Part shown: one piece after another, positions 1-64,000 of the stretch
How the letters are laid out: every line of letters starts with the position of its first letter
How positions within the stretch are numbered: position 1 is the stretch's first letter
Origin: Flavivirga algicola
GTDB taxonomy: Bacteria; Bacteroidota; Bacteroidia; Flavobacteriales; Flavobacteriaceae
Direction: 5' to 3'
Assembly: GCF_012910715.1 (NCBI RefSeq)
Contig: NZ_JABBHF010000012.1
Location: 62,001 to 126,000 of the forward strand
Length of the DNA stretch: 64,000 bases
The notes under the pieces: model-generated
What the model was told of the DNA's origin: nothing
Database searches by the model: none
The model's input: the letters and a program-made list of their open reading frames with translations, nothing else
Position numbers and translations under genes: made by a program

Positions 1-2255
1 ATAAATATGCCACTACAGATCTAAACGGTAAGTTTATTATGGAAAATATATGCCCTGGCGAAATTAACATTGTGGTTTCTCATGTAGGATGCAAAGACAA
101 GGTTTTTAATGTTAAAATTAAGGGAGATACTTTCAAAATAATAAATTTAGAGCATCATTTTGAAGAACTGCATGTTGTTGAAGTAAAAGGCAATAACCCG
201 AACAAGGTTACCCAAACCGCCCAAGAAACCATTTTAAAAACCAAAACGATTGAGCGTTACAATTCACTTAGCCTTGGAGATGCCTTAAAACAAGTAAGTG
301 GAGTATCATCCATTAATACGGGTAATACCATAGTTAAGCCCATGATAAATGGTTTACACAGTAGCCGAATAGCTATTATAACAAATGGTGTCCGATTACA
401 GGATCAAGAATGGGGAATTGAACATGCTCCAAACGTTGATTTGAGTTCGGTTGGAGACATTAGCGTGATAAAAGGTTCCAACGCTTTGGCACATGGAGGA
501 GGCGCTATTGGAGGGGTTGTTGTTTTAAATCCATCAAGGGTTATCTTAAAGGATTCTCTTTATGGAAAATCTATAATAAGTGGACAAAGCAACGGTAGGG
601 GTTTTAGTTTCAGCTCTACCTTAACAAAAACCTATACAAAAGGGTGGTATGTAAATGCAACAGCCTCTCTAAAAAACTTAGGAGATTTTGAGACACCCGA
701 TTATAATTTAACCAATACTGGATTGAACAGTAAGGGCTTCTCTGCAAGTACTGGATATAGAACTCTGGAAAAAGGATTTAATATTTTCTATAACTACCTG
801 AATAATGAAATAGGTATTTTAAGAGCTTCTCATATAGGTAATATTGAAGATTTGGTAAACTCAATAAACGGATCTCAACCAGCTGTGATTGAACCGTTTG
901 GCCGAAGCATCAATGCTCCCAAGCAAGAGATTACACATCAAGTGTTTATGGTTGATTTTTATAAGCGATTTAAAAAGCTGGGACGCTGGGAACTTCAATA
1001 CGATTTTCAAAACAACCAGCGCTTTGAGTTTGACATACGCCTTGGAGATGATCGAGATAAGCCAGCTCTGGATTTAAACTTAAAGACGCATAATATCTCA
1101 TCGAGCATTAAAGTTGATGCTTTTGAAAATGTTAAATATAACTTTGGTTTAAGCGGAACTTATCAAAATAATTTTGCGAATCCAGATACAGGTATTAGGC
1201 GATTAATACCTGATTACGACAAGTACGATTTTGGTATTTTTGCTATCTCTAATGTTAAGCTTGGAAGTAGTACAAATTTCGATCTGGGATTACGATATGA
1301 TTTCACTCGTATTGATGCTCAGAAGTTTTATTTGAAAAGCAGATGGGAAGAACGAAATTATGACGTTATTTTTCCTAGTCTGGTTATTGAAGATTTTGGC
1401 ACACAATTACTAACAAATCCCGTTTTCGATTATCATAATATCTCAGTTTCTGCTGGCGTATCTCATGATTTTAATGAAAAACATGCTGTTATATTTAATT
1501 ACGGTTTGTCTCAAAGGCCTCCTAACCCTTCCGAACTGTTTAGCGATGGCTTACATCATTCTGCCGCAAGGATAGAATTAGGTGACTTACGGATTGGTAA
1601 AGAAACGTCAAATAGGGTTTCTGCGACTTATAAATATAAAGTAAATGATGTTTCATTAAACCTGGAAGGTTTTTATAATCACATTAATAATTTCATATAT
1701 ATAAGCCCTACAGGAACAGAACAAACCATAAGGGGAGCCTTTCCTGTTTGGAATTTTCAGCAAACCAATGCCAGGTTATTTGGATTGGATCTTTCTGCAA
1801 ATTATTATTATAATGAACAATGGTCATTAATCAACAAATCTTCAATAATAAAGGCTAGAGATATAAGTGCCAAGCAAGCATTGATTGAAATACCTTCATT
1901 TAAAAGTGTTAACTCACTAAAATTTTCGAATAAGAAATGGTTGGATCTTAATACTGAATTACAAAGTGAATTGGTATTAAGACAAAACGAGTATCCAAAT
2001 AACAATTTTGAAGCTTTTATTCCCACAACGGGAGACAATGTTTTAGTAGATATAAGTACCCCACCACCTGCTTATCATTTACTACACTTTCAAAGTGATA
2101 TTACACTAGAAGTATTTAATAAAACCAAATTAAACATTAGTTTAAACATAAAAAATGTTTTTAACACCTCTTATAGAGAAAACCTTAACAGACTAAGATA
2201 TTTTGCCGATGACTTAGGGAGGAATTTTATGTTACAATTAAAGTTGAATTATTAA
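1..2255 (+). CDS. TonB-dependent outer-membrane receptor, 5' end outside window
   Basis: The reading frame is open from base 3, before the first ATG at 39, so the true start lies to the left of the window. The visible N-terminus (TTDLNGKF, then a beta-rich stretch) is the end of a carboxypeptidase-regulatory-like domain. A plug domain follows, with INGLHSSRIAIITNGVR and IEHAPNVDLSS, then a beta-barrel ending in an aromatic residue (LQLKLNY). The plug and the barrel motif SDGLHHSAARIELG resemble ZnuD-like zinc receptors; that substrate is my inference. The next gene, 17 bases downstream, is a lipoprotein and probably its partner. The family imports metals or metal complexes across the outer membrane using TonB energy. 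Confidence 0.9.
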   Translation, partial: KYATTDLNGKFIMENICPGEINIVVSHVGCKDKVFNVKIKGDTFKIINLEHHFEELHVVEVKGNNPNKVTQTAQETILKTKTIERYNSLSLGDALKQVSGVSSINTGNTIVKPMINGLHSSRIAIITNGVRLQDQEWGIEHAPNVDLSSVGDISVIKGSNALAHGGGAIGGVVVLNPSRVILKDSLYGKSIISGQSNGRGFSFSSTLTKTYTKGWYVNATASLKNLGDFETPDYNLTNTGLNSKGFSASTGYRTLEKGFNIFYNYLNNEIGILRASHIGNIEDLVNSINGSQPAVIEPFGRSINAPKQEITHQVFMVDFYKRFKKLGRWELQYDFQNNQRFEFDIRLGDDRDKPALDLNLKTHNISSSIKVDAFENVKYNFGLSGTYQNNFANPDTGIRRLIPDYDKYDFGIFAISNVKLGSSTNFDLGLRYDFTRIDAQKFYLKSRWEERNYDVIFPSLVIEDFGTQLLTNPVFDYHNISVSAGVSHDFNEKHAVIFNYGLSQRPPNPSELFSDGLHHSAARIELGDLRIGKETSNRVSATYKYKVNDVSLNLEGFYNHINNFIYISPTGTEQTIRGAFPVWNFQQTNARLFGLDLSANYYYNEQWSLINKSSIIKARDISAKQALIEIPSFKSVNSLKFSNKKWLDLNTELQSELVLRQNEYPNNNFEAFIPTTGDNVLVDISTPPPAYHLLHFQSDITLEVFNKTKLNISLNIKNVFNTSYRENLNRLRYFADDLGRNFMLQLKLNY

Positions 2256-2272
2256 TCATTAAAAAATTTAAA

Positions 2273-2842
2273 ATGAAAAATTTAAAAAGCATCTATGTTT
2301 TCCCATTATTAGCTCTATTATTTGTGGCTTGTTCTAACGACGACAATGCTCCAGTACCTGTTATTGAAGAAGAAGTAATCACAACTCTTACGGCTACTTT
2401 GGTACCGAATGGAAGTGGAACGACTATTACACTCCAATCTCGCGATTTAGATGGTAAGGATGGTCCAAATGCGCCCGTTATTGATGTTTCGGGTAATTTA
2501 GCAGCCAATACAACCTATACTGGTAGCTTTGAGATATTAAATGAAACGGAGTCTCCAGCAGAGGATATTACAGAAGAAATTAAGGAAAAAGATGAAGAAC
2601 ACCAGTTCTTTTTTCAAGCTACAAACACTATAGCTAGCTTTACATATTCTGATGCAGACGGCAATGGCAACCCAATAGGGTTAAGTTTTACACTTACAAC
2701 AGGAAGTGCTGGTTCGGGTACAATTACCATTACCCTTAGGCATGAGCCAAACAAAACGGCTAATGGTGTAAAAGATGGAGATATCACCAATGCAGGAGGA
2801 GAAACCGATATCCAAGCGTCCTTCTCTGTAACAGTACAATAA
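2273..2842 (+). CDS. Surface or periplasmic lipoprotein partner of the TonB receptor
   Basis: This 189-residue protein has a lipoprotein signal peptide with the lipid-accepting cysteine at residue 20 (LLFVAC, then SNDD). The mature part is acidic and beta-rich, with two similar segments around residues 35-80 and 110-165. Genes of this type sit directly behind ZnuD-like receptors in Flavobacteriia and are often labelled type 1 periplasmic binding fold superfamily; I recall this and cannot check it here. The 17-base gap and the terminator behind it suggest a two-gene operon. It could bind the receptor's ligand. I see no known catalytic motif. Confidence 0.8.
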   Translation: MKNLKSIYVFPLLALLFVACSNDDNAPVPVIEEEVITTLTATLVPNGSGTTITLQSRDLDGKDGPNAPVIDVSGNLAANTTYTGSFEILNETESPAEDITEEIKEKDEEHQFFFQATNTIASFTYSDADGNGNPIGLSFTLTTGSAGSGTITITLRHEPNKTANGVKDGDITNAGGETDIQASFSVTVQ

Positions 2843-2860
2843 TTATATTTATACCATGTT

Positions 2861-2893
2861 AAAAAATCCCTTTCTCTCCAAAGGGATTTTTTA
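2861..2893 (+). terminator. Rho-independent terminator after TonB receptor/lipoprotein
   Basis: AAAAAATCCCTTT (2861-2873) pairs with AAAGGGATTTTTT (2880-2892) around a six-base loop. The 3' arm doubles as the T-run. It closes the operon of the receptor and its lipoprotein. Confidence 0.9.
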
Positions 2894-3002
2894 TTAAAAT
2901 CAAATTATATATTTAGCATAAAAAAACTATTAGTTTACGGATAATTTACTTTATATTGTAAAAAAAATCCTATATTTAGTCGCTATTTAATACACACATA
3001 TT

Positions 3003-4121
3003 TTGAATAAATATTGTTTTTTTATAGCATGTCTTTTTATTTCCCTTGACTTAGGTGCACAAAACGATAGTTTTGATGTGATGTTGGATAGCATCCAAAA
3101 ATTAAGAAAGCTGTCTAATAATAAAAACCTAGAGACTAGTAAGCATTTATCGTATGCTAAACAGATGAGTGAATTATCCTCTAAAGCAGAAGATAATAGC
3201 ATTGCTGTCAAGTATTATATAAAACTCAAAGACAGCATTCAAAAAAATGAAAGAGCCTTACGAAACAAATATGCCAGAATACAATATGAAACAGATACTT
3301 ATATTCAAGAAACCAAACGCCTAACAACCCAAAATGTATTGATTATTATCATTGGAGCCATCATGCTTTTAATTTTTGCGCTCATCCTTGTCATTAGAAT
3401 CCAAATTACCAAAAACAAAATATTGCGTTTTGAAAGTGAACAACAAAAGGCTAATGAAGAAATTTATACGCTTATGCTTAGACAGCAAGCCAAAGTTGAA
3501 GAGGGGCGGCTTTTAGAGCGTCATCGCATTTCGGAAGAATTACATGATGGTATTTTAAACAGGCTTTTAGGTTCCCGATTGGGATTGGAGTTTTTATCTA
3601 TGGATGAAAAAGAAGATCAAAGTAAAGACAATTACGGTTTCTATATTAATGAAATTAAATCTATTGAAAGAGAAATAAGAGACCTTTCCCATGAGTTAAA
3701 AAACACGCAATTAGATCCAGATAAGGACTTTATTACTATTCTGAAGGATTATGTTAATAAGCAAAGTAACCTTCATACATTTCAATATAGCATTAACCAA
3801 AAATGTAAAATATTCTGGGAAGATATCAATGATTATGTAAAGGTTAATCTATACAGAATTATTCAAGAAGCTATTCAAAACATCATTAAACATGCTAGAG
3901 CGAACAGCATTGCTATTAATTTCTCCTTAAATTCCAATACCTTGCATATAGACATTATAGATGATGGTATAGGCTTCAATTCAAACCAAAAAAATCATGG
4001 AATTGGTTTATCAAATATAGAATCCAGAGTATCCAAGCTTGAAGGTGAATTTAAAATTGCATCTAAAATTAAAAATGGGACGACTTTAGCTTTAAAAATA
4101 CCCCTTTTTAAATCTCTATAA
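3003..4121 (+). CDS. Orphan sensor histidine kinase (HisKA_3/NarX-type)
   Basis: The reading frame has an in-frame stop at 2988 and no early ATG, so TTG at 3003 (or ATT at 3000) is the likely start; it gives a good signal peptide ending near GAQ (residue 20). Residues 25-105 are helical with the YARIQYET segment common to TPR-linked flavobacterial kinases, but only about one TPR's worth is present. One membrane helix spans about 111-133. The kinase core has ERHRISEELHDG with phospho-acceptor H181, then an ATPase domain with DDGIGF and HGIGLSNI. Such kinases normally pair with a LuxR-type response regulator, and none is adjacent. A TATATTTA element at 2971-2978 is a plausible -7 box. The 3' end overlaps the convergent gene by 14 bases. 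Confidence 0.85.
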   Translation: MNKYCFFIACLFISLDLGAQNDSFDVMLDSIQKLRKLSNNKNLETSKHLSYAKQMSELSSKAEDNSIAVKYYIKLKDSIQKNERALRNKYARIQYETDTYIQETKRLTTQNVLIIIIGAIMLLIFALILVIRIQITKNKILRFESEQQKANEEIYTLMLRQQAKVEEGRLLERHRISEELHDGILNRLLGSRLGLEFLSMDEKEDQSKDNYGFYINEIKSIEREIRDLSHELKNTQLDPDKDFITILKDYVNKQSNLHTFQYSINQKCKIFWEDINDYVKVNLYRIIQEAIQNIIKHARANSIAINFSLNSNTLHIDIIDDGIGFNSNQKNHGIGLSNIESRVSKLEGEFKIASKIKNGTTLALKIPLFKSL

Positions 4122-4386
4122 CATCATCTTCTTTTTTAAACACGTAGGTATATAACCACATGAGTGTAAAGGTTGGAATCACATCTAAACCTGGTAAAGC
4201 CTCTTCTACAAAAGTTATTATCCCTGCAATTTTACCTGGTTTTCCTTTATATAGTCTAGTCATTAAATATCCTGCTAAAGGTGCCCAAATAACATCAGCA
4301 AACTCTCCGATGCCTGGAATTATAAAAGACACATAGCCAAGAGCATCAAATATAATGCTCAAAATTAGTTTTTTGTATTTATTCAT
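4108..4386 (-). CDS. Small conserved membrane protein
   Basis: This 92-residue protein has two or three hydrophobic segments (about 8-28, 30-44 and 68-86) separated by a basic loop with YKGKPGK. The motif FIIPGIGEFADVIWAPLAG is glycine/proline rich, as in small bacterial inner-membrane proteins. It is found in many Flavobacteriia without an assigned function. It lies 44 bases downstream of folE on the same strand, so the two may be co-transcribed. Its end overlaps the convergent kinase gene by 14 bases. Confidence 0.7.
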   Translation of the reverse strand: MNKYKKLILSIIFDALGYVSFIIPGIGEFADVIWAPLAGYLMTRLYKGKPGKIAGIITFVEEALPGLDVIPTFTLMWLYTYVFKKEDDVIEI

Positions 4387-4430
4387 TCAGTAATTTTATT
4401 ACTATAAAATAAGCAAGAAACATACCAAAA

Positions 4431-5018
4431 CTATTTCCCTATAAGCTTTAAAAACTCATTACGTGTTTCAATTTTCTCAAACTGTCCTCTAAACCCCGAA
4501 GTTGTGGTTATAGAATTTTGCTTTTGCACCCCACGCATCATCATACACATATGGGATGCCTCTATAACGACTGCCACGCCCTGCGGTTTTAAAGTGTCAT
4601 TTATACAATCTAAAATTTGTTCTGTTAAGCGCTCCTGTACTTGTAAGCGTCTTGCAAAAACATCCACTATTCTTGGCAATTTGCTTAATCCGACAATATG
4701 CCCGTCAGGTATATAAGCAATATGTGCCTTTCCAAAAAAAGGTAAAATATGGTGTTCACAGAGCGAATACAACTCTATATCTTTTACAATAACCATTTCG
4801 TTGTAAGATTCCTTAAACATGGCTCCTTTAAGAATATCAACAGGGTCTTGGTGGTATCCCTGTGTTAAAAACTGCATAGCTTTAGCAGCACGTTCAGGAG
4901 TCTTTAACAAGCCGTCACGTCTTGTGTCCTCCCCTAAATCTTTAATAATATTTTCATATCTGTTTTTAACATCATCTGTTACTTGTATGTTATACTCTTC
5001 GAACTTCTTATATGGCAT
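4431..5018 (-). CDS. folE: GTP cyclohydrolase I
   Basis: This enzyme converts GTP to 7,8-dihydroneopterin triphosphate, the first step of tetrahydrofolate and pterin synthesis. At 195 residues it has the usual length. Visible signatures are [11 protein letters not shown], the zinc-ligand region [11 protein letters not shown] with its Cys and His, PQVER-like VQERLTEQI, and the second zinc cysteine in [10 protein letters not shown]. The C-terminal catalytic half is intact. It acts as a cytoplasmic toroidal homodecamer. The gene probably leads a short operon with the small membrane protein behind it. Confidence 0.97.
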
Positions 5019-5301
5019 ATCAGTTTTGTATATTTCTTATTTCAGCGAATATCTTTTTACTTAATTTCTAAAGTTAAGCAAATTTTAGCTTTTGTTTTTA
5101 ATTAATAAAAATGCAAATAAATTTAAAGATATAATGGAATAACATCAGTGGAATTCATCATGAAAAACTTACATTTTCTCCTTATTTTGTTCATTTTATA
5201 GACTTCAATGACCTTAAAATACTCTAAAAGATAAAAAGTAATTACTAAATCGTTGCTAATAAATCTATAAAGTAGTATTTTCAGCGTTCCAATTATTCAA
5301 A

Positions 5302-5964
5302 ATGATTCAAGCAAAAAATATTCATAAATATTACAATGATCTGCACGTATTAAAAGGTGTAGACATTAACATTAAAAAAAATGAAGTTGTTTCTATCGTT
5401 GGAGCTTCTGGAGCTGGCAAAACAACTTTATTACAAATTTTAGGTACTTTAGATTCCGCTTCTCCTAAAGACAAGTTTGAGCTAAGTATCAATAATACCA
5501 GTATCCACGCTCTTAATGATAAAAAACTAGCCAAGTTTAGAAATGAGCATATAGGTTTTATTTTTCAGTTTCATCAATTATTGCCAGAATTTACAGCTAT
5601 AGAAAATGTATGCTTGCCCGCATTTATAAAAGGCACTAAAAAAGCAGATGCAGAAAAACGAGCCAAGGAACTTTTAGATTTTTTAGGTTTATCGCATCGC
5701 TATGACCATAAGCCAAATGAATTGTCTGGTGGCGAACAGCAACGCGTAGCCGTTGCCAGGGCTTTAATAAATAATCCTGATTTAATTTTTGCAGACGAAC
5801 CCTCTGGTAATTTAGATAGTGAATCTGCAGAGATGTTACACAGCCTCTTTTTTAAATTACGTGATGAATACGGACAAACCTTTGTTATTGTTACACATAA
5901 CAAAGAATTAGCCGATCTGGCTGATAGAAAATTAACGATGGTAGATGGAAGGATTGTTAGCTAG
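5302..5964 (+). CDS. lolD: ABC transporter ATP-binding protein, LolD-like
   Basis: This is a 220-residue ATPase of the MacB/LolD group. It has Walker [10 protein letters not shown] (about 34-42), Q-loop [14 protein letters not shown], signature [15 protein letters not shown], Walker [14 protein letters not shown] and the H-loop VTHN. The [18 protein letters not shown] stretch and the extended Q-loop sequence are typical of LolD, which powers release of lipoproteins from the inner membrane to LolA. No lolC/lolE permease gene is in the window, so the assignment rests on the ATPase alone. The gene stands alone, preceded by about 240 non-coding bases. Confidence 0.85.
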
Positions 5965-5994
5965 TCCTCTTACCTACTATTTAATGATTAGCTG

Positions 5995-6402
5995 CTATAT
6001 TTTTTTGAATATATACCGACAGCCTTCAGTACATATTATAGTTTTGGGAACTAAAATCAATAAACCTGATTCAAAACTAGCACTATAGGAGATAACACCA
6101 CCATAGTCTTGAACTTTATCACAATCATACATTAAATTTAATGTATTTGATTCAAATCTGAACTCGCCTTGTTTACAACCCAAAAAGTCGTTAGAAACAA
6201 AAGTTCCTTTATTGGAGAAAATGTATTCAGATCCATTCTCAACATCAACTTTATATTGAGGACCTCCAGAACTTATGTATTGTTCAACTAATTTCCATTT
6301 ACCAAAAATAGAGTTATCCTCATATTGTTTTTGCTCATTATCGCTACATCCAAACAAGGAAATTAAAAGAATGAGCATCGCACCAAATTTAAAATAATTC
6401 AT
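5995..6402 (-). CDS. Lipocalin-like lipoprotein
   Basis: The start chosen is the ATG at 6402, because it begins a lipoprotein signal (MNYFKFGAMLILLISLFGC, cysteine 19). The reading frame extends upstream to 6441, but without signal-peptide logic and into the next gene's upstream region. The mature part (about 117 residues) opens with IFGKWKLVEQY, the hallmark of small bacterial lipocalin-like proteins. Four cysteines near the C-terminus (LGC, YDC, IICTEGC) could form disulphides in the periplasm. The ligand is unknown. It is convergent with lolD and divergent from the TIGR02757 gene. Confidence 0.7.
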   Translation of the reverse strand: MNYFKFGAMLILLISLFGCSDNEQKQYEDNSIFGKWKLVEQYISSGGPQYKVDVENGSEYIFSNKGTFVSNDFLGCKQGEFRFESNTLNLMYDCDKVQDYGGVISYSASFESGLLILVPKTIICTEGCRYIFKKI

Positions 6403-6505
6403 TTTTATAAGTTTTCTATTTAGATGATTATATGCGTGCATGGTTGCGTATAATATTTGATGAAATTTTAAATGCTAAACAAATCGGTACTTTAACAAGA
6501 ATACT

Positions 6506-6513
6506 TATTTTTG
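6506..6513 (+). promoter_or_regulatory. -7 element (TATTTTTG) of the TIGR02757 gene
   Basis: TATTTTTG fits TAnnTTTG. It lies 14 bases before the TTG start at 6528 and inside the longer reading frame from 6432, so it favours the shorter protein. No clear -33 element is visible. Confidence 0.4.
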
Positions 6514-6527
6514 AAAAAACTTATTTT

Positions 6528-7292
6528 TTGAACAAAAAAGACCTCAAAGATTTTCTAGATACTAAAGTCGTTCAATATAACAACCCCAAATTTATTGAAA
6601 GCGACCCTATTCAAGTGCCACATCAATTTAGCAAAAAGGAAGATATTGAAATTTCTGGTTTTTTAACGGCTACTATTGCCTGGGGAAACAGGAAAAGCAT
6701 TATTAACAATGCAAAACGATTAATGGACCTACTCGACAACGCTCCTTTCGATTTTGTGTTAAACCACTCTGAAATTGATTTAGAAAAACTACTTCCGTTT
6801 GTTCATAGGACTTTTAATGGTAATGACAGCATCCAATTTATACGATCACTTAAACATATTTACAAAAATCATGATGGTTTAGAAGCTATTTTTTCAAAGT
6901 ATCAAAATACTGAATCTCTACAAGTAGCTATCTCAAAATTTAAATCGGTATTCTTTGAAATCCAACATTTGCAAAGAACACAAAAACATATAAGTGATCC
7001 ATTAAAAAACTCTGCAGCAAAACGTATCAATATGTTTTTACGTTGGATGGTTCGAAATGATCGTACTGGAGTTGATTTTGGTATATGGCAAAGCCTCTCT
7101 TCCAACCAATTATCTTGTCCTTTAGATGTACATTCTGGTAATGTGGCTAGAAAACTGGGACTACTACAACGCAAACAAAATGATGCCAAAGCATTGTTGG
7201 AATTGGATACTGCTTTAAGGGAACTAGATGTAAATGATCCCGTTAAATACGACTTTGCTTTATTTGGCTTGGGTGTTTTTGAGGGGTTTTAA
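6528..7292 (+). CDS. TIGR02757 (DUF2400) family protein
   Basis: The reading frame is open from an ATG at 6432, but family members begin around NKKDLKDFLD. I therefore place the start at TTG 6528, giving 254 residues, the normal family length. Diagnostic stretches are ESDPIQVPHQFSKKEDIEI, GFLTATIAWGNRKSI, RWMVRND and GVDFGIW, followed by CPLDVHSGNVARKLGLL. The family is widespread in Bacteroidota. Its function is unknown to me; no signal peptide is present, so it is cytoplasmic. The 32 upstream residues in the longer frame lack family similarity and overlap the divergent lipoprotein's leader. Confidence 0.85.
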   Translation: MNKKDLKDFLDTKVVQYNNPKFIESDPIQVPHQFSKKEDIEISGFLTATIAWGNRKSIINNAKRLMDLLDNAPFDFVLNHSEIDLEKLLPFVHRTFNGNDSIQFIRSLKHIYKNHDGLEAIFSKYQNTESLQVAISKFKSVFFEIQHLQRTQKHISDPLKNSAAKRINMFLRWMVRNDRTGVDFGIWQSLSSNQLSCPLDVHSGNVARKLGLLQRKQNDAKALLELDTALRELDVNDPVKYDFALFGLGVFEGF

Positions 7293-7363
7293 TATTTCCA
7301 AATTATTGGCTTCTCACATAAAGGTAAAAACCATAAAAAGTGCAATCATTAGGATTTCGGCAT

Positions 7364-7400
7364 AAAAAAACGATTGATAAACTACTGTTTATCAATCGTT
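7364..7400 (-). terminator. Terminator of the M61 peptidase gene
   Basis: AACGATTGATAAAC (7369-7382) pairs perfectly with GTTTATCAATCGTT (7387-7400) around the loop TACT. Read on the minus strand it is followed by seven T (complement of A at 7364-7370), so it ends the gene at 7422. Confidence 0.92.
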
Positions 7401-7421
7401 AGTATCATTTTAATAAATAGA

Positions 7422-9314
7422 TTATCCTTTTAACCAAGCTTCACGCAATGCTTTCTGATCATCGGTAGCATTGGCTTTTTCTATAATAGCCTTACCTGTT
7501 GTATACGCTTGTGTTGTTGTCGTTTTTATCACAACCTCCTCACCGTTTCTATCTAATTTTACTTCAACATCTTTGCCTGGTTTCCACATAAAGACGTTTT
7601 GTAAAACCTGATTCGCGTTTTGCAATGTTAAAAGCTCGCCATCAACAGACTTAATGACATCATTTGCCTGAACGCCCTGTTCTACCCAAAAACTATTTTT
7701 TAATACCATATCCGTGAAAAATATGGTGCCTTTTTGTGGGTCACCGCTAACAATTGGTACACCATTCATTAATATATAATTAGCCTCTATTTTAGCCTCA
7801 CCTATTTCTAAGCCAACCTTTTCGAAAAAGTCTCCATAATTTATAGGAATATCACCAATAACATGCGCATCGAAAAACGCACGTAGCGATGGGTAGGTCA
7901 TAGCCACAATTTCATCAATTAGCTTGTCATCTTCAAATGGTTTGTTTTTTCCATATTTATTGGACAACTCTTTCATTAAAGATAAAATCCCTCTATGTCC
8001 CTTACTTTCTTCACGCATTAAAATGTCAATACACATGCCAATTAATGCGCCTTTTTGATACACGTTTAAGTATTGATCTTTATAAGGCGCCTTTAAAACA
8101 TTTTCGCTCATTATAGTAAAACTCATGGCATCATTCATTTGCTTAGAGCGTTGAATTTTACTCATAACTTTATTATAAAACTCCGCTTCGTCAACAAGCC
8201 CCTGATCTACCTGAAACAATGTTGCAAAATATTCGGTTACCCCTTCATACATCCATAGGTGTTTAGAAAATGTAGGATTGTTATAATCAAAATAATGTAC
8301 ATCTTCAGAATGCACGCTTAAAGGTGTCACAATATGAAAAAACTCATGAGACACCACATCTATCATACTTTCAGCCAAGGCTTCCTTTTCCATCGATTCA
8401 GGTAACACAACTATGGTCGATGTATGGTGTTCTAGCGCTCCAAAACCTTTTGGTGATTCGTCCTTACCTTCAGACAGGTACAAATAAATATCATAGCGTG
8501 GGGTCGCATTGATGTCTCCTAAATACGTTTTTTGAGCCTGCATCATCTTAAATACGGTCTCTTTTAAAGATTTAGCAGAATGTACTTTATTAGGAGAATA
8601 TACGCTTAATACAATTTTAATATCTCCAACCTCAAATTCTTCAACATCCAGATTGCCATACATCATTGGGTTATCGGTAATATCGAAATATCTGGCAGCA
8701 AAATAACTTGTCGTGATGTTTTTTCCATCTTCACTAGTCTTAGACCCTACATTTTGTAATGCTGAAGTGCGTACAAAATCTGCCGAAGCTGTAACATCTA
8801 GTTTATATTGATTGTTTTTTAAAGAGTCAAAGTACCCTATAAAACCATGTAAATTCAGCACATAATTATTCGCTTCAATATTGGTTCCAGAAGGTGAAAA
8901 AGGAGTATCTTTTCCTATCCCTCCATTAACTTCTATATCGTAAGTATCGTTAACCAAATAAGTAATTTTATCCAATTGCTTAGCATTGCTAATAGACCAC
9001 GTGTTGGTATCTACCTTATTAACCTGCATTTCGTTACCTTGATAATCAATCGCTTTAAAATCATCGACATACTTTCCAAAGTCACTTACCGAATAAGTTC
9101 CTTGGATCACTTTAGGTAAGCGATATGTAACAGTTTCCACGGTAAAACGCCCAGGGTCAATGGTTACTGGAGCTTTATCATTATCAATATCTGTTAAGTT
9201 TATTGATGTTGCTATTGGTAAATTTGTTGCTAAATCATTTTTTGTATTCTTTGTAGAATTACAACCTGCCAGTAGAATGCCCGCAAATAATGCAGCCAAT
9301 GTTTTAGTATTCAT
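7422..9314 (-). CDS. M61 family metallopeptidase with PDZ domain (lipoprotein)
   Basis: This 630-residue protein carries a lipoprotein signal (ILLAGC, cysteine 18). The N-terminal half is beta-rich as in glycyl-aminopeptidase-like M61 enzymes. The zinc site is HEFFH at 323-327, followed by the glutamate motif WMYEGVTEYFA near 354-364. A PDZ domain lies at about 525-605 (VEQGVQANDVIKSVDGELL). Family members are periplasmic or surface aminopeptidases with broad specificity. All catalytic residues I know for the family are present. It is a single gene with its own terminator. Confidence 0.92.
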   Translation of the reverse strand: MNTKTLAALFAGILLAGCNSTKNTKNDLATNLPIATSINLTDIDNDKAPVTIDPGRFTVETVTYRLPKVIQGTYSVSDFGKYVDDFKAIDYQGNEMQVNKVDTNTWSISNAKQLDKITYLVNDTYDIEVNGGIGKDTPFSPSGTNIEANNYVLNLHGFIGYFDSLKNNQYKLDVTASADFVRTSALQNVGSKTSEDGKNITTSYFAARYFDITDNPMMYGNLDVEEFEVGDIKIVLSVYSPNKVHSAKSLKETVFKMMQAQKTYLGDINATPRYDIYLYLSEGKDESPKGFGALEHHTSTIVVLPESMEKEALAESMIDVVSHEFFHIVTPLSVHSEDVHYFDYNNPTFSKHLWMYEGVTEYFATLFQVDQGLVDEAEFYNKVMSKIQRSKQMNDAMSFTIMSENVLKAPYKDQYLNVYQKGALIGMCIDILMREESKGHRGILSLMKELSNKYGKNKPFEDDKLIDEIVAMTYPSLRAFFDAHVIGDIPINYGDFFEKVGLEIGEAKIEANYILMNGVPIVSGDPQKGTIFFTDMVLKNSFWVEQGVQANDVIKSVDGELLTLQNANQVLQNVFMWKPGKDVEVKLDRNGEEVVIKTTTTQAYTTGKAIIEKANATDDQKALREAWLKG

Positions 9315-9411
9315 CTAATTGAGTTTAGTTTCTTAATTGACGTGCAAAATACCAATATGTTACGGGCTGTTTTCTTAAGGTTATGTTAAAAAGATAAATT
9401 ATATTCGCTCA

Positions 9412-10419
9412 ATGCAAACTCCCTTAGTAAGTATACTCATTCCTTTTAAAAATACTGAAGCTTATATAGAAGCTTGTCTGACTTCTGTATTACATCAAAC
9501 ATATATCCATTGGGAATTGATTATAATTGATGATTCCTCTACAGATTCCAGCTTTAGCATCGTTGAAGCATTTGCAAAAAATGATAGTAGAATAGTGCTT
9601 CTAAAAAATCAAGGAGCTGGTATTATTGATGCACTACGGTTAGCTTTTAAGCATAGTAAAGGTACCTATATCACTAGAATGGATAGTGATGATATCATGC
9701 ATCCAACTAAATTAGGAGTACTCGTAAATAATTTATTGAAACATGGTAAACAGCATGTCGCTTTGGGATTAGTGAATTATTTTTCTGAAACGGGCATTAA
9801 AGAAGGTTATAAAAACTATGAAATTTGGTTGAATAACTTAACCAAAACGGGAAATAATTATTCCGAAATATATAAGGAATGTGTGATCCCTTCCCCTTGT
9901 TGGATGATTCATAGAGACGATTTAATAGCTTGCAATGCTTTTAACTCTGATAGATATCCTGAAGATTACGATTTAGCATTTCGATTTTATATGCACCATT
10001 ATAAATGCATTCCTTGTAGTCATGTTATTCATGACTGGAGGGATTATAATTCACGAACATCCAGAACCCACGAGCATTATGCCGAAAATCATTTTATAGA
10101 TATAAAACTGCACTATTTTTTAGAATTAGATTATAATCCTAAAAAGACACTTGTTGTCTGGGGAGCAGGAAACAAAGGGAAAACAGTTGCAAAAACTCTC
10201 ATTAAAAAAGAAGTTCCTTTTGAATGGATTTGTGACAATCCCAACAAAATTGGAAGAGATATTTATGGTAACATTTTAAAACCTTTTAGTGCCTTAGAAA
10301 CCATTAAGAATCCTCAAAGTATTATTACTGTCGCTAATAAAGAAGCGCAAATAGAGATTAAAAATTATATGAATAGTCTGGACATGAAGAATATTTATGA
10401 TTACGTTTTCTTTTGTTAA
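9412..10419 (+). CDS. Family 2 glycosyltransferase fused to a Rossmann-like domain
   Basis: Residues 1-220 are a GT-A domain: VSILIPFKNTEAYIEACL, IIIDDSSTDSS, then the metal-binding MDSDD and a later PEDYDLAFRF. Residues 240-335 form a second domain starting LVVWGAGNKGKTVAKTL, a nucleotide-binding-like glycine motif followed by ICDNPNKIGRDIYG. That half resembles the C-terminal fold of C-methyltransferases (Methyltransf_14), which often occurs beside sugar enzymes. The likely role is sugar transfer in envelope or glycan synthesis, with donor and acceptor unknown. It is a single gene; a TATATTCG element at about 9402-9409 may be its -7 box. Confidence 0.85.
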   Translation: MQTPLVSILIPFKNTEAYIEACLTSVLHQTYIHWELIIIDDSSTDSSFSIVEAFAKNDSRIVLLKNQGAGIIDALRLAFKHSKGTYITRMDSDDIMHPTKLGVLVNNLLKHGKQHVALGLVNYFSETGIKEGYKNYEIWLNNLTKTGNNYSEIYKECVIPSPCWMIHRDDLIACNAFNSDRYPEDYDLAFRFYMHHYKCIPCSHVIHDWRDYNSRTSRTHEHYAENHFIDIKLHYFLELDYNPKKTLVVWGAGNKGKTVAKTLIKKEVPFEWICDNPNKIGRDIYGNILKPFSALETIKNPQSIITVANKEAQIEIKNYMNSLDMKNIYDYVFFC

Positions 10420-10451
10420 GCCAAGTAAAACAAGGCGTCAGACAAAAAGTC

Positions 10452-10479
10452 GTTAAAATGTCGTAAATAAGCCGTTATA
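10452..10479 (+). promoter_or_regulatory. Three 11-base-phased GTTAAA-like repeats
   Basis: GTTAAA at 10452, GTAAAT at 10463 and GTTATA at 10474 follow each other at exactly 11 bases, each preceded by C. They end 19 bases before a -7 element (10498-10505) that has no -33 TTG. That is the arrangement expected for an activator site. Similar repeats occur before htrA and the sensor kinase. Confidence 0.4.
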
Positions 10480-10497
10480 AAAACAAGGTTTCACAAG

Positions 10498-10505
10498 TAA
10501 CTTTG
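10498..10505 (+). promoter_or_regulatory. -7 element (TAACTTTG) of the XRE regulator
   Basis: TAACTTTG is a perfect TAnnTTTG match located 26 bases before the ATG at 10531. The -33 position holds no TTG and instead carries the phased repeat. Confidence 0.5.
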
Positions 10506-10530
10506 GCAACAAATAAAACTGAATTAATGT

Positions 10531-11109
10531 ATGAACGAATTAGGAGAAAAAATTAAAGCTTTAAGAAAAAGGAAAGGGTTATCTCAAGAAGAATTAGCAG
10601 ATACTGCAAAAGTAAATTTAAGGACCATTCAACGTATTGAAAATAATCAAAACGAACCAAGAGGAAAAACACTTCACTTAATTTGTGAAGCTTTGAACTT
10701 GAATGCTGAGGATATCTTAGATTATGATAAACAAACAGACAAAAACTATTTAATTTATTTACACTTATCTGTTATATCATTTCTGGTTATTCCATTAGGC
10801 AACATCATTCTTCCTTTGATATTGTGGTTAACTAAAAAGAATAAAGTAATCGGTTTAAAGGAAGCTGGAATAAATCTTCTAAATTTTCAAATCTTTTGGA
10901 CATTTATAACTTATGGACTCATAATTATTTTTGTCATTTTAAAATTTATGTATTTTAATTTAGGGGGACTGGGCTCTTTTAAGATACTCATTTTATTTTT
11001 ATTAGCCTTTAATGCTGTAAATATTATTCTACCAATCCTTTTTTCTATAAAAATAAGTAGAGGCAAAACAAAAGGGTTTTATCCTAACATCATTAAACCA
11101 ATCAAATAA
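10531..11109 (+). CDS. XRE-family regulator with membrane domain (HTH + DUF4870-like)
   Basis: Residues 5-62 are a Cro/C1-type helix-turn-helix (IKALRKRKGLSQEELAD, VNLRTIQRIENNQNEPR). Residues 72-180 hold three or four membrane helices of the DUF4870 kind. The family is common in Flavobacteriia as small membrane-tethered regulators with no assigned signal. The gene stands alone behind phased repeats and a good -7 element. A second DUF4870-like protein without the DNA-binding part lies at 14358. Confidence 0.85.
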   Translation: MNELGEKIKALRKRKGLSQEELADTAKVNLRTIQRIENNQNEPRGKTLHLICEALNLNAEDILDYDKQTDKNYLIYLHLSVISFLVIPLGNIILPLILWLTKKNKVIGLKEAGINLLNFQIFWTFITYGLIIIFVILKFMYFNLGGLGSFKILILFLLAFNAVNIILPILFSIKISRGKTKGFYPNIIKPIK

Positions 11110-11176
11110 GTAAATCTTTAGTATTTCATTTTAATCTTTTATCAAAAATATGTAGCTTTGACAAATCTAAAAATGA

Positions 11177-13099
11177 ATGCAGTTTAAACACCCAGATCTT
11201 CTTTACGCTTTATTTTTACTACTTATCCCTATAATTGTTCACTTATTTCAATTACGAAAATTTCAAAAAGTTGCTTTTACTAATGTGGCATTCTTAAAAG
11301 AGGCGACATTACAAACCCGTAAAAGTTCACAAATAAAAAAGTGGTTAATTCTTTGTACAAGATTATTGCTTCTTGCTGCCATCGTTTTTGCATTTGCACA
11401 ACCATTCACCTCTAAATCCCATCTGTTTAAAACTAAAAAGGAAACGGTTATTTATTTAGATAATTCGTTTAGCCTACAAGCAAAAGGAAATCAGGGAGCA
11501 CTTTTAAAACGTGCCGTTCAGGATATTATTAGTAATGTACCCGAAAGTGAGAACATATCATTAATGACCAATGATAATATTTACAAGAATACAACCATAA
11601 AAGCCATTAAAAATGATTTATTGCAATTAGGTTATTCATCGAATAAACTAACTGCAGAAGCTGCTCTATTAAAAAGTAGCGCGGTATTTAATAAGCAAAA
11701 AAACACTTTAAGAAACTTAGTGTTCATTTCTGATTTTCAACAAGATGCATCTAGTTTCAATCCAAAAACAGATTCACTTACCAAGCTTCACTTAGTAAAG
11801 TTACAACCTATAAACACCAGCAACATAACTATTGACAGTGCATATATTTTTAAAAGAACGGCCTCAGCCATAGCGTTGAAAGTACTTATAAAAAATAGTG
11901 GAAGCCCTGTTGAAAACCTACCAGTTTCGTTACTAAGCGATAATAATTTAATTGCAAAAACATCTGTAGCTATTGAAGATTATGCCGAAACCACATTTTC
12001 GCTTCCCGTAAATGAAGTTATTAATGGCAAAATTTCTATTAACGATGTGAATTTGCACTTTGACAACAGTTTGTATTTCAATATCAATAACGGATCTAAG
12101 GCTCATGTGCTTTCCATAAATGCGACAAACGATTCTTTTTTAAAGCGTATTTATACCGATGACGAATTCAATTACACAGCTACTTCAGAAAATCAATTAG
12201 ACTATAATATCATAGATCAACAACATCTTATCATTTTAAATGAGTTAGATGCCATTTCTGGCGCCCTGGCTGCATCATTAAAACAATTCACCAGACAAGG
12301 CGGAAAATTGATTGTAATCCCTTCAAAAAGTATAAACAGGCAATCTTATAATCAATTGCTAGCCAATCACGGTTCTAATTTTAACGGTTTATTTTCAACA
12401 GAAAAACGTATTACATCCATCAATTATGCACACCCATTGTATAACAATGGGGTATTTGAAAAACAAGTGAATAACTTTCAATACCCAAAAGTGAAAAGTT
12501 TTTATGGTGTTTCTTCAAACAGTGCTGCCATCTTGCAATTTGAAGATACCAAACCATTCTTATACGAAAACAAAAATGTATTCATATTTACAGCAGCTTT
12601 AAATAGTGAAAACTCAAATTTTATAAACTCTCCTTTAATCGTTCCAACACTTTATAACATAGGAAAACAAAGTCTTAAGGTACCTAGTCTGTACTATACG
12701 ATTGGAGAAGAAAATACTTTTGATGTCGATGTGCAATTGCAGCAGGATGATATTTTATCATTAGTTAATAATGATGTCAACATCATTCCTAGGCAACAAT
12801 ACTTTAATAATAAGGTTGTAATAAACACCTCTAAAAATCCATCGGTAGCTAATACCTACACCATAAAGAATAAAAACAAAAGCGTTAAAAATGTAAGCTA
12901 TAATTATAATAGAAATGAAAGTAATTTAATTTACAGAGACCTTTCTCCTTCAGAAAACATCACTGTTAGCAATTCTATTATCGAAATTTTTGACACTTTA
13001 AAAAGTGATACAAAAGTTAATGCCTTATGGAAATGGTTTGTTATTTTTGCACTAGCGCTATTGATTATTGAAATGGGCATCTTAAAATACTTTGAATGA
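11177..13099 (+). CDS. BatA-domain membrane protein
   Basis: The first 80 residues are an N-terminal BatA (aerotolerance regulator) domain: FKHPDLLYALFLLLIPIIVHL, the Arg/Phe-rich LRKFQKVAFTNVAFL, and a second helix at about 57-77. A large periplasmic part of around 530 residues with von Willebrand-like topology (VIYLDNSFSL at about 94) follows. A final membrane helix sits at 617-637. The role is unknown; BatA-type proteins are linked to envelope stress and aerotolerance. It overlaps the following dihydroorotase-like gene by four bases (ATGA), so translation is coupled. Confidence 0.85.
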   Translation: MQFKHPDLLYALFLLLIPIIVHLFQLRKFQKVAFTNVAFLKEATLQTRKSSQIKKWLILCTRLLLLAAIVFAFAQPFTSKSHLFKTKKETVIYLDNSFSLQAKGNQGALLKRAVQDIISNVPESENISLMTNDNIYKNTTIKAIKNDLLQLGYSSNKLTAEAALLKSSAVFNKQKNTLRNLVFISDFQQDASSFNPKTDSLTKLHLVKLQPINTSNITIDSAYIFKRTASAIALKVLIKNSGSPVENLPVSLLSDNNLIAKTSVAIEDYAETTFSLPVNEVINGKISINDVNLHFDNSLYFNINNGSKAHVLSINATNDSFLKRIYTDDEFNYTATSENQLDYNIIDQQHLIILNELDAISGALAASLKQFTRQGGKLIVIPSKSINRQSYNQLLANHGSNFNGLFSTEKRITSINYAHPLYNNGVFEKQVNNFQYPKVKSFYGVSSNSAAILQFEDTKPFLYENKNVFIFTAALNSENSNFINSPLIVPTLYNIGKQSLKVPSLYYTIGEENTFDVDVQLQQDDILSLVNNDVNIIPRQQYFNNKVVINTSKNPSVANTYTIKNKNKSVKNVSYNYNRNESNLIYRDLSPSENITVSNSIIEIFDTLKSDTKVNALWKWFVIFALALLIIEMGILKYFE

Positions 13100-14352
13100 A
13101 CATACTTATAAAATCTGCCACTATAATAGATCCAAAAAGCGAGTTTCATAACACAACGCAAGATGTATTAATTGAAAATGGTACGATTTCAAAGATTGCT
13201 AACAGAATTAAAAATGAGAGCAATTATCGGGAAATCAGGTTAGAAAATCTACACGTTTCTCAAGGTTGGTTTGATAGCAGTGTTAGTTTTGGAGAACCTG
13301 GGTTTGAGGAGCGAGAAACTATAAAAAATGGACTTAAAACTGCTGCTTCTGCTGGTTTTACAGCTGTAGCCCTAAATGCCAATACGAATCCTATTATAGA
13401 TTCTAATTCCGATATCACTTTTATTAACACAAAATCATATAATAATGCTGTTTCGCTAATACCAATTGGAGCCCTTACCATTGGTAGTAAAGGTTTAGAT
13501 TTAGCAGAGCTTTACGATATGAATTCTGCGGGAGCAGTAGCATTCTACGATTATAAGAAACCCATTTCCAATCCTAATCTCATGAAAATAGCCTTGCAAT
13601 ATGCGAGTAGTTTCGACGGATTAGTCTGTTCATTTCCTCAGGAAAATAAAATCTCTGGACACGGTGTTATGAATGAAAACATAACAAGCACTACACTTGG
13701 TTTAAAAGGGAATCCATCTTTAGCCGAAGAACTGCAAGTAGCACGTGATTTATTCTTATTGGAGTATACAGGTGGAAAATTGCACATTCCAACGATCTCT
13801 ACCGCGACTTCAGTAGCGCTCATAAGGGAAGCAAAAAAGAAAAAACTAGACGTTACTTGTAGTGTAACTATTCATAATTTATATTATACAGACGCTGCAA
13901 TAACAGATTTTAATACAAACTTTAAAGTGTTACCACCGTTACGAACTCAAGAAGATGTTGATGCATTAATTCAAGGTGTAAAAGATGGCACTATAGATAT
14001 GGTAACAAGCGACCATAACCCTATCGATATTGAACAAAAAAGGATAGAATTCGATCATGCTGCATATGGCTCTATAGGGTTAGAAACTGCCTTTGGAGCA
14101 TTACAAACACTCTTTACAACCAAGAAAACTATAGATATTTTAACCAAAGGGAAAAACCGATTTAATTTGGTACAAACACCTATTAATATTGGTAACAAAG
14201 CAAATATCACTCTTTTTAATCCTGACACTAAATATATCGTTTCTAAAAATGATATTGTTTCAAAGTCAAAAAACACCATTTTTGAAGGTGAAGCTTTAAA
14301 AGGAAAAGTTTATGGAATTATCTCAAATAATAAAACTTTATTAAATCAATAA
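13096..14352 (+). CDS. Dihydroorotase homologue lacking metal ligands (probably non-catalytic)
   Basis: The 418-residue protein has the whole dihydroorotase fold (EPGFEERETIKNGLKTAA, FTAVALNANTNP, SDHNPID). However, the metal-binding HxH that normally precedes the REPG motif is replaced: residues 60-69 read DSSVSFGEPG. The later histidine of the HxED region also reads serine (CSFPQEN). H260 and D306 remain. Inactive dihydroorotase-like proteins are known, for example PyrC' partners of aspartate transcarbamoylase, and this form is conserved beside BatA genes in Flavobacteriia as I recall. It should not be annotated as a working pyrimidine enzyme on sequence alone. It is coupled to the BatA gene. 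Confidence 0.85.
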   Translation: MNILIKSATIIDPKSEFHNTTQDVLIENGTISKIANRIKNESNYREIRLENLHVSQGWFDSSVSFGEPGFEERETIKNGLKTAASAGFTAVALNANTNPIIDSNSDITFINTKSYNNAVSLIPIGALTIGSKGLDLAELYDMNSAGAVAFYDYKKPISNPNLMKIALQYASSFDGLVCSFPQENKISGHGVMNENITSTTLGLKGNPSLAEELQVARDLFLLEYTGGKLHIPTISTATSVALIREAKKKKLDVTCSVTIHNLYYTDAAITDFNTNFKVLPPLRTQEDVDALIQGVKDGTIDMVTSDHNPIDIEQKRIEFDHAAYGSIGLETAFGALQTLFTTKKTIDILTKGKNRFNLVQTPINIGNKANITLFNPDTKYIVSKNDIVSKSKNTIFEGEALKGKVYGIISNNKTLLNQ

Positions 14353-14357
14353 TTATA

Positions 14358-14699
14358 ATGACTGAGCAAGATGTTGAAAGAGGTCGTAAAAATGCCATAA
14401 TAAGTTATATTACAATTTTTGGAGTCATAATTGCTTATTATTTAAACAATGAAAAGGATAAAAAAAGTCCTTTTGCAAGTTTTCATATTAGACAATCTTT
14501 AGGCTTATGGCTAACCTTAATTATTATAAATTTATCTATCGTATCTAAATTCGATATATTCACTTTAAGATTATCTGTTTATATTTTCTTTAGTGTTCTC
14601 TACATATATGGTCTTTCCAATGCTATTGCAGGAAAAGCTCAAAAAGTTCCCTTAGTTGGTAACTTATATCAAAAAATATTTGCAAACCTTGGTAAATAA
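14358..14699 (+). CDS. DUF4870-like small membrane protein
   Basis: This is a 113-residue protein with three or four membrane helices (about 14-30, 45-62, 70-90). It contains SPFASFHIRQSLGLWL, the conserved region of DUF4870/chloroplast-import-component-like proteins. It lies five bases after the dihydroorotase homologue and directly abuts the esterase, so it is part of the same operon. Function is unknown. Confidence 0.75.
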   Translation: MTEQDVERGRKNAIISYITIFGVIIAYYLNNEKDKKSPFASFHIRQSLGLWLTLIIINLSIVSKFDIFTLRLSVYIFFSVLYIYGLSNAIAGKAQKVPLVGNLYQKIFANLGK

Positions 14700-15353
14700 A
14701 TGATTAAAAATACACTCTCTTTACATCATATAATTCGTGAATCTTCATTAACAGATAACGCACCATTGCTAATTATGATGCATGGTTATGGAAGTGATGA
14801 AAATGACCTGTTTTCATTTGCCAGTGAATTACCCGAAGATCTTTTTATTATTTCTGTAAGAGCGCCTTATCCTATGCAACCTTACGGAAATGCATGGTAT
14901 GCTATTAATTTTGATGCCGATAAAGGGAAATGGAATGATAGTGAACAAGCTAAAGAATCTCGCGATTTAATTTCAAAATTTATAGATGAAGCCGTAGAAG
15001 CTTACCCTGTTAATAAAGACAATGTATCCCTTTTAGGATTTAGCCAAGGAAGTATTTTAAGCTATGCCGTTGCTCTAACCTATCCAGAAAAAATTAAAAA
15101 TGTCGTTGCTTTAAGCGGTTATGTATATGAAGATATTTTACCTCAGGATACAACCAAGGATTATTCTCATCTAAACTTTTATTGTTCCCATGGCAGTGTC
15201 GATCAAGTAATTCCTGTTGAATGGGCACGACAAACTGCTCCGTTTTTAAACAGCCTTAATATAAAACACCAATATTCGGAATTTCCTGTTGGACATGGCG
15301 TGGCTCCTCAAAACTTTTATGAGTTTAAAAATTGGCTGATAAACAATAATTAA
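14700..15353 (+). CDS. Alpha/beta-hydrolase, phospholipase/carboxylesterase family
   Basis: This 217-residue cytoplasmic enzyme has the nucleophile elbow GFSQGSILS (serine about 120), an oxyanion-loop LIMMHGYGSDENDL, and Asp/His near HGSVDQVIPVEWA and FPVGHGVAP. These are the marks of the carboxylesterase/acyl-thioesterase family (Abhydrolase_2). The family hydrolyses short acyl esters or thioesters; the natural substrate cannot be read from sequence. Its ATG directly follows the stop of the upstream gene. Confidence 0.9.
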   Translation: MIKNTLSLHHIIRESSLTDNAPLLIMMHGYGSDENDLFSFASELPEDLFIISVRAPYPMQPYGNAWYAINFDADKGKWNDSEQAKESRDLISKFIDEAVEAYPVNKDNVSLLGFSQGSILSYAVALTYPEKIKNVVALSGYVYEDILPQDTTKDYSHLNFYCSHGSVDQVIPVEWARQTAPFLNSLNIKHQYSEFPVGHGVAPQNFYEFKNWLINNN

Positions 15354-15381
15354 TATATTTCGTACCTTTTAGTCATTAAAA

Positions 15382-15909
15382 ATGACAAAAATGAACCGAT
15401 TATTAATTTGCTTTATATGCTTGATTATTTTGTCAGGCAATAAGACTATTGCTCAAAATATTGATGACCTAAAAGATATTAATGTCCAAATTTGGAGCAA
15501 CTTCAAAAAATCTTTCGAAAGCCTAGACTATAAATTATTCGAAAGCCTGCATAGCAATGACTTAATCCGAGTCAATGGAGGTAACTACAAATCTATTAGA
15601 AATAAAGATGCTTATTTAGGAAACTATAAGGAACGTTGGAAAAATAATTCTTTAAAACAAACCATCTCTTTTAGGTTTTTAGAGCGCATTTCTAAAGATG
15701 GTATGGCATCTGAACGTGGATTTTACAAGTTTACCATAAACCCAGACAGTGAAAACCAAAAATCATATTATGGTAAATTCCATGTTATCTTAAGAAAAGA
15801 AGAAAGCCTTTGGAAAATACTAATTGATTACGATTCTACAGAAAATGAATCTATTGATGAGGTATCATACAATAATGCCTTTGCCATGAATGACTTTGAA
15901 AAATATTAA
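15382..15909 (+). CDS. Secreted NTF2/SnoaL-like protein (DUF4440 type)
   Basis: This 175-residue protein has a signal peptide ending near KTIAQ. The rest has the cone-shaped SnoaL/DUF4440 layout: an N-terminal helix (QIWSNFKKSFESLDYKLFESLH), then beta strands with ERGFYKFTINP and WKILIDYDST. Such proteins bind small ligands or act as isomerase-like enzymes; nothing here fixes a substrate. ATG at 15391 (MNR) is an alternative start. It lies 28 bases after the esterase. Confidence 0.7.
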   Translation: MTKMNRLLICFICLIILSGNKTIAQNIDDLKDINVQIWSNFKKSFESLDYKLFESLHSNDLIRVNGGNYKSIRNKDAYLGNYKERWKNNSLKQTISFRFLERISKDGMASERGFYKFTINPDSENQKSYYGKFHVILRKEESLWKILIDYDSTENESIDEVSYNNAFAMNDFEKY

Positions 15910-15991
15910 ATAAAGTTACTTAATACTGGTTTAAAATCATCATAAATATATTTTAACAATATATTCTATTCTTAAAAATATTATTGAAGAA

Positions 15992-16059
15992 ATGCTATAT
16001 CTAAACACTTTTAACATATAGCATCAAAAAAACAGAAATGCTATCTTTAAGTTTCTGTT
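15992..16059. repeat. Two tandem inverted repeats
   Basis: ATGCTATAT (15992-16000) pairs perfectly with ATATAGCAT (16016-16024), and AACAGAAA (16031-16038) with TTTCTGTT (16052-16059). Neither arm is followed by a T-run, so they are poor terminators. Both contain ATGCTAT. They lie upstream of the leucine-rich-repeat gene and may be operators or transcript ends. Confidence 0.45.
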
Positions 16060-16088
16060 AAGAATTATAAATTAATTGAGAAATACAT

Positions 16089-16096
16089 TAGATTTG
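16089..16096 (+). promoter_or_regulatory. -7 element (TAGATTTG) before the leucine-rich-repeat gene
   Basis: TAGATTTG fits TAnnTTTG and lies about 70 bases upstream of the ATG at 16169. There is no TTG at the -33 spacing. Confidence 0.4.
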
Positions 16097-16168
16097 TAAG
16101 AAAACACAATAGGCTATATGTATGCTAACGCATCTACTCATTAATCCATATTATTTAACAAAAAAATC

Positions 16169-16798
16169 ATGAATGACAAAACCTACACTTCGTTAGAAAA
16201 AGCTTTAAAAGAAAAAGAAAAAGTATACCACTTAAAATTAGCAAACCAAAACTTGAATCAATTACCTGAATCTATTAGGCTCTTATCAAACATAGAATAT
16301 CTTAACTTGAATGGCAATCAAATAGAAGTTCTTCCAGAATGGATAAGTGAATTAACCAATTTAGGCACGCTTTATGTAAGCAATAATAAGCTAAAAAAAT
16401 TGCCAGCAAGTATAGGGACTTTAAAAGGGTTAGGCGTTTTGGATTTATCTAAAAACGAATTAGTTGAGCTACCAGAGTCCATAGGAAATCTTGAAGAGCT
16501 TTTCCACTTACACTTAAATAGAAATAAATTAACAGCCTTACCAGATAGTATGGGGCAACTTAGTAATCTGGAAAAAATGGATCTTTCAGAAAATCAAATA
16601 ATGAGTATCCCTGAATCTTGGGAAAGTTTGGACCAACTATATGAATTAGATTTGTATAAGAATAATATTTCTGATGATGGTAAAGACAAAATTCAGAGTA
16701 TACTTGAGTGTTGCGATGTTAATTTTGATGAAGTAAGAAACTTCCACGACTCAGATTTTAGTTTGTATGAAGAAGACCTGATCGATGAATGGGATTAG
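16169..16798 (+). CDS. Leucine-rich-repeat protein, cytoplasmic
   Basis: This 209-residue protein contains about six repeats of 23 residues of the bacterial type (for example LPESIGNLEELFHLHLNRNK, LPASIGTLKGLGVLDLSKNE) at residues 20-175, followed by an acidic tail ending LYEEDLIDEWD. There is no signal peptide, so it is probably intracellular, and no enzyme domain. The fold usually serves protein binding. Flavobacterial relatives are unassigned. Confidence 0.85.
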   Translation: MNDKTYTSLEKALKEKEKVYHLKLANQNLNQLPESIRLLSNIEYLNLNGNQIEVLPEWISELTNLGTLYVSNNKLKKLPASIGTLKGLGVLDLSKNELVELPESIGNLEELFHLHLNRNKLTALPDSMGQLSNLEKMDLSENQIMSIPESWESLDQLYELDLYKNNISDDGKDKIQSILECCDVNFDEVRNFHDSDFSLYEEDLIDEWD

Positions 16799-16862
16799 TA
16801 TTTTAATTATCTACAGTAGATTATAAAAATAGATTCCAATAAAAAAATGATTAAGGTATTTT

Positions 16863-17669
16863 ATGACGCATGCACTGAGGTTAACCATTATATTCTCTAT
16901 TTTTATGCTTTTCTTTGGTGGAAAAAAACATCAAAAACAATCACCTATGTCCATAACCAGAGGACTCAAGCCTGCCATTGCAGCATTTACCAATCTAGAA
17001 CAAAAACTTATTATAAAAGTTGCTAAAAAACTAGAAAATAATGGCTTCCCCATTGATCAATTAACAAGAATTCATCTTAAAAAAAGAATTATTAATGATA
17101 AAGATTATTATTCGTATAATGAAATTACATTCTTTATTAACCCTGCGATATACAAACAGAACGAATTTAACTGGGGCATTGAGAACATTGGTATCGCATG
17201 GGAAGATCCTTCTGTTATAAGAACACCAGATGGCGGTATTGAATTTGAAACTGGCTATAAAACAAAACCTGAAAATCTTGTCATGACTCTTTATCGTTTA
17301 CAGGATTCTTATAACTACGCTCCCCTTTTAAAAAATCATAATCTAATATTAAACAAAATAAACGACGTACTAATAACAAATCCTTTAGAGGAAGCCAAAG
17401 ATTTTACTTCTAAAGGACTATTTGAATTAATTAAAAATTATCTTGTTATATTAATCGCCGATAATGAAAATGCAGGTTTATATGAAATGACCATAAGAAG
17501 AATGGATCATGACTTAATAGATTTTAAGCATTACAATGGACTCATTGAACAATATTGTTTAAAAATAAACATAAACACTTCAAAGGTAGAAATATTAGAT
17601 AAATTTGATCCAACATTTTTTCCAACACCCGTTGCCCCTATTCCATCCAAACCTTTTAATAAAAATTAG
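16863..17669 (+). CDS. Secreted or membrane-anchored protein of unknown function
   Basis: I do not recognise this 268-residue protein. An N-terminal hydrophobic stretch (about 4-20) looks like a signal anchor, followed by KKHQKQSP. The rest is a mixed alpha/beta sequence with WGIENIGIAWEDPSV and a proline-rich tail (FFPTPVAPIPSKPF). There is no lipobox, metal motif or repeat. It sits 64 bases after the leucine-rich-repeat gene and 62 before the glycosidase, all on the plus strand, so the three may be co-transcribed. Confidence 0.6.
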   Translation: MTHALRLTIIFSIFMLFFGGKKHQKQSPMSITRGLKPAIAAFTNLEQKLIIKVAKKLENNGFPIDQLTRIHLKKRIINDKDYYSYNEITFFINPAIYKQNEFNWGIENIGIAWEDPSVIRTPDGGIEFETGYKTKPENLVMTLYRLQDSYNYAPLLKNHNLILNKINDVLITNPLEEAKDFTSKGLFELIKNYLVILIADNENAGLYEMTIRRMDHDLIDFKHYNGLIEQYCLKININTSKVEILDKFDPTFFPTPVAPIPSKPFNKN

Positions 17670-17731
17670 AAAACAAGCTAGTATAAATATGAGGTTAAAC
17701 AAATCATATTAAAACCAACATCAGTTAATCA

Positions 17732-19711
17732 ATGAAGACGTTTTTTTTAAAATTTTCTATACTTATTTTAATGAGTAGTATAAATAGCTATTCACAGCAT
17801 TCAACATTAAAAGATTTACCAAGTAATAGGATTAAACCCCATGGTTGGGTCAAAGAGTTTTTAAAACGTCAGGAAAGTGGATTAACAGGAAACCCTGAGG
17901 AAAGTGGATTTCCTTTTAATACTGGGATGTGGACTGAAAATATGAATTATAAAGACAGAGAATTTAATGGAGGTAGCGGCTGGTGGCCTTACGAACAAAC
18001 TGGATATTACCTTGATGGTGCCTTACGATGTGCTTACATGAACCAGTCACAAAAACTAAAACAAAAAGTACTAAATAACATTGATTATGTACTAGCAAAT
18101 ATAGATAAAGACGGTGTGCTACATGCTGGGAAAATTGACGATGACTGGTGGCCTTTAGTTGTCTTTATGCGTATGTTATTTGAACAATATGAAAATACTC
18201 AAGATTCTGAATTACTAAAGGCTTTAGAAAATCATTATCAAGCAACTTATAAGAAAGAAGAAAGTTATAATATCCCAAAAAGTGGAGGTTTTGAAGTTCG
18301 TTCTGTACTACACTTAGAGCATTTAATGTCTTTATACCAAGTAACTGGCAATGAATGGTATTTACAGGTAGCCAAAAGATTATACCATAAATTTGAAACG
18401 AATTTATTAGAATCTCCTAATGGTGCTGGCATGTTAACCGCAACGGGGATGGCAAAAGGCTTAAAACCGAGTGGTCATGCTGTTACATATCACGAATTCT
18501 TGAAGATTCCCGCTATTTTATACTATTACACTAAAGATGAGAAATACAAAGAAGCTTTGTACAAGGCATACAAACTACTTGAAAATCATCATGAACTTGC
18601 AGACGGGCTATCGAGTGGTATTGAGGAATTACATGGCAATAATACCGATATGGCGCACGAAGTTTGTAATGTAACCGATTATAACTGGACAAGTGGTTGG
18701 GCTTTGTTAGCTACTGGAGATGCCTACTTTGCGGACAAAATGGAAAAGGTAATCTATAATGCTGGTTTTAGCAGCATAACGAGCGATTTCAAAGCACATC
18801 AATATTATAGCACGCCAAACATGCCTATTTCTTCCGATGTCTCTAGTTTTTACAACGACAATACGAATTGGGGGTTTACTGGGAAAGGACGTTTATGCTA
18901 TCGCCCAGGTCATGATACGGAATGCTGCACAGGAAACATCCACCGTATGTTTCCCACTTTTTTAAACAGGTCTTGTTTGGTTGGCAAAAAAGAGGCAAAA
19001 ATTGTCTTTTACCTGCCTGGCACATTTACAATTCCCTTTGGTAAAGAATTCTTATCTATTACGCAAGACACCAACTACCCCTTCTCGCATTCGGTATCAT
19101 TAAACATCAACACAGCACCAAAGAAAAATATAACCTTAGGGCTTAGAGTACCTGGATGGTGTGATAATTATACAATAATTTTAAATGGTAAGGAGATTAA
19201 AAATGGACATAGAAATAGTTTTTTCGAAACTGTTTCCAGAAAATTCAAAAAAGGAGATCAAATAGAAATTACATTTAGTACAAAGCCTAAAATTGAAAAG
19301 CGACATGGAATAGCTATAAATTATGGCCCATTGGTTTTTTCATATCCCATTGAGGCAAAAAAGAGAATTACTACAAATGATGAAGGGCAGAAATGCAGTC
19401 CTGAATTCCCTGCTTATCAGTTATTTCCTAAAGAACATCTTAATTGGGCCTATGCGATCCCTTCAGATATTACAAGCAACGATATAAAGGTTATAAAAGG
19501 CAACCAAGTCGGATACCCTTGGGGTATTAGAAATTCTCCCATAAAACTGCAAGTTAAAGCACGTGCTGTTTCCAATTGGAGTTTAAAATATCATACCTCA
19601 ATATCGGAAATTCCTGATAAAGTCTTATTAAAAGATGAACCAGAACAAATATTAACACTTGAGCCCATAGGAACAACGTTGTTAAGAATCACAGAATTTC
19701 CTGTTTATTAA
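17732..19711 (+). CDS. GH127-like glycoside hydrolase (beta-L-arabinofuranosidase family)
   Basis: The protein is 659 residues, with a signal peptide ending near SYSQ (21). The (alpha/alpha)6 catalytic part has GWWPYEQTGYYLDGALR and the zinc/thiolate site typical of DUF1680: E310-V-C312, then E397-C398-C399-TGN. In GH127 a cysteine of this site is the nucleophile. The C-terminal third is beta-sandwich (LRVPGWCDNYTIILNG, NYGPLVFSYP). The enzyme probably removes L-arabinofuranose or a related sugar from plant or algal polysaccharide. No SusC/SusD pair or other carbohydrate enzyme is adjacent, which is unusual for this family. Confidence 0.87.
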   Translation: MKTFFLKFSILILMSSINSYSQHSTLKDLPSNRIKPHGWVKEFLKRQESGLTGNPEESGFPFNTGMWTENMNYKDREFNGGSGWWPYEQTGYYLDGALRCAYMNQSQKLKQKVLNNIDYVLANIDKDGVLHAGKIDDDWWPLVVFMRMLFEQYENTQDSELLKALENHYQATYKKEESYNIPKSGGFEVRSVLHLEHLMSLYQVTGNEWYLQVAKRLYHKFETNLLESPNGAGMLTATGMAKGLKPSGHAVTYHEFLKIPAILYYYTKDEKYKEALYKAYKLLENHHELADGLSSGIEELHGNNTDMAHEVCNVTDYNWTSGWALLATGDAYFADKMEKVIYNAGFSSITSDFKAHQYYSTPNMPISSDVSSFYNDNTNWGFTGKGRLCYRPGHDTECCTGNIHRMFPTFLNRSCLVGKKEAKIVFYLPGTFTIPFGKEFLSITQDTNYPFSHSVSLNINTAPKKNITLGLRVPGWCDNYTIILNGKEIKNGHRNSFFETVSRKFKKGDQIEITFSTKPKIEKRHGIAINYGPLVFSYPIEAKKRITTNDEGQKCSPEFPAYQLFPKEHLNWAYAIPSDITSNDIKVIKGNQVGYPWGIRNSPIKLQVKARAVSNWSLKYHTSISEIPDKVLLKDEPEQILTLEPIGTTLLRITEFPVY

Positions 19712-19713
19712 AC

Positions 19714-19738
19714 AAAAAATCCAGCTAAAAGCTGGATT
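19714..19738 (-). terminator. Terminator of the two-component operon
   Basis: AATCCAGCT (19718-19726) pairs with AGCTGGATT (19730-19738). On the minus strand it is followed by a T-run (complement of A at 19714-19719), so it ends the response regulator gene. There is no T-run on the plus side for the glycosidase. Confidence 0.88.
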
Positions 19739-19768
19739 CAATATCACGATCACGATCAAAAGTATTTA

Positions 19769-20473
19769 TCAAGTATTAACTACCAATCTAAAACCTTCTC
19801 CATGAATATTCAATATTTCTACTTTTTCATCCAGTTTTAAATATTTACGCAACTTAGCTATGTATACGTCCATACTACGGGATGTAAAATAATTATCATC
19901 ACGCCATATTTTGGTAAGTGCCAATTCACGTGGCATTAAATCATTTTCGTGTAATGCCAATAAACGTAATAATTCATTTTCTTTAGGCGATAATTTTACT
20001 GGTTCGCCACCTTTAAAACGCAAGAAACGCAATTTAGAATTCAAATCGAAACTTCCTATTTTAAATTCAAATTGTTTGCTATCAGAAATTGTTTCTGTGG
20101 CTTTACGTTGAATAATGGCCTTAATTTTCATTAACAAGACTTCACTATCAAAAGGTTTGTTTAAATAATCGTCTGCTCCAACCTTATATCCTCTTAAAAC
20201 ATCTTCTTTCATGGTCTTAGCCGTCAAGAAAATAATTGGTACATCAGTATTCTTTTCTCTTATTTCTTTAGCTAAAGTAAATCCATCTTTATAAGGCATC
20301 ATAACATCTAAAATGCATAAATCGAAATCATCTTTTTTGAATTTTTCAAATCCTTCCATTCCGTTTTTAGCATGCGTTACCTCATAATCATTCATCATTA
20401 AATAATCTTTAAGAACGGTTCCGAAATTAGGATCGTCTTCTACTAATAAAATTCTCTTTTTTTGATCTTCCAT
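19769..20473 (-). CDS. OmpR-family response regulator (RprY-like)
   Basis: This 234-residue regulator has a receiver domain with acidic pocket ED13-D14, phospho-acceptor D56 (LCILDVMMP), T84 and K106 (NKPFD). A winged-helix DNA-binding domain follows (about 135-232: KLSPKENELLRLLA, RSMDVYIAKLRKYL). It lies three bases after the kinase gene in one operon. The protein pair resembles the RprXY system of Bacteroidota, linked to envelope and oxidative stress. OmpR-type regulators bind direct repeats spaced 10-11 bases, which fits the phased GTTAAA repeats upstream of this operon and of htrA. Confidence 0.93.
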   Translation of the reverse strand: MEDQKKRILLVEDDPNFGTVLKDYLMMNDYEVTHAKNGMEGFEKFKKDDFDLCILDVMMPYKDGFTLAKEIREKNTDVPIIFLTAKTMKEDVLRGYKVGADDYLNKPFDSEVLLMKIKAIIQRKATETISDSKQFEFKIGSFDLNSKLRFLRFKGGEPVKLSPKENELLRLLALHENDLMPRELALTKIWRDDNYFTSRSMDVYIAKLRKYLKLDEKVEILNIHGEGFRLVVNT

Positions 20474-20476
20474 AAT

Positions 20477-22057
20477 TTATGATATTAGCGGAAGCTTTAT
20501 AGTGAATGTGCTTCCTTTGTCTTTTTCACTTTCTACAGAAACATGCCCTTGGTGATCATCTACAATACGTTTAACATAAGCCAAACCTAAGCCGTGACCT
20601 TTAACGTTATGAATATTTCCTGTATGTTCCCTATAAAATTTTTCGAACACTCTTTTAACAGCAGCTTTACTCATTCCACTGCCATGATCTTTTATCTTTA
20701 ATAATATATTTGTGCCTACATTTTCAGTATACACTTCAATCTTTGGTGCATCTGGAGAATACTTTATGGCATTATCCAGAATATTAACAATAACATTGGT
20801 AAAATGAGTTTCATTCGCCAAAACAGAAGATTTTTCTGCCTCAAAAAACGTTTTAATATAGCCTTTTCTGTTTTCAACTATAAGTCTTACATGTGTAATG
20901 GCATCATGAACTAAATCATGTAACTTCACTCTGTCTTTACCAATATTAAGTTCGTTTTTTTCTAATTTAGATATTCTCAATACATTTTCAACCTGAGCGT
21001 GCATGCGTTTATTTTCTTCCTTTATCATAGTAAGGTAACGCACCACCCTATCTTTATCTTCTATTACTTTAGGGTTCTTGATAGCATCTAAAGCCAGATT
21101 TATGGTTGCTATAGGCGTTTTAAACTCATGCGTCATGTTGTTGATAAAATCTGTCTTTATTTCAGATATTTTACGCTGTTTTAAAAGTTGGTACAAGGCA
21201 CTTGAATAGGCTATTATTATAATAGATGTAAAAACTATTGATAACAATATCATTCCTATGATCGATGATAAAATAAATTTTCTATCATCTGGAAAATTAA
21301 TCAAAAGCCTATAAAGGCTTTGATTATTTTCATCATAAAAAATAGGCACACTAAAAGTAGATTTTTTGTCATACTCAAAACCATCACTACCTACTTTTGT
21401 TGCTAAATCATTATCATAAATAGCGAATTCAAAGCCTATATCAATGTCATCTTTTCTAAGTTTGTTTGATAATAACTCACGAATCTCTTCTTCGGAAACC
21501 CTTTGATGTACTGGTTTTCTTTTTGAAATTGCTTTGAAGCTTTTTTCAAAACTTAATCTTTGTGCATCGTCCAGACTTCCACTTCTTATAATTTTTGAAA
21601 TTGGGCTTTGTAGAATATCTTTTTCAGACAAGTCAAAATTACTATAAACCTCAGTACTAGAATTGCCCATTATATTTTTAAGACCAATACTATCTATATT
21701 TAAACCAATGTCAAGGAGCGACGAAGATAATTTATAATTTTCTTCAAAAACATTACTTCTATAAATGAGCATTTCCTTCGTGTCGTCATTCTTTTGATAA
21801 ATCAACAACTGAGAAACAGCTTCTTCATCTACTTTTTTATCTTTATCTAAACTTAAATATTGTGAAAAATATTTTTCCGATTCATTCTCCTCAATAGTTT
21901 TAGAAACATGACTAAGCGCACCTTTTACAGAAAACTTAAATCTTTCTTTTTCATTTTTTACAGAATCATTTATATAATAAGCTTGAATAGATATAATACC
22001 AATAAGCGATAAACTCATTAGTATTATTAATAGGATGAATATTCTTTTGCTCACCAT
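20477..22057 (-). CDS. Membrane sensor histidine kinase (RprX-like)
   Basis: This 526-residue kinase has a first membrane helix at about 6-28, a periplasmic sensor domain of roughly 230 residues and a second helix at about 262-285. A clear HAMP domain is not visible; the linker goes straight to the HisKA box NNMTHEFKTPIATI with phospho-acceptor H310. The ATPase domain has NILDNAIKYSPD, KDHGSGMS and GHGLGLAYVKRI. Partner of the response regulator three bases downstream. The 77-base gap to coaE upstream holds phased GTTAAA half-sites. Confidence 0.93.
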   Translation of the reverse strand: MVSKRIFILLIILMSLSLIGIISIQAYYINDSVKNEKERFKFSVKGALSHVSKTIEENESEKYFSQYLSLDKDKKVDEEAVSQLLIYQKNDDTKEMLIYRSNVFEENYKLSSSLLDIGLNIDSIGLKNIMGNSSTEVYSNFDLSEKDILQSPISKIIRSGSLDDAQRLSFEKSFKAISKRKPVHQRVSEEEIRELLSNKLRKDDIDIGFEFAIYDNDLATKVGSDGFEYDKKSTFSVPIFYDENNQSLYRLLINFPDDRKFILSSIIGMILLSIVFTSIIIIAYSSALYQLLKQRKISEIKTDFINNMTHEFKTPIATINLALDAIKNPKVIEDKDRVVRYLTMIKEENKRMHAQVENVLRISKLEKNELNIGKDRVKLHDLVHDAITHVRLIVENRKGYIKTFFEAEKSSVLANETHFTNVIVNILDNAIKYSPDAPKIEVYTENVGTNILLKIKDHGSGMSKAAVKRVFEKFYREHTGNIHNVKGHGLGLAYVKRIVDDHQGHVSVESEKDKGSTFTIKLPLIS

Positions 22058-22069
22058 TCAAAATTAATA

Positions 22070-22110
22070 TTTTAACATTTATGACACTCTCCTTTTAACC
22101 TTACATTAAC
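22070..22110 (-). promoter_or_regulatory. Phased GTTAA repeats upstream of the sensor kinase
   Basis: On the minus strand GTTAAT begins at 22110, GTTAAAA at 22099 and GTTAAAA at 22076: spacings of 11 and 23 bases, or one and two helical turns. They point in the direction of kinase transcription. They suggest autoregulation by the OmpR-type regulator of the operon. Confidence 0.4.
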
Positions 22111-22134
22111 AAAAATGTTAAAATTGCTTCTTTT

Positions 22135-22719
22135 TCAGGCTCTTTTAAGAATATCTTTATGGATATCAACAACTTGATTTTTAACAACTTCCATATCTAT
22201 ATTATTAATAACGTAATGCGAGTGTTTTATTTTTTCTTCATCAGTCCATTGGTTCTTCATTATAGCCAAAATCTTATTTTCTGTTGTATTATCTCTCATT
22301 AAAAGACGTTTTATTCGTAAGTCCTTTGGAGCAGTGACAGTAATAATATAATTACATGCTGAATGTCCTCCATTTTCAAATAAAATAGCTACTTCTTTTA
22401 TAATATAAGGCGCGTTTTGTTTTAATAACCATTTTTCAAAATGCCTAGCTACTCTAGGGTGAATAATGGCATTCATTTTTTGCAAAAAAGTTTTATCATT
22501 AAAGATAATATCTGCAATAAATTGTTTGTTTAATATATCGTTAACATATGCGTTTTCTCCAAATAACTGAATGAGTTTTCTTTTAATAATTTTGGATTTA
22601 CACATAAGTTTTTTAGCCTCAACATCTGCGATATAAACAGGCACTCCCAATTTCTTAAACTGTTTAGCAACCGTTGTTTTTCCACTTCCAATACCTCCTG
22701 TAAGCCCTACGATAATCAT
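22135..22719 (-). CDS. coaE: Dephospho-CoA kinase
   Basis: This enzyme phosphorylates the ribose 3'-hydroxyl of dephospho-CoA, the last step of coenzyme A synthesis. The 194-residue protein has the P-loop GLTGGIGSGKTTVA, the CoA-binding HPRVARHFEKWL and the LID region RIKRLLMRDN. Length and motifs are normal. Its start overlaps the YbbR-like gene by four bases, and it is the last gene of a three-gene operon. Confidence 0.95.
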   Translation of the reverse strand: MIIVGLTGGIGSGKTTVAKQFKKLGVPVYIADVEAKKLMCKSKIIKRKLIQLFGENAYVNDILNKQFIADIIFNDKTFLQKMNAIIHPRVARHFEKWLLKQNAPYIIKEVAILFENGGHSACNYIITVTAPKDLRIKRLLMRDNTTENKILAIMKNQWTDEEKIKHSHYVINNIDMEVVKNQVVDIHKDILKRA

Positions 22720-23675
22720 TTTGTTATTATAAATTCTATGCGCTGTTGATTAATTTTAATGTTTTTAACTGTCTTTGGATATTTAACCAATTCTGGCACT
22801 AAAAGAGATTGATTTCCCATCGCTTTGGTATAATCGCAAACAACTTTAAAGTCTTTATTTGTGACTGAATTAAAATTACTCAAACTAATATAATAAGAGA
22901 CGTTTATTTCTCTTGGAAAATATTTTAACTTCATTCCTTTTGGGACGTTAACAATATTAACTGGGATTTTTAATGTTCCTTCCGTAAATTTTTCCACATG
23001 AGCTTTTATAACCACACTATTTTCAGAAAATTTCAAATCGGAAGTGTTTTCAGGTAACTTAAGCTTAGCTGTTTCTTCCAGATTGGATTTCACGTCGTTA
23101 AAAACAGTTTCTTCTGTTTCTAAAAAGTCCATTTTAGAAACCAACAAATCGGGACCTATAACAACAATGGAATCGGGATCTGAAACTAGCTTATCAGAAA
23201 CATCATATCCTGGTATAAAATTAACCGTAGCATTTAATTTAATCGGGATTTTTTTGACCAAATTAACACCATATTTAAACGTTAATCTATCTGGTGAGAT
23301 ATTAAGCAATTCTACTTGTTCGTCAAACTGCGTATTGTTTAAATATGCTTTAGACTTATTCCATAAAAAGACAGCTTGTTTTTTATCGACATCATTACTA
23401 AAATCTATCTTAATATTAGGTTTGGAAACATAATACTTAAGCCATTTAAATCCATGTGTTTTTAAAGTGATGTTTAGCATGATCGAATCATTTAAAATCA
23501 CATATTCCTCAGGGACATTTATTTTTTCAATACCAAAAGTCATGGTATTAGTATATTCTTTTGACAGTTTGGTAAATATTAGAATTATAAATGCGAACAA
23601 TAGAAACAAAATAAATACATTAATTCTTTTGTTCCTTATTGAAGTTAGTATTTCTGATTTTAATTTTTTTATCAT
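22716..23675 (-). CDS. YbbR-like (CdaR-type) membrane-anchored protein
   Basis: This 319-residue protein has one N-terminal membrane helix (about 19-38) and then beta-rich YbbR-like repeats facing the periplasm. In Firmicutes the YbbR protein CdaR controls the diadenylate cyclase CdaA; no cyclase gene is in this window. The gene overlaps both neighbours by four bases (glycosyltransferase upstream, coaE downstream), a conserved order in Flavobacteriia as I recall. Confidence 0.78.
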   Translation of the reverse strand: MIKKLKSEILTSIRNKRINVFILFLLFAFIILIFTKLSKEYTNTMTFGIEKINVPEEYVILNDSIMLNITLKTHGFKWLKYYVSKPNIKIDFSNDVDKKQAVFLWNKSKAYLNNTQFDEQVELLNISPDRLTFKYGVNLVKKIPIKLNATVNFIPGYDVSDKLVSDPDSIVVIGPDLLVSKMDFLETEETVFNDVKSNLEETAKLKLPENTSDLKFSENSVVIKAHVEKFTEGTLKIPVNIVNVPKGMKLKYFPREINVSYYISLSNFNSVTNKDFKVVCDYTKAMGNQSLLVPELVKYPKTVKNIKINQQRIEFIITK

Positions 23676-24679
23676 TTCGATTTAAAAAATAATTCGGAAA
23701 AATACATTTCTGGATTTTTATTAAATATTGAAACAACTAATGTTGATTTTAAAAACCCATAACCATATCCAAAAAACTGGATGACTATAGCTAATAAAGA
23801 AAGCATAGAAACCACCACACTCTTTGTTGCTACTAAAGCCAATATAAATGCTATTACAAAATACAACATATACCCCACTAAACCCCAATTAAAATTTAAA
23901 AAAGTAAGTAGTATTGAAATGATTAGCCCAACGCAAAAGACGGCAGGAAACCAATATGTGATTTTTTTTGTAGTGGGATGCCACTTATTTAAAATAGGAC
24001 GTACCAATCCAAATTTATGAACCTGCTTATAGAACTTGCTCCAAGAAATACGGCGCTTATGATAAACAAAAGCTTCTGGGATTAACTTTGTTTTATAGCC
24101 TAAATCCCAAAGTCTTATGGACAAATCGGGATCTTCTCCAGGATGAATCCTTCCAAACCCCTTTGAAGCGATAAAAGCTTCTTTTGAAAGTCCCATGTTA
24201 AAGCTTCGTGGCTGAAACGTATCTACACTTTTTTTATTGCCTCGAATACCTCCAGTAGTAATAAACGATGTCATTGAAAAGTTAATGGCCTTTTGTAAGC
24301 TTGTAAACGAATTATGCGCCGCATCAGGTCCGCCAAAGCAGTCTACATAGTTCTCTGCTAAACTCTTTTCAACTTCGATTAGGTAATTTTCTGGTAAAAT
24401 ACAATCGGAATCTAAAATGATAAAATAATTTCCTTTTGCATTTTGCATCCCAAAATTTCTTGAATCACCTGGTCCTGAGTTTTCCTTAAAAAAATAAGAT
24501 ATATCAAGTTTTTCCCTAAAGGCATCAACAATTTTTTCAGAGGATATTGTGGAGCCGTCTTCAACGATAACAATTTCAAAAGGTGTATTTCCCTGTAAAG
24601 TCTTAAAACTCTGTAAAAGCTCTTGTATTTCGTCAGGACGATTATAAACAGGAATGATAAAAGAGAACTGTAATTGCAT
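23672..24679 (-). CDS. Family 2 glycosyltransferase with C-terminal membrane helices
   Basis: The start at 24679 (MQLQFSFIIPVYNRP) is preferred over the longer frame from 24712, because the extra residues would run through the fabI terminator. The GT-A domain has IIPVYNRPDEI, IVIEDGSTISSE, the metal motif LDSDCILP and HPGEDPDLSIRLWDLG (about 1-230). Three membrane helices follow (about 240-325). Membrane-bound enzymes of this type build surface glycans or glycolipids. A TACATTTG element ends four bases before the ATG, so the message may be leaderless. It is the first gene of the glycosyltransferase/YbbR/coaE operon. Confidence 0.87.
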   Translation of the reverse strand: MQLQFSFIIPVYNRPDEIQELLQSFKTLQGNTPFEIVIVEDGSTISSEKIVDAFREKLDISYFFKENSGPGDSRNFGMQNAKGNYFIILDSDCILPENYLIEVEKSLAENYVDCFGGPDAAHNSFTSLQKAINFSMTSFITTGGIRGNKKSVDTFQPRSFNMGLSKEAFIASKGFGRIHPGEDPDLSIRLWDLGYKTKLIPEAFVYHKRRISWSKFYKQVHKFGLVRPILNKWHPTTKKITYWFPAVFCVGLIISILLTFLNFNWGLVGYMLYFVIAFILALVATKSVVVSMLSLLAIVIQFFGYGYGFLKSTLVVSIFNKNPEMYFSELFFKSK

Positions 24680-24683
24680 AAAA

Positions 24684-24691
24684 CAAATGTA
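24684..24691 (-). promoter_or_regulatory. -7 element (TACATTTG) of the glycosyltransferase operon
   Basis: On the minus strand TACATTTG lies between the fabI terminator T-run and the ATG at 24679. The transcription start would fall on or next to the start codon. There is no TTG at the usual -33 spacing. Confidence 0.45.
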
Positions 24692-24693
24692 AC

Positions 24694-24720
24694 AAAAAAG
24701 CCACCGTTTCATAGGTGGCT
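24694..24720 (-). terminator. Terminator of fabI
   Basis: AGCCACC (24699-24705) pairs with GGTGGCT (24714-24720). On the minus strand it is followed by TTTTTTG. It separates fabI from the glycosyltransferase operon. Confidence 0.9.
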
Positions 24721-24743
24721 CGTTTTCAATATTTAAAATATTT

Positions 24744-25562
24744 TTAGTCCTCTTTCATAAAAGTTTCCATAACAGCATCGCTAACTCCCATGTTACTAAA
24801 ACCACCATCATTGTATAGGTTTTGAAGTGTTACACGTTTTGTTAAATCACTAAATAAGGAAACTGTATAATTCGCACAATCCAATGCTGTTGCATTACCT
24901 AAAGGCGACATTTTATCGGCATAAGCTATAAAACCATCAAAACCTTTAACCCCACTTCCTGCTGTTGTTGGTGTAGGTGATTGGGAAATGGTATTAACGC
25001 GTACATTTTTATCACGTCCGAAGAAATACCCAAAACTACGCGCAATACTCTCCAAATAGGCTTTATTATCGGCCATATCATTATAATCAGGAAAAACACG
25101 TTGTGCTGCCATGTAAGTTAAAGCCACAATACTTCCCCATTCATTCATAGCATCTGCTTTGTATAGTGTTTGCATGACTTTATGGAAAGACATCGCCGAA
25201 ACATCTGTTCCCTTTTGTGTCCAAGCATAATTTTGGTCTGTATAATGCTTTCCTTTTCTAACATTTATAGACATGCCTATTGAATGCAGTACAAAATCTA
25301 TTTTACCTCCCAGAATTTCCATAGATTTTTCAACCAAATTCTGCAAATCCTCTTCAGAAGTTGCATCGGCAGGAATAATTTGAGAGCCTGTTTTTTCTGC
25401 TAATTCATTTATTTGCCCCATACGCATGGCAACTGGTGCATTTGTCAGTACAAAGGTTCCGCCTTCTTCATGTACACGTTCTGCAGTTTTCCAAGCAATT
25501 GAATTAGAGTCTAATGCTCCAAAAATGATTCCTTTTTTTCCTTTTAATAAATTATATGACAT
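24744..25562 (-). CDS. fabI: Enoyl-[acyl-carrier-protein] reductase (NADH)
   Basis: This short-chain dehydrogenase reduces enoyl-ACP in the last step of each fatty acid elongation round. It has 272 residues; the N-terminal NAD site reads KKGIIFGALDSNSIAWKTAE, with DFVLHSIGMS, and the catalytic Tyr-x6-Lys lies in PDYNDMADNKAYLE. The region RVNTISQSPTPTTAGSG is the usual substrate loop. It is a single gene with its own promoter (TATCTTTG on the minus strand) and terminator. Confidence 0.95.
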   Translation of the reverse strand: MSYNLLKGKKGIIFGALDSNSIAWKTAERVHEEGGTFVLTNAPVAMRMGQINELAEKTGSQIIPADATSEEDLQNLVEKSMEILGGKIDFVLHSIGMSINVRKGKHYTDQNYAWTQKGTDVSAMSFHKVMQTLYKADAMNEWGSIVALTYMAAQRVFPDYNDMADNKAYLESIARSFGYFFGRDKNVRVNTISQSPTPTTAGSGVKGFDGFIAYADKMSPLGNATALDCANYTVSLFSDLTKRVTLQNLYNDGGFSNMGVSDAVMETFMKED

Positions 25563-25609
25563 ACCTTTAGGTTTATATTTTTTTTAGTTATTCTATTTTT
25601 ATTGGCGGA

Positions 25610-25617
25610 CAAAGATA
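25610..25617 (-). promoter_or_regulatory. -7 element (TATCTTTG) of fabI
   Basis: On the minus strand TATCTTTG lies 48 bases upstream of the fabI ATG and just behind the recN stop codon. It is a perfect TAnnTTTG match. The -33 position is weak. Confidence 0.5.
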
Positions 25618-25621
25618 CTAA

Positions 25622-27274
25622 TTAATTAAGCAATTCTTTAGCATGAGCAATCGCAGAAGAAGACATTTCTACACCACCTAGCATTTGAGCTATTTCTACA
25701 ATGCGCTCATCATGATTCAGTTTTACAAGATTGGTTTGGGTAATGTTATTGATATCTTCTTTATAGACTTTAAAATGTGCATGTCCTTTCGCTGCAATTT
25801 GTGGTAAATGTGTAATAGAAAACACCTGCATTGTTTTACTCATTTGCAACATTATATCTCCCATTTTGTTTGATATTTCTCCCGAAACTCCTGTATCTAT
25901 CTCATCAAACATGATGGTAGGCAACTTTATGTATTTTGATAAAACCGATTTTATTGCCAGCATAATCCTGGACAACTCGCCTCCTGAAGCTGCTTTTTTA
26001 AGGGTATTAAAATGACCTCCTTTATTTGCTGAAAACAAAAAGGATAGTTCATCCTTCCCATTAGTGAAAAAAGTATCGCTATAAGTCGCCTCTATTTTAA
26101 ATTGTGCATTCGGCATCCCTAAACTAGACAAAATACTTTCTAATTGTTCTTTTAGTTTCGGAATGACTTCTGTTCTCTTTTTATGGATGGTCTTAGAAAT
26201 CGTATTTAATTCCGTGGTTTTAGATTCAATTTCCAATTGTTTTTTCTGAATAGTATCATCTAAATTTTCTGTTATCGATACTTTTTCTTCAAGAGTCTCC
26301 CTTATTTTGATTAGTTCTGAAACATCTGCAGCCACATGTTTTTGCATCAAATTATGGAGCATTTTTAATTTAGAATCTACCGCTTCCAACCTATTGGGGT
26401 CTATCTCTAAATGCTCTTGTAAAATGTTAACTTCACTAAACACATCATCCATGTCTATCAAACTACTGTTAATTCTACGGAAAAGATCTTCATATTTAGA
26501 TGAAAACCCAGAGAGTTTTTGAAAGGTATTCTTTAATGTTGTTAATGTAGACAAAGCACCTACTTCTTCTTCGCTTAATAAATGATGCGCTTCATCTAAA
26601 TTTTCTTTTATTCCTTCAATGTTATTAAGGGTCTCGTACTCCTCTTCTAAGGTCTCTAGTTCACCATCAACTAATTTAGCCTCAACTAATTCATTTAATA
26701 AAAACGAATTATAATCATGTTCTTTAATCGCTTCGGCTTGGAAAACCAAAAGTTCTTTTAATTCTTTTTGGAGTGTTTTATATTTTTTTAGTTCTTCTTT
26801 ATAACTCTGTAAGACTTTGTCGTGGCTAGCAATGGCATCAATAACTTGAAATTGAAACTCATTACTAGTGAGTTCCAGTGTTTGATGTTGCGAATGAATA
26901 TCTATTAAACGCTCACCTAACAATTGTAAACTACTAAGGTTAACTGGGGAATCATTTACAAAAGCCCTTGACTTTCCTGAAGGTAGGATCTCTCTTCGAA
27001 TGATTGTTTGCGATTCGTAATCGAAGTCCTCGTCTTTAAAAAGCGATTTTAAATGATAATCCGAGATATCAAAAGCGGCTTCAACAATACACTTTTGGTC
27101 AGTATTCTTTAAGCTATTTAAATCGGCCCGTTTTCCTAGAATCAAAGATAGCCCTCCTAACAAAATTGATTTACCTGCTCCTGTTTCTCCTGTAATTATG
27201 GACAGGCCATCGTTAAAATCGACATGTAGCGTATCTATTAAAGCGTAATTTTTTATTGAAAGTGATGTTAACAA
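25622..27274 (-). CDS. recN: DNA repair protein RecN
   Basis: This 550-residue SMC-like ATPase acts in double-strand break repair. It has an N-terminal Walker A GETGAGKSILLGGLSLILGKRADL, central coiled coils (about 160-370), then KKAASGGELSRIMLAIKSVL (signature), Walker B PTIMFDEIDTGVSG and SITHLPQIAA. Length and motifs are standard. It lies upstream of fabI and downstream of the porD-like gene on the same strand. Confidence 0.96.
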   Translation of the reverse strand: MLTSLSIKNYALIDTLHVDFNDGLSIITGETGAGKSILLGGLSLILGKRADLNSLKNTDQKCIVEAAFDISDYHLKSLFKDEDFDYESQTIIRREILPSGKSRAFVNDSPVNLSSLQLLGERLIDIHSQHQTLELTSNEFQFQVIDAIASHDKVLQSYKEELKKYKTLQKELKELLVFQAEAIKEHDYNSFLLNELVEAKLVDGELETLEEEYETLNNIEGIKENLDEAHHLLSEEEVGALSTLTTLKNTFQKLSGFSSKYEDLFRRINSSLIDMDDVFSEVNILQEHLEIDPNRLEAVDSKLKMLHNLMQKHVAADVSELIKIRETLEEKVSITENLDDTIQKKQLEIESKTTELNTISKTIHKKRTEVIPKLKEQLESILSSLGMPNAQFKIEATYSDTFFTNGKDELSFLFSANKGGHFNTLKKAASGGELSRIMLAIKSVLSKYIKLPTIMFDEIDTGVSGEISNKMGDIMLQMSKTMQVFSITHLPQIAAKGHAHFKVYKEDINNITQTNLVKLNHDERIVEIAQMLGGVEMSSSAIAHAKELLN

Positions 27275-27338
27275 TGCTATTTTCAGTATTTAATTTCTGG
27301 AAATAAATATAAGGAAAGCGTTTTAAATATTGAGCAAC

Positions 27339-28226
27339 TTAAAACTTAATCTTTTGCCATTTTGTACTATGCATTGGCGCTATTTTTTGGAGTGTTTCTT
27401 TAACACTGGCTATATTTACATTAGGTCCATCACTAAAGATTTGCTCAATCTCATCGGCTTTAGCATCAAAAAAGGTACGTAGTATAAAAGAGTTGGGCCT
27501 ACGTCTATTCATAGCTTGAAATAGCTTTAGAGAAGCTGCAACTTTTTCTTTACCTTCTTTTGTTTTTTCACTCATAACATCCAAACCTTCTCTATGGTAT
27601 GTATACAAAACCTCTCTAAATTCTTTAAAAGTTGGGGACAGTACATTATCTATAAGGGCAAATCTACTTTGTAAACCGTCTTCTAATTTCCACCCTTTAA
27701 AATTGCCTTGTTGCGAATAATTTGTAATCACCTGTGCTTGCTTATAATATTCGTCACCTCCTTTTTTAGAAAAAGAATCGGCATCTAATGCTAAAATCAT
27801 ATAGACATGATATGCTAATACGGATATTAAATTAGATTCAAATTGGTTGGGGTTAAAGATTAGGTTTTGAAATTCTAAATATCTAAAATTAAAATCTTTA
27901 TCATTAAAATTATAGATTGGTGTGCTAAACGAAGAACCAAAAACTGGGCGTGATGACTGCACTTGAATAGATGCCTGAAACGCTTCCCCACTATAATCTG
28001 TAACATTTATAATCATGCTACAATCTATACGCTCTTGTGCTTTAAATGTTTTACCTGTCCATTTAGTATTATTAACAAACTCGTTTAGTTGTTTTTCTAA
28101 TGTTTTAAAAATGGGAAAATTTTCGTTACCTGTTTGTTGAGCATTAACAACAACATCACAATTTAGTTCTTGCGAAAACCCTTTAATTCCCAGACAAAAT
28201 ATTAAAACAACAAGAATATTACGCAT
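27339..28226 (-). CDS. DUF4835 family protein (PorD-like, type IX secretion)
   Basis: This 295-residue protein has a signal peptide ending near GFSQ (19). The mature part begins LNCDVVVNAQQTG and contains RYLEFQNLIFNPNQFESNLISVLAYHVY, the DUF4835 signature. PorD in Porphyromonas gingivalis belongs to this family and is required for type IX secretion; the equivalence is inferred from family and context. The gene overlaps coaBC by eight bases. A T9SS substrate is encoded at 41650. Confidence 0.85.
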   Translation of the reverse strand: MRNILVVLIFCLGIKGFSQELNCDVVVNAQQTGNENFPIFKTLEKQLNEFVNNTKWTGKTFKAQERIDCSMIINVTDYSGEAFQASIQVQSSRPVFGSSFSTPIYNFNDKDFNFRYLEFQNLIFNPNQFESNLISVLAYHVYMILALDADSFSKKGGDEYYKQAQVITNYSQQGNFKGWKLEDGLQSRFALIDNVLSPTFKEFREVLYTYHREGLDVMSEKTKEGKEKVAASLKLFQAMNRRRPNSFILRTFFDAKADEIEQIFSDGPNVNIASVKETLQKIAPMHSTKWQKIKF

Positions 28227-29430
28227 GTGTTTGTTCTATAATTTTATTTAATAAATCTTTGGCTACTTCTGCTTTAGATTTTAACTGAAACTCCGTGATA
28301 ATGTCTTTATCATCAATAAAAGTGACTTTATTGGTATCACCTTTAAAGCCAGCTCCTTTATCTTTTAACGAATTTAAAACAATTAAATTTAAATTCTTTC
28401 TTTTTAATTTTCCTTTTGCATTTTCAAGCTCATTATTAGTTTCTAATGCAAAGCCCACCAAATATTGATTTTTTTTAATTTCTCCTAAAGAGGCCAAAAT
28501 ATCTTTTGTTTTTTCTAACTCTAAAGTTAACGTTGGTTCTTTCTTTTTTATTTTTTGAGAAGCAACTTCTTTTGGTTTAAAATCTGCCACGGCTGCCGAA
28601 AGTATAGCAATATCTACATCTTTAAAATATGTATGCACAGATTCATACATTTCCTGTGCACTAGTAACGGAAACGACCTGTATTAATGCATGTGCTACTT
28701 TTTGATGCGTTGGTCCTGTAACCAAAATAACTTCAGCTCCTAAGTTTGCTGATGCTTTAGCTATTTCAAACCCCATTTTACCACTGGAATGATTTCCTAT
28801 AAAGCGAACAGGGTCAATAGCCTCATAAGTTGGTCCCGCTGTAATAAGCACCTTTTTCCCCTTTAAAGGTAGTTTATCTAAAATATCATTCTCAATAAAA
28901 GCTACAATATCTTCAGGTTCAGCCATTCTGCCCTCACCTACCAAACCGCTTGCTAATTCACCACTGGTAGCTGGAATCATAATGTTTCCAAAATCTTTTA
29001 AGGTATTGAAAGAATGCATCGTACTTGGGTGTTTATACATATCTAAATCCATAGCTGGTGCAAAGTACACGGCACATTTTGCCGACAAATACGTTGCCAA
29101 CAACAAATTATCACTAGTACCATTTGCCATTTTAGAAAGTGTATTAGCCGTAGCTGGTGCAATAACAAAAACATCAGCCCAGAGCCCTAAGTCTACATGG
29201 TTATTCCATACAGCATTATCATCTTCTTCGTTTATAAAAGATGAATGCACAGGGTGCTTTGAAAGTGTAGATAAGGTTAAAGGCGTTATGAAATCTTTAG
29301 AAGCGGGTGTCATAACTACTTTTACGTTAGCACCTACTTTTATAAATAACCTTACTAATGAAGCAGTTTTATAAGCGGCAATACCAGCACTGATGCCTAA
29401 AAGTATATTTTTGCCGCTTAGTATTGACAT
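28219..29430 (-). CDS. coaBC: Bifunctional phosphopantothenoylcysteine decarboxylase/phosphopantothenate-cysteine ligase
   Basis: This 403-residue fusion catalyses two steps of CoA synthesis. The CoaC flavoprotein half (1-185) has LGISAGIAAYKTASLVR, NNHVDLGLWADVFVIAPATANTL and APAMDLDMYKHPST. The CoaB half (190-400) has GPTYEAIDPVRFIGNHSSGKMG and SAAVADFKP. Both catalytic halves look intact. It lies between rpoZ and the porD-like gene, the usual order in Bacteroidota. CoaE for the last CoA step is also in this window. Confidence 0.96.
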   Translation of the reverse strand: MSILSGKNILLGISAGIAAYKTASLVRLFIKVGANVKVVMTPASKDFITPLTLSTLSKHPVHSSFINEEDDNAVWNNHVDLGLWADVFVIAPATANTLSKMANGTSDNLLLATYLSAKCAVYFAPAMDLDMYKHPSTMHSFNTLKDFGNIMIPATSGELASGLVGEGRMAEPEDIVAFIENDILDKLPLKGKKVLITAGPTYEAIDPVRFIGNHSSGKMGFEIAKASANLGAEVILVTGPTHQKVAHALIQVVSVTSAQEMYESVHTYFKDVDIAILSAAVADFKPKEVASQKIKKKEPTLTLELEKTKDILASLGEIKKNQYLVGFALETNNELENAKGKLKRKNLNLIVLNSLKDKGAGFKGDTNKVTFIDDKDIITEFQLKSKAEVAKDLLNKIIEQTHA

Positions 29431-29439
29431 TTTAAAAAT

Positions 29440-29769
29440 TTATTCCTGAGAATCTTCCTCAGTATTTCTAAAATAAATTTTATCGGTTAACCATTCTTGA
29501 ACAGCTAATGCATGAGGTTTTGGTAACTTTTCGTAAAATTTAGAAACCTCTATTTGCTCTTTATTTTCAAAGATTTCTTCAAGACTATCATTATAAGTAG
29601 CAAATTCGTCTAGCTTATCGATAAGTTCCTTTTTAATCTCTGTGTTAATTTGCTCTGCACGTCTTGCGATTATAGAAATTGACTCGTAGATATTTTCTGT
29701 TGGCTCGTCAATTTGATTTCTGTCGTACGTTACAGTATTAACAGGAGCATTGGTTTTTTTTAAATCCAT
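29440..29769 (-). CDS. rpoZ: RNA polymerase omega subunit (Bacteroidota type)
   Basis: Small protein of about 109 residues starting MDLKKTNAPVNT; an upstream ATG at 29775 adds two residues. The core NIYESISIIARRAEQI matches the conserved helix of omega (where other bacteria have NRFELVLLAARRARQL-like sequence). The C-terminal part (EIFENKEQIEVSKFYE, PKPHALAVQEW) is the lineage-specific extension. Omega helps assemble the RNA polymerase core. It lies 12 bases after bamD and 9 before coaBC. Confidence 0.85.
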   Translation of the reverse strand: MDLKKTNAPVNTVTYDRNQIDEPTENIYESISIIARRAEQINTEIKKELIDKLDEFATYNDSLEEIFENKEQIEVSKFYEKLPKPHALAVQEWLTDKIYFRNTEEDSQE

Positions 29770-29781
29770 TGTCATTATTAT

Positions 29782-30609
29782 TTAACTTTTAGTGCTATAA
29801 CTTTTTAATTCTTCATCTAAGGTTGTTGCCATGTCATCTGCATCTTCTATATACTTTGAGTCAGCATATAATTTCTTAAATGAAGCATAATATTCTTTTG
29901 CTGTTTTAAGACGGTTCTTTTTTAAAGGTACAATACCATCTAGTGTCTTTTTGTACTCTCTACTATTAATAGCTAATTTGAAAGCAGAATCTAACCTATA
30001 AAACAAAGCTTCTTCACGTAATTCTGATCCAGGGAAATCGAAAACAAAATTATCGAACGATTTAATAGATGCTGGAAAATCTGAAATCTGATTGTATTGC
30101 TTTGCAATGCTAAAGGCTTTCTTTTCTAGTTTAAAATCTAACTCTTTAACTAATTTGTTTGCCTCAGAAAGATGTTCAGACTCAGGAAATAAATTTATAA
30201 ATTCCTGAAGTTTCTCTATGGCTTCTTTTGTTTCCTTCTGGTCTTTACTATAAACAGGAGACAACATGTAATAACTCTTAGCACTCAAAAAAGAAGCTTC
30301 TTCTAGTTTCTCGCTTTTTGGGTAACTCGTTACAAAACGCTCAAATTGATAACCTGAAATATAATAATCTTTCATTTTATAAAATGAGTTAGAATACAAA
30401 TACATCAATTTTTCAGCTTGTGGTTTCCCCCTATAATTTGGTACAATTTGAGCAAAAAGCCTATTGGCTTTAGAAAACTTTCCCTCATTGTAAAGTGTTT
30501 CCCCCAACTTGAACTTGTCAGCTATACTCTCAGATTTTAAGGCCTTTTGATATTCACTACAACTGCTAAAAACAGCAAAAATTATTAATATGTAAAAAAG
30601 CTTTTTCAT
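29782..30609 (-). CDS. bamD: Outer membrane assembly factor BamD
   Basis: This 275-residue lipoprotein (cysteine 17 in VFSSC) belongs to the BAM complex, which folds beta-barrel proteins into the outer membrane. TPR-like helical repeats run from about 35 to 250, with FKLGETLYNEGKFSKANRLF, SYPKSEKLEEASFLSAKSYY and FINLFPESEHLSEA. The repeat spacing and length fit BamD. It is the first gene of the bamD-rpoZ-coaBC-porD-like group. Confidence 0.93.
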   Translation of the reverse strand: MKKLFYILIIFAVFSSCSEYQKALKSESIADKFKLGETLYNEGKFSKANRLFAQIVPNYRGKPQAEKLMYLYSNSFYKMKDYYISGYQFERFVTSYPKSEKLEEASFLSAKSYYMLSPVYSKDQKETKEAIEKLQEFINLFPESEHLSEANKLVKELDFKLEKKAFSIAKQYNQISDFPASIKSFDNFVFDFPGSELREEALFYRLDSAFKLAINSREYKKTLDGIVPLKKNRLKTAKEYYASFKKLYADSKYIEDADDMATTLDEELKSYSTKS

Positions 30610-30816
30610 TTGTTATTTTTCACTATTTAAAGGTATCTTATCAAATTTGCGTAGCTATATTTCGAACATCATCGACATTTTAGCCATGCTTATTTCATAG
30701 ATTTTTAAACAGAATGCAAAATTAAGTTATTAATATGGATTTTAAAAATATTATTTTAAGGCTAAAATAATCGCTTAAACTCAGTAATCATAAGGTTTAA
30801 GTATTATTTAACAGTC

Positions 30817-31695
30817 CTAAAACTCATTTACAAAAGCTCTTATCTTTTCTTTTAACTCGTTAGATGCAGGAACCAGTGGTAATCTTACGCTATCCTGACA
30901 TAAATTTAGTGCTTCAAAAACAGCTTTTATTCCTGCTGGATTATTCTCTTCAAAAATATAACCAATAATATCCATTAATTTAAAATGATATTTATAAGCT
31001 TCTTTAGCTTCTCCTTTTAAACCTAATCGTATCATCTCCGAAAACGCTTTAGGATATGCTTGACCTATAACAGAAATAACACCTGCCCCGCCTGCTAAAA
31101 CAACTCCTAAAGCCAAATCATCATCGCCCGAAATAATTAAAAAATCTTCTGGTTTATTCTTTAATAACTCTAAATATTGAGATACATTGTTTCCTGCTTC
31201 TTTTATAGCTACAATGTTTTCAAAATCTTTAGCTAATCGTATGGTCGTTTTTGTTTCAACATTTTTGGAAGTCCTTCCTGGAACATTATATAAAATAATA
31301 TCCACAGGCGATGCTTCAGAAATTGCTTTGAAATGCTGATAAATACCTTCTTGTGTTGGCTTGGTGTAATATGGCGACACTGACAAAAGAGCATCTATAT
31401 TACTTAAATCTGTCGTTTTTATTTCCTCAATAACTGCAGCTGTATTGCTTCCGCCAATTCCCAAAACCATAGGTAAACGCCCCTTATTAGCACTAGAAAT
31501 AGTTGCTATTACCTCCTGCTTCTCTTGTTTGGTAAGTGTTACGCTTTCTGCTGTTGTACCACAAATTACGAGGTAGTCGGTACCGTTGTCAATATTGAAA
31601 TTTACAATATTGGCTAAAGCATCATGGTCAACACTTAAATCTGATTTAAAGGGTGTAACCAAAGCAACTCCAGTTCCTAAAAACTTACTGTTCAT
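30817..31695 (-). CDS. dapA: 4-hydroxy-tetrahydrodipicolinate synthase
   Basis: This 292-residue TIM-barrel enzyme condenses pyruvate with aspartate semialdehyde on the route to lysine and diaminopimelate. It has [14 protein letters not shown]-like [23 protein letters not shown], the catalytic tyrosine in YNVPGRTS and the Schiff-base lysine in AIKEAGNN. Length and active site are standard. It follows the DUF6913 gene by one base. DapF for a later step lies at 51312. Confidence 0.96.
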
Positions 31696-31696
31696 T

Positions 31697-32215
31697 CTAA
31701 ATTTTATTTAATATGGTTAAATATTTAATTGCCTCTTCTTTAAATATGTTAAATTCTTTTAGTTTCGTTTTAATAATTAAATCATTGATACGCTCATCAC
31801 TTTGTTCAATACCAACCTTAAATTGTGCTTTAGATTTCGCAGTAATCATCTTTAACTCCAAAACATCTTGGGTATAGTAACTTATCAAAGCATCATATTT
31901 AGTATCTAAAAATGTCTGTAATTCCACATTCTTGATAACGCCATTCCAACCAAAATCTTTAGGGCTAAAACAAACATCCCATGAGGTTAATGTACTTTTA
32001 TCGTTTTCAGAAAAAGCAATGATCTTCAATTTATTATCACGAATTTTTAAAAAATCAGCAAACTTTCTAAATAGTTCAAAGTCATCAATTTCATCAATAT
32101 TTAAGATAACACCCAAGCTCTCAATTTTTTTATCAGTAACATTTACTTGTCGTTCTGATAACAATTTGTTCAAGTGCTTTTTATTGGAATTTTCTTTAAA
32201 ACCCTTTAAAATCAT
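31697..32215 (-). CDS. DUF6913-like conserved protein
   Basis: This 172-residue cytoplasmic protein of unknown function is typically found directly upstream of dapA in Flavobacteriia. It contains [21 protein letters not shown] near the start, [13 protein letters not shown] in the middle and [18 protein letters not shown]. There is no signal peptide or known catalytic motif. The DUF number is from memory. It overlaps nothing and is followed by dapA after one base, so the two form an operon. Confidence 0.75.
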
Positions 32216-32233
32216 TTATCTTTATACTTTGCG

Positions 32234-32241
32234 CAAAGGTA
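32234..32241 (-). promoter_or_regulatory. -7 element (TACCTTTG) of the DUF6913-dapA operon
   Basis: On the minus strand TACCTTTG lies 19 bases before the ATG at 32215, a usual distance in this group. No clear -33 TTG at 19 bases. Confidence 0.45.
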
Positions 32242-32272
32242 GCAAAAGTACATTCAAAATATCTGTTTATAT

Positions 32273-33031
32273 ATGAGGTTAACACATTTTATTTTTTTGT
32301 TATATATTTTTACCCTTTTTAGTTGCAAACAGCCTAAATTATGGTTAACAAAAATTGAAGGAAAACAAATTCAAATTACAGACACACTGCCTCTTGATTC
32401 TGAAATAGAAGCCTATATAAAACCCTATAGAGACAATATTCAAAAAGATTTAGATAGTGTCTTGGCTTATTCAATTAGGACATATTCTAAATCTGACGGT
32501 AAGCTTAACACGGCTATTGGAAACTTTATGGCAGATGCTGTTTACAATGAAGCCAATCCTATTTTTAAAAACAGAACTGGCAAAGACATAGATATGGTAT
32601 TGCTTAACCATGGCGGAATTCGGTCTATTTTATCAAAAGGTGATGTAACCAAAAGAACTGCTTACGAGTTAATGCCTTTTGAAAACAGTATTGTTGTATT
32701 AGAAATGAGAGGCAACCAAATAGATCGTTTGATAAGTTATTTAATTAAAAGAAAAAGGGCGCACCCTATATCTAAGCTCAAATTAACTATAAACGAGCAT
32801 GATAAAATCGTTGAAGCCCAAATAAATGGTAAAGATATAAAACCCAACAAAGCATATTATGTGGCTACCAATGATTATTTATATAACGGTGGTGATGATA
32901 TGACTTTTTTCAAAACAAATGATAGCCTTTATATTTTAAATTATAAAGTTAGAAATGCTTTGATTGATCATTTTAAAAAGATTGACACCATTAACCCTGT
33001 AATTGATGACAGGTTTATTCAAATAAAATAA
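32273..33031 (+). CDS. 5'-nucleotidase C-terminal domain lipoprotein
   Basis: This 252-residue lipoprotein (cysteine 18 in TLFSC) consists of only the substrate-binding C-terminal domain of the 5'-nucleotidase/UshA family: LNTAIGNFMADAVYNEA, NHGGIRSIL, LMPFENSIVVLEMRG and TNDYLYNGGDDM. The catalytic metallophosphoesterase half is the next gene, eight bases downstream. The two polypeptides probably together make one nucleotidase at the cell envelope. Here the order is C-domain first, catalytic domain second, the reverse of the fused protein. Confidence 0.9.
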   Translation: MRLTHFIFLLYIFTLFSCKQPKLWLTKIEGKQIQITDTLPLDSEIEAYIKPYRDNIQKDLDSVLAYSIRTYSKSDGKLNTAIGNFMADAVYNEANPIFKNRTGKDIDMVLLNHGGIRSILSKGDVTKRTAYELMPFENSIVVLEMRGNQIDRLISYLIKRKRAHPISKLKLTINEHDKIVEAQINGKDIKPNKAYYVATNDYLYNGGDDMTFFKTNDSLYILNYKVRNALIDHFKKIDTINPVIDDRFIQIK

Positions 33032-33039
33032 AGAGTTAA

Positions 33040-33957
33040 ATGAGACGCAGAGATTTTATACAACAGGCATCGGCAGGAACCGCATTAGTTACAATAGGCG
33101 GTATAGGCTTGCAATCTTTTACCAACGCAGCTACCACAAAAAAAATAACAATTCTCCATACTAACGATGTACATAGTCATATAGACGCTTTCGGACCTGA
33201 AGATGGTAGAAATGCAAATAAAGGAGGCGTAGCCAGAAGAGCTGGTTTAATTGAATCCATTAGAAATGAAAACCCACATACACTTTTGCTAGATGCGGGC
33301 GATATTTTTCAAGGTACCCCGTACTTTAATTATTATGGCGGTGAATTAGAGTTTAAATTAATGAGTAAATTGAAATACGATGCTGCCACTATAGGCAATC
33401 ATGATTTTGACAATGGCATTGATGGTTTATATGCTCAATTAGAACATGCTGATTTCCAATTCATCTCAGCAAATTACGACTTCTCTAACACCATTATGGA
33501 CACCCATACCAAGCCTTATAAAATATTTAAAAAAAACGGAATAAAAATAGGTGTTTTCGGACTTGGAATAGAACTGAATGGCTTAGTAGATCCAACCATG
33601 TATAAAGAGACCAAATACTTAGACCCTATTGAAGTTACTCAGGACATGACCAGAATTTTAAAAACAGAAGCACTCTGCGACTTAGTCATTTGCTTGTCAC
33701 ATTTAGGATATAATTATAAAAAAAATCCAAATAAAATAAGTGATCTAAAATTAGCTGCGGCTACAAAAGACATTGATTTAATTATTGGTGGCCACACGCA
33801 TACATTTTTATCTAAACCCACAATTGTCAAAAATATTGAAGAAAAAAATATACTTGTTAACCAAGTTGGATGCTACGGCATTTATCTTGGTAAAATTGAT
33901 TTTTACTTCGATTCAGATAAAAATATTTCAGCAAATGGCACTTCTATAATTGTTTAA
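33040..33957 (+). CDS. Metallophosphoesterase, catalytic half of a split 5'-nucleotidase
   Basis: This 305-residue protein has a Tat-like signal (RRRDF followed by a hydrophobic segment), so it is probably exported folded. The five metallophosphoesterase motifs are present: LHTNDVHSH, LDAGDIFQG, TIGNHDFDNG, CLSHLG and GGHTHTFL. It hydrolyses nucleotide monophosphates or similar phosphoesters in the periplasm. It lacks the C-terminal nucleoside-binding domain, which the gene eight bases upstream supplies. Its end overlaps the convergent membrane-protein gene by four bases. Confidence 0.93.
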   Translation: MRRRDFIQQASAGTALVTIGGIGLQSFTNAATTKKITILHTNDVHSHIDAFGPEDGRNANKGGVARRAGLIESIRNENPHTLLLDAGDIFQGTPYFNYYGGELEFKLMSKLKYDAATIGNHDFDNGIDGLYAQLEHADFQFISANYDFSNTIMDTHTKPYKIFKKNGIKIGVFGLGIELNGLVDPTMYKETKYLDPIEVTQDMTRILKTEALCDLVICLSHLGYNYKKNPNKISDLKLAAATKDIDLIIGGHTHTFLSKPTIVKNIEEKNILVNQVGCYGIYLGKIDFYFDSDKNISANGTSIIV

Positions 33958-34703
33958 GCCCAAATATTGCCCGAAGCAAATCTTTCTCTTATCTTATAAA
34001 TAGTCTTTTTATATTTATTATCTGCTATAATATATCTAAAAATAAAGTAAAGCCCTACTCCATAAAGAGTTCTTTGAAGCATTTCAAAACTCCAATGATA
34101 TAAATAATAAAGATTGATATAATTTAAGATCGTAGAAAAAATTATAAAAATGACTGCGATTAAAAATAATATGGATTGCTTCGATTGCGTATTTAGGTAT
34201 ACACCAAAAGAAACAAAGGCCAATACAATTAAAGACAAGCTTTTTAAACCAAATAAAAGCACTTCCATATTGTCAGGAATAATGACTTTTAATATACTGT
34301 ATAAAGTGTACAGGAAGAACACATTTATGAGAAAAACACCGAGCAGATACACACCTATTAATTTATCCACTTTTAACAATTTAAATTTAGGGGCTGCTAT
34401 AGCTATTAAATACAAATAGCTTAAAAAGTAAAGAATGCTGGAGACCTTAACAAAAGTTTCATTTGAAAAAAAAGTTAAGGAAATATCTCCAAGAAATGAA
34501 AAGAATAAAAAAGAAATAAAAATAACTCCTAAAGATTTATACTTAACAAGATAAACTATTAAAAAAACGGGAATGAATAAAGCCATTGTCGACTTTAACA
34601 TTAATGAATCTTGAGAAAAAGTAACAAAAAAACTTATTGCTATTAATCCTAATAAAGCGCCAAGAAACATTTTATCAAAAGTAAGGTTAAGCCAATTTTT
34701 CAT
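33954..34703 (-). CDS. Polytopic membrane protein, YhhN-like (copy 1)
   Basis: This 249-residue protein has about eight membrane helices. The segment FISFLFFSFLGDISLTFF followed by SSILYFLSYLYLIAIAA resembles YhhN/lysoplasmalogenase-like proteins, but the family's usual signatures are weak, so enzymatic activity is uncertain. It resembles the protein at 35277-36023 in helix layout and in the last third (YHWSFEMLQRTLYGVGLYFIF against FISTTLTLVAFYFFY). Both genes share the same upstream box and -7 element at identical spacing, so they are probably co-regulated. Confidence 0.7.
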   Translation of the reverse strand: MKNWLNLTFDKMFLGALLGLIAISFFVTFSQDSLMLKSTMALFIPVFLIVYLVKYKSLGVIFISFLFFSFLGDISLTFFSNETFVKVSSILYFLSYLYLIAIAAPKFKLLKVDKLIGVYLLGVFLINVFFLYTLYSILKVIIPDNMEVLLFGLKSLSLIVLAFVSFGVYLNTQSKQSILFLIAVIFIIFSTILNYINLYYLYHWSFEMLQRTLYGVGLYFIFRYIIADNKYKKTIYKIRERFASGNIWA

Positions 34704-34727
34704 GATTTCGGGGTTAGTAGGTTATTC

Positions 34728-34735
34728 CAAATATA
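34728..34735 (-). promoter_or_regulatory. -7 element (TATATTTG), YhhN-like copy 1
   Basis: On the minus strand TATATTTG lies 25 bases upstream of the ATG at 34703. The same octamer lies 24 bases upstream of copy 2. Confidence 0.6.
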
Positions 34736-34755
34736 AAAATATAATTCAATTTCAA

Positions 34756-34781
34756 CGATAAAAACATACTTTTTATCGATT
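34756..34781 (-). promoter_or_regulatory. Shared 14-base box within an inverted repeat, YhhN-like copy 1
   Basis: On the minus strand AATCGATAAAAAGT covers 34768-34781, 33 bases upstream of the -7 element. It overlaps a perfect inverted repeat (CGATAAAAA at 34756-34764 and TTTTTATCG at 34770-34778). The identical 14-mer lies 33 bases upstream of the -7 element of copy 2. Confidence 0.55.
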
Positions 34782-34845
34782 TTTAATTAAAAAAAAGTCG
34801 TTTGTCTATAAAATTTAACGGAGCATTGATATGTAACCACAAAAA

Positions 34846-34875
34846 TTGCGTCTAAATTTAAAGTTTATAAATTTC
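34846..34875 (+). promoter_or_regulatory. Promoter of doxX-like gene
   Basis: TTG (34846-34848), 19 bases, then TAAATTTC (34868-34875), one mismatch from TAnnTTTG. The ATG follows at 34883, so the leader would be only a few bases. Confidence 0.5.
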
Positions 34876-34882
34876 GTACAAA

Positions 34883-35266
34883 ATGAAAAAATATTTCACA
34901 CTAGCCCTAAGAATAATAGTTGCCGTTATTTTAATACAGACACTGCGCTTTAAATTTACTGCGCACCCTGATAGCGTTTATATTTTTAGTCAAATTGGCT
35001 TAGAACCCTATGGCCGAATTGGCATTGGGGTTATAGAACTTATTGCAGGCATTTTATTGCTTATACCAAAAACGATATGGATAGGTGCCACACTTACTTT
35101 AGGCGTTATTGGCGGGGCTATTTTTATGCATTTAGCACGACTTGGAATTGAAGTAAATAATGATGGAGGTGTTTTATTTATTACTGCAATTGTTACATTT
35201 ATTCTTTCTGCAATAATTCTTTATATATACAAAAACGATCTGCCTTTTATTAAAAAAACATCTTAG
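34883..35266 (+). CDS. DoxX-family membrane protein
   Basis: This 127-residue protein has four membrane helices in the DoxX arrangement: LALRIIVAVILIQTLRFKFTA, the conserved GVIELIAGILLLIP and GAIFMHLARLGIEVNNDGG. Members are linked to respiration, thiosulfate oxidation or oxidative stress, but the role of this clade is not known. It sits between two related membrane-protein genes on the opposite strand, which share a regulatory box. Confidence 0.88.
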   Translation: MKKYFTLALRIIVAVILIQTLRFKFTAHPDSVYIFSQIGLEPYGRIGIGVIELIAGILLLIPKTIWIGATLTLGVIGGAIFMHLARLGIEVNNDGGVLFITAIVTFILSAIILYIYKNDLPFIKKTS

Positions 35267-35276
35267 AAGAATTATT

Positions 35277-36023
35277 TTATTCCATCACCATATATTTTTC
35301 CTCCTTATTCAATTCATTTAATAGTCTAGATTGCTGATAGAAAAAGTAAAAAGCAACCAGGGTTAATGTTGTAGAAATAAAATTAAGCAGACTTCTTTGT
35401 GCTATATGAAAGTATGCTACTTGCATAACTTCAGAAAACACGATACACAATGATCCTATAAATAAATATAAAGATTTCTTATTGTCTCTGTAAAAATAAT
35501 TTAACAAGGCTGCAGACAACAGTAAGAGCATGACAATATTATATATCATTTCTAAATAATATTCACCATTTTCTACTTCTATTCCTATATCGGGCACCAG
35601 TATAATTTGTAAAACATATACTAGATATATATTCAAAATAGTTAAAACAACTAAATGAATCTTAAAATGTCTAAGCACATAGTATAAGCTAAGTGATTTA
35701 CTAATTTTTATAACTAAAAACAAATATGCCAAAATAAACAACCCATTACCTACATAATAATCAATGTCATATAAATTAACTATTTCATTCTGTGGTAAAT
35801 ATTTAATGATTATTCCCATCAAGTCTGAGACTGAATAGCATAAAATAAATAGCGTGAAGAATATATTTTTTCTTTTGGCGAAAAACATATAAATTAGCGC
35901 TATTAATGGAGTGATTAAGTAGTCTAAATTAAATGCAAGAGATTCACTGCCATTAAATTCGAAAACGGTAAATAATACATATACTAATAAAACTAAACCT
36001 ACCAAGACTTTCGACTTGTACAT
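35277..36023 (-). CDS. Polytopic membrane protein, YhhN-like (copy 2)
   Basis: I start this gene at ATG 36023 (MYKSKVLVG); an in-frame GTG at 36047 overlaps the -7 element and would not be in the message. The protein is about 248 residues with seven or eight helices. It resembles copy 1 in the third-helix region (YYVGNGLFILAYLFLVIKI) and the C-terminal third. A charged tail ends EEKYMVME. The function is unknown. Copy 1 and doxX lie directly downstream in the map, with doxX on the other strand. Confidence 0.7.
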   Translation of the reverse strand: MYKSKVLVGLVLLVYVLFTVFEFNGSESLAFNLDYLITPLIALIYMFFAKRKNIFFTLFILCYSVSDLMGIIIKYLPQNEIVNLYDIDYYVGNGLFILAYLFLVIKISKSLSLYYVLRHFKIHLVVLTILNIYLVYVLQIILVPDIGIEVENGEYYLEMIYNIVMLLLLSAALLNYFYRDNKKSLYLFIGSLCIVFSEVMQVAYFHIAQRSLLNFISTTLTLVAFYFFYQQSRLLNELNKEEKYMVME

Positions 36024-36046
36024 AATAGCTACTTTTGATTGTTGCA

Positions 36047-36054
36047 CAAATATA
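36047..36054 (-). promoter_or_regulatory. -7 element (TATATTTG), YhhN-like copy 2
   Basis: On the minus strand TATATTTG, identical to the element of copy 1, lies 24 bases upstream of the ATG at 36023. It rules out the GTG at 36047 as start. Confidence 0.6.
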
Positions 36055-36086
36055 GATAATTTTCAGTAATTAGACAGCAAAAAATT

Positions 36087-36100
36087 ACTTTTTATCGATT
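36087..36100 (-). promoter_or_regulatory. Shared 14-base box, YhhN-like copy 2
   Basis: On the minus strand AATCGATAAAAAGT, identical to 34768-34781, lies 33 bases upstream of the -7 element. A second ATCGATT occurs 21 bases further on (36115-36121). It fits an activator site near -45. Confidence 0.55.
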
Positions 36101-36132
36101 AAAAAATGTATTTCATCGATTTTTTTGATGAT

Positions 36133-38997
<2,865 letters not shown>

Positions 38998-39001
<4 letters not shown>

Positions 39002-39489
39002 AAGTCCTTTATCATCCATACACCACAAGAATAATGACCTGTACTTCCCAATGCTTCCTTTAAATGTTTAAAACCATAGCTTTCATACATGTGAATAGCA
39101 GCTTTTAACTGCGATGCAGATTCTATATAACACTTTTTATACCCTAGCTCTTTGGCAAATTGCAAACATTTTTCAAACATCAATTTACCATAACCTTTCC
39201 CTCTTACTTTTGGGGAGAAATACATTTTTTGAATTTCACAAACATCAACTTCAAAATCTTTTAAAGGCTTAACCCCTGCACCTCCCATAACCTCTCCGTC
39301 ATTATCAATAACAAAATAAACATCATTACTGTTTTGATAAGATTCAAACATCCTTGGAGTTTCTTCATCGGTATACGCTGTCCCTTCTAAAGGTATTTTA
39401 AACTCATGAAAACAATCTCTAATAACTTGTTCTATTTGTTCATTATCTCCAGACCGAATTTCTCGAATAACTATAGTATCTTTACTCAC
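38998..39489 (-). CDS. GNAT-family N-acetyltransferase
   Basis: I start this gene at GTG 39489 (then SKDTIVIREIRSGD), giving 163 residues; the longer frame to 39756 runs antisense to the lipoprotein gene and adds no domain. The GNAT core reads VDVCEIQKMYFSPKVRGKGYGKLMFEK (acetyl-CoA loop RGKGYG) and SAIHMYESYGF-like AAIHMYESYGF near the end. The substrate cannot be told. Its end overlaps prmC by four bases. Confidence 0.85.
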
Positions 39490-39544
39490 TTTAAAAAGTA
39501 TACATTTTATGCAAGTGAAGATACTTAAATCTAAAAATAATAGA

Positions 39545-40000
39545 ATGAGGAAACTTATTATTTTATCAACAATGTTATTTGCTTTTTTAAGTTGCTCTGT
39601 TAGTGAAAAACCAGAGTTTTTATATATCGAAAATATTAAAGTAGAAGAATCAACCTCAAAGCATATAACTTTTACTGCCGATGCTTTTTTTAAAAATCCA
39701 AATGATATTGGCGGTGCATTAAAAACCGATGAGATAAAGGTTTTTGTTAACGACAATCAAATGGCTACTGTATCGACTAAAAACTTTAAGGTACCAGCAA
39801 AGGAAGCGTTCTCAATTCCTTTAAAAACCAAGATTCCAACCGATAGCATTTTTAGCAATAAAAATATAGGAGGGTTGATAGGAAGCTTGTTCAGTAAAAA
39901 AATTAAAGTGCAATATAAAGGCGATATTATATATAAAGCATTAGGCTTTTCGTTTACTTATAATATTGACAAAACCGAACACGTGAAGATTAAACTATAA
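39545..40000 (+). CDS. LEA14-like lipoprotein (LEA type 2 family)
   Basis: The start at 39545 (MRKLIILSTMLFAFLSC, cysteine 17) gives a lipoprotein of about 152 residues. A reading frame 12 residues longer exists but places a basic stretch before the signal. The mature domain is a water-stress-type immunoglobulin-like fold: FTADAFFKNPNDIGG and VPAKEAFSIPLKTKIPT. Related proteins are periplasmic and unassigned. It is followed by ribD after four bases, and is divergent from the acetyltransferase. Confidence 0.8.
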   Translation: MRKLIILSTMLFAFLSCSVSEKPEFLYIENIKVEESTSKHITFTADAFFKNPNDIGGALKTDEIKVFVNDNQMATVSTKNFKVPAKEAFSIPLKTKIPTDSIFSNKNIGGLIGSLFSKKIKVQYKGDIIYKALGFSFTYNIDKTEHVKIKL

Positions 40001-40004
40001 TACT

Positions 40005-41009
40005 TTGGCTACTCACGAAACATACATAAAACGTTGTATAGAAATTGCTAAAAACGGTTTAGGAACTGCTAGACCAAACCCTATGGTGGGTTGTGTTATC
40101 GTTCATGAAAATAAAATTATAGGAGAAGGATATACAAGTCCTTATGGAGGCAATCATGCAGAAGTTAATGCTATAAATGCAGTAAAAAACAAATCCTTAT
40201 TAAAAGAAGCTACGATATATGTTACGCTAGAACCTTGCTCTCATTACGGAAAAACACCACCTTGTAGCGACCTTATTATTAGGTGTAAAATTCCTAACGT
40301 CGTTATTGGTTGCATAGATGATAACGTAAAAGTTTCTGGTATGGGGATTAAAAAACTCGCAGAAGCCAATTGCAATGTTACCGTTGGCGTTCTAGAAACA
40401 GCTTGTAAAGAACACCATAAACGCTTTTTTACATTTCACAATAAAAAGCGCCCTTATATTATTTTAAAATGGGCCGAAACTAAAGATGGCTTTATAGCAC
40501 CAAAAAACAGAAAAGAACAGAAACCAGTTTGGATTACCAATAGACATTCAAGGCAATTAGTCCATAAATGGCGTGCTGAAGAACAAGCCATTTTAGTTGG
40601 TACAAATACGGTTTTTCAAGACAACCCCAGTCTAACGGTTAGAGATTGGCAAGGCAATAATCCCATTCGAATTGTTATAGATAAAGATTTAAAACTCTCC
40701 AATAAATTTTCAATTTTTAACAATAAAGCTGAAACAATTATAATAAACAAGAACAATATCGATTTCGGAAAGCCTATTTCTCAACAAATCAGCGACATTT
40801 TATATCAAAACGATATTACATCTGTGATCATTGAAGGCGGCCAAAAAACACTACAGAGCTTTATTGATGAAAATATATGGGATGAGGCAAGAATTTTCAC
40901 AGGACCTACAGAATTCAAAGAGGGCGTACGCGCTCCTAAGTTTTTGGGCAAGTTAATTTCTGAAGAAGAAATCATGTCCAACACTCTTAAAATTTGTAAA
41001 AATGATTAA
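40005..41009 (+). CDS. ribD: Riboflavin biosynthesis deaminase/reductase
   Basis: This bifunctional enzyme performs deamination and ribityl reduction of the pyrimidine intermediate of riboflavin. The start is TTG at 40005, four bases after the lipoprotein stop; no ATG precedes the conserved THETYIKRCIEIAKNGLG. The deaminase zinc site has GGNHAEVNA and EPCSHYGKTPPC. The reductase half (about 150-334) has KWAETKDGFI, RAEEQAILVGTNTV and IIEGGQKTLQSF. The length of 334 is normal. It overlaps the HAD gene by eight bases. Confidence 0.95.
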   Translation: MATHETYIKRCIEIAKNGLGTARPNPMVGCVIVHENKIIGEGYTSPYGGNHAEVNAINAVKNKSLLKEATIYVTLEPCSHYGKTPPCSDLIIRCKIPNVVIGCIDDNVKVSGMGIKKLAEANCNVTVGVLETACKEHHKRFFTFHNKKRPYIILKWAETKDGFIAPKNRKEQKPVWITNRHSRQLVHKWRAEEQAILVGTNTVFQDNPSLTVRDWQGNNPIRIVIDKDLKLSNKFSIFNNKAETIIINKNNIDFGKPISQQISDILYQNDITSVIIEGGQKTLQSFIDENIWDEARIFTGPTEFKEGVRAPKFLGKLISEEEIMSNTLKICKND

Positions 41010-41616
41010 AACTATTATTTTCGATTTCGGAAATGTATTTATCAATTTAGACATAGAAGGTCACATACAAAATGCTCTTAAATCTTATGGAATTGAATCC
41101 TTTTCTGAAGAAATGACAGCCTTTAATTGCTTTTATGAACAGGGGCTTATCTCTACAGACGAATTCCTTGAGTTTTATGCCGAAAACTTCCCAAAACTTT
41201 CTAAAAATGAATTAATTGATATTTGGAACTTTATGCTTAAAGACTTTCCTAAATATCGCTTGGATTTTTTGGAAAAGCTTAAATCTGATTCAAAATACGA
41301 GCTCATATTATTAAGCAATACCAACGAGCTTCATATTAATTGGATAAAAAAGCATGTCCCTTTTTATGAAACGTTTAAAAGTCTTTTTCATGCTTTTTAT
41401 TTATCGCACGAAATTCAATTAAGAAAACCGAATCAAGACATTTTCGAATTTGTATTGAGTACGCATAAAATACGCGCAAACGAATGCCTTTTTATTGATG
41501 ATAGTGCCGATAACATTAATACTGCTAAAAGCCTAGGTATTAATGTTTGGAACATCATGCCAAAAACAGATGATATTACAGACCTATTCCTCATAAAAAA
41601 AGACTTGTTTTTATGA
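41002..41616 (+). CDS. HAD-family phosphatase (YihX-like)
   Basis: This 204-residue hydrolase has motif I FDFGNVFINLD (nucleophile and acid/base aspartates), motif II LLSNTN, lysine of motif III in LRKPNQDIF, and motif IV CLFIDDSADNI. It belongs to the YihX/epoxide-hydrolase-N-terminal group that dephosphorylates sugar phosphates, with FMN or glucose-1-phosphate among known substrates. The eight-base overlap with ribD is suggestive of the riboflavin-phosphate phosphatase step; that role is inference from context. Confidence 0.85.
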   Translation: MIKTIIFDFGNVFINLDIEGHIQNALKSYGIESFSEEMTAFNCFYEQGLISTDEFLEFYAENFPKLSKNELIDIWNFMLKDFPKYRLDFLEKLKSDSKYELILLSNTNELHINWIKKHVPFYETFKSLFHAFYLSHEIQLRKPNQDIFEFVLSTHKIRANECLFIDDSADNINTAKSLGINVWNIMPKTDDITDLFLIKKDLFL

Positions 41617-41649
41617 GGACTGGTCTTATAATATTATTTTTTCACATTA

Positions 41650-44013
41650 TTAGTCAACAATAATCTTTTTAACAATTTTATTATTATCTATTTTAAATGT
41701 CACAAAGTAAACCCCTTGAGACCAATTACTAACATCAACAACAACTTCTTCAACTTCTGGTTTTTCTTCTGAATACACTAAATTCCCTAGAACATCTACT
41801 ATAGACAGCGCCCCATTCATCTGATTTTTTATTTTGATATTTAAAATGGAATTTGTTGGATTAGGATATACTGAAAAAACATCTTCAAGATCATTATCGT
41901 CTACACTTAAAGCTCCAGTCTCCACATAAGTTAAAATTATCCTTGTAGCTACCCAGTTAGCATCGCTACCACCTCGATCTGAAAACTCTAATGAGAGTTT
42001 CCCATCAGCTACATCCACCTCAAATATTTCGTTAAAATATACTCCAGGAGTCGTATTTATGTTTTCTAACATATCGACACCTTCTGCCTTAACAAATATA
42101 TTATCATGAGGATAAGAACGGTCTCCAAATGTAATAAGTACCTTCCACCTACCGTTACGCAATTTTGTTTCAAAAGTTGCTGGTTGAGAAGACTGGCACA
42201 AATCCCTATTGAGATCGTTAGTACCAGATGCACTTCCTCGATCCCTGTCACCAACAACAGAAGTGTCTGTCCAACCGTATAAACTATTGGATGTATCACC
42301 ATGTAACCTATCATAATTAGGCCAAACCACTGATGTTCTTGTACCTAAGTCAAATCTAAATTCATCACTATTTTCATTAAACAAAGAAGTTTCTCGATAC
42401 ATATAAACAGCTCCAAAATCTGATCGTCCCGTTGTATCAAAAACAGTATAATGGAAAAAATCCTTTCCATTGAGCCCTGATGCTGGTGGTGTATATATAA
42501 GTTCATTTCTTCCTCCCGGACCTGTACCTGAAGAAAGACTAATAGTCCCACCTAAATTACTTACTTGATCTAAAACACTAACATCCAACACATCATTATT
42601 CACATCATAATCATTTGAGATCACATCAATGGTAACGGGGTCATTAGATTGCATTTCATATTCATCGAAAGCTCCAAAAGGTTTCATTTCGCCTGGATTT
42701 GCAACTGGATCTCCTGCAGAACGTTTTTGATTAAGTACTTGCCTCACAACTTGAGCTTCTGTGGTAGAAAACCTTCCTATATTATGGTTTCCCGATCCGT
42801 GCATCACACTAATATAGTAATCATTACCTCCCGATGTGGTTGAGCCTGAATTATTTCGTGGTCTATTTTCATAAAATATACCAGAGCTATTGGTATGTTT
42901 TAAGTTCCAAACGTGACCAACTTCATGCACTGCTGTTCCATTAGCCCAACTAGTTGCACCATTCCCTCCCATCGTAGCATACTTAAAAGGTGTATCTACT
43001 TTATTAACATAAGCTAAACCAGATGGTGCCGATTTTACATGGTATACTGCCACATCGTGTGTAGTACCAACTTCACTCGGGTTATTATTCCAATAATCTT
43101 TAAATGCCGCAAGACTGGCACTAGCATTAGGAGCTGCTCCAGTAGCTGTAACCAAATCTCTTAACGGGTCAGTACTAGCATTAGTCCTAATTATAACCGT
43201 ACCTAGTCTAAATGCTACCCCTGAACCATGAAGAAATCGGCTATTAAGATTTCCAATTATAGATTGTGCCGAAGCCTGGGCTGTCGCCAAATTTCCATTG
43301 TAAGCAGAGCCGAAAAAAGATCTTGATCCAATTTCTACACCAATTTCATATTCAAGGACATCCATTACGGTTGTTGGCGGTAAACTTGCAGGCAATAAAC
43401 TATTACTTTCTTTTTGTGTCAACTGATTATTTGAGGTTTTTGCAGAGGCTATAGGTCGTTTTATTCTCGTACTTGAATTTCTGTTTTCTAATGTAGAATG
43501 ATCATGGCCTTTATCACCAACATCCAATGTACAGCCTTTTTCTAAGTATGAATGATTATCTTTAACAGCAAAAATTTCGTGAGTTCTTTTATCTTTTGAC
43601 GAAGGCCTTATTTCAACCATTTCGCTATTAGGTTTAATTATCGTGGCTATTAACCCTTCTTCAGAGATAACTGCATTTACATAATACTCTGGATGTTCTT
43701 TAACATGACCTGTGTATGTACATTCCTTAGGTTTTTCTATTTCCACCACCTTACCTGTCCCATCATCAATTAAAAACCTCGTATTTTTACCAAAAACAAA
43801 ACTTTTATCAAGTTCCAAGGTCATTGTTTCTCCTAAATAAGAAACAGGCATTGAAACGTTTGAAGGTAAATTTTCAGGAAGGGCTTCAATAATTAAAACC
43901 TCTTGTTGATGAGTTTTTGTCTCGGAATTTGCGTTATTTTGTGCACTTACCCTGAAACAATTCAGAAGAAGCAATAAAAAAAATATCTTTCGATAAGGTA
44001 GTTTTGAAATCAT
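41650..44013 (-). CDS. Secreted zinc metalloprotease with T9SS sorting domain
   Basis: This 787-residue secreted protein has a signal peptide ending near VSAQ (25). A propeptide runs to about 215. The metzincin site is HEVGHVWNLKH (H363, E364, H367, H373), where Asn occupies the place of the usual Gly. A cadherin/Big_17-like domain follows (about 455-530, VTIDVISNDYDVNNDVLDV), then a beta-sandwich. The last 80 residues are a type IX secretion C-terminal domain (VYPNPTNSILNI, GVYFVTF, KKIIV). It is exported to the surface or medium by the T9SS and probably degrades proteins. The substrate is unknown. Confidence 0.88.
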   Translation of the reverse strand: MISKLPYRKIFFLLLLLNCFRVSAQNNANSETKTHQQEVLIIEALPENLPSNVSMPVSYLGETMTLELDKSFVFGKNTRFLIDDGTGKVVEIEKPKECTYTGHVKEHPEYYVNAVISEEGLIATIIKPNSEMVEIRPSSKDKRTHEIFAVKDNHSYLEKGCTLDVGDKGHDHSTLENRNSSTRIKRPIASAKTSNNQLTQKESNSLLPASLPPTTVMDVLEYEIGVEIGSRSFFGSAYNGNLATAQASAQSIIGNLNSRFLHGSGVAFRLGTVIIRTNASTDPLRDLVTATGAAPNASASLAAFKDYWNNNPSEVGTTHDVAVYHVKSAPSGLAYVNKVDTPFKYATMGGNGATSWANGTAVHEVGHVWNLKHTNSSGIFYENRPRNNSGSTTSGGNDYYISVMHGSGNHNIGRFSTTEAQVVRQVLNQKRSAGDPVANPGEMKPFGAFDEYEMQSNDPVTIDVISNDYDVNNDVLDVSVLDQVSNLGGTISLSSGTGPGGRNELIYTPPASGLNGKDFFHYTVFDTTGRSDFGAVYMYRETSLFNENSDEFRFDLGTRTSVVWPNYDRLHGDTSNSLYGWTDTSVVGDRDRGSASGTNDLNRDLCQSSQPATFETKLRNGRWKVLITFGDRSYPHDNIFVKAEGVDMLENINTTPGVYFNEIFEVDVADGKLSLEFSDRGGSDANWVATRIILTYVETGALSVDDNDLEDVFSVYPNPTNSILNIKIKNQMNGALSIVDVLGNLVYSEEKPEVEEVVVDVSNWSQGVYFVTFKIDNNKIVKKIIVD

Positions 44014-44251
44014 GATTTTTGTTTCGTTAGAGATTCATATAAAAATGTCTCTCAAATATTGTAATAAAATCACTACCCTAGCGGTTATAAATATTTCTTT
44101 TTAATAAACATTTTGTTCATTTTCTATCAGAAAGCAATAAAAACAAAAAAACCTTCACATGTAAAAATTCATAAGATGTTATTTGACGATTTTTAAATCT
44201 TATATACAAAGTTTGGCGTGAACATAAAAATTATAACTTATTATTGTAAAA

Positions 44252-44863
44252 ATGAATTCTATAAGAGACACCTATAAAACAATTCTAAAAGCTACAGAAG
44301 AACAGCTTTACAAGGACAAAAACAGCAAGTTTTATGGTTATGCATTTTCTATTTTAACAGAAGATGATGCAAAAATTTATATAGAGACACTAAAAAAGAA
44401 ACACCACGCTGCCAGACATTGGTGTTATGCCTATCAATTAGGAACAGAAACTACTATTTATCGCGCGAATGACGATGGAGAACCCAGTAATTCTGCAGGC
44501 ATGCCTATTTACGGACAAATTCAATCTTTTGAGGTTACCAATATTTTAATTGTTGTTGTACGATACTTTGGAGGTGTTAAATTAGGTGTTGGGGGCTTAA
44601 TTAATGCTTATAAAACCACAGCGCAGCTAGTATTAGAACATTCTAATATTATAGAAAAAACCATAAATACAGATTACCTTATTTCATTTGATTATAAAAA
44701 CATGAATAAAGTGATGCGTATCATCAAAGAGAAAAAACTACATATTATCCATCAAGCATTGGAAATGGATTGTAAAATCACCATTTCTGTGAGAAAAAAG
44801 GAGGCTGAATCTACTTTCGATATTTTCAATCATCTCTTCGAAATTGATATTAAAAAAATTTAA
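44252..44863 (+). CDS. IMPACT/YigZ family protein
   Basis: This 203-residue cytoplasmic protein has the UPF0029 core KFYGYAFSI, the HHAARHWCYAYQL segment, NDDGEPSNSAGMPI and VVVRYFGGVKLGVGGLINAY. A C-terminal ferredoxin-like domain follows (about 135-203). The eukaryotic homologue IMPACT acts on translation control and the bacterial members may bind the ribosome or RNA; no enzymatic role is established. It is convergent with the thioesterase by a four-base overlap. Confidence 0.92.
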   Translation: MNSIRDTYKTILKATEEQLYKDKNSKFYGYAFSILTEDDAKIYIETLKKKHHAARHWCYAYQLGTETTIYRANDDGEPSNSAGMPIYGQIQSFEVTNILIVVVRYFGGVKLGVGGLINAYKTTAQLVLEHSNIIEKTINTDYLISFDYKNMNKVMRIIKEKKLHIIHQALEMDCKITISVRKKEAESTFDIFNHLFEIDIKKI

Positions 44864-45258
44864 CTATTTATAAGATCCAAAAAATATTGTGGTGCTTTAG
44901 TTGGTCTGTTTGTTTTCATATCGACAAACACTAAAGTCGTACTTGCTGTTGTTAATATTTCGTCCTTTTCATTAGTAATCTCATATTCGAATTCAATCTT
45001 CGCTGTAGGGATTTTCTTTAGTTGAGTTTTTACATTAATTACATCATCATAACCTGCTGATTTTTTATAGTTTATACTCAAAGAAACTACGGGTAACATG
45101 ATACCATTTTCTTCCATAGATTTATAAGAAATCCCTAATTTTCGCAACCATTCTATTCTCCCCATTTCAAGGTATAATGCGTAATTACCATGATAAACGA
45201 CACCCATTTGGTCAGTTTCACCATATCTCACTCTTATTTGTATTTCATCGATTTTCAT
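44860..45258 (-). CDS. Acyl-CoA thioesterase, YbgC/4-hydroxybenzoyl-CoA type
   Basis: This 132-residue hotdog-fold protein has RVRYGETDQMGVVYHGNYALYLEMGR, the catalytic aspartate/histidine motif of the YbgC family. Members hydrolyse acyl-CoA or acyl-ACP thioesters and some join the Tol-Pal system in other bacteria; here there is no tol gene. Length is normal. It is divergent from dnaA and overlaps the IMPACT gene by four bases at the end. Confidence 0.88.
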   Translation of the reverse strand: MKIDEIQIRVRYGETDQMGVVYHGNYALYLEMGRIEWLRKLGISYKSMEENGIMLPVVSLSINYKKSAGYDDVINVKTQLKKIPTAKIEFEYEITNEKDEILTTASTTLVFVDMKTNRPTKAPQYFLDLINS

Positions 45259-45451
45259 AGGGATTATTAAATATTTTTTCGTAGTTTCGGCATGAGCTTA
45301 AACATGGGGAAAAAATTCTAAAAATTCAATAGTAAATGATTTTTTTTTTAAGAATTTTGTTCACATATTTGCCACGAGTAAATGGGGACAGGGGGAATTA
45401 AGATCTCTCTCTTATATTATAACTAACTACAAAAATTACTAAACAAAACTA

Positions 45452-46879
45452 ATGAGTATAACTGCGCAATCGGTATGGGATAATTGTCTTGAATTCATAA
45501 AGGATAACATTCAGCCGCAAGCATATAAAACTTGGTTTGAACCTATTATAGCAGTTAAACTTACAGATAATGCATTAAGTGTCCAAGTGCCTAGTAAATT
45601 CTTTTATGAATGGCTTGAAGAACACTACGTAAAAATCCTAAAAGTATCTCTTACAAAAGAACTAGGAGAAGGCGCCAAGCTTGTTTACATTATAAAAATG
45701 GAAAACACGTATGGCAACAAACAACCTTTTACTGAAAAGATACCAAGTTCGAATAGAACATCTGTAAAATCACAAGATGTTGATATTCCTTTAAACAATA
45801 AAAGTCCAGAATTAAGAAATCCTTTTGTTATTCCAGGCATTAGAAATGTCAAGATAGAATCTCAGTTAAATCCTAATTATAGTTTCGAAAACTTTTTGGA
45901 AGGAGATTCTAATCGCTTGGCCCGTAGTGCTGGTTTAGCTGTTTCAAATAAACCTGGAGGCACATCGTTTAATCCTCTTTTAATTTTTGGAGGTGTAGGC
46001 CTAGGAAAAACACATTTGGCCCATGCTATTGGAGTTGACATAAAAGACAAGTATCCGGAAAAAACTGTTTTGTATATTTCTGCTGAGAAATTTACACAAC
46101 AATATATTGATGCCGTAAAGAAGAATAATAGAAATGATTTTATTCATTTTTATCAAATTATCGATGTATTGATTATTGATGATGTCCAATTCTTTTCTGG
46201 AAAAACTGGAACCCAAGATGTTTTCTTCCATATTTTCAACCATTTGCATCAAAATGGCAAACAGGTTATTTTAACCAGTGATAAAGCACCTGTTGATATG
46301 CAAGATATTGAGCAACGCTTATTATCTCGTTTTAAATGGGGACTTTCTGCCGAACTGCAAACACCAGACTTCGAAACCAGAGTTTCTATACTGAAAAACA
46401 AATTATATCGAGATGGCGTTGAAATGCCTGAAGATATTATAGAATATGTCGCTAAAAATATCAAAACGAATGTTAGGGAATTAGAAGGCGCCATCATTTC
46501 ATTAATAGCACAATCTTCCTTCAACAAAAAAGAAATCACCATTGATTTAGCTAGAATAATCGTTGAGAAATTTGTTAAAAACACGAAACGTGAAGTTTCA
46601 ATAGATTATATACAAAAAGTAGTATCCGATTATTTTCAAATGGATATTGATACTTTACAATCTAAAACGAGAAAACGTCACATCGTTCAGGCACGTCAGC
46701 TTGCCATGTTTTTTGCAAAAAAATTCACCAAAGCATCATTAGCAAGTATTGGTTCTCAAATAGGAAAACGAGATCACGCAACAGTATTACATGCTTGTAA
46801 AACGGTTGACAATTTATCTTCAACAGATAAACAATTTAGAAAATATGTTGAAGATATTACTAAAAAGCTTTCCATTTAA
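45452..46879 (+). CDS. dnaA: Chromosomal replication initiator DnaA
   Basis: DnaA binds boxes in the origin and opens the DNA for helicase loading. The 475-residue protein has the N-terminal DnaB-contact domain (VWDNCLEFIKDNIQPQAYKTWF), a short linker, Walker A GGVGLGKTHLAHA, Walker B VLIIDDVQFFSG, and the C-terminal DNA-binding domain with IGKRDHATVLHACKTV. Everything is intact. Upstream (45259-45451) I find only one DnaA-box-like site and no AT-rich cluster typical of oriC, so the origin is not obviously here. Confidence 0.98.
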   Translation: MSITAQSVWDNCLEFIKDNIQPQAYKTWFEPIIAVKLTDNALSVQVPSKFFYEWLEEHYVKILKVSLTKELGEGAKLVYIIKMENTYGNKQPFTEKIPSSNRTSVKSQDVDIPLNNKSPELRNPFVIPGIRNVKIESQLNPNYSFENFLEGDSNRLARSAGLAVSNKPGGTSFNPLLIFGGVGLGKTHLAHAIGVDIKDKYPEKTVLYISAEKFTQQYIDAVKKNNRNDFIHFYQIIDVLIIDDVQFFSGKTGTQDVFFHIFNHLHQNGKQVILTSDKAPVDMQDIEQRLLSRFKWGLSAELQTPDFETRVSILKNKLYRDGVEMPEDIIEYVAKNIKTNVRELEGAIISLIAQSSFNKKEITIDLARIIVEKFVKNTKREVSIDYIQKVVSDYFQMDIDTLQSKTRKRHIVQARQLAMFFAKKFTKASLASIGSQIGKRDHATVLHACKTVDNLSSTDKQFRKYVEDITKKLSI

Positions 46880-46890
46880 AATTCACTAAA

Positions 46891-47343
46891 ATGACTAAAA
46901 TTCTGATGGTATGTTTAGGAAACATTTGTCGTTCTCCTCTTGCCGAAGGTATTTTAAAATCTAAGCTTTCCAGCGATTTATTCCAAGTAGACTCTGCCGG
47001 TACTGCCAATTATCATACGGGAAACTCTCCCGACAAACGTTCTATAGCTGTTGCCAGAAAATACGGATTGGATATTTCCCATTTAAAGGGACGCCAATTT
47101 AAAACTTCTGATTTTGATTTATTCGACTTTATTTATGTTATGGATGAATCTAATTTTAGAAATGTGACTTCACTAGCCAGAAATGATGAAGACATTGCAA
47201 AAGTAAAATTCATTTTAAACGAAGTATACCCAAACCAAAATTACGATGTTCCAGATCCATATTATGGAGGTGATGAAGGTTTTGAAAATGTTTATAAAAT
47301 GTTAGATGAAGCCTGCGATGTCATTGCAAAAAAATTAATTTAA
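46891..47343 (+). CDS. Low-molecular-weight protein-tyrosine phosphatase
   Basis: This 150-residue enzyme has the P-loop VCLGNICRSPLAEG (nucleophile cysteine, arginine) at residues 7-20 and the general acid loop VPDPYYGGDEGFENVY near the C-terminus. Such enzymes dephosphorylate tyrosine phosphate on proteins, often in capsule control. It follows dnaA after 11 bases and precedes the methylase by six, so they are probably transcribed together. Confidence 0.95.
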   Translation: MTKILMVCLGNICRSPLAEGILKSKLSSDLFQVDSAGTANYHTGNSPDKRSIAVARKYGLDISHLKGRQFKTSDFDLFDFIYVMDESNFRNVTSLARNDEDIAKVKFILNEVYPNQNYDVPDPYYGGDEGFENVYKMLDEACDVIAKKLI

Positions 47344-47349
47344 ATAAAA

Positions 47350-48072
47350 ATGCCTATGAACACTGTTAAAGGCAAGCTATACTTAATTCCAACAACTTTA
47401 GGTGACAACAATACTTTGGAGGTTTTACCTATATCGGTGAAGCAAATCATTGAACAAACGGACACCTATATTGTTGAAAATGAAAAAACTGCCAGGCGTT
47501 TTATAAAAAAAATAACTCCCAATAAACCACAACCTTCTTTAAACCTATTTCATTTAAACAAATTTACTGATGCAAGTGAGTTGCCAAACTTCTTATCTCC
47601 TTGCTTGAATGGAACGAATATTGGACTCTTATCGGAAGCAGGTTGCCCTGGAGTTGCCGACCCTGGTGCAGATATTGTAAAATTAGCACATCAAAAAAAT
47701 ATTAAGGTCGTTCCTTTAGTTGGCCCATCCTCTATTTTAATGGCAATCATGAGTTCTGGAATGAACGGTCAAAACTTTACCTTCAATGGCTATTTGCCCA
47801 TAGACAAAGGCGAGCGCAAAAGTGAAATCAAAAGACTGGAACGCTTATCTTTTGAACGTAATCAGTCTCAAATATTCATAGAAACACCTTATAGAAACAA
47901 TAAAATGCTTGAAGACCTATGCCATACATTAGATAAAAACACCGACATAGCTGTGGCATGTGACATTACCTTAAATACAGAATTTATAAAAACACAAACG
48001 GCAAATGAATGGAAAAAAAATATTGTAGATCTGCATAAGAGACCTACAATATTTATTATTCATAAAAGCTAA
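47350..48072 (+). CDS. Tetrapyrrole-methylase-family SAM methyltransferase (RsmI-related)
   Basis: This 240-residue SAM methyltransferase has GKLYLIPTTLGDN, LLSEAGCPGVADPGA, VPLVGPSSILMAIMSSG and IFIETPYRNNKM. These match the RsmI group that methylates 16S rRNA C1402, but the protein is shorter and the Bacteroidota form here may be a divergent relative. The substrate is therefore uncertain. It is the last gene after dnaA and the phosphatase; a hairpin at 48064-48088 may end it. Confidence 0.8.
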   Translation: MPMNTVKGKLYLIPTTLGDNNTLEVLPISVKQIIEQTDTYIVENEKTARRFIKKITPNKPQPSLNLFHLNKFTDASELPNFLSPCLNGTNIGLLSEAGCPGVADPGADIVKLAHQKNIKVVPLVGPSSILMAIMSSGMNGQNFTFNGYLPIDKGERKSEIKRLERLSFERNQSQIFIETPYRNNKMLEDLCHTLDKNTDIAVACDITLNTEFIKTQTANEWKKNIVDLHKRPTIFIIHKS

Positions 48073-48097
48073 TTCTTATATAGCTTTTGCTTTTTTA
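48064..48097 (+). terminator. Possible terminator after the methylase gene
   Basis: AAAAGCTA (48064-48071) pairs with TAGCTTTT (48081-48088), then GCTTTTTTATTT. It overlaps the methylase stop and the end of the convergent gene, so it is a modest candidate. Confidence 0.5.
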
Positions 48098-48723
48098 TTT
48101 GGTTTTACAAACGATGTATCATATCCCGAAAAACGTTTCATATAATCGTGCACCGTGGTACCATAACCATCGGCAAAATTATCTAAACCGTAGCTTCTTA
48201 AATATTTTTTCACATTACCAGGACCAGCTAAATGCGCAGCAGCTAAGATTCCAGACTCAGTTACTATAATACCATTAATTCGCTTTCCAACAAAATTCTT
48301 GATATCACGTCTTAAAATCCATTTATTACGTTCTGCATTTGCAATAAAAGCACGTTCCTGAAGCTTAGGATTTTTCAAAAACTTAGTTGGGTTTTTAATT
48401 CCAATCATTTTTAAAGTCTCCTTTCCAAATTGATACTTACCTAAATAGCCAAATGTATTCACAGAAAAGTAATCACCTCCAGATTCTTTAAAAGCCAAGG
48501 CTTCTTTAAATCCGACAAAAGACTTCCCTAAGTAAGGAGAGAATGGTTCATTAGATGCCAATAAATTACCATCTTTGCCTCCATCGCGTACTGTATAATT
48601 TAAGTCTAATCCTTTAGTGGAATATTTACTCAAATCCATAGTCTCTCTAGATGAAAGCGACACACTTAATATAAAACATATTGTAAGCGCGAGGGTCGTG
48701 TAACTTGCAATATTCTTTATCAT
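48076..48723 (-). CDS. Secreted lysozyme-like/transglycosylase-fold protein
   Basis: This 215-residue protein has an N-terminal signal or anchor (about 7-24). The core LAFKESGGDYFSVNTFGYLGKYQFG is a lysozyme-superfamily active site with the glutamate in the position of the catalytic acid, then AAAHLAGPGNVKKYL. It probably cleaves peptidoglycan in the periplasm. Similar genes are often labelled peptidoglycan-binding protein LysM, but no LysM repeat is visible here. It is convergent with the methylase gene and divergent from nothing. Confidence 0.8.
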   Translation of the reverse strand: MIKNIASYTTLALTICFILSVSLSSRETMDLSKYSTKGLDLNYTVRDGGKDGNLLASNEPFSPYLGKSFVGFKEALAFKESGGDYFSVNTFGYLGKYQFGKETLKMIGIKNPTKFLKNPKLQERAFIANAERNKWILRRDIKNFVGKRINGIIVTESGILAAAHLAGPGNVKKYLRSYGLDNFADGYGTTVHDYMKRFSGYDTSFVKPNKKAKAI

Positions 48724-48834
48724 AATTTTAAACTTTTTCAGCGTATTTTTCTAACAAAATACCCCTTGAAATTTGAGCGTGCAAAATTAGGCTTTTTTTT
48801 AATTATTTCAAAATTAATCGATTATGTGTATTTT

Positions 48835-49746
48835 TTAGTTGTAGAATAGATGAAATACACACTTATTTTTGTTGATTTCTAATGTAGGGAATGGTATTTT
48901 TACCATATTAAAAATGTCAAAAATCGACCTCAAAAACTTTGAATCTGTCCTAATAGCATTCAAATTTACATCAAAACTCAAATAGTATTGACGCACCCTC
49001 TGATTAGTTGTTAACATTTGATTGTCAATAACTTCCGACCCATAAAGCATACCATCTGCGCCATATCCAACAGCTATATTTAACCATTTGGGTATTTTAC
49101 TTTCTTTAAAAAAAGAACGCAGATTAGCACTTAACCAATAAGTTTGTCCATTATAATCTTTCAATACTTGCTCTAAAAGGTTTTCTCCGAGCTTATCTGG
49201 GTTTAAATCTGCATACTTTGTTTGATGAAAAGAGTACTTTAAGGCAATTCTTTGCTCATTCCATAACAATTCTTGTCCAATATACAACCCTGTTCCTGCT
49301 GCATTAGCGGCAATATCTCCCCACGAAAAACCCCACTCTTGTGAATATCCGTCCAATACTTCTACAGCTGTTAAAAACCCAAAGCCCAAAGTAGCGCCAT
49401 ATATTAATTGCCCCTTTTTATCCACCCCACTCCAATTTAGGAGTTGTGCACCATGTTTTCCCATTTGATAAGATGTAAATGCATGACCTATCTTATCCAT
49501 TTGAAGCCATTCACTATTATCATTAACCGTATGAAACTTTGAACGGTCGAAATCTGAATACCAAAGTTGGTTTAAGCCTATTAATGAAATACCTGCTAAA
49601 GATGCTTCACCTATAACCACTGCATTTCTTCTAGGCTTATTAAGTGTGTCACTGGGGGTTAAAAAATCATTTAGTCTTGATTGCGAATAAGAAAGCGTAG
49701 ACAATAGGGCAAATAAAAGAATATGTTTTAAAGCAGGTTTCTTCAC
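48835..49746 (-). CDS. DUF2279 family protein (YfiM-like)
   Basis: This 303-residue protein has a signal peptide ending near SYSQ (22). Its core KIGHAFTSYQMGKHGAQLL with GATLGFGFLTAVEVLDGYSQEWGFSWGDIAANAAGT is the DUF2279/YfiM signature, which is common in Bacteroidota and unassigned; VanZ-like fold has been suggested. The C-terminal half (about 180-303) appears beta-rich and could be outer-membrane associated. It lies directly downstream of mltG, sharing one base, so they are co-transcribed. Confidence 0.8.
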   Translation of the reverse strand: MKKPALKHILLFALLSTLSYSQSRLNDFLTPSDTLNKPRRNAVVIGEASLAGISLIGLNQLWYSDFDRSKFHTVNDNSEWLQMDKIGHAFTSYQMGKHGAQLLNWSGVDKKGQLIYGATLGFGFLTAVEVLDGYSQEWGFSWGDIAANAAGTGLYIGQELLWNEQRIALKYSFHQTKYADLNPDKLGENLLEQVLKDYNGQTYWLSANLRSFFKESKIPKWLNIAVGYGADGMLYGSEVIDNQMLTTNQRVRQYYLSFDVNLNAIRTDSKFLRSIFDIFNMVKIPFPTLEINKNKCVFHLFYN

Positions 49747-50789
49747 TATTTATTAATGCCTTGAGATGATAAATAACGATGGTAGGCCCTGGCATTTATA
49801 TTATGCTGTGATAAAGTTTTTGCAAACTTATGATATCCCAAACGCTTGGCATCTGCCGCAAAATATATATAATTGTGCTCTTCATGATTTAAAACAGCAT
49901 CAATTGCCGAAATATCCGGCATCGCAATTAAACCAGGTGGCAGTCCAGCATTTTTATATGTATTGTAAGGAGATTCAATCTCTTTATGAATATTCAAAAC
50001 ACGTTTTATAATGGTATTCTTGTATTGAGGCAATTTATAAGCTGCAAATTTAAGTGTGGGATCAGCCTGTAGTGGAATACCCCGTTTTAATCTATTAATA
50101 TAAACTCCTGCTATTCTTGGCTGTTCACTGGTTTGTTTGGATTCTTCATAAACAATTGAAGCCAAGGCTATTACTTCATCTGGAGACATATCTATAGCTT
50201 TTGCTTTATTCTTCCGAGAATCATTCCAAAAACGATTGTACTCTTTCAGCATACGATTTCTAAACGCTTCTCCTGAAGTATTCCAGAAAAGTTCATAACT
50301 ATTGGGCAGATACATCCCTAAAGCAGTAGCTTCTTTAAAGTTATTTTTATCTAAAAACGTTTGGTCTTTCATGGCTTTTAACAAAGAAATACTATCTGCT
50401 TCAATTTGGGTAGCTATGCGTCCTGCTAACTTTTCAAGGGTTTCTTGATTATTAAAAGATACTTTAATTGGTATATTCTTACTGCGAATAGAATTGATAA
50501 TATCATTATTAGTCATGTCTTTTTTAATGGCAAACTTACCCGCTTTAACATGTGTTGTATATTTTTTTTGTTCGGCTAAGTCATCAAAAGAATCTATATC
50601 ATTTAATAAAGGTATTAGTTGGTTTCTAACATCTTCATAAGTTGCTTTAGTAGGGATAAAAATATAAGCAGTATCATTATTAAATGCTGTATTAGGCTTT
50701 AACATGGCCTTATATACGAAATTTGCAAAAAATGCAGCAACTACCAATCCAATAATTACAATAGTTAGAAGTATCTTTTTTATATACAT
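49746..50789 (-). CDS. mltG: Endolytic murein transglycosylase
   Basis: This 347-residue protein has one N-terminal membrane helix (about 7-27), a LysM-like region, and the YceG domain with ALASIVYEESKQTSEQPRIAGVYINRLKRGIPLQADPTLKFA. The glutamate in IVYEES is the catalytic residue. MltG cuts nascent glycan strands and sets their length at the inner membrane. Downstream of an acetyltransferase (one base) and upstream of the DUF2279 gene. Confidence 0.94.
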   Translation of the reverse strand: MYIKKILLTIVIIGLVVAAFFANFVYKAMLKPNTAFNNDTAYIFIPTKATYEDVRNQLIPLLNDIDSFDDLAEQKKYTTHVKAGKFAIKKDMTNNDIINSIRSKNIPIKVSFNNQETLEKLAGRIATQIEADSISLLKAMKDQTFLDKNNFKEATALGMYLPNSYELFWNTSGEAFRNRMLKEYNRFWNDSRKNKAKAIDMSPDEVIALASIVYEESKQTSEQPRIAGVYINRLKRGIPLQADPTLKFAAYKLPQYKNTIIKRVLNIHKEIESPYNTYKNAGLPPGLIAMPDISAIDAVLNHEEHNYIYFAADAKRLGYHKFAKTLSQHNINARAYHRYLSSQGINK

Positions 50790-50790
50790 T

Positions 50791-51315
50791 TTAATTATTT
50801 ATAAGCTGAAATAAATATTCATTTTTATAGGAACCATTACTACGGATCCAATCCTTTTTAAGCCCTATTTTTTTAAACCCCTGATTTGTAAAAAGCTTGA
50901 TACTTGCTTCATTTTCTTCAGAGATATTACAATATAACTGGTGCAAACCTAAATAGGTAAAACTATAGTCTATTAATAGCTCAAGCGCCTCATAACCATA
51001 ACCTTTCCTTCTATTGTTGGTCTCCTTAACCAAAACACCAACGCCTGCCCTGCTATTTTTAAAATCGAAATCGAACAAATCAATCATGCCTAATGCTTCT
51101 TCTTTATAACTCGAAATAACCAGTCGCAATTGTTTAACTTCGAAAATATCTTTATGAGCCTGTTCCAAATACTGTTTGATTAAATATTTTGAATAAGGTG
51201 TTATAGTATTGCTGATTTCCCAGACAGTCTCATCATTTTCAATAGTATGGATAAACTCTAGATCCTCAGGTTCTAAAGCACGCAAGTATATATTTTCACC
51301 CTTTAAAGTAATCAT
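50791..51315 (-). CDS. GNAT-family N-acetyltransferase (RimJ/RimL-like)
   Basis: This 174-residue protein starts MITLKGENIYLRALEPEDLEFI, typical of ribosomal-protein acetyltransferase-like GNATs. The acetyl-CoA loop is RRKGYGYEALELLIDYSF, with ISEENEASIKLFTNQGFKKIG near the end. The substrate is not known. Its start overlaps the end of dapF by four bases, and mltG begins one base after its stop. Confidence 0.88.
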   Translation of the reverse strand: MITLKGENIYLRALEPEDLEFIHTIENDETVWEISNTITPYSKYLIKQYLEQAHKDIFEVKQLRLVISSYKEEALGMIDLFDFDFKNSRAGVGVLVKETNNRRKGYGYEALELLIDYSFTYLGLHQLYCNISEENEASIKLFTNQGFKKIGLKKDWIRSNGSYKNEYLFQLINN

Positions 51316-52085
51316 ACAGCACCTTTAAACACAAGTTTTGCAGGTCCAATGAGCCAAACATTTTTATAGAGCCCATTTTCAACTTCAAAAGACACTTGTA
51401 ACTTACCTCCTGGTACTCGGAGCGTTATAAGGTTTTCTTTCGTTTCGTTAATAGCATGCATGGCTAAAGCAACAGCAGTCGCTCCTGTACCACATGACAA
51501 AGTTTCATCTTCTACCCCACGCTCATAAGTCCTAACCGTAAAAATCTGATCACTTATTTTCTTAACAAAATTCACATTACTTCCTGCCTCATTATATGGT
51601 GTTCCATATCTAATTTTCGAACCTTCCGTTTTTATATCGAAAGATTCTATCTGATTTTCAAATTGTACATGATGTGGTGAACCTGTATCTAAAAAGACAT
51701 GATTCTCATGTTTTTCTACCGTATCAACATCCACCATTTGAAGTTTTACAATATCGCCATCAATAGTAGCATGATGTAATCCATCTATAGCCTCGAAAGC
51801 TGCCTTATCTTTTATAACCCCTAGTTGCTTTGCAAATGCGACCAAACAACGCCCTCCATTACCACACATAGAACTTTCGTTCCCATCGGCGTTATAATAC
51901 ACCATCTTAAAATCTAAATCGTCATGATTCTCTAAAAGAATAAGTCCGTCAGCCCCTATGCCAAAACGTCTGTCGCATAATGAAGCTACATGTTTGGTAT
52001 TATTTTTGTCGAAAGTTTGTTGACGATTATCAATCATCACAAAATCGTTTCCTGTTCCTTGATATTTATAAAAAGTCTGTTGCAT
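51312..52085 (-). CDS. dapF: Diaminopimelate epimerase
   Basis: This enzyme converts LL- to meso-diaminopimelate for lysine and peptidoglycan. The start at 52085 (MQQTFYKYQGTGNDF) is the family start; the longer frame to 52097 begins with TTG and adds four residues. Both active-site cysteines are present, in NESSMCGNGGRC and ETLSCGTGATAVALA. A TATCTTTG element 10 bases upstream would give an almost leaderless message. It leads an operon with the acetyltransferase and mltG. Confidence 0.95.
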   Translation of the reverse strand: MQQTFYKYQGTGNDFVMIDNRQQTFDKNNTKHVASLCDRRFGIGADGLILLENHDDLDFKMVYYNADGNESSMCGNGGRCLVAFAKQLGVIKDKAAFEAIDGLHHATIDGDIVKLQMVDVDTVEKHENHVFLDTGSPHHVQFENQIESFDIKTEGSKIRYGTPYNEAGSNVNFVKKISDQIFTVRTYERGVEDETLSCGTGATAVALAMHAINETKENLITLRVPGGKLQVSFEVENGLYKNVWLIGPAKLVFKGAV

Positions 52086-52094
52086 AATAAAGCA

Positions 52095-52102
52095 CAAAGA
52101 TA
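52095..52102 (-). promoter_or_regulatory. -7 element (TATCTTTG) of dapF
   Basis: Perfect TAnnTTTG on the minus strand, with its 3' end 10 bases from the ATG at 52085. No TTG at the -33 spacing. The phased repeat before htrA lies 26 bases further upstream. Confidence 0.45.
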
Positions 52103-52127
52103 TAAATATTAAACGGTATTTTTGATT

Positions 52128-52166
52128 GTTAAATAGTCGTTAAAATGGACGTTAAAAATCGTTAAA
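52128..52166 (+). promoter_or_regulatory. Four helically phased GTTAAA repeats upstream of htrA
   Basis: GTTAAA begins at 52128, 52139, 52151 and 52161 (spacings 11, 12 and 10 bases). The last three copies are preceded by C or AC. They lie in the 137-base gap between divergent dapF and htrA, pointing toward htrA. Spacing of about one helical turn is typical of OmpR-family sites. Confidence 0.5.
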
Positions 52167-52234
52167 ACGAAATTGACCATTCAATAAATATTTAATTTTA
52201 ATCGTTAGTAAATTGTAAAATAAATTTTAGAATT

Positions 52235-53647
52235 ATGAAGAAGATTTTATCATTAATACTGGTTTCTGCATTAGGTGGTGTTTTAACGCTTGGTGCTTAT
52301 AAACTCTTTTTAGAAAAAGAAAACAAAAACATCGTAGTAGCAGCAACAGATTCTATTCCTACTTTTTTACCAACAAATAATATTAATAGACCATTAAAAG
52401 CCTACGAGAATTCAGATTTCACAACAGCTGCCGAAAATACCGTTAATGCTGTGGTACACGTAAAAAATGTATCGCTCAGCCCTAGACAAATGACTTTTGA
52501 GGATTTGTTTTTTGGAAGAAGTTCTCAACGTCCGCAATTAGGTACAGGCTCGGGGGTAATAATCACACCAGATGGTTATATTATTACTAATAATCATGTT
52601 ATAAACAACTCTCAAGAATTATCGGTGACTTTGAATAACAATAAAACTTATGAAGCAAAAATTATTGGATCCGATCCTAAAACCGACATCGCCTTGCTGA
52701 AAATTGAAGCAGATGAAGAGCTTCCTGTAGTAACTTTCGGGAATTCTGATGAAGCAAAAATTGGAGAATGGGTATTGGCCGTTGGAAACCCTTTTAATTT
52801 AACGTCAACAGTCACTGCTGGTATAATTAGTGCAAAATCCAGAGATTTATCTGGTGTAAGCTCACAATCGTTTATACAAACAGATGCTGCTGTAAACCCT
52901 GGTAATTCTGGTGGTGCATTAGTAAATACTAATGGTGAACTCATCGGAATAAACACTGCCATTTCTTCTCAAACAGGGTCTTACATTGGTTATTCGTTTG
53001 CTGTACCTAGTAATATTGCTCGCAAAGTTGTTGAAGACATTATGGAATATGGCAACGTACAAAATGGTGTTTTAGGCATTAAAGCTGGTACTTTTAACAG
53101 TAGAGTAGCCCAAGAAGAAGGTCTTAATTATACAGAAGGTGTCTATGTTTCTGAAGTTATTAAAAACTCTGGAGCCGAAAAGGCTGGTATCAAAAAAGGT
53201 GATATTATTAAAAAATTGGACAACATAGAAGTATCTAAATTTGAGGACTTAAGTGGTTATATAAAAACAAAACGTCCAAATGATATCATAAATGTTGAAA
53301 TATACAGAAATGACAAAATTAAAACTGTAGACGTAAAACTCTCAAAAACAGATGCTTTCTCTATAAACTTCGTAGACATGGAACTACAGGATTTATCTGA
53401 TTCATTTAAGGAGGAATATGGTATAGACTATGGTGTTATGGTAAAAAATACTAAAAACAAATGGTTATATTCCAATCTGGGGATCACTGAAGGCTATATT
53501 ATTACTGGAATAAATGACATAAAAATTGAAACAATAGCGGACATTTCAAAAATAAAGGAAAAATACGGCGATGATATTCAAGAAAATATTAAAAAGTTAG
53601 AATACATCAACACAAGAAAAGAGAAAAAGGAAGTTATTTTCAGATAG
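52235..53647 (+). CDS. htrA: Periplasmic serine protease Do/HtrA
   Basis: This 470-residue protease degrades misfolded envelope proteins. It has an N-terminal membrane anchor (about 3-22), then the chymotrypsin-like domain with catalytic H121, D151 and S225 (NPGNSGGALV). A PDZ domain runs at about 275-365 (GVYVSEVIKNSGAEKAGIKKGD), followed by a second, weaker one (about 380-470). All catalytic residues are present. Four phased GTTAAA repeats precede it, which suggests control by a two-component system. A terminator follows. Confidence 0.95.
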   Translation: MKKILSLILVSALGGVLTLGAYKLFLEKENKNIVVAATDSIPTFLPTNNINRPLKAYENSDFTTAAENTVNAVVHVKNVSLSPRQMTFEDLFFGRSSQRPQLGTGSGVIITPDGYIITNNHVINNSQELSVTLNNNKTYEAKIIGSDPKTDIALLKIEADEELPVVTFGNSDEAKIGEWVLAVGNPFNLTSTVTAGIISAKSRDLSGVSSQSFIQTDAAVNPGNSGGALVNTNGELIGINTAISSQTGSYIGYSFAVPSNIARKVVEDIMEYGNVQNGVLGIKAGTFNSRVAQEEGLNYTEGVYVSEVIKNSGAEKAGIKKGDIIKKLDNIEVSKFEDLSGYIKTKRPNDIINVEIYRNDKIKTVDVKLSKTDAFSINFVDMELQDLSDSFKEEYGIDYGVMVKNTKNKWLYSNLGITEGYIITGINDIKIETIADISKIKEKYGDDIQENIKKLEYINTRKEKKEVIFR

Positions 53648-53670
53648 AAACAACTCCTAAAAATCACTTT

Positions 53671-53715
53671 TTAACCCTATCAAAAATTTATTTTTTTGAT
53701 AGGGTTATTTTTTTC
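53671..53715 (+). terminator. Terminator after htrA
   Basis: AACCCTATCAAAAA (53673-53686) pairs with the complement ending GATAGGGTT (53698-53706), followed by ATTTTTTT. It is strong and unidirectional toward the plus strand. Confidence 0.92.
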
Positions 53716-53748
53716 TTAAAATACGCTACGAAAACGTTTGAAATATGA

Positions 53749-53756
53749 TATTTTTG
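53749..53756 (+). promoter_or_regulatory. -7 element (TATTTTTG) of the GAPDH gene
   Basis: TATTTTTG fits TAnnTTTG and lies 31 bases before the ATG at 53788. The -33 region is weak. Confidence 0.4.
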
Positions 53757-53787
53757 TCAGAAATTTAACTAAACTAAATATTTTACA

Positions 53788-55236
53788 ATGTCTTTTAACA
53801 AAGCTTATGAAAATGAGTTAGCCTTTCAAGCAGATCGTCGAAGAGCTACCGTAGAATTTATTAAAATTATTAGTGATCTTTGGTATGACAAATCTATTGA
53901 ATTGGTAATTTTCAGAAACCAACTTATCGATAGAAATGTGAGCCAAATTTTAAACCTACATGAATATGCTGGCAAATTTGTACAAAAGCCTATTTCTATT
54001 TTTGATTCAGTAGAAATAGCTCAAGCTATTAAAACGCTTGATGTACCTCCTGCAAAGTTGGATATTGGAAAACTCACTTACGAATTCCACTTAGAAGACA
54101 ACAAACACAGCAACCCTACTGCTTTTGTTGCTAGAAAGCTAAAAGATGCAAACAAAAATGGAGACATCCTTCCCAAAGATGTTGTCCTTTATGGTTTTGG
54201 CAGAATTGGACGTTTAGTAGCTCGTGAACTCATGACACGGACAGGTAAAGGTAGTCAGCTACGCTTAAGAGCTATCGTAACCCGAGGGGATATTGATGAA
54301 AAAATACTAGAAAAACGTGCCTCTTTATTACGAAACGATTCGGTTCACGGTGACTTTTCTGGAACCGTTTCTGTAGATGTAAAAAACAGCGCATTGATTA
54401 TAAATGGAACGACCGTGAATGTTATTTCCACAAATGCTCCTGAAGATATTGATTATACCAAGTATAAAATAAATAAAGCTTTAGTTATTGATAATACAGG
54501 TGCCTTTAGAGATAAAAAAAGTTTAAGCAGACATTTAAAAGCTAAAGGAATCGACAAAGTATTATTAACAGCTCCTGGGAAAGGTGTACCAAATATCGTT
54601 TATGGAGTAAACCATACAGAAAACAATCCAGATAAAGTTAAAATTTTCTCGGCTGCATCTTGTACAACCAATGCCATCACACCTGTACTAAAAGCTATAG
54701 AAGATTCATTTGGTGTAAAATCTGGCCACTTAGAAACAATCCATGCCTATACTAACGATCAGAATTTAGTAGATAATTTCCACAAAAAATACAGACGTGG
54801 GCGTGCAGCTGCTTTAAACATGGTTATTACAGAAACTGGAGCAGGCGTTGCTGTTGCCAAGGCATTACCAAGCTTAGAAGGCAAACTAACATCAAACGCC
54901 ATTCGGGTTCCCGTTCCTAACGGCTCCTTGGCTATTCTAAATTTAGAATTAAAAACAAAAACCTCTTTAAATGGCATTAATACCATTTTAAAAAAATATG
55001 CTTTAGAAGGCGATTTAGTTGAACAAATTAAATTCGAACTAAGTGATGAGTTAGTATCTAGTGATATTGTTGGAAGCTCAGCTCCTTCTATTTATGATAG
55101 TAAAGCAACCATAGTACGTAAAGATGGTAAAAATGCTGTTTTATATATATGGTATGATAATGAATACGGGTATAGCCATCAAGTTATAAGACTTGCAAAA
55201 TATATCTCTAAAGTAAGGCGTTATACGTATTATTAA
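53788..55236 (+). CDS. Glyceraldehyde-3-phosphate dehydrogenase, long form
   Basis: This 482-residue protein is longer than the usual GAPDH of about 335. An N-terminal extension of around 120 residues with no catalytic motif precedes the NAD domain (VVLYGFGRIGRLVAREL). The catalytic cysteine is C292 in SAASCTTNAITP, and the C-terminal WYDNEYGYSHQVIRLA is intact. Flavobacteriia carry this long form beside a standard GAPDH; its exact cofactor and direction (glycolysis or gluconeogenesis) cannot be told. It is a single gene with its own -7 element and terminator. Confidence 0.92.
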   Translation: MSFNKAYENELAFQADRRRATVEFIKIISDLWYDKSIELVIFRNQLIDRNVSQILNLHEYAGKFVQKPISIFDSVEIAQAIKTLDVPPAKLDIGKLTYEFHLEDNKHSNPTAFVARKLKDANKNGDILPKDVVLYGFGRIGRLVARELMTRTGKGSQLRLRAIVTRGDIDEKILEKRASLLRNDSVHGDFSGTVSVDVKNSALIINGTTVNVISTNAPEDIDYTKYKINKALVIDNTGAFRDKKSLSRHLKAKGIDKVLLTAPGKGVPNIVYGVNHTENNPDKVKIFSAASCTTNAITPVLKAIEDSFGVKSGHLETIHAYTNDQNLVDNFHKKYRRGRAAALNMVITETGAGVAVAKALPSLEGKLTSNAIRVPVPNGSLAILNLELKTKTSLNGINTILKKYALEGDLVEQIKFELSDELVSSDIVGSSAPSIYDSKATIVRKDGKNAVLYIWYDNEYGYSHQVIRLAKYISKVRRYTYY

Positions 55237-55275
55237 TATAAAAACATCCAAATTGAGATTTAAATCGTATATAAA

Positions 55276-55303
55276 TTAGCCTCATTTTATGAGGCTTTTT
55301 ATT
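55276..55303 (+). terminator. Terminator after the GAPDH gene
   Basis: AGCCTCAT (55278-55285) pairs with ATGAGGCT (55289-55296) around TTT and is followed by TTTTATTAT. Confidence 0.9.
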
Positions 55304-55364
55304 ATATAACTGTAATAATAAACAATATTTTATAACTTCGTAAAATTATTTAAACCAATCATAA

Positions 55365-55973
55365 ATGAATGCTATAAAAAAAATCCCTCTCATACTTATA
55401 CTTTTTATTTTCTCATTACCCTCTTTTTCACAAACAAAAAAAGAAAAAGACAACCTTTCTCTTAACAGTGGTACTATAGACAGCCAATTTGAGTTTGTAA
55501 TAAGACGTTCTAATAAGTATCAAGACTATAAAGTTGTAAAGAATCATTGGTTATTTAAGCTAAAAGCCAATACATTAGATTCATTAGGGGCCGTGCATAA
55601 AAACCTTGCAGATACACAGTTAATTGTTAAAAAACAAGGCAAAGAAATTTCAGATTTAAAATCGAACCTAAACAACACACAGCTTGATTTAGATAAAACC
55701 AACTCAGAGAAAAATAACATGGCCTTATTCGGCATGCAAATGAGTAAAACAAGTTATAATGTCCTTATGTGGTCCATTATCGCTGGTTTGCTAGCTTTAC
55801 TTCTATTATTTATCTATAAGTTTAAAAATAGTAATGCTGTTACCAAAGAAGCTAAACACGCCCTTGCTGAAATTGAAGAAGAATTTGATGAACACCGAAA
55901 AATAGCCTTAGAACGCGAGCAAAAGGTAAGACGTCAATTACAAGACGAAATAAACAAACAAAAAGGTTTATAA
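55365..55973 (+). CDS. Membrane-anchored coiled-coil protein
   Basis: This 202-residue protein has a signal peptide (ending about residue 23), an extracytoplasmic part with coiled coil (about 68-118, ADTQLIVKKQGKEISDLKS), one membrane helix (about 131-151), and a charged cytoplasmic coiled coil (about 160-202). Similar genes near trmD in Flavobacteriia have sometimes been mislabelled tRNA methyltransferase; there is no methyltransferase motif here. The topology is unusual because the signal peptide and a second helix flank the coil. The function is unknown. Confidence 0.7.
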   Translation: MNAIKKIPLILILFIFSLPSFSQTKKEKDNLSLNSGTIDSQFEFVIRRSNKYQDYKVVKNHWLFKLKANTLDSLGAVHKNLADTQLIVKKQGKEISDLKSNLNNTQLDLDKTNSEKNNMALFGMQMSKTSYNVLMWSIIAGLLALLLLFIYKFKNSNAVTKEAKHALAEIEEEFDEHRKIALEREQKVRRQLQDEINKQKGL

Positions 55974-55994
55974 ATAAAATCAGAATATAAATTT

Positions 55995-56030
55995 AAAAAT
56001 CTGTAATTTCATATTACAGATTTTTTTTTT
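55995..56030 (+). terminator. Terminator abutting the next start codon
   Basis: AAAAATCTGTAAT (55995-56007) pairs with ATTACAGATTTTT (56013-56025) around TTCAT, with ten T to 56030. The next gene's ATG is at 56034, so no room is left for a normal ribosome-binding site. Confidence 0.9.
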
Positions 56031-56033
56031 ACA

Positions 56034-56477
56034 ATGACAATAATACAAGCAACTACAGAACACTTAGACGATTTGGTCCCTCTTTTTGACGGTTATCGCG
56101 TTTTTTACAGACAAACATCTAATTTAAATTCTGTTAAAGCATTTTTAAAAGATCGCTTAACCAAACAAGACTCTGTTATTTATATAGCCTATATCAACGA
56201 TATAGCTGTTGGCTTCACACAGCTATACTTTTTATTCTCTTCAGTATCGATGAAACCAATGTATGTTTTAAATGATTTATACATAGATGCTAATTTCAGA
56301 AGCAAGAATATTGGTACGATACTCATCAATAAAGCTAAAGCATTATGCAAAGAAAAAGGATATAAAGGCCTAATAATACAAACAGAACCAACAAATCCAG
56401 CACAACATTTATACCAACGTTTAGGCTTTATAAAAGATAAAGACTTAACATTTTTTTGGAAAAATGAACAAACATAA
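56034..56477 (+). CDS. GNAT-family N-acetyltransferase
   Basis: This 147-residue GNAT has DDLVPLFDGYRVFYRQTS, VLNDLYIDANFRSKNIGTILINKAKALC (acetyl-CoA loop) and TEPTNPAQHLYQRLGF. The substrate is unknown. The ATG lies four bases after the ten-T tail of a terminator; either read-through or an internal promoter must supply the message. A methyltransferase gene follows after two bases. Confidence 0.85.
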   Translation: MTIIQATTEHLDDLVPLFDGYRVFYRQTSNLNSVKAFLKDRLTKQDSVIYIAYINDIAVGFTQLYFLFSSVSMKPMYVLNDLYIDANFRSKNIGTILINKAKALCKEKGYKGLIIQTEPTNPAQHLYQRLGFIKDKDLTFFWKNEQT

Positions 56478-56479
56478 TT

Positions 56480-57154
56480 ATGGCAGAAAAACTTAACCTA
56501 GATAGTAAGCTTACCCCTAAAGAACTTGCAAAACACCTTAGGCAACCAGAAGGAGAAACAGGAAAAGAAATAGGCTTACAAATGAATAAAGGCAATAAAC
56601 ATATTTGCTTAAATTCATACAAAGTACTTAACCCTAAGAACAAAAACCATATTCTGGAAATTGGCATGGGAAATGGCTTTTTTGTTAAAGACTTATTAAA
56701 AATGGCAGATGACTTAACATATATAGGGGTTGACTTCTCTCCCATTATGGTCGATGAAGCTAATTTTATAAATGAGGGGCTCATTAAATCGGGAAAAGTA
56801 CGTTTTGAACAAGCATCTATTGAAAGACTTCCATTTAATGATGATACTTTTGATTGTATTACAACAACTAACACGCTTTATTTTTGGCCGCAACCTCAAG
56901 ACAATGCTGAAGAATTACTTAGGGTTTTAAAACCTGGAGGTACATTATTAATAGCCTACCGTTCTAAAAGTTTTTTGAATAAATTAGAACTTTCAAAACA
57001 CGGGTTTACAAAATATGAGATAGCAGATGTTGAAAATATACTAATCAAATCTGGTTTCAAACAAATTACTACTAAAACTATTAAAGAACCTGAATTAGAT
57101 TTTGATGATACTTTGTTTGAAATGGAAGGGCTGTTTACGACGGGTATTAAGTAA
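56480..57154 (+). CDS. Class I SAM-dependent methyltransferase
   Basis: This 224-residue methyltransferase has a SAM motif I variant ILEIGMGNGFFVKDLL, motif II TYIGVDFSPIMVDEA, motif III DTFDCITTTNTLYFW and LLRVLKPGGTLLIAYR. It belongs to the Methyltransf_11 type; the substrate is not apparent. It follows the acetyltransferase by two bases, so the two form an operon. No terminator is visible before trmD. Confidence 0.88.
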   Translation: MAEKLNLDSKLTPKELAKHLRQPEGETGKEIGLQMNKGNKHICLNSYKVLNPKNKNHILEIGMGNGFFVKDLLKMADDLTYIGVDFSPIMVDEANFINEGLIKSGKVRFEQASIERLPFNDDTFDCITTTNTLYFWPQPQDNAEELLRVLKPGGTLLIAYRSKSFLNKLELSKHGFTKYEIADVENILIKSGFKQITTKTIKEPELDFDDTLFEMEGLFTTGIK

Positions 57155-57228
57155 CTATATTTTAATGCTAGTGTTAAATGGTTCGTTTAAGATGCGATTC
57201 AAAGATTCAAAATAACAAACAATTAAAG

Positions 57229-57236
57229 TATCTTTG
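57229..57236 (+). promoter_or_regulatory. -7 element (TATCTTTG) of trmD
   Basis: TATCTTTGCAG is identical over 11 bases to the rplS promoter's -7 region, 20 bases before the ATG at 57256. There is no TTG 19 bases upstream. Confidence 0.6.
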
Positions 57237-57255
57237 CAGTTCTTAAAACAACCCA

Positions 57256-57933
57256 ATGCGCATAGATATTATTACTGTTTTACCAGAATTACTTAAAAGT
57301 CCTTTTGAAGCCTCAATTTTAAAACGGGCCATTAATGCTGGTTTGGTAGAAGTGCACTTTCATAACCTAAGAGATTATACTACCAATAATTATAAATCTA
57401 TCGATGACACACAATTTGGTGGTGGAGCTGGTATGGTTATGATGATTGAGCCCATAGATAAGTGCATTTCAGCTTTAAAAGCAGAGAGAGATTATGACGA
57501 AGTGATCTATATGACACCAGATGGAGAAACCTTAAAACAAGGCATTGCCAACCAGATATCATTAAAAGAGAATATTATTATTCTATGTGGCCACTATAAA
57601 GGAGTCGATCAACGAGTACGTGACCATTTTATAACGCGGGAGATTTCTATTGGCGATTATGTATTGTCTGGTGGTGAATTGGGAGCTGCCGTGCTTTGCG
57701 ATGCTGTAATACGATTAATTCCTGGGGTACTGGGTAATGAGACATCTGCTCTAACCGATTCATTTCAAGATAATTTGTTAGCACCTCCTATTTATACAAA
57801 GCCACGCGATTATAAAGGCTGGAAAGTCCCTGAATTATTATTTAGCGGCAACCTTCCCGAGATTGAAAAATGGCGTGAAGAACAGGCTTATTTAAGAACA
57901 AAAGAACGTAGACCAGATTTACTGGACGATTAA
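57256..57933 (+). CDS. trmD: tRNA (guanine-37-N1)-methyltransferase
   Basis: TrmD methylates G37 next to the anticodon and so prevents frameshifts. The 225-residue protein has the SPOUT knot: [48 protein letters not shown] and [15 protein letters not shown]. Length is normal. It is upstream of a small membrane gene and rplS, the conserved order trmD-rplS in many bacteria. Confidence 0.96.
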
Positions 57934-58038
57934 TCTTTAAAATTGTAACTTTTAAAGTGCTAAAAGTCAAATCAGAACATCCAAACTTTGTTATATTATT
58001 TTATATATTTGAACATTTCATGTTTTAAATAAAATATT

Positions 58039-58371
58039 ATGGATGAGCTTACCGTTGCAAATGACTTTTTCAACAGTGCAATAATTGGAACTATCTTTTC
58101 AGGGATATCCCATATTCTATTACTAATTGGCAGCATTATTATTTTAAACAAGCAAAAAACTACAGCTAGTTTTTTAATTCTTTTGGGAGCGATTTTTATG
58201 ATATTAACATCTCTTATCGGTATCCTTTGGCCAGTTTTATCGCAAGGGAATTATGAAAAGGTTTTGGAGGTACAAGGCATTATATCTATTATATCGGGAT
58301 TATCTTATTTTATTTTTGCTCTCGGAATCCTTCTTTTTGCTGTACAATTAATAAAAAAAGAGCTCTCGTAA
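58039..58371 (+). CDS. Small four-helix membrane protein
   Basis: This 110-residue protein has three or four membrane helices (about 13-34, 42-66, 80-104) and no soluble domain. It begins MDELTVANDFFNSAIIG. I do not recognise it; unknown function. It lies between trmD and rplS, where most flavobacteria have nothing, so it may be an insertion limited to some strains. Confidence 0.6.
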   Translation: MDELTVANDFFNSAIIGTIFSGISHILLLIGSIIILNKQKTTASFLILLGAIFMILTSLIGILWPVLSQGNYEKVLEVQGIISIISGLSYFIFALGILLFAVQLIKKELS

Positions 58372-58387
58372 AAAATACAATTATTAA

Positions 58388-58417
58388 TTGTGCATTATTA
58401 ATTATTAACTATCTTTG
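58388..58417 (+). promoter_or_regulatory. rplS promoter
   Basis: TTG (58388-58390), 19 bases, then TATCTTTG (58410-58417): a near-perfect match to TTTG-N19-TAnnTTTG. Transcription would start near 58423. Confidence 0.75.
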
Positions 58418-58422
58418 CAGCC

Positions 58423-58491
58423 AATTTCGGGTTAACCTCTGGCGAGAATCGTGAATGTTGTTCTGAATTAATTATAATTAAATTTAAAGAT
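58423..58491 (+). ncRNA. Putative autoregulatory leader of rplS
   Basis: The 69-base leader between the promoter and ATG 58492 can form GCCA (58420-58423)/TGGC with GGTTAACC inside. This size and position suit a ribosomal-protein leader for L19, and an L19 leader class in flavobacteria has been described as far as I recall. I cannot fold or match it here. Confidence 0.4.
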
Positions 58492-58842
58492 ATGGAATCT
58501 TTAGTAAAATTTGTACAAGACGAATTTGTAACAAGAAAAGATTTACCAGAATTTTCAGCTGGTGATACAATCACTGTTTATTACGAGATTAAAGAGGGTA
58601 ACAAAACAAGAACTCAGTTTTTTAGAGGTGTAGTGATACAAAGAAGAGGTTCTGGAACATCAGAAACTTTTACCATTAGAAAAATGTCTGGGTCTATTGG
58701 GGTTGAACGTATTTTCCCAATTAACTTACCAGCTTTACAAAAAATAGAGATTAACAAACGTGGTAAAGTACGTAGAGCCAGAATCTACTATTTTAGAGGT
58801 CTTACTGGTAAAAAAGCCAGAATTAAAGAGAGAAGACACTAA
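58492..58842 (+). CDS. rplS: 50S ribosomal protein L19
   Basis: The 116-residue protein bL19 sits at the 30S-50S interface. It has LVKFVQDEFV, the GDTITVYYEIKEGNKTRTQ segment, FFRGVVIQRRGSGTSETFTIRK and the basic C-terminus RGKVRRARIYYFRGLTGKKARI. Length is standard. It has its own strong promoter, leader and terminator, and is not in an operon with trmD. Confidence 0.97.
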   Translation: MESLVKFVQDEFVTRKDLPEFSAGDTITVYYEIKEGNKTRTQFFRGVVIQRRGSGTSETFTIRKMSGSIGVERIFPINLPALQKIEINKRGKVRRARIYYFRGLTGKKARIKERRH

Positions 58843-58871
58843 TAGCGTATTGTTACAAAACAATTATATAA

Positions 58872-58901
58872 AGGCCTTGATTTTTATCAAGGCTTTTTTT
58901 A
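58872..58901 (+). terminator. Terminator after rplS
   Basis: GCCTTGAT (58874-58881) pairs with ATCAAGGC (58886-58893), followed by TTTTTTT. The AA/TT ends extend the stem. It isolates the downstream transcript. Confidence 0.93.
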
Positions 58902-58958
58902 TTAACAAAAGTTAATAAGTTAAGTTTATAAATAGTTGATATCTAATGCTTTGAAAAA

Positions 58959-58989
58959 TTTGTTTTTTTGATTTCCAATACTATCTTAG
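58959..58989 (+). promoter_or_regulatory. Promoter of the large intergenic RNA
   Basis: TTTG (58959-58962), exactly 19 bases, then TATCTTAG (58982-58989), one mismatch from TAnnTTTG. Transcription would start near 58995. It is the best -33/-7 pair in the window after that of rplS. Confidence 0.7.
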
Positions 58990-58994
58990 CAAAA

Positions 58995-59500
58995 GAATTA
59001 TTAACAACCTCGGTTGGTTTCATGGTAACATGAATTTGTATTATATTCTAAAATAAGGTAACGTTCTTTATTATAATTAATTGTTTTTTGAGGTTTTGGT
59101 GTGCCACGTGTATGCGTGTGAGAGCAAAAGACCATGAGATTACAAAAAGTCCTAAATGTGCAAGCAGTTAGCTACTCGTGTAATTGAAAGCTCTAAAAGC
59201 AACAGAAACGAAAGTGTATGTTGTAATGAAAGCAATGCTTTAATCAAGTTTAACGTGAAAACGAAAAATGCGATTGATAGCATCAAAAAGAACAATTAAT
59301 AGAAACATTTTAAGTAGTAGGTCAATGCATATTGAAAATTACTGATTTGTTTCGTTGAAATAGCAGTACTTGAATTGAAAAGGTTTAAATGCAAGTTTAA
59401 ACTGATTTAGTAGCAATGCTAATTAGGTCACGTCATGTTATTTCAAAGAAAGCCATATCAAAGAAGATTAAGTTCTTTCGTGATATGGCTTTTGTTATTT
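58995..59500 (+). ncRNA. Undescribed structured RNA of about 500 bases
   Basis: The stretch 58843-59704 has no gene over 60 residues. From 58995 it begins with CAAC-CTCG-GTTG (59005-59016) and TTCATG-GTAA-CATGAA (59019-59034), both tetraloop hairpins. Nested helices follow: AGAGC (59121) with GCTCT (59190), CATGAG (59133) with CTCGTG (59175), CAACA (59200) with TGTTG (59219), AAAGC (59229) with GCTTT (59237), and TAGC (59411) with GCTA (59418). AGCAATGCT and CAAGTTTAA each occur twice. It ends in a strong terminator. I see no signs of RNase P RNA (no GAAAGTCCGG), tmRNA (no CCA-ended acceptor) or 6S RNA. The function is unknown; all pairings were read by eye. Confidence 0.6.
59449..59500 (+). 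terminator. Terminator of the large intergenic RNA
   Basis: AAAGCCATATCA (59449-59460) pairs with TGATATGGCTTT (59481-59492), with an inner AAGAA/TTCTT, then GTTATTTT. It stands between two annotated genes and belongs to neither. Confidence 0.88.
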
Positions 59501-59627
59501 TGTAACTTCAATACCTGTTTTTTATTAAATCCTTACTTACATCTAACTTTTTTACCATTCTTATAAAACTATTCCTTTTTAATTGTTTTTCATACAATAT
59601 TTAAACATTTTTAACGAGGCATTTTTG

Positions 59628-59674
59628 TATATTCGCAGGGCTAAAAACGAATCTACATGCATACATGTTTTTAG
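59628..59674 (+). promoter_or_regulatory. icd promoter -7 element and 5' leader hairpin
   Basis: TATATTCG (59628-59635) is one or two bases from TAnnTTTG. Just after the expected start is a hairpin: CTAAAA (59641-59646) with TTTTAG (59669-59674), and ACATG (59655-59659) with CATGT (59664-59668). It could protect the mRNA 5' end or act as an operator. Confidence 0.4.
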
Positions 59675-61915
<2,241 letters not shown>

Positions 61916-61936
61916 TTACATGACTATAAAAAATAT

Positions 61937-61965
61937 TAAAAAGCTCCTTTTAGGAGCTTTTTTTA
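61937..61965 (+). terminator. Terminator after icd
   Basis: AAAAGCTCCT (about 61939-61948) pairs with AGGAGCTTTT (about 61952-61961) around TTT, followed by TTT. A strong intrinsic terminator. Confidence 0.92.
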
Positions 61966-61988
61966 TACTTTTATAAAAAAGCTATTAC

Positions 61989-64000
61989 ATGAAAAACCTT
62001 CTTTTGTGGTTTCTCTTCATCTTGTGTTTTAACATACTATCGATAGAAGCTCAGCAAAAATTTACGTTGAGTGGAACTATTTTTGAAAAAAAAAGTAACG
62101 AAACTCTTATTGGGGTCAATATCATTTTTCCAGAAATTCAATCTGGAACGACCACAAATGAATATGGGTTTTACTCCATTACATTACCCGAAGGCACCTA
62201 CAAAATAGTCATTAGCTATTTGGGCTTTGCTACAAAATCTGAGACCATTATACTCTCGGAAGATAATACCAAAAATTTCAGTTTAACAGATTCTTCAGAA
62301 AGTTTAAATGAAATAATCATTATTGAAAATATAGAAAAACCCGACATCAAGACTCCCCAAATGAGTGTTAACAAACTAACATCCAGAACTATAAAAGAAA
62401 TACCCGTTGTACTAGGGGAAGCAGATATCATAAAAGCCATTACGTTACTACCTGGTGTTACTAATGCTGGGGAAGCGTCTTCGGGGTTTAACGTTAGAGG
62501 TGGTGCGGCAGATCAAAATTTAATTCTTTTAGATGAAGCTACAATTTATAATTCATCTCATTTGTTTGGTTTCTTTTCTGTTTTTAATCCAGATGCCATC
62601 AAAGATCTTCGATTGTATAAGGGGGGGATTCCTGCCCGCTATGGCGGAAGAGTTTCATCTGTATTGGATATTTACCAAAAAGAAGGCAATAGCAAAGAAT
62701 TTCATATGAATGGAGGTTTAGGTATTGTCTCTAGTAGATTACTCGCCGAAGGTCCGATAAAAAAAGAAAAAGGATCTTTTCTTTTTGGTGGCAGGTCAAG
62801 CTATGCCCATTTATTTTTGCCCATTTTTGATATTGATAATATTGCTTACTTCTATGATTTAAATACCAAATTGAGCTACAAATTAAATAATAGAAACAAC
62901 ATTTACTTATCTGGGTATTTTGGCCGTGATGTATTTAGAATTGAAGACACTTTTGAAAATATTTATGGAAATTCGGTTTTAAATTTTCGATGGAATCATT
63001 TATTTTCAGATAAACTCTTCTCTAACTTATCATTAATCTATTCCGATTATTATTACGATTTAAAATTAAGCTTTGTAGAGTTTGATTGGGTTTCAGGTAT
63101 TCAAAATTTTAATTTAAAATACGACTTCAAACATTATTTAAATGATAAAATAAAACTTCAGTACGGGTTAAATAGTATCTATTACAAATTTAATCCTGGA
63201 GAAATAAATCCTACCGTACCTACTTCAGGTATTAATCCGTTTAAACTTATTGATAAATATGCTTTTGAAAATGCAATTTATCTGGATGTTGAGCAAAAGG
63301 TTACAGACAAACTTGCTCTATCCTACGGGATTCGTTTAAGTTCTTTTTATCGCTTGGGACAAGATGAATTAAATATTTATGAAAACAACCAAGCTGTTTT
63401 ATTTAATGAAGATTTTCAAATTTATGAGAAAGCAGCTCCAATTGGCACCGAAAATTTTAAACGGAGTGATGTTATCTCTAAATTTTTTAATCTGGAACCA
63501 AGAGCTTCTTTAGCGTATCAAATAACCTCAAACAGTTCAATAAAGATGAGTTATAACAGGATGAGTCAATATTTACACCTCCTTTCAAATACCAACTCTC
63601 CTACGCCTTTAGATATTTGGACACCAAGTGGTAAATATATAAAACCACAATTATTAGATCAATTTGCCATAGGATATTTTGAGAATTTTGGAGATAATAA
63701 CTATTCTTTAGAATTAGAGAGCTTCTACAAAACTGTAAAAAATAGAATCGATTATATAGACGGAGCCGATTTAATTGCAAACAATGCTATTGAACAGGTT
63801 ATTTTAAATGGAAAAGCCAAAGCTTATGGTCTAGAGTTACTCCTAAGAAAAAACAAAGGGAAATTTAAAGGTTGGGTAGCATACACCCTATCAAAATCTG
63901 AGCAACAAACTAAAGGCAGGACACCAATAGAACTGGGAATTAATAATGGTAATTGGTACAGATCTCCTTACGATAAAACACATGATATTTCATGCACTGG
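61989..64000 (+). CDS. TonB-dependent receptor, 3' end outside window
   Basis: The frame from ATG 61989 stays open to the right edge (670 codons seen). It has a signal peptide ending near EAQ (22), a carboxypeptidase-regulatory-like domain (about 25-105, GVNIIFPEIQSGTTTNEYGFYSITLPEGTY), then a plug domain with FNVRGGAADQNLILLDEATIYN and the start of the beta-barrel. The plug motif and the SSHLFGFFSVFNPDAIKD segment place it in the FecA-like/CirA-like group with a preceding regulatory domain. The C-terminal barrel and the neighbours are not visible. The substrate is unknown. Confidence 0.92.
   Translation, partial: MKNLLLWFLFILCFNILSIEAQQKFTLSGTIFEKKSNETLIGVNIIFPEIQSGTTTNEYGFYSITLPEGTYKIVISYLGFATKSETIILSEDNTKNFSLTDSSESLNEIIIIENIEKPDIKTPQMSVNKLTSRTIKEIPVVLGEADIIKAITLLPGVTNAGEASSGFNVRGGAADQNLILLDEATIYNSSHLFGFFSVFNPDAIKDLRLYKGGIPARYGGRVSSVLDIYQKEGNSKEFHMNGGLGIVSSRLLAEGPIKKEKGSFLFGGRSSYAHLFLPIFDIDNIAYFYDLNTKLSYKLNNRNNIYLSGYFGRDVFRIEDTFENIYGNSVLNFRWNHLFSDKLFSNLSLIYSDYYYDLKLSFVEFDWVSGIQNFNLKYDFKHYLNDKIKLQYGLNSIYYKFNPGEINPTVPTSGINPFKLIDKYAFENAIYLDVEQKVTDKLALSYGIRLSSFYRLGQDELNIYENNQAVLFNEDFQIYEKAAPIGTENFKRSDVISKFFNLEPRASLAYQITSNSSIKMSYNRMSQYLHLLSNTNSPTPLDIWTPSGKYIKPQLLDQFAIGYFENFGDNNYSLELESFYKTVKNRIDYIDGADLIANNAIEQVILNGKAKAYGLELLLRKNKGKFKGWVAYTLSKSEQQTKGRTPIELGINNGNWYRSPYDKTHDISCT

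Follow-up and report, generated by a model that had tools for sequence, protein, structure and literature searches.

Evidence for a large structured noncoding RNA encoded between rplS and icd in many Flavobacteriaceae

The 862-base gap between rplS and icd (58843-59704) of Flavivirga algicola almost certainly contains an independent, noncoding, structured RNA gene, at about 58995-59502. All positions refer to the window, the whole 64,000-nucleotide stretch that was analyzed. A preliminary reading of the letters alone (the sequence-only reading) had proposed an undescribed structured RNA here, and this is borne out by covariation, by conservation, and by the missing Rfam match. The RNA may have a regulatory role, and we consider it rather probable that the full explanation is an independent gene for a trans-acting, protein-bound RNA controlled through an upstream array; the protein-bound trans-acting mode, judged separately, could as easily fail as hold.

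Results

The gene order is trmD (57256-57933), a small membrane-like frame (58039-58371), rplS (58492-58842), the gap, and icd (59705-61915), with names read from the proteins; the sequence-only reading gave the same coordinates for the gap. It also placed an rplS terminator ahead of the RNA and an icd promoter behind it. The former was found at 58870-58897 on the plus strand, and a promoter-like TATATTYGC box stands between the RNA and icd in the 20 aligned gaps. The rplS terminator forms the upstream border of the RNA unit and was the sole site flagged on the plus strand by a simple terminator scan, which missed the RNA's own terminator (59448-59493), probably because of an interrupted U run. 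Among the first 20 homologous loci (L001-L020), tblastn found icd in 20, rplS in 19, and trmD in 16. The locus that lacks rplS, L005, has unrelated sequence up to the rplS terminator and then keeps everything from there onwards, with terminator, array, promoter, and RNA intact; this arrangement could be a rearrangement or a misassembly. Elsewhere in the neighborhood, the membrane-like frame of the trmD-rplS interval (110 amino acids) shows 37-66% identity in 7 of 11 other loci of the genus and was undetected by tblastn in the other 4, unlike trmD and rplS, which are >93% identical where seen in those 11 loci. The dnaA gene lies at 45452-46879, 12 kb from the RNA.

The main set of homologs used below was selected by a motif inside the RNA, AACGTTCTTTA-N2-18-TTGTTTTTTRAGRTT, which occurs once in each of 60 of 397 genomes of the family, compared to 0 for a backwards control pattern. 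In a named collection, at least 117 stretches carry the motif, 80 of which are listed with names; among the named matches listed are Gelidibacter, Algibacter, Winogradskyella, Psychroserpens, Formosa, Mariniflexile, Xanthomarina, Lacinutrix, Seonamhaeicola, Flavivirga, and others. There were 128 distinct motif loci, of which 18 were too near the end of the locus and were left out, giving a set of 110 within which conservation of the motif itself is not independent evidence. Counted with duplicates, 24 loci were skipped.

Directly upstream of the -33 box lies a conserved array (58899-58942, plus strand) of predicted regulator-binding sites, recognized from the consensus over the 110 loci, TTATtAACaattGTTAATAA..GTTtATAA..GTTgATATCTAA. 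Its first part is an inverted repeat, TTATTAAC(AAAA)GTTAATAA, at 58899-58918, followed by GTTTATAA at 58924-58931 and GTTGATAT at 58935-58942, and the GTTNATAA-like sites are spaced 13 and 11 nucleotides apart. The combination GTTAATAA-N2-7-GTTNATAA has a single occurrence in the window, compared to 0.02 expected. In diverged homologs, the full palindrome TTAACAANTGTTAA is present in only 5 of 20, and GTTNATA-N3-8-GTTNA is found upstream of 11 of 20, compared to 0.28 in shuffles. The array's placement next to the -33 box points to a bound protein as the means of control, and a DNA-binding regulator may set the level of the RNA from the GTTNATAA array. The promoter itself (58959-58989, plus strand) is of the Bacteroidota type and is exactly as the sequence-only reading described it, with TTTG at 58959-58962, 19 nucleotides, and TATCTTAG at 58982-58989. 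The strict form TTTG-N18-20-TAnnTT[AT]G is present in 87 of 110 sequences, that of the window included, and in 0.5% of shuffled upstream sequences; for a looser form, the figures are 92 of 110 and 4%.

The RNA is assigned to 58995-59502 on the plus strand, with its start placed from the promoter and its end from the terminator. The minimum free energy of this segment is -130.4 kcal/mol, compared to -99.5 +/- 5.8 for 100 shuffles (z = -5.35), with 0 of 100 as low, and the long-range helices noted earlier from the letters are real. Also present are the two early hairpins of that reading (59005-59034), with a CTCG loop at 59005-59016 and a GTAA loop at 59019-59034. The CTCG hairpin belongs to the RNAalifold consensus, and 4 of its 5 pairs are changed on both sides; the GTAA hairpin is outside the consensus, but high scores are seen for its canonical column pairs 33-50, 35-48, and 37-46. 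The consensus structure continues with a hairpin, AATAAAG-TAACGTT-CTTTATT, at 59053-59072, in which the (C)GTTCTTT side is conserved; CGTTCTTT occurs upstream of 14 of 20 diverged homologs chosen without that motif, compared to 0.1 of 20 in shuffles. A kissing-loop dimerization through the palindromic AACGUU loop is not claimed: AACGUU is part of the motif by which the 110 sequences were selected, and in diverged homologs the first bases of AACGUU vary.

A long-range helix (59079-59091 with 59283-59297) closes a multibranch domain and is paired in 97.5% of cells, its 5' strand being largely fixed by the selection motif. The four branches within the domain (59092-59133, 59139-59184, 59190-59233, and 59236-59282), some of them capped by GNRA-like loops, contain many significant pairs, e.g., alignment columns 168-181, 153-196, 253-296, and 271-278. 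Alignment and covariation define a 3' module beyond it, with one stem at 59302-59307 and 59348-59353, which encloses inner stems within 59314-59342 and a loop of consensus AUACAUU, and a long stem at 59355-59364 and 59437-59446 with an inner hairpin at 59407-59422. The unit ends in a terminator hairpin, AAAGCCATRTCA...TGATATGGCTTTT, at 59448-59493, which had been called a strong terminator from the letters and is nearly invariant: the upper part varies and the lower stem hardly at all, and of 13 pairs, 10 are constant throughout 35 sequences and 8 throughout 40 more diverged ones. An internal duplication proposed by the sequence-only reading stands only in part. A 14-nucleotide repeat (86%) and the short AGCAATGCT do exist, but we do not treat them as a duplication because the two copies occupy different structural settings. 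The AGCAATGCT copies lie at 59231-59239 and 59412-59420, and several relatives have similar AGCAATG motifs at both places.

The fold is supported by covariation. With alignment columns of >70% gaps removed ahead of folding, RNAalifold gave 128 pairs for the 110 sequences (mean pairwise identity, 67.8%). Standard pairs occupy 93.4% of cells, a share that drops to 40.6-44.3% if partners are slid 1-3 columns along. Of the 128 pairs (summed over helices), 74 are changed on both sides in at least two sequences. For 25 of the 110 sequences, the alifold energy was -60.1, compared to -3.7 +/- 2.2 for 60 column shuffles (z = -25). In the 3' module alignment, which comprises 35 of 52 selected sequences, 95.2% of cells are paired (37-41% when slid), 22 of 53 pairs are changed on both sides, and 0 of 500 shuffles scored as high on any measure; in an alignment that adds diverged homologs and was fitted to the structure (A3), the number changed on both sides is 41 of 53. 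The excess over slid versions is partly built in, since alignment and structure derive from the same sequences, and the double-sided changes are the stronger point.

When the structure pairs alone were tested, 22 of 128 were significant at E <0.05 against a home-made tree-based null, which is our own approximation from 30 simulations. The strictest test, over all pairs of columns, left only 3 pairs at E up to 0.2. All 13 of the column pairs that rank first overall are structure pairs; below them, off-structure and non-canonical pairs are mixed in among the high scores, a sign of phylogenetic noise. Covariation in relatives, the check proposed together with the sequence-only reading, is on these figures strong. 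Columns at least 90% conserved make up a fraction of 0.44 of the 256 paired columns and 0.21 of the 273 unpaired ones, with the selection motif contributing to both figures; the greater conservation of paired columns fits a structural rather than a seed-pairing role. The locus thus has what would be expected of an independent RNA gene, namely, promoter and terminator sequences of its own that are conserved and a secondary structure supported by covariation.

The position of the RNA is nearly constant. Of the 110 loci, 109 have rplS on the upstream side and 96 have icd on the downstream side. The 14 in which icd was not seen comprise 6 that end within ~1.1 kb, too short to tell, and 8 with another gene. 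Four of these 8 (L105, L127, L135, and L164) have what we read as a pentapeptide-repeat-like protein followed by an efflux-adaptor-like protein, and the others (L094, L096, L132, and L243) have an opposite-strand frame. Measured from the motif to a point just beyond the terminator, the 10-90% range of lengths is 437-451 (106 of 110 loci with a match to the terminator expression). A DNA search of 60 genomes recovered the RNA in 12 of 12 genomes of the genus, its own included, at 82-100% identity and full or nearly full length, and in seven further genera of the family at 71-74%, whole or in part; an eighth matched at the terminator only. All listed matches with E values <1e-5 are the RNA locus, and short matches at E ~0.001-1 are background, so many in number that a tally of "60 of 60" genomes would be meaningless. 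The 23 genomes of other families among these 60 gave no match <1e-4.

Covariance models extended the search, under strict filters and with only 6 or 8 candidates scored per genome in the whole-genome searches, so that absences are weak evidence. With model R1 (the 3' module), the best 150 places in the 397 family genomes fall one each in 150 genomes at 48 bits or more, and our conclusions rest on these 150 because the palindromic terminator gives reverse matches up to 42 bits (model R2). In all, 231 of 397 genomes match R1 at an E value of 0.01 or better, the weakest of which may be terminator-only or reverse-strand matches. A consecutive run of 20 weak R1 matches in the list (E values of 2e-10 to 4e-7) lies between rplS and icd in 20 of 20 cases, information that the model could not know. 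Among diverged homologs, 89 to 286 nucleotides separate the 5' motif from the 3' module. Model R3, which was built on alignment A3 and includes the diverged homologs, matched in 17 of 296 genomes sampled from the order, every one a member of Flavobacteriaceae. Of 296 sampled from the phylum, it matched in 11, a single match (E value of 9.5e-5) lying outside the family, which we take for chance; an unspecified number of these 592 draws are family members.

Loci of rplS were also taken from 20 genomes, 4 of other families and 16 of the family, of which 15 were picked for lacking an earlier match and one had a weak match. The 4 from other families gave no model match, and on this limited evidence the RNA looks confined to Flavobacteriaceae. 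Four family members (L319, L322, L325, and L327) have a diverged copy at 40-53 bits, L322 being the earlier weak match, and so the model searches miss some true copies. Copies in L320 (33 bits) and L324 (27 bits) are doubtful; the gaps behind rplS in these two loci apparently contain two tandem RNA units, each with its own array and terminator. Seven genomes of the family have short rplS-icd gaps and no match better than an E value of 0.1: four of four genomes of one genus, by inference only Flavobacterium, with a gap of 242-297 nucleotides, L318 and L326 with ~187-194, and L333 with ~407. L328 gave no model match. The RNA is lost in some genera, and its distribution supports a gene that appears, from these sequences, to be inherited at one chromosomal place, 3' of rplS, in many Flavobacteriaceae. 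No convincing second copy of the RNA or repeat of the promoter block was found in its own genome (next best E values of 0.05, and of 0.0015 over 33 nucleotides), and no sign of mobility was seen as an exact motif match in viral contigs or a blastn match in plasmid or phage records.

Discussion

An attenuator or leader acting in cis on icd would account for the presence of icd next to the RNA in 96 of 110 loci and for a terminator upstream of it. Such an element should always lie upstream of the gene it regulates, but in 8 loci a different gene follows, and the promoter-like box between the RNA and icd and the shrinkage of the gap to about 187-407 nucleotides in the 7 family genomes that keep rplS-icd and lack the RNA also speak against this reading, which we find improbable. 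Since the unit is retained at 8 loci that lack icd and at one that lacks rplS beside it, the RNA is no leader of either gene. A messenger for a small protein deserves hardly any credence. The sequence-only reading saw no frame over 60 residues, in agreement with a longest frame of 47 amino acids (59156-59299), the one candidate for such a protein, but this is open in just 1 of 109 other sequences. Ten small frames were tested in these sequences; the best, of 22 amino acids, is open in 37, a net frameshift is present in 57-85, and none is a conserved reading frame. A coding RNA was accordingly rejected, as no frame stays open across relatives. We give equally little weight to a DNA element, i.e., a replication origin with DnaA sites, even with dnaA 12 kb away, a local sign change of the GC skew near 52-54 kb, and an array that resembles imperfect DnaA boxes. 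No TTATCCACA box occurs anywhere in the window, the GC skew in two other genomes (400 kb each) stays mostly below zero to either side of the locus, with its minimum elsewhere, and double-sided compensatory changes favor an RNA; with neither a skew minimum nor DnaA boxes at the locus, the origin appears to lie elsewhere.

The length of the RNA is within the range of RNase P RNA and tmRNA, as a diverged member of a known family might have it, but we think this most improbable. Rfam 15 (4227 models) gave no family matching the RNA at E values up to 5 on 58500-60200, at the gathering threshold on the whole window, or at E values up to 1 on two sets of homologous loci (10 and 18), so that the Rfam check suggested earlier leaves the RNA without a match in the window and in 28 homologous loci. 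Above a gathering score, the only matches in the window and in the homologous loci are to the L19-Flavobacteria leader (RF03130), which in the window is at 58433-58460, just 5' of rplS (44.5 bits); sub-threshold matches fall outside the RNA, for the most part at the rplS terminator. The sequence-only reading saw no hallmark of RNase P RNA, tmRNA, or 6S RNA, and covariance models for these and for small SRP RNA likewise do not match at the locus. These housekeeping RNAs were rejected because each is encoded elsewhere in the genome: RNase P RNA (RF00010) at G000:C5:10795-11145 (194 bits), tmRNA (RF00023) at G000:C33:300893-301287, 6S RNA (6S-Flavo, RF01685) at G000:C1:275942-276071, and small SRP RNA (RF00169) at G000:C10:64354-64452. 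The main rival, to which we assign a minor but real share of likelihood, is a trans-acting regulatory RNA that pairs with mRNAs through an exposed conserved segment, with candidates such as one strand of the 5' hairpin (GTTCTTT) or, in the 3' module, the CACUUGAAUUGAAA stretch. Conserved unpaired stretches exist, and CGTTCTTT is kept in 14 of 20 diverged homologs; against this, unpaired columns are less conserved than paired ones, and pairing sRNAs seldom have such a length or such a nested structure. Within the family, sRNA control does have a precedent in Rfp18 of Flavobacterium psychrophilum (PMC9723704).

The array, the conserved paired columns, and the terminator fit instead a regulated, structure-dependent, protein-binding RNA. 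We propose that the RNA would be transcribed alone, from about 58995 to 59502, would fold into a stable particle, and would act in trans; as a scaffold or sequestering RNA, it would most likely bind one or more proteins rather than work through one exposed pairing seed. A DNA-binding regulator at the GTTNATAA array would set its level, and the RNA may serve a conditional task, one since abandoned by some genera. The variable distance between the 5' motif and the 3' module counts against a rigid scaffold everywhere, and the rarity of TTAACAANTGTTAA in diverged homologs counts against the array-regulator reading. Quite tentatively, and as a possibility we would sooner doubt than assert, the RNA could be the founding member of a Flavobacteriaceae family of chromosomal ribonucleoprotein RNAs with a general role comparable in importance to that of 6S RNA, under an uncharacterized regulator at the GTTNATAA array and lost or replaced in some genera, probably including Flavobacterium.

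To our knowledge, few large RNA families combine conservation across much of a bacterial family with absence from Rfam, and earlier large RNA families pointed to unsuspected biology. Marine Flavobacteriaceae are major degraders of algal polysaccharides, and RNA regulation in them has been little studied. A single copy per genome (by motif) between known genes makes direct deletion and testing feasible in harmless marine strains, and the genera that lost the RNA offer a natural comparison.

Among the papers listed, none appeared to describe the rplS-icd RNA. The Rfp RNAs of Flavobacterium psychrophilum, as presented in the main text of PMC9723704, which mentions neither rplS nor icd, are likewise independent noncoding transcripts of the same bacterial family. 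Their median length is 176 bp (PMC9723704), and they differ further in that the genus inferred to be Flavobacterium has no rplS-icd RNA in 4 of 4 genomes. The L19-Flavobacteria leader RF03130 also adjoins rplS but spans 29 model positions on its 5' side, whereas the rplS-icd RNA is 3', behind the rplS terminator. The 6S-Flavo RNA (RF01685) is similarly a chromosomal structured RNA of the same bacteria, and 6S RNA is believed to act in trans by binding protein, but it is a separate gene here, of about 130 nucleotides. The closest likeness is to OLE, GOLLD, ROOL, HEARO, and raiA, large structured bacterial RNAs of unknown or special function that are several hundred nucleotides long and noncoding, with an elaborate covarying fold and a restricted distribution. 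Those families are presumably all contained in Rfam; the rplS-icd RNA, in contrast, has no Rfam match, is found almost only in one bacterial family, sits beside rplS in 109 of 110 loci, and is absent from the plasmid and phage records searched. We regard it as a new RNA family of a known general kind, the lineage-specific large structured RNA.
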